Assembly: GCF_000337135.1 (NCBI RefSeq)
Contig: NZ_AOIN01000098.1
Span: 32,588-77,241 of the forward strand
Length of the DNA: 44,654 bases
DNA from: Natrialba chahannaoensis JCM 10990
Lineage (GTDB): Archaea; Halobacteriota; Halobacteria; Halobacteriales; Natrialbaceae
Direction: 5' to 3'
Shown: positions 1 through 44,654 of the stretch, one piece after another
Numbering within the stretch: position 1 is the stretch's first letter
Layout: every line of letters starts with the position of its first letter
Made by a program: the position numbers and the translations under genes
Notes under the pieces: model-generated
What the model was told of the DNA's origin: nothing
Seen by the model: the letters and a program-made list of their open reading frames with translations, nothing else
The model's database searches: none

Positions 1-521
1 TGTGTATCATGCGGTTGTTTCATAGAACAGTGTATGTCGAGAATCGCACTGGTTTCACAATCAATGAGCAGCGTCGTCTTCACCGCCTCGAACGTGTAGT
101 CTGTCCGTTTTGCGTAGTGCTGGCTAGCTTGGACGCGATCAACACCGGTTGCGTCGATTGCCTGCACATCACCGAGATCATACAGTTCGACAGACTGATC
201 GAGGATCTCTCGCCACCGCTTCATCGGAATCACCTGCTTTCGCGTACACACCGTCGAGAAGTGTGGGACCGTTTCAGGCGTCAATCCGAGTGATTTCGTC
301 ACTCTCGGCATCTCGCGGAGGACGTCCATCAGCTTCCGGTACGGATGGCCGAGATACTCTTTCAATCCCTGAACGGCGAGAATCACCCAGTCAGCGTAGC
401 CTTCTTCTCCCGGACGGTAAGCCGGAGCTGGCTGGCCAACGACGGCTTTTTGAGCGAGCGACACAACCCTCTCTGTGAAGCGGGAGGTCTTCGTGTGCAC
501 AACGAATCCGTCCCGCTTCAC
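1..521 (-). mobile_element. IS5-family transposase, 5' part, cut by window edge
   Basis: Reading the minus strand gives an open frame of about 173 codons that runs off the left edge. It contains the haloarchaeal IS5/ISH1-type transposase N-terminal half: SRFTERVVSLAQKAVVG near the start, GYADWVILAVQGLKEYLG, then VPHFSTVCTRKQ, and the first catalytic Asp region VQAIDATGVDRV followed by SQHYAKRTDYTF. The GTG at 521-519 is the only plausible start, because an in-frame TAG lies one codon further upstream. No stop or frameshift is seen in the visible part, so the copy may be intact beyond the edge. I could not identify the terminal inverted repeat on this side. Family assignment is from recalled motifs; the exact IS name is not determinable here. 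Confidence 0.82.
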
Positions 522-1060
522 TTCCTAGTATATTTGGTATTTTCTCCGAGCTACTAGCACGGCGATACGAGTTCGATCGACTCTACACTGCTAACGTTTG
601 AGCGTCTAAACAAGGCCGATGCTCTGTATTCAGCACAGTGTTTTTGATAATAATATAAACTCAATCGCTGCGTTGTCACCTCCGTGTCCGATACTAGCCG
701 CTACAACTGACGAATGAATCCGGTCCACACAGGATCACGATGGCGTGTGACCCTCTTTCTTCATAGAAATTCCAGTAGTTATATTACTCTCCTTACCGAA
801 CTGTCACAACGGAAGCCACATCCAAACGAATACGCGGGGGCATGCGTACGAAATGCCCCGGGTGGTAGGACACCCAAGGCGTGGCTTCCACTGCGGCCTG
901 CAATGGTTGCCATGTTTCCGTTACTCCTACCGAGACAAAAAGGTCTCGCACGACGCACAGGAACAGGTATCGTTCACAAACAGCGCGCTCACGACCAGCA
1001 CACGGAGCCGTGCGCCTCTGAGCACGGACCCGTTCCGGACCGTCTCCTCCCCGATCGTCG
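522..1060. other. Intergenic, no supported gene
   Basis: The stretch is mixed in base composition, with an AT-rich part around 630-665 and 770-800. Reading frames on both strands are short, without recognisable motifs, and have composition unlike haloarchaeal proteins. It may hold the IS5 element end and the promoter of the small Cys-rich gene starting at 1061. Confidence 0.5.
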
Positions 1061-1369
1061 ATGGTGGTCTCGGTGACTGCACGGTTCGACGAACAAGCCG
1101 ACGAGTCGACGCCACTCGAGTCGGTCTCCCACGAGCCAGTCGACCTCGACACACGAACCGAGACGCGCTGCTACCGCTGTGACCGCGCCATCGAAACCAA
1201 CCACTGTATTCGCCTCATCACGCGTCCGGGCCCCGACGCGACGGCCCACTACGAAGCCACGAGCCGACCCTGCTGTCCCGATTGCGTGGCTGCCATCGGG
1301 CTACTCGAGTTCGCTGCCGGTCCGGGGTCGGGATCGGGATCGGGATCGGGGTCGACCGGTTCGGACTGA
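1061..1369 (+). CDS. Small Cys-rich, zinc-ribbon-like haloarchaeal protein
   Basis: The 102-residue product has an acidic N-terminal third, then CYRCDRAIE at about residues 37-45 and PCCPDCVAAIGLLEF at about 69-83. Two CxxC knuckles about 30 residues apart suggest a single zinc ribbon. I recognise the pattern (knuckle, a stretch with IRLITRPGPDATAHYEA, second knuckle, then AAIGLLEFA) as typical of small conserved haloarchaeal proteins without known function. The C-terminus is a GSGSGS tail encoded by a (GGGATC)n run at 1326-1353. The tail is opposed by an open frame on the other strand (1249-1515). No operon partner is seen. Function is unknown; nucleic-acid or protein binding is only a guess from the ribbon. 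Confidence 0.68.
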   Translation: MVVSVTARFDEQADESTPLESVSHEPVDLDTRTETRCYRCDRAIETNHCIRLITRPGPDATAHYEATSRPCCPDCVAAIGLLEFAAGPGSGSGSGSGSTGSD

Positions 1370-1515
1370 ATCGGTAGTCGATAGTCGGTTCGACGGCCCC
1401 CTTCGCCGACGAGGTCGTCGTCGAGGGACCGAAGGCGTTCGGCGTCGGCCGCGCCGAGATGTTCAGCAGAGAGGTGACCGAAAGCACGTGCGGGCTCCGA
1501 GAGACGATCGGTCAC
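1249..1515 (-). CDS. Doubtful antisense ORF with native-like codon use
   Basis: This frame starts with GTG at 1515 and encodes 88 residues. Its first 50 residues (RLSEPARAFGHLSAEHLGAA, then ERLRSLDDDLVGEG) look like ordinary haloarchaeal protein with GC-rich third positions. The remainder is only the complement of the neighbouring plus-strand gene and its GSGSGS tail, here read as DPDPDP. It overlaps that gene by 121 bp in antiparallel orientation. It could be a truncated gene whose original 3' end was lost, or chance. A perfect palindrome lies 23 bp upstream of its start. I keep it as a low-confidence candidate. Confidence 0.25.
   Translation of the reverse strand: MTDRLSEPARAFGHLSAEHLGAADAERLRSLDDDLVGEGGRRTDYRLPIQSEPVDPDPDPDPDPGPAANSSSPMAATQSGQQGRLVAS
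1326..1353 (+). repeat. GGGATC-type hexanucleotide tandem repeat
   Basis: Roughly four to five imperfect copies of a GGGATC/GGGGTC hexamer encode the Gly-Ser tail of the small Cys-rich protein. Copy number could vary by slippage without changing the reading frame. Confidence 0.7.
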
Positions 1516-1537
1516 ACCCCAGAATTGTCTACGAAGG

Positions 1538-1562
1538 GTGTCACGTCAGCTCGACGTGACAC
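1538..1562. promoter_or_regulatory. Perfect 10-bp palindrome, possible operator
   Basis: GTGTCACGTC and GACGTGACAC form a perfect inverted repeat around the 5-nt centre AGCTC. It lies between the small Cys-rich protein gene and the HdeD-like gene, about 180 bp upstream of the latter's start, and 23 bp upstream of the doubtful minus-strand start at 1515. It is not followed by a T-run, so a terminator is less likely than a protein-binding site or a cruciform. Confidence 0.45.
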
Positions 1563-1698
1563 AATGAATAGACGTACGACAGCAGACAGTACTGTGCTAC
1601 CCGACACTCCGTAGCACGCTGTTAAGACGCCAGAATCGAGGTTTATCCGGCTTTCGGACCGGTCCGTATTCGCGACCTACTATCAATTTGTAAAAATG

Positions 1699-1704
1699 TT
1701 TTAT
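1699..1704 (+). promoter_or_regulatory. TATA box of the HdeD-like gene
   Basis: TTTTAT, set in an otherwise GC-rich background, lies about 36-41 nt before the ATG at 1740. It would place transcription start near 1727, leaving a short leader that includes a GGAG ribosome-binding site at about 1730. Confidence 0.5.
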
Positions 1705-1739
1705 CTCCGTACACTGCGTATCTCTTTGTGGAGACGATT

Positions 1740-2339
1740 ATGTCCTCAAACACAGCAACTGCTGACAATGAATCGCACGGCTACTCACTCAAGCGCGGAT
1801 GGCGAACATTGGCAATCGCCGGTGCCGTCGTCGGCCTGATCGGCCTTCTCGCGATTGCGTTCCCACTTGCGACGGGCATTTCGGTTACCCTCGTAATCGG
1901 CGCGCTGCTCGTCCTGAGCGGGATCGTCCACGGCGCACACGCCTTCACCGCACGCGGGTGGAGCGGCTCGATGTGGCAACTCGCACTCGGCATCATCTCG
2001 GTCGTTGCGGGTGTGCTCGTGCTCGCGAACCCCGTCGTCGGGCTCGTGACGCTCACGCTGCTCGCGATCGCCTACCTGCTGGCCGACGGCGTCGCAGAGC
2101 TCTGGCTCTCGATGCGGATGGCCGACCAGCCCGGCCAAATGTCCGTCGCCGCGAGCGGCGTTCTCTCGCTCGTCCTGGCCGGTCTGCTCTGGATCGGCTT
2201 CCCAGCGGACGCAGCCTGGGCGATCGGTCTGCTCGTCGGCATCAGCCTCTTCGTGACCGGCCTCTCGATGGGCATCGTGGCCATCACTGGCCGCAACATG
2301 GAAGAAACGGCTGCCGCCGGCGAACCACGAGCCGCGTAA
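1740..2339 (+). CDS. HdeD-family (DUF308) membrane protein
   Basis: The 199-residue product is almost entirely hydrophobic, with six predicted membrane segments arranged as two or three similar helical hairpins. This is the layout of HdeD/DUF308 proteins: GWRTLAIAGAVVGLIGLLAIAFP at the N-terminus, then VLIGALLVLSGIVHGAHAF-like and GIISVVAGVLVLANPVVGL segments. HdeD-like proteins in bacteria are linked to acid stress, but the archaeal role is unknown. I chose ATG 1740 over an in-frame GTG at 1728 because GGAG stands about 7 nt before the ATG. It ends with a short Glu/Ala-rich cytoplasmic tail. The gene appears monocistronic with its own TATA box. Confidence 0.88.
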   Translation: MSSNTATADNESHGYSLKRGWRTLAIAGAVVGLIGLLAIAFPLATGISVTLVIGALLVLSGIVHGAHAFTARGWSGSMWQLALGIISVVAGVLVLANPVVGLVTLTLLAIAYLLADGVAELWLSMRMADQPGQMSVAASGVLSLVLAGLLWIGFPADAAWAIGLLVGISLFVTGLSMGIVAITGRNMEETAAAGEPRAA

Positions 2340-2626
2340 GCGCGTGAGGCGCTCCCAACCACGTTTTCGACCTCTTTTAACGACGCTATTACTCGACCGA
2401 TGAGCAAGCGCCCTGTCACGGAGTCGCCTACCCCAACCAACAGCAGACAGCAACTCCTTCGCGCACGTCCACAAAGCCAGCCGTTATTCGGCTGTCGGTC
2501 CCGAACACACTGCGTGAACCTCTCGATCGTCGATCTCGTGTCCGTCCCCAAACGGCGCAAGCGCAACCGAAGCGTACGAGAACACGGTCGAACCCGCTCA
2601 ATTGGCCGAGGAACTCGGCTACTCGC
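2340..2626. other. Convergent intergenic region, no gene seen
   Basis: This is the 3' junction between the plus-strand HdeD-like gene and the minus-strand regulator. It has a short CTCTTTT run near 2372 that could end transcription of the former. A frame open from 2400 has no family motif and non-native composition. Confidence 0.5.
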
Positions 2627-4480
2627 TTACTCGCCGATCACCGAATCGAAAAACTTCCGCTCTGCCGTCCGCAGGTGTTGGTTGAACGTCGCCGGCGCGA
2701 TCCCCAGCCGATCCGCGATATCCTCACCAGTACTCTCCCGGGGCCACTCGAAGTAACCCGCGAAGTAGGCCGTCTCGAGTGCGGCCCGCTGTTTCTCGGT
2801 CAGGTCTTCCTCCAGCACAATCGTCGCGGTCGACCCACGACTCGAGCCGCTGCGGTCGCTCCGCTCGGTCGTCCGCTGAGCGAGATAGGTCGCGTCCGGT
2901 CGCTGCTCTTTGATGAGTTCGATCATCTGGCGGGTGTCCCGACCGCGTGGAAGTTCGACGACGAATCGGAACTCGCCGTTTGCGATCGTCGCTGATTCAA
3001 CGCGGCCACCGTGGGTTGCGATTGCCTCGAACAGCGAGGCTGCAGCGGGCATCACGAACTCGAACTCGAACTCGTCTCGCCGCGCCGAGAGGAACCGGGA
3101 ATCGCTAACACCACCGATTCGCTCGACCGTCTCTTCGAACGTCTCCTGTGGAATGTCTGTCGCCGATCCGTAGGCGAGCAGGGTCTCGTCGCCGCGGACG
3201 AGCTGATTGATCGAAATGTGGCCGGACTCGCGTTCAGAGAGGCCGACCAGTTCGGGCACCATCTCCTCAAGTCTGAACTCGAGTTCGATGACGGCGTCGC
3301 TGACGAGTGCGTCGCGTCGCTCGAGTGCGGTGATCGCGTGTGCGATGGTGTCACCGATACGTGCGAGAATCTGTGTTTCCGGCGAGGTGAACGCACGGGT
3401 CGAACTCGAGTAGATGTGCAGGGCACCGTAGATGAGGTCCTCGTGGGTGATTGGAACCGCCGCTGAGGAGTGATAGTCCCGCGTAGTGGCTTCCTCGCGC
3501 CACGGTTCGAAGTCGGGGTCGGAGTCGATTCGGTTTGCGACCTGCACCTCGCCGGTACGGATCGCGGTTCCGGAGGGGCCCTGCCCGGCGGCGACAGCCT
3601 CGTTGACACTAATCTCGACGTCTTCGAGGTAGCCCTTTTCGACGCCGGCGGCTGCCTTCGGGACGACATCGTCGCTACCTGGATTGACCTCGCCGATCCA
3701 GGCAAACCGGTAGCCGTCCGAGGCGGTAAGGCGATCACAGACTTCCTGTTCGAGTTCGGCGCGTGTCTCGGTCGTGATCACCGAATGGATGATGTCATGT
3801 CCGATATCGTTCAACCGGTTGACCGTCTCGAGTTGTTCGCGCTGACGGCGACGTTCGTACTCCTGGCGGGCACGTTCGATCGCGTGGTGAATCGTTCTGA
3901 CGAGCAGTTCGCTGGTCACCTCGTCCTTGACGAGGAAGTCCTGTGCTCCCTGCTGGATCGCCTGAATGCCGACCTGCTGGTCTCGGAGTCCGGTCAGAAC
4001 GACGATCGGTGTTGCGGTGCTCGCGCCCGATACCTTCTCGAGTGTCTCGAGGCCCTGGCTGTCGGGGAGGTTCAGATCGAGCAGGACGACGTCGATCGCG
4101 CGTTGGTCGAACAACTCGAGTCCTTCCTCGAGTCGCTTCGCACGAGTGATTTCGGGTGTTCGACCGGCCGTCTCGTCGGAACTCACCCGCTGTGCGAGCT
4201 CCTCGGTACCGCGAAGCATCTCCTCGATCAGCCGCGCGTCACCGGGGTTGTCCTCGATGAGAAGGATTCGAAGGCTTGGTGTGGTATCCGTTTCCGTCGA
4301 CTCTGCAACGCCGGTACCGGAGGATTCCCCGCCGTCAGTGCGTTTGGTGCCCCAGAAATCACGCCCGGTTTCGGTGTCCGTTCGTTCGGCTTTGGTGTCT
4401 GTTTGCCCGGTTTCAGCCTCCATGTCGGTTTCAGCCGCGGCTTCAGTATCACCATCGCTCCCACTGTACCGACCGTTCAC
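2627..4480 (-). CDS. Receiver-GAF-Bat-type HTH transcription regulator
   Basis: The 617-residue product opens with about 68 residues of Glu/Thr-rich disordered sequence. A receiver domain follows (about 71-205) with acidic pair E76/D77, phosphoacceptor D135 in VVLLDLNLPD, T163 and K185. A GAF-like domain (about 225-395) comes next, then a bacterioopsin-activator-type central domain. The C-terminal HTH_10 (about 565-613) reads TEKQRAALETAYFAGYFEWP with GEDIADRLGIAPATFNQHL. It is a phospho-relay-controlled DNA-binding protein of the Bat family. The start is GTG, whose GTGA overlaps the TGA of the upstream receiver gene, with GGTGAT as ribosome-binding site 5 nt before it. The two genes are therefore translationally coupled. 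No kinase is adjacent. Confidence 0.88.
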   Translation of the reverse strand: MNGRYSGSDGDTEAAAETDMEAETGQTDTKAERTDTETGRDFWGTKRTDGGESSGTGVAESTETDTTPSLRILLIEDNPGDARLIEEMLRGTEELAQRVSSDETAGRTPEITRAKRLEEGLELFDQRAIDVVLLDLNLPDSQGLETLEKVSGASTATPIVVLTGLRDQQVGIQAIQQGAQDFLVKDEVTSELLVRTIHHAIERARQEYERRRQREQLETVNRLNDIGHDIIHSVITTETRAELEQEVCDRLTASDGYRFAWIGEVNPGSDDVVPKAAAGVEKGYLEDVEISVNEAVAAGQGPSGTAIRTGEVQVANRIDSDPDFEPWREEATTRDYHSSAAVPITHEDLIYGALHIYSSSTRAFTSPETQILARIGDTIAHAITALERRDALVSDAVIELEFRLEEMVPELVGLSERESGHISINQLVRGDETLLAYGSATDIPQETFEETVERIGGVSDSRFLSARRDEFEFEFVMPAAASLFEAIATHGGRVESATIANGEFRFVVELPRGRDTRQMIELIKEQRPDATYLAQRTTERSDRSGSSRGSTATIVLEEDLTEKQRAALETAYFAGYFEWPRESTGEDIADRLGIAPATFNQHLRTAERKFFDSVIGE

Positions 4481-4941
4481 AGCTGATCACCTTCCGGCGG
4501 TAGCCGAACGACAGAGAACCAGAACTTCTCGAACGCCCGCACCGTCTCGATGAACTCGTCCGGATCGACCGGCTTCGTCAGGTAGGCGTTCGCGTGCAGT
4601 TCGTAAGACTTTGCAACATCCTCTTCTGCCCGCGAACTCGTTAGGACGATCACCGGGATCGAACGCAGCTCCGAATCTCCCTTGAGCTCCTCGAGTACCT
4701 CCTCGCCGTCCGTCCGCGGGAGGTTGAGATCGAGGAGGATCAGGTCCGGCCGCGGCACGTCTTCGTAGTCGTTGCGCTGATGAAGGAACTCGAGTGCCTC
4801 CGTGCCGTCGGAGACGACGTGCAGGTCGTTCTCGATGCGACCCTGTTTGAACGCTTCCTTGGTGAGGCGGACATCGCCGGGGTTGTCTTCGACGAGGAGT
4901 ATCTGTGCCGTGGTTGGTGTCGATGGTCGTCTGGAAGTCAT
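4477..4941 (-). CDS. Stand-alone receiver-domain response regulator
   Basis: This 154-residue protein is a single CheY-like receiver of the Rcp1-like subgroup common in haloarchaea. It has E18/D19 in ILLVEDNPGDVRL, phosphoacceptor D71 in LILLDLNLPRTDG, T101 in VIVLTSS, and K123 in YLTKPVDPDEF. There is no output domain, so it probably passes phosphate or binds a partner. ATG 4941 gives the usual family length. An in-frame ATG at 4971 (adding 10 residues) is an alternative, and neither has a clear ribosome-binding site. Its stop overlaps the GTG start of the receiver-GAF-HTH gene, so both form one operon and probably one signalling path. Confidence 0.88.
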   Translation of the reverse strand: MTSRRPSTPTTAQILLVEDNPGDVRLTKEAFKQGRIENDLHVVSDGTEALEFLHQRNDYEDVPRPDLILLDLNLPRTDGEEVLEELKGDSELRSIPVIVLTSSRAEEDVAKSYELHANAYLTKPVDPDEFIETVRAFEKFWFSVVRLPPEGDQL

Positions 4942-5358
4942 TGCTGAGTGCGTGTCTTGGTGGCCGTACATTGCGTGGGCGTGTGGTGGCTTGGCGATCG
5001 AGCGTCCAGACAGTCGCGAACAGTAGAGAGAGGGAAACAGTGAGCTTGCCCTCCAATCAACGCGATCCAGGTGGTAAAATGGCGGGCTGTCGTTGGGGGT
5101 CGACGTTCGACCCAACGACAGCGGTGATTGGAAGGCAGTGCCAAAGTGTGACCGATACGGGTGCGTGTGCCGTCCGACCACGGCCATTGAAAAGCGGCCA
5201 TCTCCTACTACCGCAAAGTCGGCTGGAAGGGATAAATGTAGTGTTCACACCTCGCACAGGGTGAGTATCCCAAAAATCAACCAGTTTATCCAGCCATCGA
5301 TCACAGATGGGCAAAAACAGAGCAGTAATTCGACTGAGGCTAGTGCCACTCGGCTGCC
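4942..5358. other. Upstream region of the response-regulator operon
   Basis: No gene is supported here. On the minus strand TTTATCC at 5229-5235 is a candidate TATA box that would give a leader of more than 200 nt for the receiver gene. The 3' end of the Orc1/Cdc6 gene abuts at 5359. Confidence 0.4.
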
Positions 5359-6381
5359 CTACGACGCATCGCTCGACTCGTCGACGACCGGACGATACCG
5401 CCTGCCACGATGTTTCCCGACCGATTCGATCAGGTCGTAGTGGACCATCTTCGTCAGATGGTTTCGAAGCGTACGAGTCGTCTTCGGTTCATCGACTCGC
5501 TGTTCGTACTGTTCGTAGAGGGTGCCCGGCTCGATCTCGCCGGCGTCTTCGATCACGTCGTACAGAACGCGCTGGTGCTCGAGTAGCCCCTCGACCGTCT
5601 TCTGCCGGATCGCCGTCCGCGCGTCCGGAATCGCAGACTCGATCACCGTGGTGGTCACCCGCTCGTCGCCAGCCTGTTCGGCACGCCGCGCTGCCGAGCG
5701 CAGGATACCAATGCCGACGCGGGCGTCGCCCGAGGCCGCCTCGGCGATCGTCCGTAACTGCTCGGTGTTGAGCGCGTTCGGTTCTAACCCCTGTGCTGTG
5801 CGTTCGCGCAAGATTGCAATGAGTTCGTCCGTCCCGTACCGATCGAACTGGACGCGGGTCCCGGCGTGAAGTCGGGAGCGAACCCGGTCGTCGAAACTCG
5901 CGAACAGCTCCTCCTCCCGGTTGGCGATCAACACGAGCGAGACGTGGGGGAGTCGGTGGAGGTCGTAGAGAACAGTGGTCTCCTCGAGTTGGTCGACCTC
6001 GTCGAGGACGGCAACGAGTGGTTGGTCGGCCGCGTCGTCGAGCCGGCCAAACAGTTCGTCCTTCGGTGTCGATCGGTGGATCGACACGGTCTGGTCAATA
6101 GACTCGAGAAGGCTGTATAGCACCCGAAATCGCGTGTATTCCTGCCAGCAGTTGACGTAGGCGATTCGCACGTCGGGATCTTGTTCTCGCAGTTGGGCGA
6201 GCGTGTAGCGGGCAATACAGGTCTTGCCGACGCCGGTGGGCCCGAACAGGAACGCGGGATCGGTTCGATGACCGGCAAGTAGCGGTTCCAGTGATTCGGA
6301 GAGGAGATTGACCTCGTCGTGGCGGTGGACGACTTCGCTGGGAACGAAATCCTCGCGCAGCACGCGGGCGTCGACGATCAC
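5359..6381 (-). CDS. orc: Orc1/Cdc6-family replication initiator, short form
   Basis: The 340-residue product is an AAA+ ATPase of the archaeal Orc1/Cdc6 family: VLREDFVPSEVVHRHDEV at the N-terminus, Walker A GPTGVGKT at about 47-54 and Walker B VLDEVD at about 125-130. A sensor region with LVLIANREE follows, then a C-terminal winged helix (about 265-335). These proteins bind origin recognition boxes and load MCM. It is shorter than main chromosomal Orc1 proteins (about 400 residues), as many secondary haloarchaeal copies are. No ATG is available. A TTG at 6402 follows a stop codon directly, and I prefer the GTG at 6381, which begins at the conserved VIVDARVLREDF. I found no convincing origin repeats beside it, so it may act at a distant or dormant origin. 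Confidence 0.88.
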   Translation of the reverse strand: MIVDARVLREDFVPSEVVHRHDEVNLLSESLEPLLAGHRTDPAFLFGPTGVGKTCIARYTLAQLREQDPDVRIAYVNCWQEYTRFRVLYSLLESIDQTVSIHRSTPKDELFGRLDDAADQPLVAVLDEVDQLEETTVLYDLHRLPHVSLVLIANREEELFASFDDRVRSRLHAGTRVQFDRYGTDELIAILRERTAQGLEPNALNTEQLRTIAEAASGDARVGIGILRSAARRAEQAGDERVTTTVIESAIPDARTAIRQKTVEGLLEHQRVLYDVIEDAGEIEPGTLYEQYEQRVDEPKTTRTLRNHLTKMVHYDLIESVGKHRGRRYRPVVDESSDAS

Positions 6382-6796
6382 ACGGGCAGGGTTGCTTACC
6401 AATCATAATAAGTGGTTGGTGCATGTGACTGTCTCCGACAGAGTTCTGTATAGCAATATAGAGTACATTTTCCTCGCTGGGCGGCATTCGGGAAACGTCT
6501 ATCTCACCGTCTTCAAGAACGCCTGTGAGCCACCCCACTCGTTGATCGGCACGCTCCAAGTGGCCGTAGGGAAGAGTGTTCGACTGGTTCGAAACTGACC
6601 CCGAACGTCCAACGGAACTGGTTGCCGATCTCTCAATAGAGAATTTCCGACTCAACCAGTACGTGAAGTACCTCGGGGACAAGCCCCGAGGCACTCGCCC
6701 TGCTCCGCCTGTAGACGCTGTCGGTTTCGAGCCAGTCGAAGCTCACCGGTTCTACATGTACGTAAATATTATATTTCAATTTCGTGATTTAGATGT
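6382..6796. other. Intergenic, mobile-element debris likely
   Basis: The stretch between the divergent orc and VOC genes has short frames on both strands that look partly protein-like (for example minus-strand residues reading GEIDVSRMPPSEENVLYIA around 6440-6500) but none is complete. A strong hairpin at 6671-6691 followed by sequence typical of IS200/IS605-type ends suggests transposon remains. The AT-rich part at 6755-6795 is the VOC gene promoter. Confidence 0.45.
6671..6691 (+). mobile_element. Hairpin resembling an IS200/IS605-type end
   Basis: CCTCGGGG and CCCCGAGG form a perfect 8-bp stem around ACAAG. The hairpin, followed by GGCACTC and, about 60 bp on, AAGCTCACCGGTTCTACATG, matches my memory of haloarchaeal IS200/IS605/IS1341 element ends. 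No tnpA or tnpB is in reach, so this would be a solo remnant or PATE-like element. The assignment rests on recollection, and the stem itself is certain. Confidence 0.4.
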
Positions 6797-7234
6797 ATGT
6801 CTCCCCAAGAGCCTGTCATGAAGACATTGACACCGAACGTAATGGTCGACAGCGTCAAAGAGACGGTCGCCTTCTACGAAGCACACTTCGGATTTGAGGT
6901 CACAATGGCCGTCCCTGCGTCCGAAGACAACATTCGAACGAATCTCGAGACGGACGAGGAGATCGTGTACACGCTCCTCGAACGCGACGGTGTTGAGATC
7001 ATGTTCCAGGAGGCCGAGAGCCTCCGAAGTGATGTCCCTGCGTTTTCTGATTCGGCTGTCGGCGGATCGGTTTGTTTGTACATCGAAGTGGAGGATATCG
7101 AGGCGTTCTATGAATCTCTAGCTGATGACGTCGAGGTCGTCACGGAACTCAACACGACATGGTACGGGATGACAGAGTGCTACGTTCGCGATATCAACGG
7201 ATACATCCTAGGGTTCGCCGAGGAGACGCAATGA
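6797..7234 (+). CDS. VOC-family (glyoxalase/bleomycin-resistance-like) protein
   Basis: The 145-residue product has the two beta-alpha-beta-beta-beta modules of the vicinal-oxygen-chelate fold: LTPNVMVDSVKETVAFYEAH then a strand region ending VEIMFQE in the first half, and SVCLYIEVEDIEAFYESL through WYGMTECYVRDINGYILGF in the second. It is closest in layout to PhnB/VOC proteins of unknown substrate. The second half ends with the usual D-x-x-G-Y-x-L-x-F motif. The start ATG 6797 has an AT-rich promoter directly upstream; ATG 6818 is a possible internal start. Its stop codon overlaps the start of the next gene (ATGA), so the pair is cotranslated. Confidence 0.85.
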   Translation: MSPQEPVMKTLTPNVMVDSVKETVAFYEAHFGFEVTMAVPASEDNIRTNLETDEEIVYTLLERDGVEIMFQEAESLRSDVPAFSDSAVGGSVCLYIEVEDIEAFYESLADDVEVVTELNTTWYGMTECYVRDINGYILGFAEETQ

Positions 7235-7581
7235 TCGAGTCCGCCGATCCAGAGGTCCAGACATTCATCGAGGATGTCTGTGCCACTGATGGGGAACTGT
7301 ACGAGGTTCTCGAGGCGCTTCGAGATCTCGTGTTCGACATCTATCCCGCGGTGGATGAGCGGATGATGTACGGCGGGATCATGTTCTCACTCGAGGACGA
7401 CTTCGGTGCCGTCTTTGTCCACACCGAACATGTGACATTCGAGTTCACGGACGGTGTCCAGCTTCCGGATCCGAACGGACTGCTCGAGGGAACCGGCGAA
7501 CGTCGCAGACACCTGAAGTTCGAAACACTGGCCGACATCGAGGCGAATGACACGACCTTTTACGTCGAACGAGCTGTCTGA
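7231..7581 (+). CDS. DUF1801/YdhG-like protein
   Basis: This 116-residue protein resembles the DUF1801 family (fold of YdhG/MmcQ-like proteins): an N-terminal helix pair followed by RDLVFDIYPAVDERMMYGGIMFSLEDDFGAVFVH, GTGERRRHLKFETLADI, and a final helix or strand ending FYVERAV. The function of the family is not established. The start ATG at 7231 overlaps the TGA of the VOC gene, and GGAG stands a few bases before it. VOC and DUF1801-like proteins often occur as small stress or resistance pairs, which is context only. Confidence 0.75.
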   Translation: MIESADPEVQTFIEDVCATDGELYEVLEALRDLVFDIYPAVDERMMYGGIMFSLEDDFGAVFVHTEHVTFEFTDGVQLPDPNGLLEGTGERRRHLKFETLADIEANDTTFYVERAV

Positions 7582-7861
7582 CCTGCGGGTACGCACAGCC
7601 TCAAATATTGGAAGCCGACGTTACTTTTAGATCATTCTCGTTTGTCCTAGTTCTAGTTGCAAGGAAACAACAAGTCAGATAGTAGTTTATAGAAATAGAC
7701 ATGCTGAACTCGTGGTACGTTGCGATACCGGCGGCTATTTACTCATCTGTCCGAGCTGATCGGGATAGTAACCTACAGTAGTAAAAATATCTGAAATATA
7801 AAAGTTGAATATTTCTATCATTATTTTACATTCTGTCCAGTCACCTGGACTACCTTGCACG
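7582..7861. promoter_or_regulatory. AT-rich promoter region of the phosphoesterase gene
   Basis: The region is far more AT-rich than its surroundings, with several TATA-like runs (AGTAAAAATATCTGAAATATAAAAG at about 7780-7806 holds the best). No gene is seen. ATG 7862 is preferred as the start, giving a leader of about 30 nt. Confidence 0.45.
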
Positions 7862-8821
7862 ATGACAGTCAACCATCACATCAGCCGACGAACCTATATA
7901 AGCGCCGTGGGACTCGCGGCGGGAACAGTAACACTGGGCACAGCTGCCGATAGCGCCCTTGCTGATGGGACGTACGATCGTGTCGTCGCAGCGAGCGACG
8001 TACACTTTGGCTCACCGTACTCGAACCCCGATGCGTTCGTCCAGTTTCTCACCGAGACGGTACCCGCACTCGATCCGGATCTGCTCGTCCTCAATGGAGA
8101 CATCTTCGAGTTCTGGTACAGGGGCATGTCGTCGGTGCTACTCGAGTACAACCATATTACGACCCAGTTCGAAGCGCTGGCTTCGTCGGGGACCGAGATC
8201 GCACTGGTTGCCGGCAACCACGACCGCCGACTCGTCGACGTCGGACATGCTGATTACGACGCCGCTACTCTCGATGCACCGTGGCGGATCGACGAGGCGT
8301 TCACCTTCGAAAGCGGCGACCGGTCGTTCGTTGCGGTCCACGGTGACGGCCCCGACCCAAAACAACAGGACGGGGTTAGTTCACTCCTCTGTGCTGGCAG
8401 CGACCGTCTCGGGAAGGTCATTGTCGATTTCTCGGAAGCCGTTTCCGGGAACGACCTTGGAACACGCTCGGCTGAGGACCACTGGTCGCAACTGACCGAT
8501 GACCTCGACGCCGCCGTCGTCCCAGCGGAAGCGCCGCCGGTCGACGGAACGGACCACGAACCGACCGCTGCTAGTTCCCGTCCGCGGGTCGCCGAGACGG
8601 TGACGAACGGACTGCTCGAGACGTACGATGAGTTCGTCCTCTTCGGTCATACACACTATGCAGAACTCGGTGAACGCTTCGTCAACACGGGTGCCTGGAC
8701 CGAGCGTGGGGTGACAGACTACCCCGACCGACCCCAGAACACGTTCGTGCAAATCGACGCGGGTGACGTTCAGGTACTCGAGTGGTCCGATGACGGAACG
8801 TCGGTACTGTTCGAAGAGTGA
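7862..8821 (+). CDS. Tat-exported calcineurin-like metallophosphoesterase
   Basis: The 319-residue product begins with a twin-arginine signal (RR at 9-10, SRRTYI, then a hydrophobic stretch to about residue 34). All metallophosphoesterase motifs follow: D46-x-H48 in ASDVHFG, D80 in LNGDIFEFW, N119-H120-D121 in AGNHDRR, H160 in VHGDGPD, and H263/H265 in FGHTHYAEL. The motif spacing and the GDIFEFW and VHGDG elements resemble the LpxH (UDP-2,3-diacylglucosamine hydrolase) subgroup. Archaea have no lipid A, so the substrate must differ; it would be outside the cell because of the Tat signal. The catalytic set is complete. An upstream in-frame ATG at 7805 would bury the signal and is rejected. 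Confidence 0.86.
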   Translation: MTVNHHISRRTYISAVGLAAGTVTLGTAADSALADGTYDRVVAASDVHFGSPYSNPDAFVQFLTETVPALDPDLLVLNGDIFEFWYRGMSSVLLEYNHITTQFEALASSGTEIALVAGNHDRRLVDVGHADYDAATLDAPWRIDEAFTFESGDRSFVAVHGDGPDPKQQDGVSSLLCAGSDRLGKVIVDFSEAVSGNDLGTRSAEDHWSQLTDDLDAAVVPAEAPPVDGTDHEPTAASSRPRVAETVTNGLLETYDEFVLFGHTHYAELGERFVNTGAWTERGVTDYPDRPQNTFVQIDAGDVQVLEWSDDGTSVLFEE

Positions 8822-9058
8822 CGGTCGCTGACGATGCGACACTGGGAGCGGGGTGACGATACGATCCTCCACTTTCGCTTGTGACGACCGGTGACCGCTC
8901 GCCCGGGCAGTGATCACCGGGACCGAATCACAACAGACGAAGTCGTTCACAACAACAGAGATCACGTCTGAGGTACTACCGCGTCACCATTGCTCGCTAC
9001 ACATTTCAGCGGAGCGCTCCCCGACCAACAATCTGTTTCTGAATAGCGCCATTTTCAA
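8822..9058. other. Convergent intergenic region
   Basis: This lies between the phosphoesterase and the 3' end of the siderophore operon. No gene, repeat or clear terminator hairpin is seen. The AT-rich part near 9030-9060 may help terminate the siderophore transcript or the phosphoesterase transcript. Confidence 0.4.
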
Positions 9059-10900
9059 TTAGTATTCATCAACGACACCAGAGTTCGGCATCTTGTCAAT
9101 CGAGTTGTCGGCAACTTCGTGAAGTGCGTTTGACACAGTTCCATGTTCGGTTGCGTGTGGCCGGCCCGGGGCGTCGTCGTAGCCGTACCCGAAGAGACGG
9201 TTTCGGTTAAGACTGAGTTTGGTGAACTCCGGCTGAAGGAGATCGAACAACCCGAACCGTTCTTCGAGTTCGGGGAACTGCGACTGGTAGTCGAGAATCG
9301 CTCGCCGAGCGTGCAACCAGAACTCCTTCTCGTCGTAGCCTGCGTGGGTTTCGAGGATGTCTGCGACGTACCGGAGCACGCACACGAACAGCCCGCAGAA
9401 GATGAACTGACAGAGTCCCTCGGGCGGTTCCCTCCGAAGCACGTCGTGCATTTCATCGGGGAGTGACTCCAGTTCCGGGAGAGGCTGGTCACTTACGTTC
9501 ACATCATCGGCGAAGTCCTTGATCGCGAGCCGCGACGGAACACCGTCCTCGACCACGAGAATCGTGTTCTGGCCATGAGGGGAGAACACCGTTCCGTAGC
9601 GGTAGAGGAAGTGTAACAGTGGTGGGAGGATAGTATCGAAGAACTCGGCTATCCACTCGTCGAGCGTAAGTCTCGACTGGTCGACGAGTCGTGTGAGGTA
9701 CGGCTCGCCCTCACCGTCGACGTGCATGAGCGACGAGAGCGTAATCGCCTCCTCGTCGTTCTTGAGGAAGTGGTAGATAGACTCGCGCCAGACCGCACCC
9801 AACAGCTCGTGATACTGGTACGGTGAGCCGTCGATGTCGGTAAAGTCCGAGTGATCGTAGTTGATGCCAGCGATTTCACCGGGCAGAACGAGCCCCTCGT
9901 TCTGGAGGAACTCGTCCTGTTCGTAAATGCCCTTGATGTACTCCGTCACCATCGGCGCGAGTTCGGTCCGTTCGCCAGGAAGCCCTCGCCAGACGAGCGT
10001 GTTGAGGATTCGCATCGGGACCTTCACATGGTGTTTCTCGTTGTCGTCGACGTTGACGAAGGTTCGGACCGACTGCTGGGGGAGGTACGCGTCCGGCCCC
10101 TCGCCAAGTGGGACGATGTCATCGGCCGCGATGTGGTCGGGGAACAGCGGAACGATGCTTTGCTCCCACTGCCAATCGTGGACCGGGAGGAAATAGTAGG
10201 CATCGGGGTCGAGGTCCTTGTTGGCTAGCCGATCGCGGAAGCGACCGAAGTGGTCTCCGAGTTCGCTCTCCACCAGCGAGTCGTGGTCAACCGAGTCGAC
10301 CCCGACGAACGTTGCCTTCTGCTTGCGAACGGCAGCCCACGAGAGCGTCACTGGCTCTTTGCACTCGGGCGCGTACTGTTTGTAATCGTCGTACCCCCAA
10401 CCGAGTCGGCCCTTGTTGTAGGTGATCCAGGGGTGGCCCTCCATCTCGCCTTCGAGATGGGCGTAGTCGAGGACCGTGGGGTCGAACCCATCGCGATCGC
10501 GTTTGCGCGCTTCGATATGGGCGTCGGCGAGCAGCGTTCGCTTGTACTCCCGGACGAGGTTGCCCTCGGTCAGGCCATCGAGGTCCGTGGCGGAACCGAG
10601 GTCGCGTAGCAGCGTGAATGGATCAGTGAGTCGCTGCCAGGTCTCGTCCGACCGGCGTTCGACTGTCTTATCGTGGACGTGGAGGCTGTCCATCAGCCGC
10701 TCGGTCGCCTCGAACCGATACTCCGCAGTTCCCAGATCGAACCGGTACACTGCCTGGTCGTCGCCGGGTTCGACCTGTCGTGGGGTGATGATGTCCTCGT
10801 ACGCAAACTCTTCGAGCATCTTGGTTAGAAGACGGCGTTCGACGGTCTCCCAGACCGACGGATCGAGCGCGTGCTGTAGCGTCGTGTCGTTGTAGTTCAT
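9059..10900 (-). CDS. iucC: IucC-like NIS siderophore synthetase (RhbF position)
   Basis: The 613-residue protein belongs to the IucA/IucC family of ATP-dependent NRPS-independent siderophore synthetases. Family marks visible are EGHPWITYNKGRLGWG at about 155-170, LPVHDWQWEQ at about 240-250, SVRTFVN then KVPMRILNTL, and FSPHGQNTILV. The C-terminal third is the FhuF-like domain. It should join the second N-acetyl-N-hydroxy-diaminopropane to the citrate mono-amide, completing a schizokinen-type molecule. It is the last gene of the six-gene operon, and starts 2 nt after the hydroxylase stop. It corresponds in position to rhizobial rhbF. Length is normal for the family. Confidence 0.9.
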   Translation of the reverse strand: MNYNDTTLQHALDPSVWETVERRLLTKMLEEFAYEDIITPRQVEPGDDQAVYRFDLGTAEYRFEATERLMDSLHVHDKTVERRSDETWQRLTDPFTLLRDLGSATDLDGLTEGNLVREYKRTLLADAHIEARKRDRDGFDPTVLDYAHLEGEMEGHPWITYNKGRLGWGYDDYKQYAPECKEPVTLSWAAVRKQKATFVGVDSVDHDSLVESELGDHFGRFRDRLANKDLDPDAYYFLPVHDWQWEQSIVPLFPDHIAADDIVPLGEGPDAYLPQQSVRTFVNVDDNEKHHVKVPMRILNTLVWRGLPGERTELAPMVTEYIKGIYEQDEFLQNEGLVLPGEIAGINYDHSDFTDIDGSPYQYHELLGAVWRESIYHFLKNDEEAITLSSLMHVDGEGEPYLTRLVDQSRLTLDEWIAEFFDTILPPLLHFLYRYGTVFSPHGQNTILVVEDGVPSRLAIKDFADDVNVSDQPLPELESLPDEMHDVLRREPPEGLCQFIFCGLFVCVLRYVADILETHAGYDEKEFWLHARRAILDYQSQFPELEERFGLFDLLQPEFTKLSLNRNRLFGYGYDDAPGRPHATEHGTVSNALHEVADNSIDKMPNSGVVDEY

Positions 10901-10902
10901 TG

Positions 10903-12297
10903 TCAGTCGTCTTGCGTCGGCGTCGATGTCGGTTCGCCCCCGGTGTCGTGGGAGGTGTTCGGTGCGTGCTTGACGAACTGGTCGACAGAAAAGTCCTGGA
11001 AAACCGTGTCCCTGTCCTCAGGGTATGCCGTCCGACCGACGATTCGGTTGACGAACTTGCTGTTCCGGTAACAGCCAAGCCCAAGGTCCGGGACGCCCAC
11101 ACCGTGGGTGTGGAGTTCGGCGTTCTGGAGGAAGATATCCCCCGATAGGTCGAGATCGAGGCGGTGGTCCGCCGTCACCTCGAAGCGATCCTTCTGGTCC
11201 CAGTTGATGGCGTCCTCGAGCGGGTCGAGGAACCCGGGAATCGGTCGCTCGTAACCGGTCCCCAGTATCACAACCTCGCTCTCGTGGACGAACGATTCCT
11301 CGGACTGCCACTGGTGACAGTCGAGCGCATAGGCGTCGTTGAGCGCGACGATGTCGCGCACCTCCGTCATGGCGAACAGGCCGACATCGGGGTCGGCATC
11401 GCCGATGGAGCGTCGGTAGAGGAGGTCGTATATTTCGGCGCTCGTCCCGGGGTCGATACCCTTGTAGAGCAGTTCCTGGTTCGGGATGAGGTCGTCTTTC
11501 ACCGCCTGTGGGAGGCCATAGACGTACCGCTCGTACTCCGGCGTGAAGTGCTGGAGGCCGAGTTTCGAGTACTCCATCGGGAAGAACCCGTCCGAGCGGG
11601 TCAGCCAGTCCAGCCGGTAGTCGTGGTCCGTCTGGCGCGAGAGCAGGTCCTGGAAGACCTCGGCGGCGCTTTGCCCGGAGCCAACGACTGTCACCGAATC
11701 CGCATCTAACACCCGCTCGCGATTGTACCGGTACCGCGCGGTATGGAAGACATCGTCTTCGGGGTGGCCCTGAAGCGCCTTTGGAATCTGTGGTCGGGAG
11801 CCGATACCGAGGGCCACGTGTTCAGTTCGGTAGTCGAACTGCGCGCCGGTGTCGGTGTGGTGGGCGGTGACAACGTAGTGGTTTGCGTCGTCGTCCCAGC
11901 AGACAGTGGTCACCTCCCGGCTGAACTGCGGCGTGTTGAGACGGTCGACAACCCACCGGAGGTACGCGTTGTACTCGCGGCGGGGTACCTGGAAGGTTTC
12001 GTAGAAGTAGAACTCGTACAGCCGATCAGTCTCCCGCAGGTAGTTGAGATAGCTGTACTCGCTGGTTGGGTCCGCGAGCGTGACGAGGTCCGCGAGAAAC
12101 GGCACTTCCAGCGTTGCTCCATCGAGGAGCATTCCCTCATGCCACTGGAACGCAGCGTCGCGTTCGAGGAAAGCGGCGTCGACATCCTCGGTGACATTGT
12201 CCAGCATCGCTGCGAGACCAAGGTTGAATGGCCCGATACCGATCCCGACAACGTCGTACACGCGGTCATCGCTCGCTCGTCCTCGGGCATCAGTCAT
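10903..12297 (-). CDS. iucD: Siderophore amine N-hydroxylase (IucD/RhbE type)
   Basis: This 464-residue flavin monooxygenase of the lysine/ornithine N-hydroxylase family has an N-terminal FAD motif GIGIGPFNLGLAA (about 18-30) and an NADPH motif VVGSGQSAAEVF (about 204-215). The family's C-terminal VVILGTGYERPIPGFL is also present. It would hydroxylate one amine of 1,3-diaminopropane before acetylation. ATG 12297 matches the start of family similarity. It overlaps the stop of the acetyltransferase by 8 bp (ATGACTGA), so the two are coupled. Some IucD proteins start with an N-terminal membrane-facing helix; none is evident here. Confidence 0.92.
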   Translation of the reverse strand: MTDARGRASDDRVYDVVGIGIGPFNLGLAAMLDNVTEDVDAAFLERDAAFQWHEGMLLDGATLEVPFLADLVTLADPTSEYSYLNYLRETDRLYEFYFYETFQVPRREYNAYLRWVVDRLNTPQFSREVTTVCWDDDANHYVVTAHHTDTGAQFDYRTEHVALGIGSRPQIPKALQGHPEDDVFHTARYRYNRERVLDADSVTVVGSGQSAAEVFQDLLSRQTDHDYRLDWLTRSDGFFPMEYSKLGLQHFTPEYERYVYGLPQAVKDDLIPNQELLYKGIDPGTSAEIYDLLYRRSIGDADPDVGLFAMTEVRDIVALNDAYALDCHQWQSEESFVHESEVVILGTGYERPIPGFLDPLEDAINWDQKDRFEVTADHRLDLDLSGDIFLQNAELHTHGVGVPDLGLGCYRNSKFVNRIVGRTAYPEDRDTVFQDFSVDQFVKHAPNTSHDTGGEPTSTPTQDD

Positions 12298-12928
12298 CGG
12301 CAGCCACCCCCTGGGTCGGTGCGGCGGTCGCATCGTCGAGGACCTCCGACTCAAACCGGTCGCGCTCACAGACCAACAGCAGCGCGTCCTTCTCGACTTC
12401 CTCAAAGTAGAATTCGCCTCGCGGCTCGAATCCACACTGCTCGAAGACACTGATGGCCCGGTCGTTGCGTGCGTCGGGCTCCGCTATCACTCGTTCAGTG
12501 CCGGGATGACGAAACTGCATCGCGACGACCGCTCGCAGCAGTGAGAATGCGTATCCCTGGCCCAAGTACTCCTCGGGACCGATGAGCAGATGGACGCCCT
12601 GGTCCGACGGCCCGGCGTCGTAGTGATTCGCGATGTCGTCCTCGGCCGCCCAGTAACACTCCCAGTAACTCATCGGCACAAAGTCGAGGCAGCCAATATA
12701 CGGCGTGAGGTGATCGCTTGCCTGCTTCTCCCGGATGGTACGGCGAAAGGCTGGCAGCGGCAGATCGAGTTGCCAGTACGGCTTCACGTGGTCGCTTCCG
12801 AGCCACCGGTGGAGACGCCCGAGGTCGCGCTCCATCGAGGCCTGCCGGAGCGTGACTGTCCTGTCGATACTTCGGTCGTGGGTTTGGTACTCGTATTCGC
12901 CGGCGGCGTGTGCAGTCGGGCCGGTCAT
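12290..12928 (-). CDS. iucB: Siderophore N-acyltransferase (IucB/RhbD type)
   Basis: The 212-residue product is a GNAT-fold acetyltransferase of the IucB/AlcB (siderophore acyl-transferase) family. Seen are an N-terminal beta-rich module with TVTLRQASMERDLGRLHRWL, then HVKPYWQLD, YIGCLDFVPMSYWECYW, HLLIGPEEYLGQGYAFSLL (acetyl-CoA pyrophosphate loop) and NDRAISVFEQCGFEPRGEFYF. It should acetylate N-hydroxy-diaminopropane to the hydroxamate. The chosen ATG 12928 overlaps the TGA of the IucA-like gene (ATGA). Its own 3' end overlaps iucD. Substrate is inferred from the operon. Confidence 0.9.
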   Translation of the reverse strand: MTGPTAHAAGEYEYQTHDRSIDRTVTLRQASMERDLGRLHRWLGSDHVKPYWQLDLPLPAFRRTIREKQASDHLTPYIGCLDFVPMSYWECYWAAEDDIANHYDAGPSDQGVHLLIGPEEYLGQGYAFSLLRAVVAMQFRHPGTERVIAEPDARNDRAISVFEQCGFEPRGEFYFEEVEKDALLLVCERDRFESEVLDDATAAPTQGVAADD

Positions 12929-14745
12929 TGGTCCACCTCGGTGACGATAGGGTTCCTGATGTCCGTGTACACGGACTGGTTTTCGAGGTCGTTCTCCAGT
13001 TCGTCTAGGCCACGGAACCGGGTGAGGAGGTTGCTCTTGCACGGGACGGTCTCCTCGGAAAGGAGTACTTCGAGCAGGTCGGAGCCGGGCCGGTCGTACT
13101 GGTCGTGGATAGACGCTAGTTCCTCCCGGAGGACGCCGAGCAGCCGGCGTTCGTCTACCAGCCCATCGCAGCCGAACGCGTTGACCACATCGAGTGCATT
13201 GTTGAGGACGACGTAGTACCGGAGGCGCTCGTCGGCGACCGCGTCCGAACAGATGGTGCCCGCGCGCTCGCCGACGCTTGGCAGGTACTCGGAGACCTGG
13301 TCATACTGCGACTCCGGGAAGTAGAACCCCTGGTTGTCGCGGTAGTAGAACTCGTCCGGGTACCCCTCGTCGTCAAGGGTGAGAATCGAATTCTGCTGGT
13401 GGGCTTCGACACCGACGCCGCCAACGAGATAGAGCCACAGCACGGGGCGGATGCTAACCGCAAGGTACTGCCGGAACCACGTCTCACTGACCTCGTCCGT
13501 TGACCGCCCCTCGCGATCTGCGATGGCCGTCACAATTCGACCCAGACGGGATTTCCCTCTGATAGCATCTTGACAGAGAGATACCAGTGGCGTCGCGGCG
13601 GTCTCGCCACGGAATGGGTTGGCTCGGAGCACCGACTCCAGACCAGACTCTTCTTCCTCACCCACGTCGAGCGCGAGATACGCCGGATCGCGGACGATGT
13701 CGAAGTCAGGGAATGTCGTGGCGAGTTCGTCGCCAAAAGCCGTGTCGAGCAGTTCCGCGACCGCGACCCCGCGTTCCAGTTCTGGCCGCTTGTTCGTCCG
13801 GACGGAGTTCGTGATTTTGACGTTCAATGATGATTTCACCATGAACGGCGCGTCCTCGCTGTAGAGGGTGCGAACCGATGTCGTCGGCGCGAACTCCCGA
13901 CCGATGGGACCGAGGTAGCTGAGTCCGTCTCCGAGGTGTGCCCGGACATGATCCTGGCCGAGCAGATAGTCCGCTTGCCAGGGGTGGACCGGCAGGAGCA
14001 CGTCTTCGCTCTCGACGTGGGTCGCTACGACTGACTCGTCGACCGCATCATCCTCGCGGAGATGGCGTTTCACCCAGGTGGCCGCGCTCTCCGAACGGGC
14101 CGAGTCCTGAGATACCAGATCAGGGCGGGCACGGAAATAGTGCAGCGCGAACGATCCTCTAAGTTCGGGTGCGTACGTCGACCGGTTGTGCGAGGCGATT
14201 CCCCGGCGACTCTTCGGCGTTGGGTGACGCTGGTGGCCGAACACGAGCGCCTGCTCCGCGTCCCGGAAGGAGAGTCTGTCAGCGTAGAGCCGGTTCGTAT
14301 CGCCACGTCTGGCGTCGACAAACTGCTCAATGTTTGCCTTGCTTCGGAGAACGCACTCGAGTAGATCGTCCGGAACGGCCTCGCCGCCGCGAGAGAGGGT
14401 GAGGTCCTTGATGACGAGCGACGCCAGCGTAGCAGTGTCAGCGGAGTGGGTGGAGCCATCGGGGAGTCGGTAGCGGACTGGGGTGTCGAACCGATGACCC
14501 TCTGTTGGCGAGCAGTGGATCAGTGGGGCCAGTAGTTCCACGTCCTGTTCCGGCAATGTCGTCCGGACCAGTCCGTCCGGACCCGGCTCGACCCCCGCGA
14601 CGGTGTCAGTTCGTACCTCATAGTCGGCCGCATCACGGAGGTAGCAGTTAAGGAACGCGTGGACTGTCGCGTCGTCGGCCCGCATGACTGGATTCACGTT
14701 GCCGTCGGCACGCCGGTCCTCGCCAGTCTCGATGTCGGCACTCAC
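12925..14745 (-). CDS. iucA: IucA-like NIS siderophore synthetase (RhbC position)
   Basis: This 606-residue IucA/IucC-family protein has LVFGHQRHPTPKSRRGI at about 165-180, VHPWQADYLLGQDHVRAHLG, TSVRTLYSEDAPFMVKSSLN and VEAHQQNSILTLDDEG, then the FhuF-like C-terminal domain. It likely adds the first hydroxamate arm to citrate. The start is GTG, overlapping the TGA of the decarboxylase gene (GTGA), with GGGGTGG just upstream as ribosome-binding site. Compared with the IucC-like protein at the operon end it is a clear paralogue of the same length but low overall similarity, as in the bacterial pairs. Confidence 0.9.
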   Translation of the reverse strand: MSADIETGEDRRADGNVNPVMRADDATVHAFLNCYLRDAADYEVRTDTVAGVEPGPDGLVRTTLPEQDVELLAPLIHCSPTEGHRFDTPVRYRLPDGSTHSADTATLASLVIKDLTLSRGGEAVPDDLLECVLRSKANIEQFVDARRGDTNRLYADRLSFRDAEQALVFGHQRHPTPKSRRGIASHNRSTYAPELRGSFALHYFRARPDLVSQDSARSESAATWVKRHLREDDAVDESVVATHVESEDVLLPVHPWQADYLLGQDHVRAHLGDGLSYLGPIGREFAPTTSVRTLYSEDAPFMVKSSLNVKITNSVRTNKRPELERGVAVAELLDTAFGDELATTFPDFDIVRDPAYLALDVGEEEESGLESVLRANPFRGETAATPLVSLCQDAIRGKSRLGRIVTAIADREGRSTDEVSETWFRQYLAVSIRPVLWLYLVGGVGVEAHQQNSILTLDDEGYPDEFYYRDNQGFYFPESQYDQVSEYLPSVGERAGTICSDAVADERLRYYVVLNNALDVVNAFGCDGLVDERRLLGVLREELASIHDQYDRPGSDLLEVLLSEETVPCKSNLLTRFRGLDELENDLENQSVYTDIRNPIVTEVDQ

Positions 14746-16229
14746 ACGACCACCCCAGATTCAGTCCGCACGGCCGTCCCACACTCACGGACGATGTCAA
14801 GCATCGCCGCCACGTCGTCGAGCGTCGCCATCGGGTTTAACAGCGTGAACTTCAGACTGGTCACACCGTCGACGGCGGTCCGTGCGACGACCGCACGTCC
14901 CTCGGCGAGTAGTTCCTCCCGAACTGCCGCGTTGAGTCGGCTTACCGCGTCGTCGTCCATGTTCGTCTCGGGTCGGTACTGGAAAACGACGGCATTGAGT
15001 GTCGGGTCGTTCACCAGCCGGAAGTCGTCAGCATCGGCGAGCAACTGCGAAGCGTCGTCTGCCAAGGTGAGCGTCGATTCGACCAGCGATGCCAGTCCCG
15101 TCCGACCTAGCGTCCGGAAGGTCAGATACGGTTTGAGCGCGTCGAAGCGACGCGTTGTCTGGACCGACTTCGAAACCAGGTTCGGTACCCCGGCGTCGTC
15201 GTGGTCCTCGGGATTGAGGTAGGCGGCGTTGCGTGCCATCCATCCGAACTGCTGCTCATCACGTAGCAGGAGCGCGCCACAGCTGATTGGCTGGTAGAAC
15301 AGCTTGTGGAAGTCGACGGCGACCGAGTCCGCGCGGTCGATTCCCACGAGGCGGTCGTCGTATTCGTCACTGAGCGCGAGCGCGCCGCCGTAGGCCGCGT
15401 CAACGTGCAACCAGAGGCCGTGGTCGAAAGCACGGTCGGCGAGATCAGTGAGCGGGTCGATGCTCCCGAAGTCGGTTGTCCCAGCGGTGCCCACGAGCGC
15501 GAACGGGTCGCAGTCACGGCGGTCGAGGTCCGCAAGCGTGGCGTCGAGCGCGTCCGTATCAATCCGGTGTGCGTCGTCCGTGGGGACGGTGACAACCGCG
15601 TCCTCACCGAGTCCGAGGTAGTGAACGGCCTGGGTGGCCGTGAAGTGCGCCGCTTCCGAGCAAACAATACGTAGCGACGACGCCTCGGTTGGAAGGCCCT
15701 CAGCCTGGACATCGCGACCGAACTCCTGTGCGCAGTACCAGTCGCGGGCGAGCAGGAGTGCTTGGAAATTCGACTGCGTCCCGCCGCTGGTGAAGATACC
15801 GTCTGCCCCGTCCGGGAGGCCAAACAGGTCGCAGAGAGCGTCGACGACCCGCTGTTCGAGGACCGTCGCCGCCGGTGCCTGGTCGAAGGAGTCAAGGGAC
15901 TGGTTCGTCGCGGTGAGCATCGCCTCTGCGGCGAGGCCGGGAATGATCGGCGGACACTGGAGGTGGGCAGCACACCGCGGGTGTGCTGTCCTGACTGAGT
16001 GTGCGAGGACCGTCTTGGCGACATCCTCAATTGTTGCGTTGAGCTGCATGCCCTCCTCCGGGATAACTGGTTCGGTCAGTTGTCCGGCCAATTCTGTCGG
16101 TGAACGCCCAGAGTAGGGGGTTTCCGTGTCAGTGACACTGTCGACGACAGCGTCGGTTGCCTGCTCCATCGCTGCCCGGTAGGCGGCGTTCCCTGCCTCC
16201 GAGCCGATGAACAGCTCCTCGATACTCAT
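14742..16229 (-). CDS. ddc: L-2,4-diaminobutyrate decarboxylase
   Basis: The 495-residue product is a fold-I PLP enzyme of the group II decarboxylase family. It has FTSGGTQSNFQALLLAR at about 146-162, the cofactor-binding Asp in WLHVDAAYGG (D277) and the Schiff-base lysine K309 in SVAVDFHKLFYQP. It would convert L-2,4-diaminobutyrate to 1,3-diaminopropane, the amine of schizokinen and rhizobactin 1021. ATG 16229 overlaps the TGA of the aminotransferase gene. A longer frame to 16400 is only antisense-like, low-quality sequence inside the upstream gene. It is equivalent to rhbB. Confidence 0.92.
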   Translation of the reverse strand: MSIEELFIGSEAGNAAYRAAMEQATDAVVDSVTDTETPYSGRSPTELAGQLTEPVIPEEGMQLNATIEDVAKTVLAHSVRTAHPRCAAHLQCPPIIPGLAAEAMLTATNQSLDSFDQAPAATVLEQRVVDALCDLFGLPDGADGIFTSGGTQSNFQALLLARDWYCAQEFGRDVQAEGLPTEASSLRIVCSEAAHFTATQAVHYLGLGEDAVVTVPTDDAHRIDTDALDATLADLDRRDCDPFALVGTAGTTDFGSIDPLTDLADRAFDHGLWLHVDAAYGGALALSDEYDDRLVGIDRADSVAVDFHKLFYQPISCGALLLRDEQQFGWMARNAAYLNPEDHDDAGVPNLVSKSVQTTRRFDALKPYLTFRTLGRTGLASLVESTLTLADDASQLLADADDFRLVNDPTLNAVVFQYRPETNMDDDAVSRLNAAVREELLAEGRAVVARTAVDGVTSLKFTLLNPMATLDDVAAMLDIVRECGTAVRTESGVVV

Positions 16230-17599
16230 ACAGCCACCTCGGCGGGGTCGGTGTCCGTGCCGGCGACGGCAGCGACAGCCTCGTGGAAAATCGCCGCGAT
16301 GTCGTCGACCTGCCCCTCTGAGACGACGAGCGGCGGGAGGAACCGTGCGGTCGCACTGTCGCGGCCTCCGAGTTCGATAATCAGTCCGCGGTCGAAACAC
16401 GCGGCCTGAACCGCCTCCGCGAACTCGCCGTCTGGTGCGTGTGGTCCTGCGCCCTGCCAGTCCGCGGCCGAGTTAACGAACTCGACACCCTGCATCAGTC
16501 CGCGACCGCGGACTTCACCGACTGCGTCGAACTGTTCGGCAGTCGTCTCCAAGTGGTCACGGAGCCGGGAACCGACCTCGGTCGCGTGGTCGTCCAAGTC
16601 GTGTTCGAGTATGTAGTCGATAGTCACCTCGCCAGCAACCATGGCCAGTTGATTTCCGCGGAAAGTGCCCGCGTGTGTCCCCGGTTCCCACACGTCGAGG
16701 TTCTCGTCGTATACGACGGCTGCGAGCGGCAACCCACCGCCAATCGCTTTCGAGAGAGTGAGAACATCCGGAACGATGTCCGCGTGCTCGAAAGCATACA
16801 GTTCGCCGGTACGGCCGAGTCCTGCCTGAATCTCGTCGAGAATCAGTGGGATATCGTGCTTGCGAGTTATCCGGCGTATCTCTTGGAGCCATCCGTCAGG
16901 TGCTGGAATCGTACCGCCTTCGCCCTGGACGGGTTCGAGTATCATCCCAGCAGGGTCGGTGACGCCGCTCTCGCCGTCGGTGAGCAGATTCTCGACGTAG
17001 TCGCTTGCAATTCGATGACCCTCGGTCCCGCCGACCCCGAAGGGACATCGATAGTCGTAGGGAAACGGGAGGTGGTGGACATCGCTCATCAGCCCTGGGA
17101 TTGACTCCTTGGCGTCGGTGTCACCCATCAACGAGAGTGCACCGTTTGTCATTCCGTGGTATCCGCCCTGGAACGCGAGGACACTCCGGTTTCCCGTGGC
17201 AGTCTTGACGAGTTTGAGCGCGGCTTCGACAGCGTCCGTCCCCGCGGGACTGCAGAACTGGATCTTGGCCTGATCACTGAATTCGTCGGGGAGACTCTCG
17301 AACAGCGAATCCACGAATCGCTCCTTCGCGGGCGTCGAGATATCAAGCGTGTGGAGTGGGCGATCGGCGTCAAGAGCGTCTTCTATTGCCGCGATCACCT
17401 GTGGGTGGTTGTGGCCGAGTGCGAGCGTGCCAGCACCCGCAAGGCAGTCGTAATACTCGTTCCCACTCATGTCGGTCACAGTGACTCCCTTCGCCTCACG
17501 GATGGCAAGAGGGAGGTATCGCGGATACGTCCGGGCATTGGATTCCCGCTCAGCCTGCTGTGTGAGAATCGTTTGATTCTCTTGATCTAGATATCTCAT
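16226..17599 (-). CDS. dat: Diaminobutyrate-2-oxoglutarate aminotransferase
   Basis: The 457-residue protein is a class III PLP aminotransferase: AGAGTLALGHNHP at about 54-66, FCSPAGTDAVEAALKL at 115-130, GGYHGMTNGALS, D255 in LILDEIQAGLGRTG, and Schiff-base K284 in TLSKAIGGGLPLA. It would make L-2,4-diaminobutyrate from aspartate semialdehyde and glutamate. EctB-type ectoine enzymes are related, but no ectoine genes are near and the decarboxylase follows directly. ATG 17599 has GAGG about 7 nt upstream. It is the first gene of the operon, with a leader of about 69 nt. Confidence 0.92.
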   Translation of the reverse strand: MRYLDQENQTILTQQAERESNARTYPRYLPLAIREAKGVTVTDMSGNEYYDCLAGAGTLALGHNHPQVIAAIEDALDADRPLHTLDISTPAKERFVDSLFESLPDEFSDQAKIQFCSPAGTDAVEAALKLVKTATGNRSVLAFQGGYHGMTNGALSLMGDTDAKESIPGLMSDVHHLPFPYDYRCPFGVGGTEGHRIASDYVENLLTDGESGVTDPAGMILEPVQGEGGTIPAPDGWLQEIRRITRKHDIPLILDEIQAGLGRTGELYAFEHADIVPDVLTLSKAIGGGLPLAAVVYDENLDVWEPGTHAGTFRGNQLAMVAGEVTIDYILEHDLDDHATEVGSRLRDHLETTAEQFDAVGEVRGRGLMQGVEFVNSAADWQGAGPHAPDGEFAEAVQAACFDRGLIIELGGRDSATARFLPPLVVSEGQVDDIAAIFHEAVAAVAGTDTDPAEVAV

Positions 17600-17672
17600 A
17601 GGGCGTCCTCTGTGGCGATCGAAATTGTCTCACGTACGGTTCGTCTTCGGCCGGTTACAGATCGCATATTGA

Positions 17673-17688
17673 TTTAGGCCAGCCTAAA
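17673..17688. promoter_or_regulatory. DtxR/Idr-type operator 1
   Basis: TTTAGGC-CA-GCCTAAA is a perfect 7+7 palindrome. It matches the TTAGG..CCTAA core of DtxR-family iron-repressor sites (Idr/SirR proteins in haloarchaea). It sits between the TATA box and the predicted transcription start of the siderophore operon, where a bound repressor would block polymerase. Confidence 0.8.
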
Positions 17689-17690
17689 AG

Positions 17691-17698
17691 AAATAAAT
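17691..17698 (-). promoter_or_regulatory. TATA box of the siderophore operon
   Basis: On the minus strand ATTTATTT lies between the two palindromes. Transcription would start near 17668, about 69 nt before the dat ATG. Confidence 0.65.
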
Positions 17699-17707
17699 CT
17701 TCTGGAT

Positions 17708-17723
17708 TTTAGGCTGCCCTAAA
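17708..17723. promoter_or_regulatory. DtxR/Idr-type operator 2
   Basis: TTTAGGC-TG-CCCTAAA is a near-perfect copy of operator 1 with one mismatch between half-sites. Its centre is 35 bp from that of operator 1, on the other side of the TATA box where TFB would bind. Confidence 0.75.
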
Positions 17724-17870
17724 GAATAGGAAGGGGATCACCCTCTACTTATACAATATCTATAGAATTTTATTTCGAATACTATTATATCATTCTGGAA
17801 TGTGTTTATTTTCACCTCGAAAGCCATTCGAATGCCGCACTAAGAATCCGTTTCTCACATTTTATCTCCC
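17724..17870. other. AT-rich intergenic segment
   Basis: The segment is unusually AT-rich between the siderophore promoter and the decayed transposase. No gene or repeat is seen. It may contain the former terminal repeat of the IS1595-type element. Confidence 0.4.
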
Positions 17871-18175
17871 TCACAGCAGAGCTTTGATAGCCTGTTTAAG
17901 CGGTTCTTTGCCTGGTTTCCGCAGTAATTCTCGTCAAAGCTATAGTAACAACTGAAACTGTTTACACACCAATCGCATAGCCTTCATGCGATTGGGTGTG
18001 CACTGACTTTCAGTGGCTACTATAGAAGGCCTGGAGATACTGTGTAAGTTTATCCTTTGAGGTGTCTCAAGATGTCGAGAACCACGGTCGCAGCAGCGAT
18101 CAGTGGCTCTCGCAGGTATTGACGTAGACATCTTCAGCCGCGTATTCGCCGTCGCCGTGGACGAGTATTCGCCGT
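17871..18175 (-). pseudogene. Decayed IS1595-family transposase, C-terminal end, MITE-split
   Basis: Reading the minus strand from about 18175 gives LVHGDGEYAAEDVYVNTCESH, stop, SLLRPWFSTS, stop, DTSKDKLTQYLQAF. An insertion follows, then after it a stop codon, L, a stop codon, and RELLRKPGKEPLKQAIKALL ending at the TGA 17873-17871. This is the conserved C-terminus of haloarchaeal IS1595-type transposases (HGDGEY, VNTCESH, SKDKLT, AFQLRR). At least four in-frame stops are present; two replace Arg (CGA to TGA) and one Gln (CAG to TAG), all C-to-T changes. Upstream of about 18175 the frame can no longer be followed, so the N-terminal two thirds are lost or unrecognisable. Confidence 0.72.
17943..18022. 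mobile_element. 80-bp MITE with TA target duplication
   Basis: The ends TAGTAACAACTGAAA and TTTCAGTGGCTACTA are inverted repeats matching at 13 of 15 positions. Inside, ACACCAATCGCAT and ATGCGATTGGGTGT form a second inverted repeat, so the whole folds as one hairpin. TA occurs on both sides (17941-17942 and 18023-18024). Removing the element and one TA restores the transposase reading frame exactly (AF, TAG for Gln, L, TGA for Arg, RE), which fixes the boundaries. A TA duplication points to an IS630/Tc1-mariner-type transposase as mobiliser. Confidence 0.75.
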
Positions 18176-18422
18176 CGAATGCCTACAGAAGGCCGTCCGA
18201 AAAATCTGGACCTACACTGTCTGCTCGGCGTCTCGAGTACCTGTGCTGATCTCGGGGGAGGGCCGACCGACGTAGCGGTACCGCCGTCACTGGACGAACA
18301 CCAGCCGTAGCGATCAGAAATCGCCACTCACACTGCACTGCCATCACGATGGCAGGAATCAAGATCGCGGGGTTTCGTCTGCAACCCGCACACTCATACG
18401 CCCACTCGATGGGTCAGCAGGT
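18176..18422. other. Intergenic, probably eroded IS sequence
   Basis: No gene is supported. GTATTCGCCGTCG occurs twice around 18141-18177 as a short direct repeat. The part nearest the HTH-GNAT gene would hold its promoter, but no clear TATA box is seen. Confidence 0.35.
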
Positions 18423-19292
18423 ATGCACGAGAACACGACTCCGTCGTTCGACGGCGAGTCCGACGACGACCACCAGCGTGCGGTCTACGAGTTCGTCGAG
18501 CGACACGGAACGGCAACACGTGCGGAGGTGCTGCAATCGGTTCGAGTCAACGCGGGACCGACCCACTCGAAGCCAGCGCGGTCCGGCCGATACACGCAGG
18601 AGACAACGCTATCGCCGACCCAGCTGGAGGCGTGTCTCGACTCCCTGGTAGCCGAGGGATGGCTTACAGAACGTGAGGGCACCCTCCACGTCTCACTCCC
18701 CGGAGCGCCGACAGAACGCGAGACCGACGCGGGACGACTTCGAATCCGGCGCGCGCAGGAACGCGACCGCACAGCCCTTCTCGAGACGATGCGCGCCGTC
18801 GCGGCCGACGGCAGTTACGTCGTCGCTGCCGACCTCGCGACGCGACTCGAACGCGCTCCAGCACTGGTTCGCGTCAACGGCACCGAAGACGGCGCAGCGT
18901 CCCGGGTCTGCTTCGTCGCCGTGCTCGACGATGACGACGACGCAGACACCACCAGCGGTGAAGCCGACGGCCACGACGATCGATCACTCGTCGGCTGGCT
19001 CCACCTCGACACCCCCGCACTCGAGTCCCGCTCGCACACAGCCGAGGTGACCGTTGGCGTCGACCCCGACAACCGTCGGCAGGGCATCGGTCAGGCGTTA
19101 CTCGAGTACGGACTCGAGTGGGCAGGGGAGGCGGGTTACCGAAAGCTGGTACAGGGGGTGCCGGCGACGAATGAGGAGGCGGTTGCGTTCCTCTCGGAGT
19201 GGGATCGGGAGGGAGAGCGAGTGGAGCACTACCAGATCGACGGTGAGTACGTCGACGAGGTATTATTCGCGGCGTGGCCTACAGTTTCTTGA
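18423..19292 (+). CDS. HTH-GNAT acetyltransferase
   Basis: The 289-residue product joins two parts. Residues 15-85 resemble a winged helix (HQRAVYEFVERHGTATRAEV with LEACLDSLVAEGWLTEREGTLHV). Residues 100-285 form a GNAT domain, with RLRIRRAQERDRTALLETMR at its start. The acetyl-CoA loop is VTVGVDPDNRRQGIGQALLEYGLEWA (R-R-Q-G-I-G), followed by ATNEEAVAFLSEW and a final strand DEVLFAAW. Haloarchaea have a known group of such proteins with unknown substrates. The acceptor cannot be told from sequence. An acidic loop (DDDDDADTTSGEADGHDD) interrupts the fold near 178-195, typical of halophile insertions. The next gene begins 23 bp downstream, so the two are likely cotranscribed. Confidence 0.8.
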   Translation: MHENTTPSFDGESDDDHQRAVYEFVERHGTATRAEVLQSVRVNAGPTHSKPARSGRYTQETTLSPTQLEACLDSLVAEGWLTEREGTLHVSLPGAPTERETDAGRLRIRRAQERDRTALLETMRAVAADGSYVVAADLATRLERAPALVRVNGTEDGAASRVCFVAVLDDDDDADTTSGEADGHDDRSLVGWLHLDTPALESRSHTAEVTVGVDPDNRRQGIGQALLEYGLEWAGEAGYRKLVQGVPATNEEAVAFLSEWDREGERVEHYQIDGEYVDEVLFAAWPTVS

Positions 19293-19315
19293 GGGTTGCT
19301 GACAGACACCGAAGT

Positions 19316-19702
19316 ATGGAGAAGATCGAACTGGGCGTTCCGAAACCGTTGCTGGAACGATTACCGGCCGACGATGACGTTGCTGCGGCCGATATGCAGC
19401 GAGCCGTCGGCGGCTGGGAAGCACAGGTGAACGAGATTATCGACTCGGCCGAAGACGACCGGGAGGCGGCCGCCCAGATTCTCGACGTGATCGACCGGTT
19501 CGAAGCGCGCTGCGAGACCTACGACGATTTAGTGCCGGAGCTTCGAGCCTGGGGGCAGTCACCAATCTACGCGATTGTCTGGCGCACGTTGTACGCGGAT
19601 GTCGTCGCCCAGTTGTACGAACACGACGACCTCACGGACCACATCGATCGGGAGCGAAACGCACGACTCGTTGACGACGGCATTCGGTTGCAAGATATGT
19701 AA
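19316..19702 (+). CDS. Conserved helical haloarchaeal protein, unknown function
   Basis: The 128-residue product is acidic and mostly alpha-helical, without membrane segments or cysteine motifs. Recognisable stretches include AQILDVIDRFEARCETYDDL, VPELRAWGQSPIYAIVWRTLYADVVAQLYEH and a final helix. I do not recognise a named family. It follows the HTH-GNAT gene by 23 bp on the same strand. ATG 19316 is chosen, and a longer frame to 19274 would overlap the upstream stop without similarity support. Confidence 0.7.
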   Translation: MEKIELGVPKPLLERLPADDDVAAADMQRAVGGWEAQVNEIIDSAEDDREAAAQILDVIDRFEARCETYDDLVPELRAWGQSPIYAIVWRTLYADVVAQLYEHDDLTDHIDRERNARLVDDGIRLQDM

Positions 19703-19778
19703 ACATGGTTAGATACGGTATGAGTTAAAAGCTATTTTACATATTCCCATAATGTATTTTGACGGAAAACCCTGGATA

Positions 19779-19835
19779 GAGTTTCAAACGGGAAAGAAGT
19801 CAATGGCTTGTGACATGGCCACAACGTTGAAACTC
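19779..19835. promoter_or_regulatory. Nested inverted repeat upstream of the binding-protein gene
   Basis: GAGTTTCAA (19779-19787) pairs with TTGAAACTC (19827-19835), and inside them TTGTG pairs with CACAA around ACATGGC. The structure lies 68-124 bp upstream of the ATG at 19903. It could be an operator or a leader structure. No T-run follows, so it is not an obvious terminator of the upstream gene. Confidence 0.45.
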
Positions 19836-19902
19836 TGAAAGTAGGACATATAGTTATGGATGGCATGAGAGGGAAGAACACGAGTGTCCCCAGGGGATGG
19901 CG

Positions 19903-21171
19903 ATGAACAAACAGCGGGGGATTGGACGCCGAAAGATACTGTCGACGGTGGCTAGTGGCACTGTCGCTGCAACTGCCGGCTGTCTGACTGATGCAATCAT
20001 TGGAGACAACAGCGACGACACTCGACCAGCACTATCAGATCGAACGCTTCGCTACGGTGGCGTCCTGCCGTTTTCGGGTGGCCTCGGAGCAGTTGGGGAG
20101 GCACTCGAGAACGCGACGACGTTGCCGATCGCCGAACTCGAGGAGTCGGATCTCGACGTGTCAGTCGAGTACGAGGGTGTCGACTCGGAAACGACACCGA
20201 CAGCGGCGGTCAACGCGGTGGCGGACCTGATTGACGATGGCTATCCGGCGGTCGTGGGTGCGGCGGCGTCAGGCGTGACGCTGCAGATGACCCAGCAAGC
20301 GACGATCCCAGCCGAGGTCGTCACGTGTTCGCCTGCGAGCACCTCACCGACGGTTGGTATTCTCAACGACCGTGGGTTCTCGTTTCGGACTGCACCGGAC
20401 GACTCGATGCAGGCAGTCGTTGCAGCGCAACTCGCCGTCTCGGAGCACGACGCAGAAACTGCGGCGACGCTGTACACGGCTGGCGACTACGGACGGCAGC
20501 TCTCGGGTGCGTTTTCGGCGTCGTTCGACGGTGAGGTTCAGCGTCAGGTGTCGTTTGCAGGGGACAGTAACTCCTTTGCCGAGCCGATCGCAGAGGCGCT
20601 CTCGGACGAGCCGGATATCCTGTTCCTCGTCGGGTACATGGAGAACGGCGTAGACCTGTTGACGGACTACTACAACGGCCCTGCCGGCGACGAAGTCGTA
20701 TTCGTCAGCGACGGCCTGCAGGACGACTCGATTCCCCAGGGCGTCGATGCCACGATCTCGGATGTCTACGGTACTGCACCAGTCTCTTCTGGACCTGGAC
20801 AGGACGCGTTCGATCAGATGTATCACAACGAGTACGGAACCGATCCGGCGGTGTTCACGGCGAATTCCTACGATGCGGCCGCGACGATCCTGCTCGCGAA
20901 CGCCGCCGCTGGCGAGAACGACGGCCTGGCGATTCGATCACAGATGATCGAGGTGACGACCGGCGACGGCACCGAGGTCCTCCCCGGTGAACTCACCGAC
21001 GGCCTCGAACTCGCCGCGGCTGGTGAACCGGTTCGGTACCGTGGAGCCTCCGGCGAGGTCGAGTTCGACGAGAGCGGCGACGGCGGGTCGATCACCTACG
21101 AGTACTTCAGGTTCACTGACGACAGCGTCCAGTCATTGTCAGAGCACGAGCCTGAGGGGGTGGCACAATGA
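19903..21171 (+). CDS. Tat lipoprotein, BasB-like amino-acid-type binding protein
   Basis: The 422-residue product has a twin-arginine signal (R9-R10, GRRKILS) and a lipobox ending ATAGC with C27, so it should be lipid-anchored on the outer face. The rest is a type-I periplasmic binding fold of the branched-chain amino acid class: [19 protein letters not shown] at the start of the fold, [13 protein letters not shown], then [30 protein letters not shown] and [16 protein letters not shown]. No permease or ATPase genes follow. Instead its stop overlaps the start of a chemotaxis transducer, as in the BasB-BasT and CosB-CosT pairs of Halobacterium. It therefore probably hands a ligand to the transducer. 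An alternative ATG lies two codons earlier. Confidence 0.86.
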
Positions 21172-23687
21172 CGGCCGACGTGTCGGGCGACGACACGCCA
21201 ACGAGCGACAGCACAGCGGACGAGAACGGATCGGCCAACGCCAACGGGCCACGTTCAATATCCGAAGACAGCGGCGTCAGACGACGGATTCGATCAGCGG
21301 TTCCCACAATGATTCGAGGGAGCTACCGTGCGAAGTTCGTCATCTCGATCCTCCTCATCCTCGTCATTATCTCCGCCGTCGGGGCGACCGGCTACGTCAA
21401 CGCCGAGCGGACGGTCGAATCCGACGCCGAGCAGCAACTCACCGCGACAGTCGACATGCACGCAGACTCGATCAACGAGTGGACGATCGCGATGGAATCA
21501 CACACGCGGTCGCTCTCTTCAGCGTCGGAGCTCGTGGGCAGTAACGCAGAGAGCGCCGAGGCGTACGTCGTTGAAGAGCAGGCAAAACTCCCGGTCGACG
21601 TTCGGGCAATCCATATCGTCGATACGAACGACGATGCGGTGTTGACCAGCACCAACGGCGAACTGCGCGGCGAATCACTCACCGCCGTCGACGAGCCGTG
21701 GACGGAGATCGAACCCGGCGTCGACCTGACGGCTGCGAACGACGTCTGGTACTCGCCGACAGCCTACGAGTCTACGTCGCTCGACGATCAGGTGATCGCG
21801 TTTGCCAGCCCGATCGAGGGTGACGAAGCGCGAATCACCGTCGTCGTCGGCACGATCGACTACCGCGTAGATGGGCTCCGACAGCTCCACGAGGACCAGG
21901 AGACGATGATCCTCAACACCGACGGCGACACCGTGCTCGCAAGCGACGAACTCGCCGGCGATCCAAACGAGGAAATCGTCGAATCGCTCGGTCTCGTCCG
22001 CGAAGGAACGGCCTTCGAACGCGACGACGACGCCGGCCTCGTCATCGGCTACGGGGCAACCGCCGACAACGACTGGGTCGCGGTTACCACCGTCCCAGCA
22101 GCACAGGCGTTCGCCGCGAGCAATGCAGTCGGCTGGACCCTGCTCTCCGTGATTGGCACCGGACTTCTGTCCCTGCTGGCCGGCGGCTTCTTCCTTGCCC
22201 GCCAGACCGTCACACCGCTTGAAGATCTCCGCAACCGCGCCGAACGCATGGAAGCCGGCGACCTCGATGTCGACCTCTCGACGAGCCGCATCGACGAGGT
22301 CGGCCAGCTCTACCAGTCGTTCGACGAAATGAGCGCCGCACTCGAGACGCGGATCACCGAAGCCCGCGACGCACAAGCAGACGCAGAAGCCGCACAGGAA
22401 GCGGCTGAGGAGGCGAAAGCCGATGCCGAAGCGGCACAAGAGGAGGCTGAAGCCGAGCGTGAACGGATGGCCGAGATAACCGAGGAACTCCAGTGGACAG
22501 CAGACCAGTACAGCCAGACGATGCGCGCCGCCGCAGACGGGGACCTCACCGTCCGCGCCGACGTCGACACCGACAACGAACAGATGCAGGAGATCGGTGC
22601 CGAGTTCAACGCGATGCTCGAGGAACTCGAGTCGACCGTCGACGATGTCAAGCAGTTCGCGACGGATGTCGCCGCGGCGAGCGAGCAGGTCAGCGCTTCG
22701 AGTACCGAAGTCCAGCGCGCGAGTGAGCAGGTTGCTGACTCCGTCCAGGAGATTTCGGACGCCTCGGCGCGACAGAGCAACCAGTTGCAGACGGTTGATG
22801 CCGAGATGTCCGATCTCTCTGCGACGACCGAGGAGATCGCGTCTACGGCGACGGAGGTCGCGACGGTTGCCGAGCGCACCGTCGAGTCCAGTCGCGAGGG
22901 CCGCGAGGCCGCGACTGCCGCAATCGAGGAGATGAACGAGGTCGAAACGAAGGCGGATCACGCCGTCGAGACGATCCGGTCGCTCGAGAACGAGGTCGAA
23001 GAGATCACCGAACTCGTCGACGCCATTTCGGACGTTGCAGATCAGACGAACCTGCTCGCGCTGAACGCAAGTATTGAGGCGACGCGAGCGGGTGAGGGTG
23101 GCGAGGCGGGTGGCTTCGATATGGTGGCCCAGGAGATCAAGGCGCTCTCTGCGGACGCAAAGGAAGCAGCCGCCGAGATCGACGACCGGATCGAAGAGAT
23201 CCGCGGAAAAACCGACGAATCGGTCAGCGTCGTCGAGGAGACGAGCGACCGGGTCGAAGAGGGTACCGAAGCGGTACAGCCGGCGGTCGAGTCACTCACC
23301 GAAATCGCCACGTTCGCCGAGGACACCAACGATGGCGTCAAGGAAATTTCCGCGGCGACGGACGCTCAGGCGTCCTCGACCGAGGAGGTCGTCACTGCCG
23401 TCGACGAGGTTGCGACCAGCAGCGAGGAGTCGGCCGCAGAGGCCAGCAACGTCTCGGCTGCAGCAGAGGAACAGACAGCGTCGCTCACCGAGGTTACCGA
23501 CAGCGTCGACTCGCTTGCAGACCAGGCCGCTGCGCTGTCGCAGACGCTTGATCGGTTCGAGACGGCTGTCGATCGCACCAAACGAGCGCAGATTGCTGAG
23601 CAGAACCGGACCAATGGCGAGCCAAGCGAGCCGGAAACGAGAGACGACGACACTGATTGGGCACCCAGTTCGTCAACACACCGCTAA
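21168..23687 (+). CDS. Methyl-accepting chemotaxis transducer, BasT-like
   Basis: The 839-residue product has a cytoplasmic N-terminal tail, TM1 at about 57-75, an extracellular Cache-like domain (about 80-318), and TM2 at about 322-344. Next come HAMP (345-400), a coiled coil rich in Ala/Glu (400-455) and a second HAMP-like segment near 475-520. The signalling hairpin carries [20 protein letters not shown] followed by [20 protein letters not shown]. It should signal to CheA/CheW, which are not in the window. Overlap ATGA with the binding-protein gene and a strong GGGGGTG ribosome-binding site before it indicate coupled translation. The C-terminal tail after the hairpin is acidic and about 50 residues long. 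Confidence 0.93.
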
Positions 23688-24148
23688 TCACTCCCAACCC
23701 CATCCCTATCCGTTTACGTCTCGGGTGCAGACTTGCCAGGTACCTGTTGTTGGTCTGCTCTTGCTCTCGACGCTCTTCACCTCTGAGAGTCGGCGATACA
23801 GATACTACGATTTTCGACGCGGGTTGTCTGTCGTGATCGTCTACACATGTACCGGTTTCCGCAGTACTCGTGGACGATGTGGGGCGGTTCCTCGGGTGAG
23901 CGTGACCCGCTGTTCACCGCCGAGTTTGTTCTGCAGCGGTGTCCCGGTATCGGGCCGGTGGCGAAAGTTGATGTACGGATAATCACCCAGCAGGACATCG
24001 CGGAGATCAAGCTTCGTGTAGCACAACAACATGGTCGTTTCACAGCGGGCTCGGTGAGTTAGCCGCTCACTACGCGTGCACACCCAACAGGTGAATCTAT
24101 AATCGATTGGTGGTCAAAAGGGCAAATCAATGCCGCACCAACGTGCGG
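23688..24148. other. Gene-poor stretch with uncertain fragments
   Basis: Two opposed frames are open here. The plus frame 23847-24062 would encode 71 residues without motifs. The minus frame over 23841-24083 includes DLRDVLLGDYPYINFRHRPDTG, which looks protein-like but has no recognisable family or convincing start. Both could be remains of one eroded gene. The sequence is less GC-rich than the flanking transducer. Confidence 0.35.
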
Positions 24149-24343
24149 CTACTCGACCGAGGCTGCCCGTTTCAATACTATCGGCGTGATTATGAGGGCG
24201 GCAACAGCAACAGCATATATTCCTAGCTGAAGCGTTTCATCTTCGACGAGGAACAGTCCTATCCCTGCGATGATGGCAGCATCAAAAGCGGCTATTCCCC
24301 AGCGAAAGAACGGGTTTTGAAACAGCGATGGTGCTTGTGACAT
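24149..24343 (-). CDS. Small two-helix membrane protein
   Basis: The 64-residue product starts MSQAPSLFQNPFFRWG and has two hydrophobic helices, about residues 14-32 (IAAFDAAIIAGIGLFLV) and 40-58 (LGIYAVAVAALIITPIVL), joined by the acidic turn EDETLQ. Function is unknown. It is transcribed away from the next gene, with 73 AT-rich bases between them that must hold both promoters. A start at 24376 would place it inside that promoter region, so ATG 24343 is preferred. Confidence 0.65.
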   Translation of the reverse strand: MSQAPSLFQNPFFRWGIAAFDAAIIAGIGLFLVEDETLQLGIYAVAVAALIITPIVLKRAASVE

Positions 24344-24416
24344 AGGTCTCGTTAATTTTCTTAGTCTAATATACAATTCGATGTGATTATCTGGAGTTTG
24401 GTATTAGCAACATAGC

Positions 24417-24845
24417 ATGAGCGAACGACTATCATCCGACGAGGAGGGTGAGCAATTGAGATCTCGTCTCGGTCTCGACACTCTTGGACAAGTGTTTGGT
24501 GCGATAGCTGCTGTAGGGATGGGGTTCCTTCTACTCTGTTTTTTCGCACTCTTCGCAGTCGTAGCGCAGTCGTCAGACACGGTGGAGCTACCGCTATCTC
24601 ACCCCATTGTAATTGTAGGAATCTGCTCGTGGGCTTGCGTTGTTGTCTCGCTGTTCAGTTACGTCATCTGGGCAACCCAGCGGCTCCGAAACCAACCGCG
24701 AGATTCCGACCAACCGGTTCGTTGGAGCACCAGCGATCCAGATCCATATGGGGAGCAAGAACGCCGAATCCTTGCAACACTGGGGTTCGGGTTAATCGTT
24801 CTGTTGATGCCTGTAGCCATGGTTACCGGCTCTGGTGGTTCTTAA
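24417..24845 (+). CDS. Small three-helix membrane protein
   Basis: The 142-residue product has an acidic N-terminal tail, two adjacent membrane helices (about 25-50, AAVGMGFLLLCFFALFAVVA, and 62-85, PIVIVGICSWACVVVSLFSY), an acidic/proline-rich loop and a third helix near the C-terminus (about 118-136, TLGFGLIVLLMPVAMV). I do not recognise the family. It is moderately lower in GC than the core genes here. The divergent neighbour also encodes a tiny membrane protein. Confidence 0.65.
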   Translation: MSERLSSDEEGEQLRSRLGLDTLGQVFGAIAAVGMGFLLLCFFALFAVVAQSSDTVELPLSHPIVIVGICSWACVVVSLFSYVIWATQRLRNQPRDSDQPVRWSTSDPDPYGEQERRILATLGFGLIVLLMPVAMVTGSGGS

Positions 24846-24897
24846 ATACATCTTCTGTACCATCCAAGATGCGAAACGTCTGTACCGAGAAAGAGTA

Positions 24898-25051
24898 TCA
24901 TAGCTGATCGCGAACGTCACGGACCTCTTCGACAGCGTCCACTTCGACATCGGTGGCCAGCTCGTTAGGAGCATCCCCCAGCGGAACCGCTTCGTTGCCC
25001 TTCTGGATCATCGGCTACGAACTCGGTCAAGTTGCCAGCAGTGTGGCTCAT
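24898..25051 (-). pseudogene. Possible frameshifted small gene
   Basis: On the minus strand a frame from ATG 25051 reads MSHTAGNLTEFVADDPEGQ and then leaves frame. An overlapping frame from ATG 25011 reads KGNEAVPLGDAPNELATDVE and continues to VRDVRDQL before TGA 24900-24898. Joined by a one-base shift near 24990-25000 they give one acidic haloarchaeal-looking polypeptide of about 50 residues. It could be a small intact gene from 25011 (37 residues), or a decayed gene. I recognise no family. Confidence 0.35.
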
Positions 25052-25220
25052 GCCCCATGAGTACACTGCTGATTGCAAAATATTGCAGTAACCGAAACAG
25101 AACATGTGTTTGCATTCCAAACACCGCTAGGAAATCGACGAGACGGCTCAGTATGGACCACCGTCCTCCGCTCAGGATCGGCTGTAGTGACGTTCAATGC
25201 GATTCAATAAGACCAACTGA

Positions 25221-25228
25221 TATTTATA
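25221..25228 (+). promoter_or_regulatory. TATA box of a leaderless small gene
   Basis: TATTTATA ends 24 nt before ATG 25252. That spacing puts the transcription start at or next to the start codon, the usual leaderless arrangement in haloarchaea. Confidence 0.65.
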
Positions 25229-25251
25229 GAGACGGCAGAAATCTCAAAGAC

Positions 25252-25485
25252 ATGCCCTCCAACCAGAATACTTCCCGTGACGATAACAGTGGTATCCTGA
25301 CCGATGAAGGATTTGACCTTTTTGTGATTCTGGGCCTTTCCATCGGAATCGGTGTGTTTGGTGTATGGCTTACAAGTGATCTTACCGTTGTTTTGACCTG
25401 GTTTTGGATAGGAATTGGACTATCGATTGTGTACCTTCTTTACAATATTAGTCAAGGCGTCCACCAGCTCATGAACAAGTACTAA
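25252..25485 (+). CDS. Small two-helix membrane protein
   Basis: The 77-residue product begins MPSNQNTSRDDNSGILTDEG and has two membrane helices, about 25-43 (FVILGLSIGIGVFGVWL) and 47-66 (LTVVLTWFWIGIGLSIVYLL), then a short tail with QGVHQLMNKY. Function is unknown. ATG 25252 is favoured over a longer frame from 25057 because a TATA box lies at leaderless distance and the extra sequence has non-native composition. It is relatively AT-rich for this genome. Confidence 0.68.
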   Translation: MPSNQNTSRDDNSGILTDEGFDLFVILGLSIGIGVFGVWLTSDLTVVLTWFWIGIGLSIVYLLYNISQGVHQLMNKY

Positions 25486-25804
25486 TCGCTCAGCACCGCC
25501 ACCAGATCGCTCACTCGCCATCGACCTCACTTCCACCGGCCAGCGGATGTTCCGGATCTGGAACCGGCACGCCGACGTCAGCAGCGGAACGGCGGCTCAG
25601 TCAAGCGTACGAATCACACTCTCCACAGCGGTGGGCTCGGTCGCGATCGTCACCGAAGACACGGCGGAACCGATCGGTGACATGGGCTCCGAGTGTTCGC
25701 AGGTCGAATGGTCGACCGACGGCCACGGTGCGACCGTCACGCAGACCACCCCCCAAAGCGGCCGCTAACTGTCAGGAGATGCGGGAAAAGGGATTTCTAT
25801 CCAG
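25486..25804. other. Intergenic, one doubtful frame
   Basis: A plus-strand frame from 25547 to 25768 would encode 73 residues with a hydrophobic stretch (SVRITLSTAVGSVAIVTEDTA) but has no recognisable motif or promoter. The segment may be the eroded end of a gene. No direct repeat of the tRNA 3' end was found here or to the left. Confidence 0.35.
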
Positions 25805-25877
25805 TGGGCCGGCGCAGATTCGAACTGCGGTTACGGCCACCCGAAGGCCGAAGGATACCAAGCTACCCCACCGGCCC
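25805..25877 (-). tRNA. tRNA-Pro(CGG)
   Basis: The minus strand folds as a complete 73-nt tRNA without intron. The acceptor stem is GGGCCGG/CCGGCCC with discriminator A, the D-stem GGGT/ATCC, the anticodon stem CGGCC/GGCCG around loop TTCGGGT, and the T-arm CGCAG-TTCGAAT-CTGCG. The anticodon is CGG, reading proline codon CCG. CCA is not encoded. Confidence 0.95.
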
Positions 25878-26007
25878 GCAGGCGAAATGAGCACAGCAGA
25901 TTGTTTAACGCTTCCGAAAACCGACTCTAGATAAACGGGTATCGCTCGCATAGGGCACACACAGCCCCGCTACGACGACATCTCTATTTCGACCCAGAGC
26001 TCAAAAC

Positions 26008-26610
26008 TCAACACTCCTCGTAGCCCGCTGTGTCCAGATAGTGGTGGACGACTGTCACCGCCTGATCCGCGTGCAACAGCGTCGGCCCGAGCCGAAGCCG
26101 CTGATCGACCCGCTCTTCGAGCACCGCTTCCTCTGCATCCGTGAAATCGTGGTGATCCGAGAGGACAAACACGCCGGACTCGAGTACACCCGGCTCACAG
26201 TCGGTGACCGGTGTCCCATCTTCGTGGAGTTGGACGATGGTGCCGCCAGCGTCGACTGTCTCGAGTGTCGCCTCGAAGCCACGGCGGTAGACCTCGATAC
26301 CGGGGTTGGGTTCGGCAGGGAGCGCACCGATCGCTTCCTCGCGGTGTTCGAGGGCGCTGCGAACGAGGGCAGCGGTGCTTCGCTCGTCGGGATTGAGCCG
26401 ACGGAGGTCGGAGCCGTCGAAGGTGATCGTGATGGTATCCTGCACGACGACGTGGACACGGACATCCTCACGGATGCCGTGAGAGGTGACGAAGGAGGCG
26501 GTGATCGACCGGCAGAGAGCGTCGAGTCGACCGGCACCACCGGCGAGATCGTCGAGCGAGAAGTCAGCATCGAGTGGAACGTCGTGAGCGATGAAGACGA
26601 ACTGGCGCAT
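26008..26610 (-). CDS. trmY: tRNA (pseudouridine-54 N1)-methyltransferase TrmY
   Basis: The 200-residue product starts MRQFVFIAHDVPLDADFSLDDL and has the SPOUT-type layout of TrmY: GRLDALCRSITASFVTSHGI, then VVVQDTITITFDGSDLRRLNPDERS, and the AdoMet knot region VFVLSDHHDFTDAEEAVL followed by LHADQAVTVVHHYLD. It methylates pseudouridine 54 of archaeal tRNA to m1-psi. It lies next to tRNA-Pro, and the pseudouridine it modifies can be made by Pus10, which is encoded 3.5 kb away. ATG 26610 matches the family start; a start at 26646 adds 12 residues without similarity. Confidence 0.9.
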   Translation of the reverse strand: MRQFVFIAHDVPLDADFSLDDLAGGAGRLDALCRSITASFVTSHGIREDVRVHVVVQDTITITFDGSDLRRLNPDERSTAALVRSALEHREEAIGALPAEPNPGIEVYRRGFEATLETVDAGGTIVQLHEDGTPVTDCEPGVLESGVFVLSDHHDFTDAEEAVLEERVDQRLRLGPTLLHADQAVTVVHHYLDTAGYEEC

Positions 26611-26724
26611 GATGGTGTGGATGGCTGGGAGCGAGATAGCAGCCACGGTTTGTCAGTGGTGGTTGCAGTCGGTCTGGTTGTGGGTGTCAGCCACCAGTCG
26701 CGAGTAGCGGCAGTGAGTGTCGAG

Positions 26725-27282
26725 TCAGGAATCGCTCCCAACGCGACGACGGACCGACGTGCGGACAACCGCTAGCCCGGGTGCGCCGTCGCGGTACCAG
26801 ACGATGATGGCGACGGCGAACAGGCCAAACTGGAACCACTCGTAGGGCCCGAGCGCGTAATAGTTGAGGATGGCGTCGAAAAGGCCATCGACCGGATCCT
26901 CGGGTGGCTGTTCGACCAGCGGCCAGAGGAGGAACTCGGAGCCCGAGAGGTCACCCGTAAGCACCGACGGTGGCAGGTCTGCAACGAGATGTGATACGTG
27001 CCCGATGAGGAGCGCAATACCAACATCTCGTCGTTCGAGTCGGTCAGCAACGAGCAGGACCGCTGGAATCAAAAGCGCCGCAAATAGCAGCGAGTGACCG
27101 AGCGTTCGGCCCCCAGGAAGAACCTCGGCCGACCAGGCGAGCGGCTTGTCTATCAAATCAGGTAACTGTGATCCAATTGCAAGTGCGACGAGTGGGAGAA
27201 CCCGCGGCGGGCGGTCGAACCGGTAGTGTGTGTACGCAGTGTAGAGCAGGTACGCGACGGCGAGGTGTCCCCAGGGCCACAT
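26725..27282 (-). CDS. DUF457-type membrane-bound metal-dependent hydrolase
   Basis: The 185-residue product begins MWPWGHLAVAYLLY and has the pattern of inner-membrane metal-dependent hydrolases (DUF457/YdjM): an N-terminal H in GHLAVAY, SQLPDLIDKPLAW with the Asp pair, RTLGHSLLF and LIGHVSHLVADL, with four to five membrane segments. The conserved His/Asp residues probably bind a metal. The substrate is unknown. The last helix is followed by a basic tail. It is transcribed in the same direction as trmY with 114 bp between them. Confidence 0.8.
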   Translation of the reverse strand: MWPWGHLAVAYLLYTAYTHYRFDRPPRVLPLVALAIGSQLPDLIDKPLAWSAEVLPGGRTLGHSLLFAALLIPAVLLVADRLERRDVGIALLIGHVSHLVADLPPSVLTGDLSGSEFLLWPLVEQPPEDPVDGLFDAILNYYALGPYEWFQFGLFAVAIIVWYRDGAPGLAVVRTSVRRRVGSDS

Positions 27283-27448
27283 TCAGGTTCGGCCATGGCT
27301 TCTCGGCCCAGCATATAGTAGTCACCGAAACTGACCGTTCGTCCCGCCGGGCCACCTATATGCCACCCAAAAACCTCCGGCCAGCGGTGGGCAGACATTG
27401 CATAAACAGGGCCAACCGTTTCCAGTATCTCGGGAGTTGCGTCTTTGT

Positions 27449-27646
27449 ATGGCGAAATCAGAATCCGGACAGCACGATGCGGGCCAGGGCCAAGGCCAGG
27501 CCAACCCACAACTGCTCTCGCTACTCGAGGGACGTCCCTGTCCCGCCTGTGCAACCGGCCAACTCGAGTCCCAGCAGTACAAGGACAATCTGGCAGCCGT
27601 CTGTGATAGCTGTGGGACGCCCCAGGCGCAGATCTGGTCGTCGTGA
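27449..27646 (+). CDS. HVO_A0556-type zinc-finger micro-protein
   Basis: The 65-residue product has an 18-residue Gln/Gly-rich head, then LLEGRPCPACATGQLESQQY and LAAVCDSCGTPQAQIW. The two CxxC knuckles and the pattern LEGRxCPxC..YKxN.AVVCDxCGTP match a conserved haloarchaeal family of single zinc-ribbon micro-proteins. Function is not known. ATG 27449 is chosen because upstream sequence has non-native composition. It is monocistronic. Confidence 0.78.
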   Translation: MAKSESGQHDAGQGQGQANPQLLSLLEGRPCPACATGQLESQQYKDNLAAVCDSCGTPQAQIWSS

Positions 27647-27791
27647 CAGTTCGCGGCGGGAAGCAGCCGTTGGCTCGTCCGTACTTTTTCGTGGCTAACT
27701 CGAGTTGCGATGGTTCCAAAAGCAGTCAACGGTCACGAGTAGCTGGTGAGTGACATCGAGCGGTGTGATCCGGTGTCGGGATGATCAAGTG

Positions 27792-27835
27792 ATGTCGGTA
27801 TGGGGATCTGGTGGTGTCGGTATGGGGATCTAGTG
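27792..27835. repeat. 22-bp tandem repeat
   Basis: Two adjacent 22-bp copies (27792-27813 and 27814-27835) differ at two positions, and a partial third copy follows to about 27844. A weaker related copy precedes at about 27773-27791. It lies just beyond the 3' end of the small membrane protein gene at 27842. Confidence 0.7.
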
Positions 27836-27841
27836 GTGTCG

Positions 27842-28033
27842 TTATTCCCGTATAGGCGAGTTTTGGTAGTTGTGTCCGATGATGAGGGCGAGAATGTTGA
27901 CGGCAATGAGGGCCAGAAAGAGTGAAAATCGGCTCATCGAGTCGATGCCGGTGAGGAAGACCGGGAAGTAGACGAGCGGCAAGAGTGTGCCGAGCCAGAA
28001 ACTGATCATCGTGACGGTGCTCCCGGGGTGCAT
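27842..28033 (-). CDS. Small two-helix membrane protein
   Basis: The 63-residue product has two hydrophobic helices, about 7-27 (VTMISFWLGTLLPLVYFPVFL) and 34-54 (RFSLFLALIAVNILALIIGH), and a short NYQNSPIRE tail. Its ATG is 3 nt after the stop of the acidic protein gene, so they form an operon. I recognise this pair as recurring in haloarchaea but know no function. Confidence 0.75.
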   Translation of the reverse strand: MHPGSTVTMISFWLGTLLPLVYFPVFLTGIDSMSRFSLFLALIAVNILALIIGHNYQNSPIRE

Positions 28034-28036
28034 TGG

Positions 28037-28420
28037 CTAGCGCATCGAGTCGAGGGCGACGAATGAACCTTCGATCGCCGCGATCCAGTTTGTCATGAGC
28101 TCTTCTTCGGGTGCGTCTGCGGGGAATATTGCGCACTCGTTCGCCTGTGATCCGTTCTCGATCGTGACGTGGTCGAGTTCGATCGTGGGGGAGGGGCCGT
28201 CTCGATCGGGGTGTGTGGATTGGGCTGTAGATTCTGTGTCGCCCGTGGGGTCCGTGAGGTCCGTGGACTCTGCAGCTTCTGTACGTGCTGTCTCTCCGGC
28301 AGGCGCTGTCGCTTCGGCTGACGAGCGCTCGCTTTCGACCTCGGTTTCGTGCTCGCTCTCGGTCGACTGTGCCTCACCGAACTCGGTATCGAACGACCAA
28401 CTGTCAGCGTCGTCTGTCAT
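28037..28420 (-). CDS. Acidic Ser/Thr-rich protein with conserved C-terminal module
   Basis: The 127-residue product has about 80 residues of Glu/Ser/Thr/Ala-rich, probably disordered sequence. A conserved module follows: IELDHVTIENGSQANECAIF, then PADAPEEELMTNWIAAIEGSFVALDSMR. The module matches a haloarchaeal domain of unknown function (I believe DUF7511). It is cotranscribed with the small membrane protein downstream, suggesting a membrane-associated complex. ATG 28420 is taken because upstream codons are poor. Confidence 0.75.
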   Translation of the reverse strand: MTDDADSWSFDTEFGEAQSTESEHETEVESERSSAEATAPAGETARTEAAESTDLTDPTGDTESTAQSTHPDRDGPSPTIELDHVTIENGSQANECAIFPADAPEEELMTNWIAAIEGSFVALDSMR

Positions 28421-28870
28421 GGGAATGCAGGCGGCGAGTGTTCGCGCCAACGGTGTGGAGGCGGCTACCACCTATTGTTATCGGGACTCTAAACACCGCA
28501 AACGAAACCCTGACAGCCACTTTTCCCCGGTTCGGACGATTCAATACCGCGAAAAAGAACGAAACAGCGGTTGATCTGTACGAATCCGTTATGGTGACGA
28601 CGAACCGCGCTAGGCGGGGCATAGCAGGGTAAGTGACGAGAGACAACAGCCGATTGAACCAGCGAATCATACCAAAAGTCCCTCGACAAGCCAGAGTCAG
28701 TACCGGGTTTGGTTCGTTCACACGCTTTCGAGCAGCGTCGGCACTGATCTCGTTGCTGATTCACCACAGGACACTGAGAAAACGATCGTGAACGCAGAAC
28801 CATCGTCGGTTCGTCGTGAGTAGAACAAAAAGTAGTCAGAGCCGAAATTCCCGATCCCCGTGGTGATTAC
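28421..28870. other. Intergenic, no supported gene
   Basis: Several overlapping frames on both strands are open but have Arg/Ser-rich, non-native composition. The region contains the promoter of the acidic protein gene on its left. On the right it covers the 3' end of the protease transcript. I see no repeats or RNA structure of note. Confidence 0.45.
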
Positions 28871-29971
28871 CTATCGTGCGCCGAGCACTATCGACTCGGT
28901 CGTCTCTTCCCGATCGCGCCAGAGCGTGAGTTCGAGGGTGTCGCCGGGGTTGGTTTCGAGTGCGAGGTGCGTCGAGAGCGCGTGGCGGTCGGGAATCGGT
29001 TCGCCGTCCATCTCGAGGATGACGTCGCCGCCGACGGGGATCGGTTCGCCGCCACGTCGTGTCCGCGTGTGTGATCCCTGAAGCGTACCGTGTGCAGGCT
29101 GGCGCGGACGGACCTCGTCGATGATGACGCCGGTCGCCTCTGGTAGGTCGTTCTCTTCGGCGACGAAGCGGTCGACGGTCATGAGCGTAATCCCCATGAA
29201 CGAGTGGTCGTACTCGCCGTCTTCGATGAGTGTGGGCGCGACGCGCTGGGTCAGGGCCGCGGAAATGGCGAACCCAATGTTGTCGCCGCCGGCGGCGTTG
29301 ACGACGCCGACGACGTTACCGTTCATGTCGACGAGCGGGCCACCGCTGTTACCCGGGTTGACCCCAGCATCGGTCTGAACGACGTTCGGGAACGAGAACT
29401 CACGCCCCGGTGCGTTGACCGTCCGATCGACACCGCTAACGATTCCCTGGGACATCGAGCCCTCCAGACCGTAGGGATTTCCGATTGCGAGGACCTCTTG
29501 GCCGGCGACGGGACGCTGTTCAGAGAGCGTGAGCGGAGTCGCATTGTCAGGAACGTGGTCCACCTCGAGGACGGCCAGGTCACTGTAGAGATCGGTCCCG
29601 AGGACACGGGTCGTCGTCCAGTCGCCGTTGATGTACTGGAGATCGACCTCCTGTCCCCCAGCGACGACATGGTCGTTCGTAACGACGTGGCTGTCGTCGA
29701 TGAGAAAGCCGGAGCCCTGCCCACGTCCCTCAGATTCCGAAAGTGGGCTCTCGACACCGAAGACGCGAACCTGGGTGACGGAGTCGATGACCGACTCGTA
29801 GATGTCGGTGTACGTCGACCCATCCGAGCGGTTGTCGCGGTCAATCTCGTGTGACGAACTCCCCTCAATCGAACTCGCGGTATCGGGCTCAGTACACCCG
29901 GCGACGACGCCAGCGATCCCGGCCCCCGCTGCCGCCAGAAACTGTCGTCGGTCCAGTCGGGAATCGTCCAT
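28871..29971 (-). CDS. HtrA/DegP-like Tat lipoprotein serine protease
   Basis: The 366-residue product has a twin-arginine signal (DRRQFLAAAG) and lipobox cysteine C26 in VVAGC. The trypsin-like triad is complete: H101 in VVTNDHVVAG, D131 in YSDLAVLEVD, S209 in GVNPGNSGGPLV. A C-terminal PDZ domain (about 265-360) contains GVIIDEVRPRQPA and GGDVILEMDGEPIPD. It should act as a membrane-anchored quality-control protease outside the cell. One oddity is GSHTRTRRGGEPIPVGGD in the PDZ, slightly longer than usual. It is divergent from pus10 with 177 bp between them. Length is typical for haloarchaeal HtrA. Confidence 0.92.
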   Translation of the reverse strand: MDDSRLDRRQFLAAAGAGIAGVVAGCTEPDTASSIEGSSSHEIDRDNRSDGSTYTDIYESVIDSVTQVRVFGVESPLSESEGRGQGSGFLIDDSHVVTNDHVVAGGQEVDLQYINGDWTTTRVLGTDLYSDLAVLEVDHVPDNATPLTLSEQRPVAGQEVLAIGNPYGLEGSMSQGIVSGVDRTVNAPGREFSFPNVVQTDAGVNPGNSGGPLVDMNGNVVGVVNAAGGDNIGFAISAALTQRVAPTLIEDGEYDHSFMGITLMTVDRFVAEENDLPEATGVIIDEVRPRQPAHGTLQGSHTRTRRGGEPIPVGGDVILEMDGEPIPDRHALSTHLALETNPGDTLELTLWRDREETTESIVLGAR

Positions 29972-30148
29972 ACCACATGGATAGGACTCGACCTATTTTG
30001 TAGTACCGAGGACTGTCGCCGCGAGCCGACGGGTCGGATTGTCGTTACGCTTGGATCAGCAACCATCGATCGGTTTGCCGGCGAGGGATCAACGGCCGCT
30101 AATCACCGAAGGGAAAACGTGTTACCCGCGGCCCCCCGACGAATGGGC

Positions 30149-31504
30149 ATGACGACGCTCGAGGACGCCCGTGCGCTGCTCGCGACGGGTCCACTCTGTA
30201 ACTCCTGTCTCGGTCGGCCCTTCGCCGACCGGAGTTTCGGACTGACAAACGCCGAACGCGGCCGTGCACTCCGGACGACCATCGCGCTGGCAGACGATAC
30301 GGACTACGAGCCCGACGACCCCGAGACGTGCTGGGTCTGTGAGGGGTACTGCGGCACCTTCGACGCCATTGCCGACACCATCGTCGACGCTCTCGGTGAT
30401 GTTCACTTCGAGACCTACCAGGTCGGCACGCAGGTCTCCCCGCTGGTCGAGGAGAACGACCGCCTGCTCCGGGAGGACGCCGGACTCGACCCCGAAATCG
30501 GCGAATCGCTCAAACGCGAGATGAACCGCGAGGTCGGCCGCCGCGTCGGCGCGAAAAGCGGTGCGGAAGTCGACTTCGACCGCCCCGACGTACTCGCCGT
30601 CATCGACCTCGACGGCTTCGATTCGTTCGAGGCACTCGAGTCTAACTCGGTCACGAGCCACGCGGTAGACGTACAGATCAATCCGGCGTTCGTCTACGGC
30701 CGGTACCGCAAGCTCGAGCGGGACATCCCGCAGACGGAGTGGCCCTGCCGGGAGTGTGGCGGCAGCGGCGTTCAGCTCGGCGACGACGGCGAGGAGGCCT
30801 GCGATTACTGTGACGGCTCTGGGTACATGTACGACACCAGCGTCGAGCAGGTCGTTCGCCCGCACGTCGTCGACGCGATGGATGGCGACGAGGGCACCTT
30901 CCACGGCGCGGGCCGCGAGGACGTCGACGCCCGGATGCTCGAGGAGGGACGCCCGTTCGTCCTCGAAGTGAAACGGCCGCGCGAGCGCACGCCGGACGTA
31001 GCCACACTCGAGTCCGAGATCAACGAAGCCGCCGAGGGCGCGGTCGAAGTCGAGGGACTGCGCCTCGCGAGCTACGACATGGTCGAGCGCATCAAGGAAC
31101 ACGACGCGAGCAAGCACTACCGCGCGGATGTCGAATTCGGCGACTCGGTCGAGGAGGACGAGTTCGAGGCGGCACTGGAGGAACTCCGCGGGACGACGGT
31201 CGAACAGGACACGCCCCAGCGCGTCGACCACCGACGGGCGGCGCTCACCCGCGAGCGAACGGTGTACGATGCCGAGGGAGAACTCCGCGAGCCGACGCAG
31301 GCTGAGGTCCGGATTCACGGCGAAGGTGGCCTCTACATCAAGGAACTCATCAGCAGTGACGAGGGACGAACGGTGCCGAGTCTGGCGGGGCTACTCGAGA
31401 CGGATGCGGTCGTGACGGCGCTCGACGTAACGGGTGTCGAAGGGGAAAGCGAGCCGTTCGAAGTTGAGGCGTACTTCCGGGACGAGCCGCGGTCTGACGC
31501 CTGA
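30149..31504 (+). CDS. pus10: tRNA pseudouridine synthase Pus10
   Basis: The 451-residue product makes pseudouridine 54 and 55 in archaeal tRNA. The N-terminal part has zinc-binding LCNSCLGRPFADRSFGLTN (about 19-37) and CWVCEGYC, then a THUMP-like region. The catalytic core includes the active-site Asp in GREDVDARMLEEGRPFVLEV. Between them lies a second cysteine module, CRECGGSG then CDYCDGSGYMYDTSVEQ, like the DnaJ-type CxxCxGxG pattern. Archaeal Pus10 carries a ribbon here, but this one has a spacer of about 15 residues. The C-terminus reads AEVRIHGEGGLYIKELISSD. ATG 30149 matches the family start; ATG 30143 adds two residues. Confidence 0.92.
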   Translation: MTTLEDARALLATGPLCNSCLGRPFADRSFGLTNAERGRALRTTIALADDTDYEPDDPETCWVCEGYCGTFDAIADTIVDALGDVHFETYQVGTQVSPLVEENDRLLREDAGLDPEIGESLKREMNREVGRRVGAKSGAEVDFDRPDVLAVIDLDGFDSFEALESNSVTSHAVDVQINPAFVYGRYRKLERDIPQTEWPCRECGGSGVQLGDDGEEACDYCDGSGYMYDTSVEQVVRPHVVDAMDGDEGTFHGAGREDVDARMLEEGRPFVLEVKRPRERTPDVATLESEINEAAEGAVEVEGLRLASYDMVERIKEHDASKHYRADVEFGDSVEEDEFEAALEELRGTTVEQDTPQRVDHRRAALTRERTVYDAEGELREPTQAEVRIHGEGGLYIKELISSDEGRTVPSLAGLLETDAVVTALDVTGVEGESEPFEVEAYFRDEPRSDA

Positions 31505-31557
31505 GTCGCTGCTAACTGCGAGACTACCTATTGAAGCCGTCCCGCCCGACTGTGTCG

Positions 31558-31737
31558 TTACGGATTCTTCCCGCGGCTATCGTCACCGAGTTCCTCGAGT
31601 CGATCCAGTTCGGCCTCCGCCCCCGCTGACCGACGGTGCTGGGGCGAGGTGATCGCTTCGCCGGAGCCCTCGATGCGCTCGTCGGCGTCCTCGACGGCGA
31701 AGCGCTCGCGTAGCCACGTGACGGCGGCTCGCAACAT
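31558..31737 (-). CDS. Small conserved haloarchaeal protein
   Basis: The 59-residue product begins MLRAAVTWLRERFAVEDADE and continues with EGSGEAITSPQHRRSAGAEAEL. I recognise it as a conserved haloarchaeal protein of unknown function; the helix at the N-terminus is amphipathic, and the GEAITSPQHRRSA segment is its best-kept part. It lies between pus10 and rnhB on the opposite strand, facing the 3' end of pus10. ATG 31737 is favoured because a longer frame to 31782 lacks the conserved start. Confidence 0.68.
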   Translation of the reverse strand: MLRAAVTWLRERFAVEDADERIEGSGEAITSPQHRRSAGAEAELDRLEELGDDSRGKNP

Positions 31738-31906
31738 GTGTCGGGTTTTCGACTCCAGGAACAAAAGTCCCCTCGACGACACGTCTCGTGTTCGGGACTG
31801 GACGTCTCGCGCCCGGTACTGTCCCCGTCCAAACGAGCACGCAAAAGAACATACAAGAGAGCACGAGAACGCAACCGTTTAGCAGTCAGGCACAGATCCA
31901 CAGCCT

Positions 31907-32572
31907 ATGCCAATCGGCGTCGACGAAGCGGGAAAGGGACCCGCACTGGGATCGATGTTCGCCGCAGCCGTTCACGTCGAGCGCGAGACAGTGCTGCCCG
32001 ACGGCATCACGGACTCGAAACAGCTCACACCCGCTCGTCGCGACGAACTCGCCACCACACTACGCGAAGACGACCGGATCGGTGTCGGCGTCGCCGAAAT
32101 CACGATTGCCCAGATCGACGACCCCGAGACTGACATGAACTCACTCAGCGTGCTGGCGCACGCGGAAGCGATTGAAGCCGTCGCTTGCGATGCCGGGCTC
32201 GAGACGCCCATCACTGGGCACTGTGACGCCTGCGACACCGATGCCGATCGGTTCGCACGCCGAGTCGCAGATCAGTGTGGACTCGAGTGCACCATCACCG
32301 CCGAGCACGGAGCGGACGACGACTCGCCCATCGTCGGCGCGGCGAGTATTATTGCGAAGGTAGAGCGGGATGCACACGTCGAGTCGGTTTCGGCCGCGTT
32401 CCCCGACTGCGGCCCGGTGGGCAGCGGCTATCCGAGTGATCCGAACACGCGCGCGTTCCTCGAGTCATACGTCGACGCACATGGCAAGTTGCCCTCCTGT
32501 GCCCGCGAGTCGTGGTCGACCTGTGAGGACGTGCTTGCAGCGGCTGAGCAGACGGGACTCGGGCAGTTCTAA
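31907..32572 (+). CDS. rnhB: Ribonuclease HII
   Basis: The 221-residue product starts PIGVDEAGKGPALGSMFAA, with the first catalytic pair D6-E7, followed by GITDSKQLTPARRDEL, then the acidic residue after TGHCDACDTD and GAASIIAKVERDAHVES. It ends with GSGYPSDPNTRAFLESY. It cleaves RNA-DNA hybrids and removes ribonucleotides or primers. Length and motifs are normal. The gap of 63 bp to the cation antiporter suggests possible readthrough but not a firm operon. Confidence 0.93.
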   Translation: MPIGVDEAGKGPALGSMFAAAVHVERETVLPDGITDSKQLTPARRDELATTLREDDRIGVGVAEITIAQIDDPETDMNSLSVLAHAEAIEAVACDAGLETPITGHCDACDTDADRFARRVADQCGLECTITAEHGADDDSPIVGAASIIAKVERDAHVESVSAAFPDCGPVGSGYPSDPNTRAFLESYVDAHGKLPSCARESWSTCEDVLAAAEQTGLGQF

Positions 32573-32635
32573 CTGGCCGTTGGAACCGACAACGCGCGCT
32601 CGCTTTTATACGCCTGTCCGTGGGATGAATAGGCC

Positions 32636-33646
32636 GTGTTCGGCGTTCTCACCTTGCTTGGACTTGCCGTCGTCGCCACGGCCGTCGTCTGGCAGGGCAG
32701 TATCTGGCTCGAGTCGTCTACCGACCAGCTCGCGGTCGGCTACGGCGTCCCACCCATCGTACAGGGCGCGATCATCGCCGCCGCCGGCTCGAGTATGCCC
32801 GAATTGATGAGTGTCATTCTCGCGACGCTCGTCCACGGCGAGTTCGAACTTGGTGTCGGGGCAATCGTCGGCTCAGCGGTGTTCAACCTGCTCGTCATCC
32901 CTGGTCTCGCCGCGCTTGCCGGTCCCAAAGAGATGCCGACCAACCGCGACCTCGTCTACAAGGAGTCGCTGTTCTACATGCTCGCCGTCGCGGTCCTGCT
33001 GCTGACGTTCTCGCTCGCCGTGATCTACTACCCACTCGAAGGTACAGGACTGCAAGGCGAGGTCACTCGCGCGCTGGCGCTGTTCCCGCTTTCGCTGTAC
33101 GCGCTGTACGTCTTCACGCAGTATCTGGACGCGACGGAAGATGAGCAACAACCCGACGCGAGTGTCGACCGGGCCAGAGCGTGGCGCTGGTTCGGCCTTG
33201 GCCTGGTGGTCATCATCGTCGGCGTCGAAGGACTCGTTCGTGCGGCGATCGGACTCGGCGATGCCTTCGGAACTCCGGCGTTCCTCTGGGGGATGACCGT
33301 CGTTGCGGCTGGTTCGAGCGTTCCCGACGCGTTCGTCAGCATCGTCGCCGCACGCTCGGGTCGCGCCTCGGTCAGCTTGGCGAACGTGCTCGGAAGCAAC
33401 ATCTTCGACCTGCTGGTGGCAGTTCCGATTGGCGTCCTCCTTGCCGGCGCGCTCGCGGTCACGTTCGCACACATCGTCCCGATGATGGCGTTTCTCGTGC
33501 TCGCAACCGTGGTCTTCTTCGCAATTTCCCGGACCGGTATGCTACTCTCCGAGCGAGAGGCCTGGCTCCTGCTCGGCTTCTACGGTCTGTTCGTGAGCTG
33601 GCTGGTACTCGAGAGCATCGGGGTGGTGAACGTGGTGCCGACGTGA
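32636..33646 (+). CDS. CaCA-family sodium/calcium antiporter
   Basis: The 336-residue product has ten predicted membrane helices and the two internal alpha-repeats of the Ca2+/cation antiporter superfamily: GAIIAAAGSSMPELMSVILAT at about 44-64 and WGMTVVAAGSSVPDAFVSIVAA at about 220-241. The GSSxPE and GSSxPD ion-binding motifs are complete. An acidic linker (DATEDEQQPDASVDRARA) separates the halves. It is YrbG-like, exchanging Ca2+ or another divalent cation for Na+. The start is GTG at 32636. The direction of transport cannot be read from sequence. Confidence 0.9.
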   Translation: MFGVLTLLGLAVVATAVVWQGSIWLESSTDQLAVGYGVPPIVQGAIIAAAGSSMPELMSVILATLVHGEFELGVGAIVGSAVFNLLVIPGLAALAGPKEMPTNRDLVYKESLFYMLAVAVLLLTFSLAVIYYPLEGTGLQGEVTRALALFPLSLYALYVFTQYLDATEDEQQPDASVDRARAWRWFGLGLVVIIVGVEGLVRAAIGLGDAFGTPAFLWGMTVVAAGSSVPDAFVSIVAARSGRASVSLANVLGSNIFDLLVAVPIGVLLAGALAVTFAHIVPMMAFLVLATVVFFAISRTGMLLSEREAWLLLGFYGLFVSWLVLESIGVVNVVPT

Positions 33647-33754
33647 GGTGAGGCGAGTCACCGGGGAGCTGCGATCCGGATGAAACGAAACGCGAAGGAG
33701 GTTGCAGCGTCAGGCTGGCCGCTCTTGCTGGTTGCAGTGGTCTGTCAGGGTACG

Positions 33755-33859
33755 ATGCCGGTCTGTACGCAGTGTGATAATCCCGTCTCGATCGATTTCG
33801 TGCAGGCACATGGTGACGGTGAAACCGTCAACTGGTGTCCGCCTTGTCGTGACGAGTGA
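33755..33859 (+). CDS. Very small zinc-knuckle protein
   Basis: A 34-residue frame reads MPVCTQCDNPVSIDFVQAHG then GETVNWCPPCRDE. Two CxxC pairs 24 residues apart suggest one zinc ribbon, in the style of the DUF7563-like micro-proteins of haloarchaea. An in-frame ATG at 33680 would add 25 residues including a short hydrophobic run (WPLLLVAVVC), so a 59-residue form is possible. I favour the short one because family members begin MPxC. It stands between the antiporter and the convergent secD. Confidence 0.6.
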   Translation: MPVCTQCDNPVSIDFVQAHGDGETVNWCPPCRDE

Positions 33860-33930
33860 GACGTTCGAGAACGCGTGTATCAATCAGGAAGCGAGAATCG
33901 AGATTGAACCGTTTGGGTGTATGACCCCTG

Positions 33931-35580
33931 TTATTTGTCCGTCAGGAGCCGCTGCAGGATGTTCCCGTATGCGGGTCGGGTGACGAGCACACCGATCAGG
34001 ACACCAAGGATCGTGATGATCGCGAAGCCACGGAGGTCGCCAAGACTCATCACGGCGAGTGGCGACATCGCGATGATCGTCGTCGCGGCGGCGGCCCCGA
34101 TGACCCAGAACGCCTTGCGGAAGCGCGACTCGAAGACCCGCTGGGAACTCACCTCGCCGTCGTCCATCACCTCGTCGGCGATGATGACGAGGTCGTCCAC
34201 CCCCGTCCCGACGACCGCGATGAATCCGGCGACGTGCGAGAGGTCGAGTGGCATCCGGATCAGCGCGGCGAAGCCGAGCAGGATGAGTACCTCGGACATC
34301 GCGGTGAGGACCATCGGCGCGGCGACGCGCGGGTTCCGGTAGCGCAGGAAGACCATGCCGCTGACGGTCAGCACTGAGAGAATCCCGATCAGCAGTGAGT
34401 AGATTTTGAACTGGTCTGCGAGCGCCGGCTCGACGCTGAACGTCTGCTGGCGGTCGAAGTCGAGCGGCGCGGTCAGTGCGCCGGATTCCAGATTGACAGC
34501 GAGCTGGTGGGCGTCCTGCTGGGTAGGCGTGATCATATCAAACGTCGGATCGTTCGCCCACTCACCGGATGCCATACTGTTTCCGAGATTGTCACCCATA
34601 CTGTGCGCGTCGACGACCTCACCGTCGACGACCGTAAGGAGACACCACTGTGGCTGGTCGTGATCGAAGTTGAACTCGCCGGCCACGAGGTCTTGAATGC
34701 CACACTGCTGCACCCCTTCTGAGGTGAAGCCGTACTCGTTCATCGCGGCCTGATACTCGGTGGCCGCGCTGTTCCCGTCAGCATCCTCCGTGTTATCGAC
34801 GTTGACAGGGACGTAGTTGTAGCCGTGCTCGTCGTTGTAGGAGGCGACACCGATCCTGCTGAAGTCGTCCTCGCCGTGCAGGACGGTCTGGTTGGTCTGG
34901 TTACCGTCCTCGTCTGGGTAGTAGGCGACGACCTGCACGTCACCGCGGTCGGCGAGCAGTTCGCGCAGTTCCTCCGGACTCATGCCGGGAACCTCGGTCA
35001 CGATGTAGTAACTTCCCTCGACGGTGGCTTCCTGGTATACCTGTCCGCCGGAGAGACCCGCCTCGTTGACGCGCAACTCGATCGTCCGCATCATCTGGTC
35101 CCGGGTTTCCTGCGTGACGCCGTTCTCGACATCACCTTCGCTCACTTCGGAGTCGTACTCCGCGACCACGGCTGCGAAGTCGGCTGCGTTGACGTCGTCG
35201 GTGAATACCTCGGCCGTGTAGCGGTCGTCACTCTCGTGATAGCGAACCGTCGCATCGGCCGTCTCGAGATCGAGTTCGGTGTACAGCGAGGACTCTAACT
35301 CGGAGTGTTGTTCCGGTTCGAGGTCGATGGTGTCGATCATCATCCCCGTCGGAGGAGCACTCACGCGTGTGCCGCCGTCGAGTCCGATGCCGTACTCGAT
35401 ATTCGACATCCCTTCATCAACGGTCTGGTTCTCCTCGTCTTCCTCGAGGTCACCGGCGAGGGAGTCGTCTGCCATAATGCCGCCGGGGATGAACAGCGCA
35501 ACGAGCGCAAAGGCAATGAAACTGACGAGCAGGAGGATCCGCCAGTATTCCTTGACGAATCCGACCGGACTTGCGCTCAT
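33931..35580 (-). CDS. secD: Protein-export subunit SecD
   Basis: The 549-residue product has one N-terminal membrane helix (about 14-36), a large extracellular P1 domain (about 60-385) with GIGLDGGTRVSAPP near its start, and five C-terminal helices. The conserved membrane motifs include VSGMVFLRYRNPRVAAPMVL, VAGFIAVVGTGVDDLVIIAD and LGVLIGVLVTRPAYGNIL. SecD and SecF promote export after SecYEG without SecA in archaea. ATG 35580 overlaps the TGA of secF (ATGA), with GGGGTG as ribosome-binding site. The order secF-secD is the usual archaeal one, opposite to bacteria. The lumen domain is acidic, as expected outside a halophile. Confidence 0.94.
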   Translation of the reverse strand: MSASPVGFVKEYWRILLLVSFIAFALVALFIPGGIMADDSLAGDLEEDEENQTVDEGMSNIEYGIGLDGGTRVSAPPTGMMIDTIDLEPEQHSELESSLYTELDLETADATVRYHESDDRYTAEVFTDDVNAADFAAVVAEYDSEVSEGDVENGVTQETRDQMMRTIELRVNEAGLSGGQVYQEATVEGSYYIVTEVPGMSPEELRELLADRGDVQVVAYYPDEDGNQTNQTVLHGEDDFSRIGVASYNDEHGYNYVPVNVDNTEDADGNSAATEYQAAMNEYGFTSEGVQQCGIQDLVAGEFNFDHDQPQWCLLTVVDGEVVDAHSMGDNLGNSMASGEWANDPTFDMITPTQQDAHQLAVNLESGALTAPLDFDRQQTFSVEPALADQFKIYSLLIGILSVLTVSGMVFLRYRNPRVAAPMVLTAMSEVLILLGFAALIRMPLDLSHVAGFIAVVGTGVDDLVIIADEVMDDGEVSSQRVFESRFRKAFWVIGAAAATTIIAMSPLAVMSLGDLRGFAIITILGVLIGVLVTRPAYGNILQRLLTDK

Positions 35581-36473
35581 GATCGCACCCCGTGGAACTT
35601 GTACCACCGAAGGAGACTGAGGTTTAGCAGGTACGTGTTCATAAGGTCTGCTGCGAGGCCGACAAAGAGGATGATCCCGATCGACGCGAGCAGTTCAACA
35701 CCGAACAGCGAGGCAGCGATCCCCATGACGAGCATCGCAGCCATCGACGTGACGGTCATCGTGACACCCGTCCGCGTCGCACGGTGGGTGCTCTCGTAGA
35801 AGTCACCGCCGCGCCTGAGGATGTGGGTGTTCAACAGGATGTCCGAGTCCACAGAGTATCCGATCAGCATCAGGAGAGCGGCAACCGTCCCGAGCGAGAG
35901 CGGAATGTCCGCAATCGACATGAATGCGAGCGGGATCATGAGGTCCGAGAACGCCGAGGCAACGATCGCAATCGACGGCACGAACGTTCGGAAGAGCAAG
36001 AACGCGAGCACGCTCATGCCGGCGAATGCGACGCCAAGGCCAAGCAGCGCGGTCTGCTGAGTCTGTGCTGCGAAACTTGGCGATGCCGTCGACTCCTGCT
36101 GGACGATTTCGTTATCGCCGTCCTGTGTGAGTTCCGTCTCGGCTTGACTACTCAACTCCTGAATCGCGTCCTGGTCCTCGATACCAGCGAATTGAACGGT
36201 GTACTGGTTCTCAACGCCAGGTGCCTGAATTCCCTGCACAGAGTCCGGTTCGACGCTAAACGCCTCCTCGATTTCCGCCTGCGAAGACGTCGTCTGGACC
36301 GTCAGCTCTGCACCGCCTGCGAAGTCCATCCCGAGCGGGACCGGCGTGCCGGTCACGAGAAACGAACCGCTCAGAATGAGCAACGCGACGGCAAGGACTG
36401 CGAGTGGCACCGCCGCAAGTTGGCGGTTCGTGTACCGGGTGTACGATATATCCGGTACGTCGAAATACCCCAT
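35577..36473 (-). CDS. secF: Protein-export subunit SecF
   Basis: The 298-residue product has an N-terminal helix (PLAVLAVALLILSGSFLV), the signature GMDFAGGAELTVQTTS, an extracellular loop, then five helices with LLGLGVAFAGMSVLAFLLF, GYSVDSDILLNTHILR and SLFGVELLASIGIILFVGLAADLMNTYLLN. The D-S-D-I-L motif corresponds to the proton-path region of the RND family. ATG 36473 fits the family start, MGYFDVPDISYTRYTNRQL. A frame to 36569 adds residues without similarity. It is the first gene of the secFD operon. Confidence 0.94.
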   Translation of the reverse strand: MGYFDVPDISYTRYTNRQLAAVPLAVLAVALLILSGSFLVTGTPVPLGMDFAGGAELTVQTTSSQAEIEEAFSVEPDSVQGIQAPGVENQYTVQFAGIEDQDAIQELSSQAETELTQDGDNEIVQQESTASPSFAAQTQQTALLGLGVAFAGMSVLAFLLFRTFVPSIAIVASAFSDLMIPLAFMSIADIPLSLGTVAALLMLIGYSVDSDILLNTHILRRGGDFYESTHRATRTGVTMTVTSMAAMLVMGIAASLFGVELLASIGIILFVGLAADLMNTYLLNLSLLRWYKFHGVRS

Positions 36474-36590
36474 ATATCGGACTACTAGCAAGCGATTGAA
36501 GTAAGCCTTCTCAATTTCCACTGTCGGTTTCGAAGAACGATCACCTGAAACCACAGCACGCTCAAGCACCTCGAGACCGTATCAGCGTCT

Positions 36591-36956
36591 ATGACGACAC
36601 ACACAGAGACGGACCGTTCCGACAGTCGCGATCGAACCGGACGCGACCCTGCGACACGCGTCGTCATCTCCTATCCAGAGGATCTCTCAGATTGGGGTCG
36701 GTTCCAGGTCGAAAAGTCGTCGTTCCGTGCGTTCCTCCGGAAAACCCGCGACCACGCCCGCAAAGGGGACGAATGGGAGGAATTCGTCGGCGTCGGTTGC
36801 TGTGGGAACTCGCTGGACGTGCCGCTCCGTGTCGAACGGGTCGAGGGCGGCACAGAAATCGGCGAGCACACCGAAATCAGCTACACGGTTCGCGAGGCCT
36901 GTGGCATTCAGGGAAGCTGGCGCGTCCAGAGCAAAGGTGGGCCGAACCAGGCCTGA
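36591..36956 (+). CDS. Conserved haloarchaeal protein, unknown function
   Basis: The 121-residue product has an acidic/basic N-terminal head and a conserved core: ATRVVISYPEDLSDWGRFQV, FLRKTRDHARKGDEWEEFVG, VGCCGNSLDVPLRVE, then EISYTVREACGIQGSW. Three cysteines (two adjacent, one near the end) might bind a metal. I recognise it only as a common haloarchaeal hypothetical. It is divergent from secF with 117 bp between start codons. It faces the DUF5812-like gene at its 3' end. Confidence 0.72.
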   Translation: MTTHTETDRSDSRDRTGRDPATRVVISYPEDLSDWGRFQVEKSSFRAFLRKTRDHARKGDEWEEFVGVGCCGNSLDVPLRVERVEGGTEIGEHTEISYTVREACGIQGSWRVQSKGGPNQA

Positions 36957-36978
36957 TCTCGCAGGCCAATCACTCCAC

Positions 36979-37491
36979 TCAATCCGGAAGATACCGCACA
37001 CTCAGCACGCCATCGTCGATCGCGTCGAGCCCCGTCGTCCGGCGGACCTCCACTCGAACTGCATTGAGTCGCGCCGCACGCGCGATCGTCTCCTCGTCCT
37101 CGAGTACGTCCTGTGCTGCGGCCTCGACTTCCTCGGCCGGAACGCGGAAAACGTGGATCTCGCCCGTCCCCGCGCGCTCTTCCTGAATCAGGTCGCCAGT
37201 CTCGGCGTCGGCCGCCAGCTCGGCTTCGTGCTGGGTCGGTGAGAGATCACTGTCGACGAGTTCGACACGCCGGCGCTCGGCCACCTCGATCACCTGCCAG
37301 GTGACTTCGAGTGGCGGCTCCGGCGCGACGGTCGCCTCGAGTACGTCGTTCGCGTCGAGGCCGGGATTCGAGCCGAGGGTGTGTATCTGTGCGGTATCCA
37401 CATCGCGAACGACCGCTGACTCGTCCTCGGCGTGCGTGACAACGAAGGTCCCAGTTTTCTCGTTCTCGGACCCGGTTTCAGTCTCAGTCAT
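36979..37491 (-). CDS. DUF5812-family haloarchaeal protein
   Basis: The 170-residue product reads TGTFVVTHAEDESAVVRDV, then IHTLGSNPGLDANDVLEATV, LEVTWQVIEVAERRRVELVD, GEIHVFRVPAEEVEAAAQDV and a closing DDGVLSVRYLPD. This matches the DUF5812 family, restricted to haloarchaea and of unknown function. The fold is likely all-beta at the N-terminus with a helical middle. ATG 37491 is the family start; the long upstream frame is antisense to pgi's promoter. It is divergent from pgi. Confidence 0.85.
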   Translation of the reverse strand: MTETETGSENEKTGTFVVTHAEDESAVVRDVDTAQIHTLGSNPGLDANDVLEATVAPEPPLEVTWQVIEVAERRRVELVDSDLSPTQHEAELAADAETGDLIQEERAGTGEIHVFRVPAEEVEAAAQDVLEDEETIARAARLNAVRVEVRRTTGLDAIDDGVLSVRYLPD

Positions 37492-37637
37492 AGACGACCG
37501 TACGCGCGAGACCATTTTCGGGGTTTCGGCTTCCGACCGTCGGACCGAGTCCTTGACCACAACCGATTCACCACAGTACCCCACGAAACCGACCCGATGA
37601 CGGAACGCCTTTACACCCGGCGGTTGCCCTCTCGGGC

Positions 37638-38945
37638 ATGAACGTCGACATCGGAAACGCACTCGCCAGCGTCGCCTCACCGGGCATCTCTCGGGATGCA
37701 CTCGAGTCCCTCGATGACCAGGTGGCGGTCGCACACGAGCGCATCGAGGCTGGCATGGACGCCGGCGAGCACGGCTACGAAGCGCTCAATCTGCCGGAGC
37801 GGACGGATACCGACGAAATTCGGCTCGCCGCCGACCGCGTTGCTGGGCCCGAGACAAGCGCTATCGTCACCGTCGGTATCGGCGGCAGCGCGCTCGGGGC
37901 GGCGACGATCACCGACGCACTGAACGGGGAGGACGACCCAGAGGCGATCTATCTCGACAACGTCGATCCCGAGTGGCTCACGAGTGAACTTGCACGACTC
38001 GACCTCGAGACGACCGTTGTAAACGTCGTCTCGCGCTCTGGGACGACTGCGGAGACGCTCGCAAACTTCCTCATCGTTCGCGACGCCTTCGAAGCCGCTA
38101 GCGTCGACTGGACCGAACGAACCATCGTCACGACCGGCGAGTCGGGGCCGCTCCGCGAACTCGCAGACCGCCATGACCTGCCATCCCTCAAAGTCCCTGA
38201 CGGCGTTCCGGGACGGTTCTCTGCGCTCTCGGCGGTCGGCATGGTCGCTGCCGCCGTCTGCGGTCACGATCTGGATGCCCTTCTTGAGGGCGCGACTGCA
38301 GAGGCCGAGACGCTGACCGGCTCGCTGTTCGAGTGCCCCGCCTACGCCTACGGTGCAATGGCCTACGCACTCGACACGCGCGGTGCCGGCATCAACGCGA
38401 TGATGCCCTACGCGGAGGCACTCGAGACGTACGCCGAGTGGTTCGCCCAGCTCTGGGCGGAGAGTCTGGGGAAGGATGATCTGGGCCAGACGCCAGTGCG
38501 TGCGCTCGGAGCGACGGACCAGCACTCACAACTCCAGCTCTACCGAGCGGGGCCTCGGGACAAGCTCGTTACCTTCGTCTCGGTCGAGGATGGAGCGGAC
38601 CTGGAAATTCCGGAAACCGACGTCGACGACCTTGCGTACCTCGGTGATGCGACGCTCGGTGAGTTACTCGACGCCGAGTTCGAGGCGACGGAGGCGAGCC
38701 TCGCCGCAGCAGGTCGACCCAACGTCCGCGTCGAAATCGAACGCGTCGACGAGTTCGAACTCGGCGGTCTGTTGTACGGAATGGAGGCCGCATGCGTGCT
38801 CGCAGGCGAACTCTACGGTGTGAATACGTTCGAGCAGCCGGCGGTCGAATGGGCAAAGAAGGCGACGCGCGGGCTGCTCGGCGGCGGTACGTTCGAAGAG
38901 GCCGAGGCAGTTGCCGAGAAAACCGAACTGCGCGTCGAGCGCTGA
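37638..38945 (+). CDS. pgi: Glucose-6-phosphate isomerase
   Basis: The 435-residue product interconverts glucose- and fructose-6-phosphate in sugar metabolism and gluconeogenesis. It has the SIS-fold marks of the classical PGI family: IVTVGIGGSALGAATITDAL at about 74-93, VVNVVSRSGTTAETLANFLI, the catalytic region LGATDQHSQLQLYRAGPRDK, and the C-terminal lysine region FEQPAVEWAKKATRGLLGGG. It is shorter than bacterial enzymes (about 550 residues), as usual in archaea and some bacteria. The start ATG 37638 is directly preceded by a GC-rich leader. Confidence 0.94.
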   Translation: MNVDIGNALASVASPGISRDALESLDDQVAVAHERIEAGMDAGEHGYEALNLPERTDTDEIRLAADRVAGPETSAIVTVGIGGSALGAATITDALNGEDDPEAIYLDNVDPEWLTSELARLDLETTVVNVVSRSGTTAETLANFLIVRDAFEAASVDWTERTIVTTGESGPLRELADRHDLPSLKVPDGVPGRFSALSAVGMVAAAVCGHDLDALLEGATAEAETLTGSLFECPAYAYGAMAYALDTRGAGINAMMPYAEALETYAEWFAQLWAESLGKDDLGQTPVRALGATDQHSQLQLYRAGPRDKLVTFVSVEDGADLEIPETDVDDLAYLGDATLGELLDAEFEATEASLAAAGRPNVRVEIERVDEFELGGLLYGMEAACVLAGELYGVNTFEQPAVEWAKKATRGLLGGGTFEEAEAVAEKTELRVER

Positions 38946-39037
38946 AGAGCGCGGGTCTCGCCTTTGCGTCGTGCCAACGTCCATACGTCGGGTTCCGGAT
39001 GCGGTGCCCATATGAGTACTCACACGAACCAACGAAT

Positions 39038-40156
39038 ATGACCGAAACTGCATGGACCGAATCCGGGTCGGCCGCGACCGACGCCGTCCCGGGCATCGGA
39101 ACCGGCCTCTCGGCGGTGATGGCGGCCACTGTACTTGTCCCCGCCAGCCGAGGGATCACCGAACCCGCAGTCATCGCGGCAGCCGTCTTCGCCGTCGTCG
39201 CTGTCGGTGCCTTCCTCGCGAGTCGCTACGGGAGTGGACGACATCGGATCGCCGCTGGCATAGCAACCGCCGCCAGCGGTGGCGTCCTCCTCTGTACTGC
39301 CTACGCACTGAACCAGGGGCTCACCGCCTCGACCGAGTTACCTGGGCTCTCGACGTCAATCTCACTCCTCATGGCCGGCTTCCTCATTGCCAGCCTCACA
39401 GTCGGCGTCGGCGTCGCTGACGCCCTCAGAATAAGCGTTTCAGGGCTCAAGGACCGAAGTTCTCAGATGGTCGTACTAACCCTCCTCGGGGTTACCGGGC
39501 TCTTCGCCGCCGAACTCGCCGGCCTCTTTCTCGCACTTCCAGTGATGGAGGTCGCCGGCGACCTCTCGACCACCGGCTTCCTCGTCATCGCCCAGCTCGG
39601 CATGGCGCTTGGAACTGCAATCATCGCCGGCATCTACCTCTCCGCCACCGACCGGGGACTCGAGTTCCTCGACCTGCGCGTCCCGTCGAAGCGGGACGTG
39701 ATCTGGACGGTGGGCGGACTCGTCGTCCTCTTCGGTGCGCTGATGACTATTTCACTGGTCTTTCAGACGGCCGGCGTCGAGAGTGCAGAGCACGGGACAA
39801 CCGAACAGGCGGCGGAGAATCCCGAAATTCTGCTCGTGTTGATTCCGGCGTCGCTGCTCGTGATCGGGCCGTTCGAGGAGTTGCTGTACCGGAACGTCAT
39901 CCAGAAGGCACTGTACGACACCTTCTCTCGCGTCGGTGCGATCGTCGCCGGGAGCGTCATCTTCGCCGGCGTCCACGTTCTCGCTTACGCGACCGCTGGC
40001 CCGGGCGCGGTCATCGCAAGTCTCGGTGTCATCTTTGGCCTCTCGCTCGTGCTCGGCACGCTCTACGAGCGAACCGACAACCTACTCGTGCCGTCGGTCG
40101 TCCACGGTGTGTACAACGCGATTCTCTTCGCGAACCTCTATCTGGTCTACGGCTGA
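39038..40156 (+). CDS. CPBP-family intramembrane metalloprotease
   Basis: The 372-residue product has about nine to ten membrane helices. The CPBP/Abi protease motifs lie in the C-terminal third: EExxxR in IGPFEELLYRNVIQKALYD, the histidine in SVIFAGVHVLAYAT, and HxxxN in VVHGVYNAILFANLY. Related proteins include Rce1-type proteases and bacteriocin-immunity proteins; the substrate here is unknown. The N-terminal helices form an extra module of about 200 residues. ATG 39038 is chosen because the longer frame begins inside pgi. The gap to pgi is 92 bp on the same strand. Confidence 0.9.
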   Translation: MTETAWTESGSAATDAVPGIGTGLSAVMAATVLVPASRGITEPAVIAAAVFAVVAVGAFLASRYGSGRHRIAAGIATAASGGVLLCTAYALNQGLTASTELPGLSTSISLLMAGFLIASLTVGVGVADALRISVSGLKDRSSQMVVLTLLGVTGLFAAELAGLFLALPVMEVAGDLSTTGFLVIAQLGMALGTAIIAGIYLSATDRGLEFLDLRVPSKRDVIWTVGGLVVLFGALMTISLVFQTAGVESAEHGTTEQAAENPEILLVLIPASLLVIGPFEELLYRNVIQKALYDTFSRVGAIVAGSVIFAGVHVLAYATAGPGAVIASLGVIFGLSLVLGTLYERTDNLLVPSVVHGVYNAILFANLYLVYG

Positions 40157-40380
40157 GCCGCCAGCAGGCGGGCACGTCACTTCTACGCGGTTTCGTTCGG
40201 TACCATCGCTCAACAGCGAAGAGCGGCGACAAGCAGCCGCAAGAAGCGGAGTGATAATGAGTCATCGCCAGTACTCGAGTACCCCACGAAGTTGCCACTC
40301 GACGGGCAAACGAGGTGCGGGACGACGGGCTAGCGGGATGGTGAGAAACCGTCGTGTCACTAACCGATGAGACGACGATA

Positions 40381-40839
40381 CTACGACGGATTCTTGCGCG
40401 CGAGCCCGGAGCCACAGATCGGACAGCGCTCCTTTTCCTCGTCGAACTCGCGGCCACAGCCCTGACACTGGTAGTGCCAGTGGCGCTGTTCGTCGATGCC
40501 CTCGCGGGCGATCACTTCGACGGCGACGTTGAGCTTCTCTGCGACGTTTTGCATCGCGTAGTCGTCGGTGACGAGCGTGGCGTCGAGTTCGAAACTCGCG
40601 GCGACGAGCCTGATGTCCGTATCGGAGAGCACGCCGAGATCACCGGACTCTTTTGCTGCCCGGCGGACCTTTTCGGTCGTATCGTCGTTGGGAATGTGAA
40701 TGTGCATTCCCGATCCCTCCATCGCGTCGTAGCGATAGGCGCTCTCGTCCTCGAGTTCGTCGCGGACGAGGGGGATGGTTGCAGTCTGTTCTGTCGTGTG
40801 GAAGTCGTGGATAAAAGCCGAGGAGTCGAGAACGTACAT
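40381..40839 (-). CDS. nob1: NOB1-type endonuclease (PIN domain plus zinc ribbon)
   Basis: The 152-residue product begins MYVLDSSAFIHDFHTTEQ, with PIN acidic residue D4. Further acidic residues lie in LVRDELEDES, and then in VLSDTDIRLVAASFELDATLVTDD. The C-terminal zinc ribbon is CQGCGREFDEEKERCPICGSGL at about 125-146. NOB1 trims the 3' end of the 16S rRNA precursor in archaea. The ATG is 4 nt after the stop of the PRC-barrel gene, so both form an operon. It is convergent with the CPBP gene. Confidence 0.92.
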   Translation of the reverse strand: MYVLDSSAFIHDFHTTEQTATIPLVRDELEDESAYRYDAMEGSGMHIHIPNDDTTEKVRRAAKESGDLGVLSDTDIRLVAASFELDATLVTDDYAMQNVAEKLNVAVEVIAREGIDEQRHWHYQCQGCGREFDEEKERCPICGSGLARKNPS

Positions 40840-40843
40840 GCCC

Positions 40844-41089
40844 TTAGCGCTGAACGACGATGTAGTCTTTCACCGCTTGAACGCGGCTGACGGAGACGAG
40901 AAACCGGCCGGCGTCGTCGACGTTGAAGTCGACGGCCCGCTCTGGCAGTTCGTCGTCGGGTTCGATAACAAGGTCGTGGAGTTGCCCCGACTTGAGGTCC
41001 ATTGTGATGTTGTACAGCAGGCCCAGCTCGGTGCCGTCCGATCCCATAACGGACTTGCCCGAGAGATTTTCAGCGAGTATCTCACTCAT
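40844..41089 (-). CDS. PRC-barrel domain protein
   Basis: The 81-residue product is a stand-alone PRC-barrel: EILAENLSGKSVMGSDGTEL, LGLLYNITMDLKSGQLHDLVIEPDDELP and AVDFNVDDAGRFLVSVSRVQAV. PRC-barrel proteins act in RNA maturation (RimM-like) and in photosynthesis; archaeal copies bind rRNA or partner with other proteins. It is first in an operon with NOB1, fitting a role in small-subunit maturation. A TATA-like TTTTTAATA lies about 24-32 nt upstream of the ATG, giving a leaderless transcript. Confidence 0.88.
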   Translation of the reverse strand: MSEILAENLSGKSVMGSDGTELGLLYNITMDLKSGQLHDLVIEPDDELPERAVDFNVDDAGRFLVSVSRVQAVKDYIVVQR

Positions 41090-41112
41090 GCATACTCGTA
41101 TTTACTAATCGG

Positions 41113-41121
41113 TATTAAAAA
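41113..41121 (-). promoter_or_regulatory. TATA box of the PRC-barrel/NOB1 operon
   Basis: On the minus strand TTTTTAATA ends 24 nt before the PRC-barrel ATG. The distance predicts a leaderless message. Confidence 0.6.
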
Positions 41122-41261
41122 CCTCGGGCTCAGAAAGGGGTGGTATCCGATAACCGGTCGTATTTTGCGACTGATCGGGATGAATCGGCTTCCAGAGCGT
41201 GACGATGGGTTTAACTACTGCCCGGCAGACCTCTAGACAAGACCTTCTCTGGTGGTTCATC

Positions 41262-43085
41262 ATGTCGGATACCGATACGGACACGGACACGGGCGCGGGA
41301 TCGCACGATCCCACATCTCTCAGAACGCCGATCGTCGCTGTCCTCGGGCACGTCGATCACGGCAAGACAAGTCTCCTCGACAAGATCCGCGGCTCCGCGG
41401 TCATCGAGGGTGAAGCAGGCGCAATTACCCAGCACATCGGGGCGACGGCCGTCCCGCTCGATGTCGTCTCCTCTATCGCGGGTGACCTCGTCAACCCGGA
41501 CGACTTCGACCTGCCTGGGTTGCTCTTTATTGACACGCCAGGACACCACTCCTTTACCACGCTTCGCTCCCGGGGCGGTGCACTGGCAGATATCGCGATT
41601 CTCGTCGTCGACGTCAACGACGGCTTCCAGCCCCAGACGCTCGAGGCACTCGATATTCTCAAGCGTTCCCAGACGCCGTTCATCGTCGCGGCGAACAAGA
41701 TCGACACGGTTCCCGGCTGGAACCCGAACGAAGACTCGCCGATCAATGCGACCTACGAGGCCCAGTCAGACCGCGTCAGCTCTCGACTCGACGAGAGTCT
41801 CTACGAGATTATCGGGAACCTCTCTGACGAGGACTTCTCCGCCGACCTCTACTGGCGCGTGCAGAACTTCCAGCGCAACGTCGGCGTCGTCCCCGTCTCG
41901 GCAATGACGGGCGAAGGCGTCCCCGACCTGCTCGCCGTCATGATGGGGCTCTCCCAGCGCTATATGAAAGAGGAGATGGAGATCGACGTACAGGGCCCCG
42001 GCGTCGGCACCGTCCTCGAAGTCAAGGAGGAGAAAGGCTTTGGGACCACGATCGACATCGTCCTCTACGACGGCACGATCAAAGCCGACGACCAGATCGT
42101 CGTCGGTGGAATGAACAAACCGATCGTCACCGACGTGCGCGCGCTGCTCCAGCCTCGTCCGCTCGCAGAGATCCGAACCGAGAGCCGGTTCGAAAAGGTC
42201 GACGAAATCTCGGCCGCCTCCGGTATCAAGGTCGCCGCACCCGAACTCGCAGACGCAATGGCCGGCGCGCCAGTTCGCGTTGTCCGTAACCGCGAACTGG
42301 ACGAGGTCGTCGAGGAAGTCGAGGCCGAACTCGCCGATATCGCCGTCGACACCGAAGAGCAGGGTGTCGTCGTCAAAGCAGACACCCTCGGCAGTCTGGA
42401 GGCGATGGCCGACGCGCTGGGCGAAGCGGAAGTCCCAATTGTCCGCGCCGAAGTCGGCGATGTCGCACCACGGGACATCTCGGTCGCATCGACTGCAGAG
42501 GAGCCAAAACAGCGTGCAATCCTCGGCTTCAACGTCGAGACGCTCGCCGACGCCGAACAGCGCGCAGAGACCGAGGACGTGACGGTGTTCACCGACGAGG
42601 TCATCTACCAGCTCATCGAGGAGTACGAGGAGTACGTTGATGAACTCGAGCGCGCCCAACAGGACACGATACTCGAGAACATCGTGCGACCAGCCCGGTT
42701 CCACATCCTCCCGGATCATACCTTCCGACAGAACGACCCTGCCGTGGTCGGCGTCGAAGTCAACTCTGGGACCGTTCAGAACAACGCGAACGTGGTCAAG
42801 TTCGAGGGGAACGAACCCGACCGCGTCGGCCAGGTCAAAGGGATTCAGGAACAGGGCGAAGACGTGGACGAAGCGCGCGCGGGCAACCGCGTCTCGGTCG
42901 CGATCGACGGGCCGACCGTCGGCCGCCAGATCGAGGAAGACGACGAGCTCTGGATTGAAATTCCGGAAAAGCACGCGAAGATCTTAGAACAGGAACTGGC
43001 GAGCGAGATCCCTGGTGACGAACTCGAGGCGCTGAACATGTATCTGGACAAGCAGCGTAGCAGAGATCCGTTCTGGGGCAAGTAG
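41262..43085 (+). CDS. infB: Translation initiation factor aIF5B
   Basis: The 607-residue GTPase has G1 GHVDHGKTSLLD, G3 DTPGHHSFTTLR, G4 NKID and G5 region VSAMTGEG, then domain II (TVLEVKEEKGFGTTIDIVLY), domain III and a C-terminal barrel (IVRPARFHILPDHTFRQNDP). It joins ribosomal subunits at initiation. The N-terminal Asp/Thr repeat (SDTDTDTDTGAG) is short, as in archaea. ATG 41262 is chosen over ATG 41199 because the added residues have no family similarity. It is divergent from the PRC-barrel operon with 172 bp between starts. No intein is present. Confidence 0.95.
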   Translation: MSDTDTDTDTGAGSHDPTSLRTPIVAVLGHVDHGKTSLLDKIRGSAVIEGEAGAITQHIGATAVPLDVVSSIAGDLVNPDDFDLPGLLFIDTPGHHSFTTLRSRGGALADIAILVVDVNDGFQPQTLEALDILKRSQTPFIVAANKIDTVPGWNPNEDSPINATYEAQSDRVSSRLDESLYEIIGNLSDEDFSADLYWRVQNFQRNVGVVPVSAMTGEGVPDLLAVMMGLSQRYMKEEMEIDVQGPGVGTVLEVKEEKGFGTTIDIVLYDGTIKADDQIVVGGMNKPIVTDVRALLQPRPLAEIRTESRFEKVDEISAASGIKVAAPELADAMAGAPVRVVRNRELDEVVEEVEAELADIAVDTEEQGVVVKADTLGSLEAMADALGEAEVPIVRAEVGDVAPRDISVASTAEEPKQRAILGFNVETLADAEQRAETEDVTVFTDEVIYQLIEEYEEYVDELERAQQDTILENIVRPARFHILPDHTFRQNDPAVVGVEVNSGTVQNNANVVKFEGNEPDRVGQVKGIQEQGEDVDEARAGNRVSVAIDGPTVGRQIEEDDELWIEIPEKHAKILEQELASEIPGDELEALNMYLDKQRSRDPFWGK

Positions 43086-43199
43086 CGGCGCTGGCTCGCG
43101 GTTACTGATAGAAGATTGTACTGATTCTTTTTCGGGGTGATGGTAGCAACTAGAGACACGCGTCTGGGGCGAGTTGACTACCTCGACTGACTCGGTCAA

Positions 43200-44285
43200 T
43201 TAATTCGGATCGAGTTCTGGATCAGCAGCACCTGATCGGTTTTCTGTGCGTTCAGTTTCGGAGTGGGATTCAGTTTCGGATTTGCGGTCGGTCTCTCGTT
43301 CGGGTTCTGATCTGGATTCGAATCCGCGCTCGTGGTCGGACGCCACGTCGGAGTCGTGGTCGCTCCACTGATCGTATGCGTCCCGACTCTCTCCATCTCG
43401 AAGGCGGACAAGCGTTGCACGCAGCGACTCCGGATCGTCGATCACCGAGCGCTCACAGCGGACGTCGAACCACCGGTCGCGTTCGATGATCAACTCGTCT
43501 TCAGTGAGCCGAATCTCACCAATGCGGTCCCAGGAAACGAGTCGCCGCTCGAAGTTGTCGACGAGCAGGCCGTCCCTGTACGCTTCGAGGGTGGTCGTTC
43601 CCCACTGGCTATCCGCACTCGGCTCCTCCCAGACGTCCCATCTCCAGTCATACCGGTCACTCAGCCACATGAACGCCGGGATGAGCGCGTAGATGAGAAC
43701 CCAGGCGCTCGACCCATCGCCAACGAGCAGCGAGCCGAGGCCGAAGACGACCGTCAAGGTCGTGAATCCGAGCAAAATCGCTCCCCGGAGCCCGCTGCCG
43801 AACGACGGTCTGCGCCACTGCCACGATACGACCGGTTCGTCCGGCGTCACTGCGTCGATGTGCCGATTGCGGGCCATCTGGGAAACGCCCAGCGTGACGG
43901 CTCCGCTGAGCACTGTAAAGAGCCCCGCCGTGAGCGTGAACCGGCCGGTGGACTGGAGGACACCCATGGCGGGCCCGATTGTACTGGCACCGAACCCGAG
44001 GCTGGGCAGATACCAGACGAGACGGCGACGACGACTGCCACCGAGTCGTTCGGGAAGGTTGCCAAGGCGATCGCCAAAGACGAGCGAGAGAAGCAAGGCG
44101 GCGACGACGGTGCTCGGTGTCGTGGCGAGGATCGTTGCCGTTCCAGCGCCTGCTGCGACGGAACCGAGTGCGATGACGCCAGCGACGATGATACCGAGGT
44201 AGAATCCGAAGCCGGCCTTGAAACTGAGATCGAGCGACTTGTTGTCGGACGTGACAGGGGGGGCGGAGACAGCCACACCAGACAT
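43200..44285 (-). CDS. Multi-helix membrane protein with charged repeat tail
   Basis: The 361-residue product has about six membrane segments in its first 230 residues, including AGFGFYLGIIVAGVIALGSV, PAMGVLQSTGRFTLTAGLFT, ILLGFTTLTVVFGLGSLLVG and WVLIYALIPAFMWLSDRYDW. A soluble beta-rich domain follows (LEAYRDGLLVDNFERRLVSW, EIRLTEDELIIERDRWFDV), resembling a PH-like module. The last 60 residues are low-complexity Ser/Glu/Arg repeats with ESRSEPERETDRKSETESHS. Haloarchaea have related proteins of unknown function. ATG 44285 is preferred; upstream residues are non-native. Confidence 0.75.
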   Translation of the reverse strand: MSGVAVSAPPVTSDNKSLDLSFKAGFGFYLGIIVAGVIALGSVAAGAGTATILATTPSTVVAALLLSLVFGDRLGNLPERLGGSRRRRLVWYLPSLGFGASTIGPAMGVLQSTGRFTLTAGLFTVLSGAVTLGVSQMARNRHIDAVTPDEPVVSWQWRRPSFGSGLRGAILLGFTTLTVVFGLGSLLVGDGSSAWVLIYALIPAFMWLSDRYDWRWDVWEEPSADSQWGTTTLEAYRDGLLVDNFERRLVSWDRIGEIRLTEDELIIERDRWFDVRCERSVIDDPESLRATLVRLRDGESRDAYDQWSDHDSDVASDHERGFESRSEPERETDRKSETESHSETERTENRSGAADPELDPN

Positions 44286-44428
44286 ATACTGCGGCTGACG
44301 ATATAATTGCACGGGAAGCATACGAGACCATTCGGGCCTGAACGTGCACACACGCTGCTGAGAGCCCGTTTACCTCCGGCAGGACAAACACGAGTGAGTC
44401 CAATTCGGCGAGAATAGGATCGGTGGTG
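44286..44428. promoter_or_regulatory. Upstream region of the membrane protein gene
   Basis: The segment holds the promoter of the minus-strand membrane protein gene. The ATATAATT-type run at about 44300-44308 is the best TATA candidate but lies close to the start. No gene is seen. Confidence 0.35.
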
Positions 44429-44538
44429 ATACTGTCGGATAGAAGTCAGTGAGCAGTCAGGCGCGAATTCGTGGCGTTCACCGAGAGGGAACGCCACAGT
44501 TCTGCGACCGACCTTCGAATAGGTCTGTCCGACAGTAT
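44429..44538. mobile_element. 110-bp MITE-like element
   Basis: The ends ATACTGTCGGA (44429-44439) and TCCGACAGTAT (44528-44538) are perfect 11-bp inverted repeats, extending to 14 of 15 inward. GTGGT outside the left end and ACCAC outside the right (44423-44427, 44541-44545) may extend them. An internal hairpin GTGGCGTTC/GAACGCCAC sits mid-element. No coding frame is present. A target duplication could not be fixed. Confidence 0.6.
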
Positions 44539-44570
44539 GAACCACAACTCACGGACATGGTCGTTGACGT

Positions 44571-44594
44571 CCTCCCCGCGCTGAAGCGCGAGGA
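44571..44594 (-). mobile_element. 3' hairpin of a TnpB/IS1341-type element
   Basis: The minus strand reads GGGAATCCTCGCGCTTCAGC followed by GCGGGGAGGACGTC. This hairpin type (TCCTCGC-stem-GGGGAGGA-CGTCA) is widespread at the 3' end of tnpB genes in haloarchaea, where the guide-like RNA ends. The tnpB gene itself would lie right of the window on the minus strand. An open frame from 44654 ends at TAA 44618-44616 and may be its last codons, but this is not verified. Confidence 0.5.
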
Positions 44595-44654
44595 TTCCCG
44601 ACCGCGTTGGGATATTTAAGGTCTACGAGCGGACTTGTTTTCGAGGTGCGAACG

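Follow-up and report, generated by a model that had tools for sequence, protein, structure and literature searches.

A non-coding, palindromic MITE of 80 bp lies within a dead transposon of the IS1595 family in Natrialba chahannaoensis JCM 10990, inserted at TA with a 2-bp TA duplication. This is supported because repeat copies with the same ends, empty sites and uninterrupted IS1595 relatives were all found, in agreement with a preliminary description in which the locus was interpreted as a MITE nested in a decayed IS1595 element. The MITE was probably moved in trans (estimated probability about 0.8) by an IS630/Tc1-type enzyme with TAGTA-type ends and a preference for CTAG, into an IS1595 copy that was inactive and internally deleted. 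The observations underlying this reading are the repeat family, its common ends, the TA duplication, the CTAG preference, the empty sites and the restored reading frame. The window, i.e. the whole stretch of 44,654 nucleotides that was analysed, belongs to a draft assembly of 106 contigs (4.31 Mb), and contains the following features.

17871..18175, minus strand: pseudogene of an IS1595-family transposase (3' part), split by the MITE; four stops lie in frame and one base is lost (52/73 residues identical to the transposase of locus L092 after excision; DNA alignments)
17941..17942, no strand: left TA of the target duplication, site CTAG (the 82-base excision keeps one TA and restores the frame; single-TA empty sites of other copies)
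17943..18022, no strand: palindromic MITE, 80 bp, ends TAGTAACAACTG / TAGTAGCCACTG (44 own-genome matches; aligned copies with the same ends; hairpin z -6.8)
18023..18024, no strand: right TA of the target duplication (82-base excision; empty sites)
18182..18195, minus strand: left terminal sequence of an IS1595 element, brought near the transposase 3' part through internal deletion (12/14 bases shared with the intact element L093 at its left end)

Without excision, the match of the remnant to the 310-aa transposase of L092, from the same genome, splits into two frames. When 82 bases were excised, a single gapless alignment of 73 residues was obtained (52 identical, 71 %, E 9e-32), which bears out the earlier claim that removal of 80 bp plus one TA restores the transposase frame. 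Across the junction the remnant has QAF*L*RELLRKPG where the relative has QAFQLRRKLLRKPG, and the Gln and Arg codons have thus become TAG and TGA, as had been proposed. Two further in-frame stops lie beyond these two, and one base is missing close to the 5' end of the homology. The limits given for the remnant also held, its stop codon being located at 17871-17873 and its 5'-side homology extending to about 18175. At the DNA level the remnant and L092 are 82.8 % identical over 221 bases. The L092 protein matches PF12762 (DDE_Tnp_IS1595) and PF12760; the 72-residue remnant alone, with X at the stops, gave no Pfam match, and the family assignment therefore rests on the pairwise alignment to L092. 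The intact kin of the host are IS1595 elements of about 1,000 bp, L092 (1,001 bp) and L093 (1,000 bp), which are bounded on both sides by 8-bp duplications, TTGTTCTT and TCGCACGA; the window copy, by comparison, is internally deleted and dead. A right end and an 8-bp duplication, both present in L092 and L093, were looked for in the remnant and neither was clear. The sequence CGGCCTTCTGTAGG (18195 down to 18182) matches 12 of the 14 bases of the L093 left end, a score reached at just one of 89,282 window positions, and the remnant may accordingly be read, from its sequence, as an internally deleted IS1595 element in which the left end was joined to roughly the last 80 codons.

The target site on the transposase strand is TTC TAG, i.e. 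CTAG, and the target TA falls within the new TAG stop. All nine aligned IS1595 relatives have CA at this position on the transposase strand and no TA, L225 for example reading TTC CAG. Since insertion requires a TA and the nine relatives have none there, the junction stop is most likely older than the MITE; it is possible that a parent IS1595 copy outside the sample already carried the TA. A single C-to-T change in the Gln codon would yield the stop and the CTAG together. The earlier order of events (IS1595 insertion, then decay and MITE entry) is thereby supported, and sharpened for this one stop; for the internal deletion, the other stops and the 1-base deletion the relative order cannot be set. 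The stop that killed the host transposon thus seems to have created the target for the next one, an unusually legible history. The proposed course would begin with this C-to-T change, producing the TAG stop and the CTAG target before the MITE was present; the IS1595 element would have been inactive and internally deleted already when the MITE arrived. An IS630-type transposase acting in trans would then have recognised the TAGTA-type ends, presumably by cut-and-paste, and the MITE would have entered the CTAG with duplication of the TA.

The MITE is a near-palindrome, TAGTAACAACTG...CAGTGGCTACTA, flanked by TA on both sides. Folded as a DNA strand, the 84 nt comprising the 80 bp and both TA reach -20 kcal/mol, where shuffled sequences average -6.7 (z -6.8; 0 of 200 shuffles did as well). 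The 14-base end pattern occurs in the window solely at the two MITE ends (0.01 expected with one mismatch allowed), and the exact 14-base end occurs 60 + 57 times (117) in the genome, against 0 for the reversed control. Terminal inverted repeats and a target duplication are both present, as judged from the alignment, the pair counts and the single TA at 9 of 13 empty sites. The element is short and multi-copy, and a transposase was absent from the copies read. A likeness to Rfam mir-559, a human microRNA hairpin, at 17939-18026 on both strands was rejected (29 and 26 bits vs a threshold of 95) and is probably a matter of hairpin shape alone.

A 96-base query returned 44 matches in the genome, two of which are short pieces. 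The preliminary description had proposed a search of haloarchaeal genomes for the 80 bp, and this search was productive: the family is present in 29 of the 61 genomes searched as relatives and in 78 of 293 sampled genomes of the order (own genome counted in both). It also matches 42 plasmid records, the 40 listed ones all being haloarchaeal, and no match was found in the phage records searched with the MITE. A copy in Natrialba magadii (G003, same genus) lies at C2:137960-138044 of NC_013923.1. Copies with different ends, which would have spoken against the element as delimited, were looked for, and those that were read end in the same way. Including both TA, the main size class is 84 bp; other copies measure about 124 bp, 50 bp (L098, L256, L339) or 158-408 bp, and the longer ones carry GC-rich modules within the loop. 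Copies of 188-214 bp and one of 376 bp (including both TA) were rejected as size classes, as they contain N and repeat their own parts, and were treated as assembly joints. In L245, L246, L247, L248 and L250 the modules of the loop are in tandem, e.g. GCGGTTCTCACTCACTTCGTTCGCTC, as if the loop of the long copies had grown by tandem duplication. The 50-bp copies (L098 1672-1721, L256, L339 2118-2167) are without the inner stem, and the junction in L256 is compatible with a deletion between the CACTGA repeats of the two arms. Nesting was also seen elsewhere: in L062 a 124-bp copy lies within another MITE copy (1464-1669), and in L121 (1365-2501) a 1,055-bp IS630 is located between two MITE ends. 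Two copies in L020 have one TA in common, as expected for a unit of 80 bp + TA. With its occurrence in 78 of the sampled genomes and its strong CTAG target, the family makes a useful marker of haloarchaeal genome dynamics and gives a clear lead to the missing transposase; apart from this use and the legible history of the locus, the arrangement is an ordinary nesting of mobile elements.

The target was determined for 32 copies drawn from 40 loci, the tandem loci L020 and L031 being left out, two loci skipped (flanks with N or short) and the rest not fitting the search expression. Insertion was at CTAG in 25 of the 32 own-genome copies, compared with 2.6 % of 2,034 TA sites in the surrounding loci. 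Empty sites were sought by searching the joined flanks of the same 32 copies in six sister genomes and aligning them to the 30 returned loci and ten others. For 13 copies a homologous site spanning the junction and free of the element was found in the sister genomes; for the remaining 19, none of the alignments to those loci crossed the junction. A single TA is kept at nine of the 13 empty sites (L011, L012, L013, L019, L026, L029, L036, L039, L045), and TA is absent from the relatives at four (L009, L022, L037, L038), the window site being among the four; gaps lie close to the junction in L037 and L045. The empty site of the window copy is represented by IS1595 copies located elsewhere. Together with the 82-base excision, the sites with a single TA uphold the 2-bp TA duplication that had been described; the four lacking TA count against the overall reading. 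In L039 the MITE copy (802-885) interrupts apparent codon 5 of a conserved reading frame, and the sister genomes have ATGAGCGAAACCTACTAC without the copy.

Candidate mobilisers were found in a haloarchaeal IS630 group of 1,055 bp (L117, L121-L149, L257-L336), which has in common with the MITE the TAGTA ends, the TA duplication, the CTAG target and some subterminal bases, and differs from it in encoding a transposase and in end positions 12-13. IS630 itself prefers CTAG. The transposase of the group has D9, D87 and E122, with 34 residues separating the last two, and matches PF13358 (IS630-type), a domain found four times in the own genome and in 71 of the 121 genomes searched from the family. 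Among 53 PF13358 loci read, both ends were located by a strict rule in 29, and the site is C[TA]G for 25 of these. In a second scan based on 12 aligned IS630 transposases (87-96 % identical to the first), both ends were located in 58 of the best 80 of 172 named loci, and 37 of the 58 are in C[TA]G. In L257-L336 the transposases are near-uniform (83-98 % identical to the query) and the terminal repeats clearly variable. Twenty further PF13358 loci were inspected for other IS630 groups, and rejected: roughly one in four is a member of the TAGTA group, and no TAGTA-type ends were obtained from the rest.

The C-terminal-side end of the IS630 group is identical to the TAGTAG end of the MITE at up to 20 of 26 positions, and the other-side end to the TAGTAAC end at up to 21 of 26 (in each case with the better of two MITE subfamilies), these being the best values among many IS630 ends, for which 14-19 is typical; random genomic 26-mers with TAGTA fixed reach 18 or more matches in 0.06-0.09 %. 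The two differ at positions 12-13: in the IS630 group, position 12 is A in 75 and position 13 G in 74 of the 75 C-terminal-side ends, with 64 and 62 of 65 for the ends of the other side, and nearly all MITE ends have G followed by A or C (G 36/39). A complete element bounded by the MITE's own ends was found neither in the own genome (100 of the 117 end places listed) nor in genomes G025, G011 and G065, and no transposase lay between MITE ends among the matches listed in 13 genomes, nor in the longer copies or odd ends. As a source of the partner, viral contigs were rejected; the 35 stretches (26-46 % G+C) have one exact end each and were taken as chance matches. The mobiliser of IS630/Tc1 type suggested earlier is thus well supported at the level of sequence, because of the TA duplication, the target and the similarity of the ends; the full IS with the ends TAGTAGCCACTGAAA that was to accompany it did not turn up. 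The 1,055-bp group is the nearest sampled candidate; the differing positions 12-13, the full element not found and the MITE-bearing genomes without a PF13358 match count against this particular group, and an unsampled or extinct cousin is at least as likely.

A mobiliser of a different transposase family that targets TA or CTAG, such as an IS5-family group, is unlikely; the likeness to IS630 ends would then in part be convergence on the target. In its favour are the two nearly invariant IS630 end positions that differ from the MITE, the MITE-bearing genomes in which PF13358 has no match, at least nine in number (G010, G011, G013, G014, G026, G028, G031, G061, G065), and the autonomous partner not being found in the own genome, G025, G011 and G065; yet the likeness of both MITE ends to their counterparts in the IS630 group extends past TAGTA, and the C[TA]G target and TA duplication are common to the two. 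Less probable still is that the hairpin, as a structural repeat and not a TA-duplicating MITE, was dispersed by a single-strand route (REP or IS200/IS605-like). The near-perfect palindrome and its pairing, retained in 96.0 % of cells across copies vs 92.3 % in shuffles, would suit that route, but the TA duplication, the terminal inverted repeats, the empty sites with one TA and the net gain of 82 bases at the window site speak for insertion of a MITE. That the 80 bp were original to the IS1595 element is hardly credible: nothing found supported it, the same sequence occurs at many unrelated places, and the nine IS1595 loci aligned across the site (L091, L092 and L093 in the own genome; L214, L218, L219, L224, L225 and L230 in sister species), examined as possible counter-evidence, are all without the insert.

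Among 37 distinct copies, the pairing frequencies given above compare with 18-39 % in slid structures, and both sides have changed in 38 cells vs 12.1 in shuffles (0/500). Pairs with a double change number 5 vs 4.3 in shuffles (192/500), which is not above expectation, further pair types are commoner in shuffles, and the double-sided changes mostly divide two or three MITE subfamilies. Pairing is kept in the hairpin arms, and selection is not claimed. A wider proposal, that this is an order-wide haloarchaeal family of hairpin MITEs with ends TAGTARCMACTG and an IS630-cousin mobiliser, in which the arms stay paired via paired changes as the hairpin is itself of importance, in transposition or in some cellular role (e.g. 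silencing other transposons), is quite improbable.

The nearest described kind of element is RUP of Streptococcus pneumoniae, and the haloarchaeal family could be termed a RUP-like palindromic MITE. RUP is 107 bp long, has a TA target and the proposed mobiliser IS630-Spn1, and was found within IS transposase genes (PMC2229807). Both are non-coding elements of about 100 bp with inverted ends, a TA target and about a hundred copies per genome, inside IS transposase genes (PMC2229807). The haloarchaeal MITE differs in sequence, host and CTAG target, and the ends of its IS630 partner do not match closely, unlike those of RUP and IS630-Spn1. The MITEs of Haloquadratum walsbyi are likewise haloarchaeal and non-coding, often sit within other mobile elements, and in some cases lack a functional partner; IS630 has 0 occurrences in the main text of that paper (PMC3119063). 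In a further survey, the tabulated partners of haloarchaeal MITEs are IS4, IS1595 and IS200/605, and an 89-bp IS630-type MITE is tabulated for M. mazei (PMC3852290). The terms 'mite', 'inverted repeat', 'palindrom' and 'repetitive' are absent from the main text of the N. magadii genome paper (PMC3403918), and a literature search, with ISfinder outside its scope, returned no description of this haloarchaeal MITE family.

The nested remnant lies at a break in synteny (17570-18217), with different sister species having the left and the right neighbourhood. Homology to G004 and G001 starts at 18217 and 18221, and homology to G002, G005 and G006 stops at 17570. Two TTTAGGCNNNCCTAAA palindromes are located at 17673-17688 and 17708-17723, where chance would give 0.04 matches when two mismatches are tolerated, and they lie upstream of the minus-strand gene for a diaminobutyrate transaminase (16226-17599); they are presumably sites for a metal-dependent DtxR-type regulator of a putative siderophore operon. 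A similar sequence, TTTAGGCACGCCTAAA, adjoins the MITE in L040.
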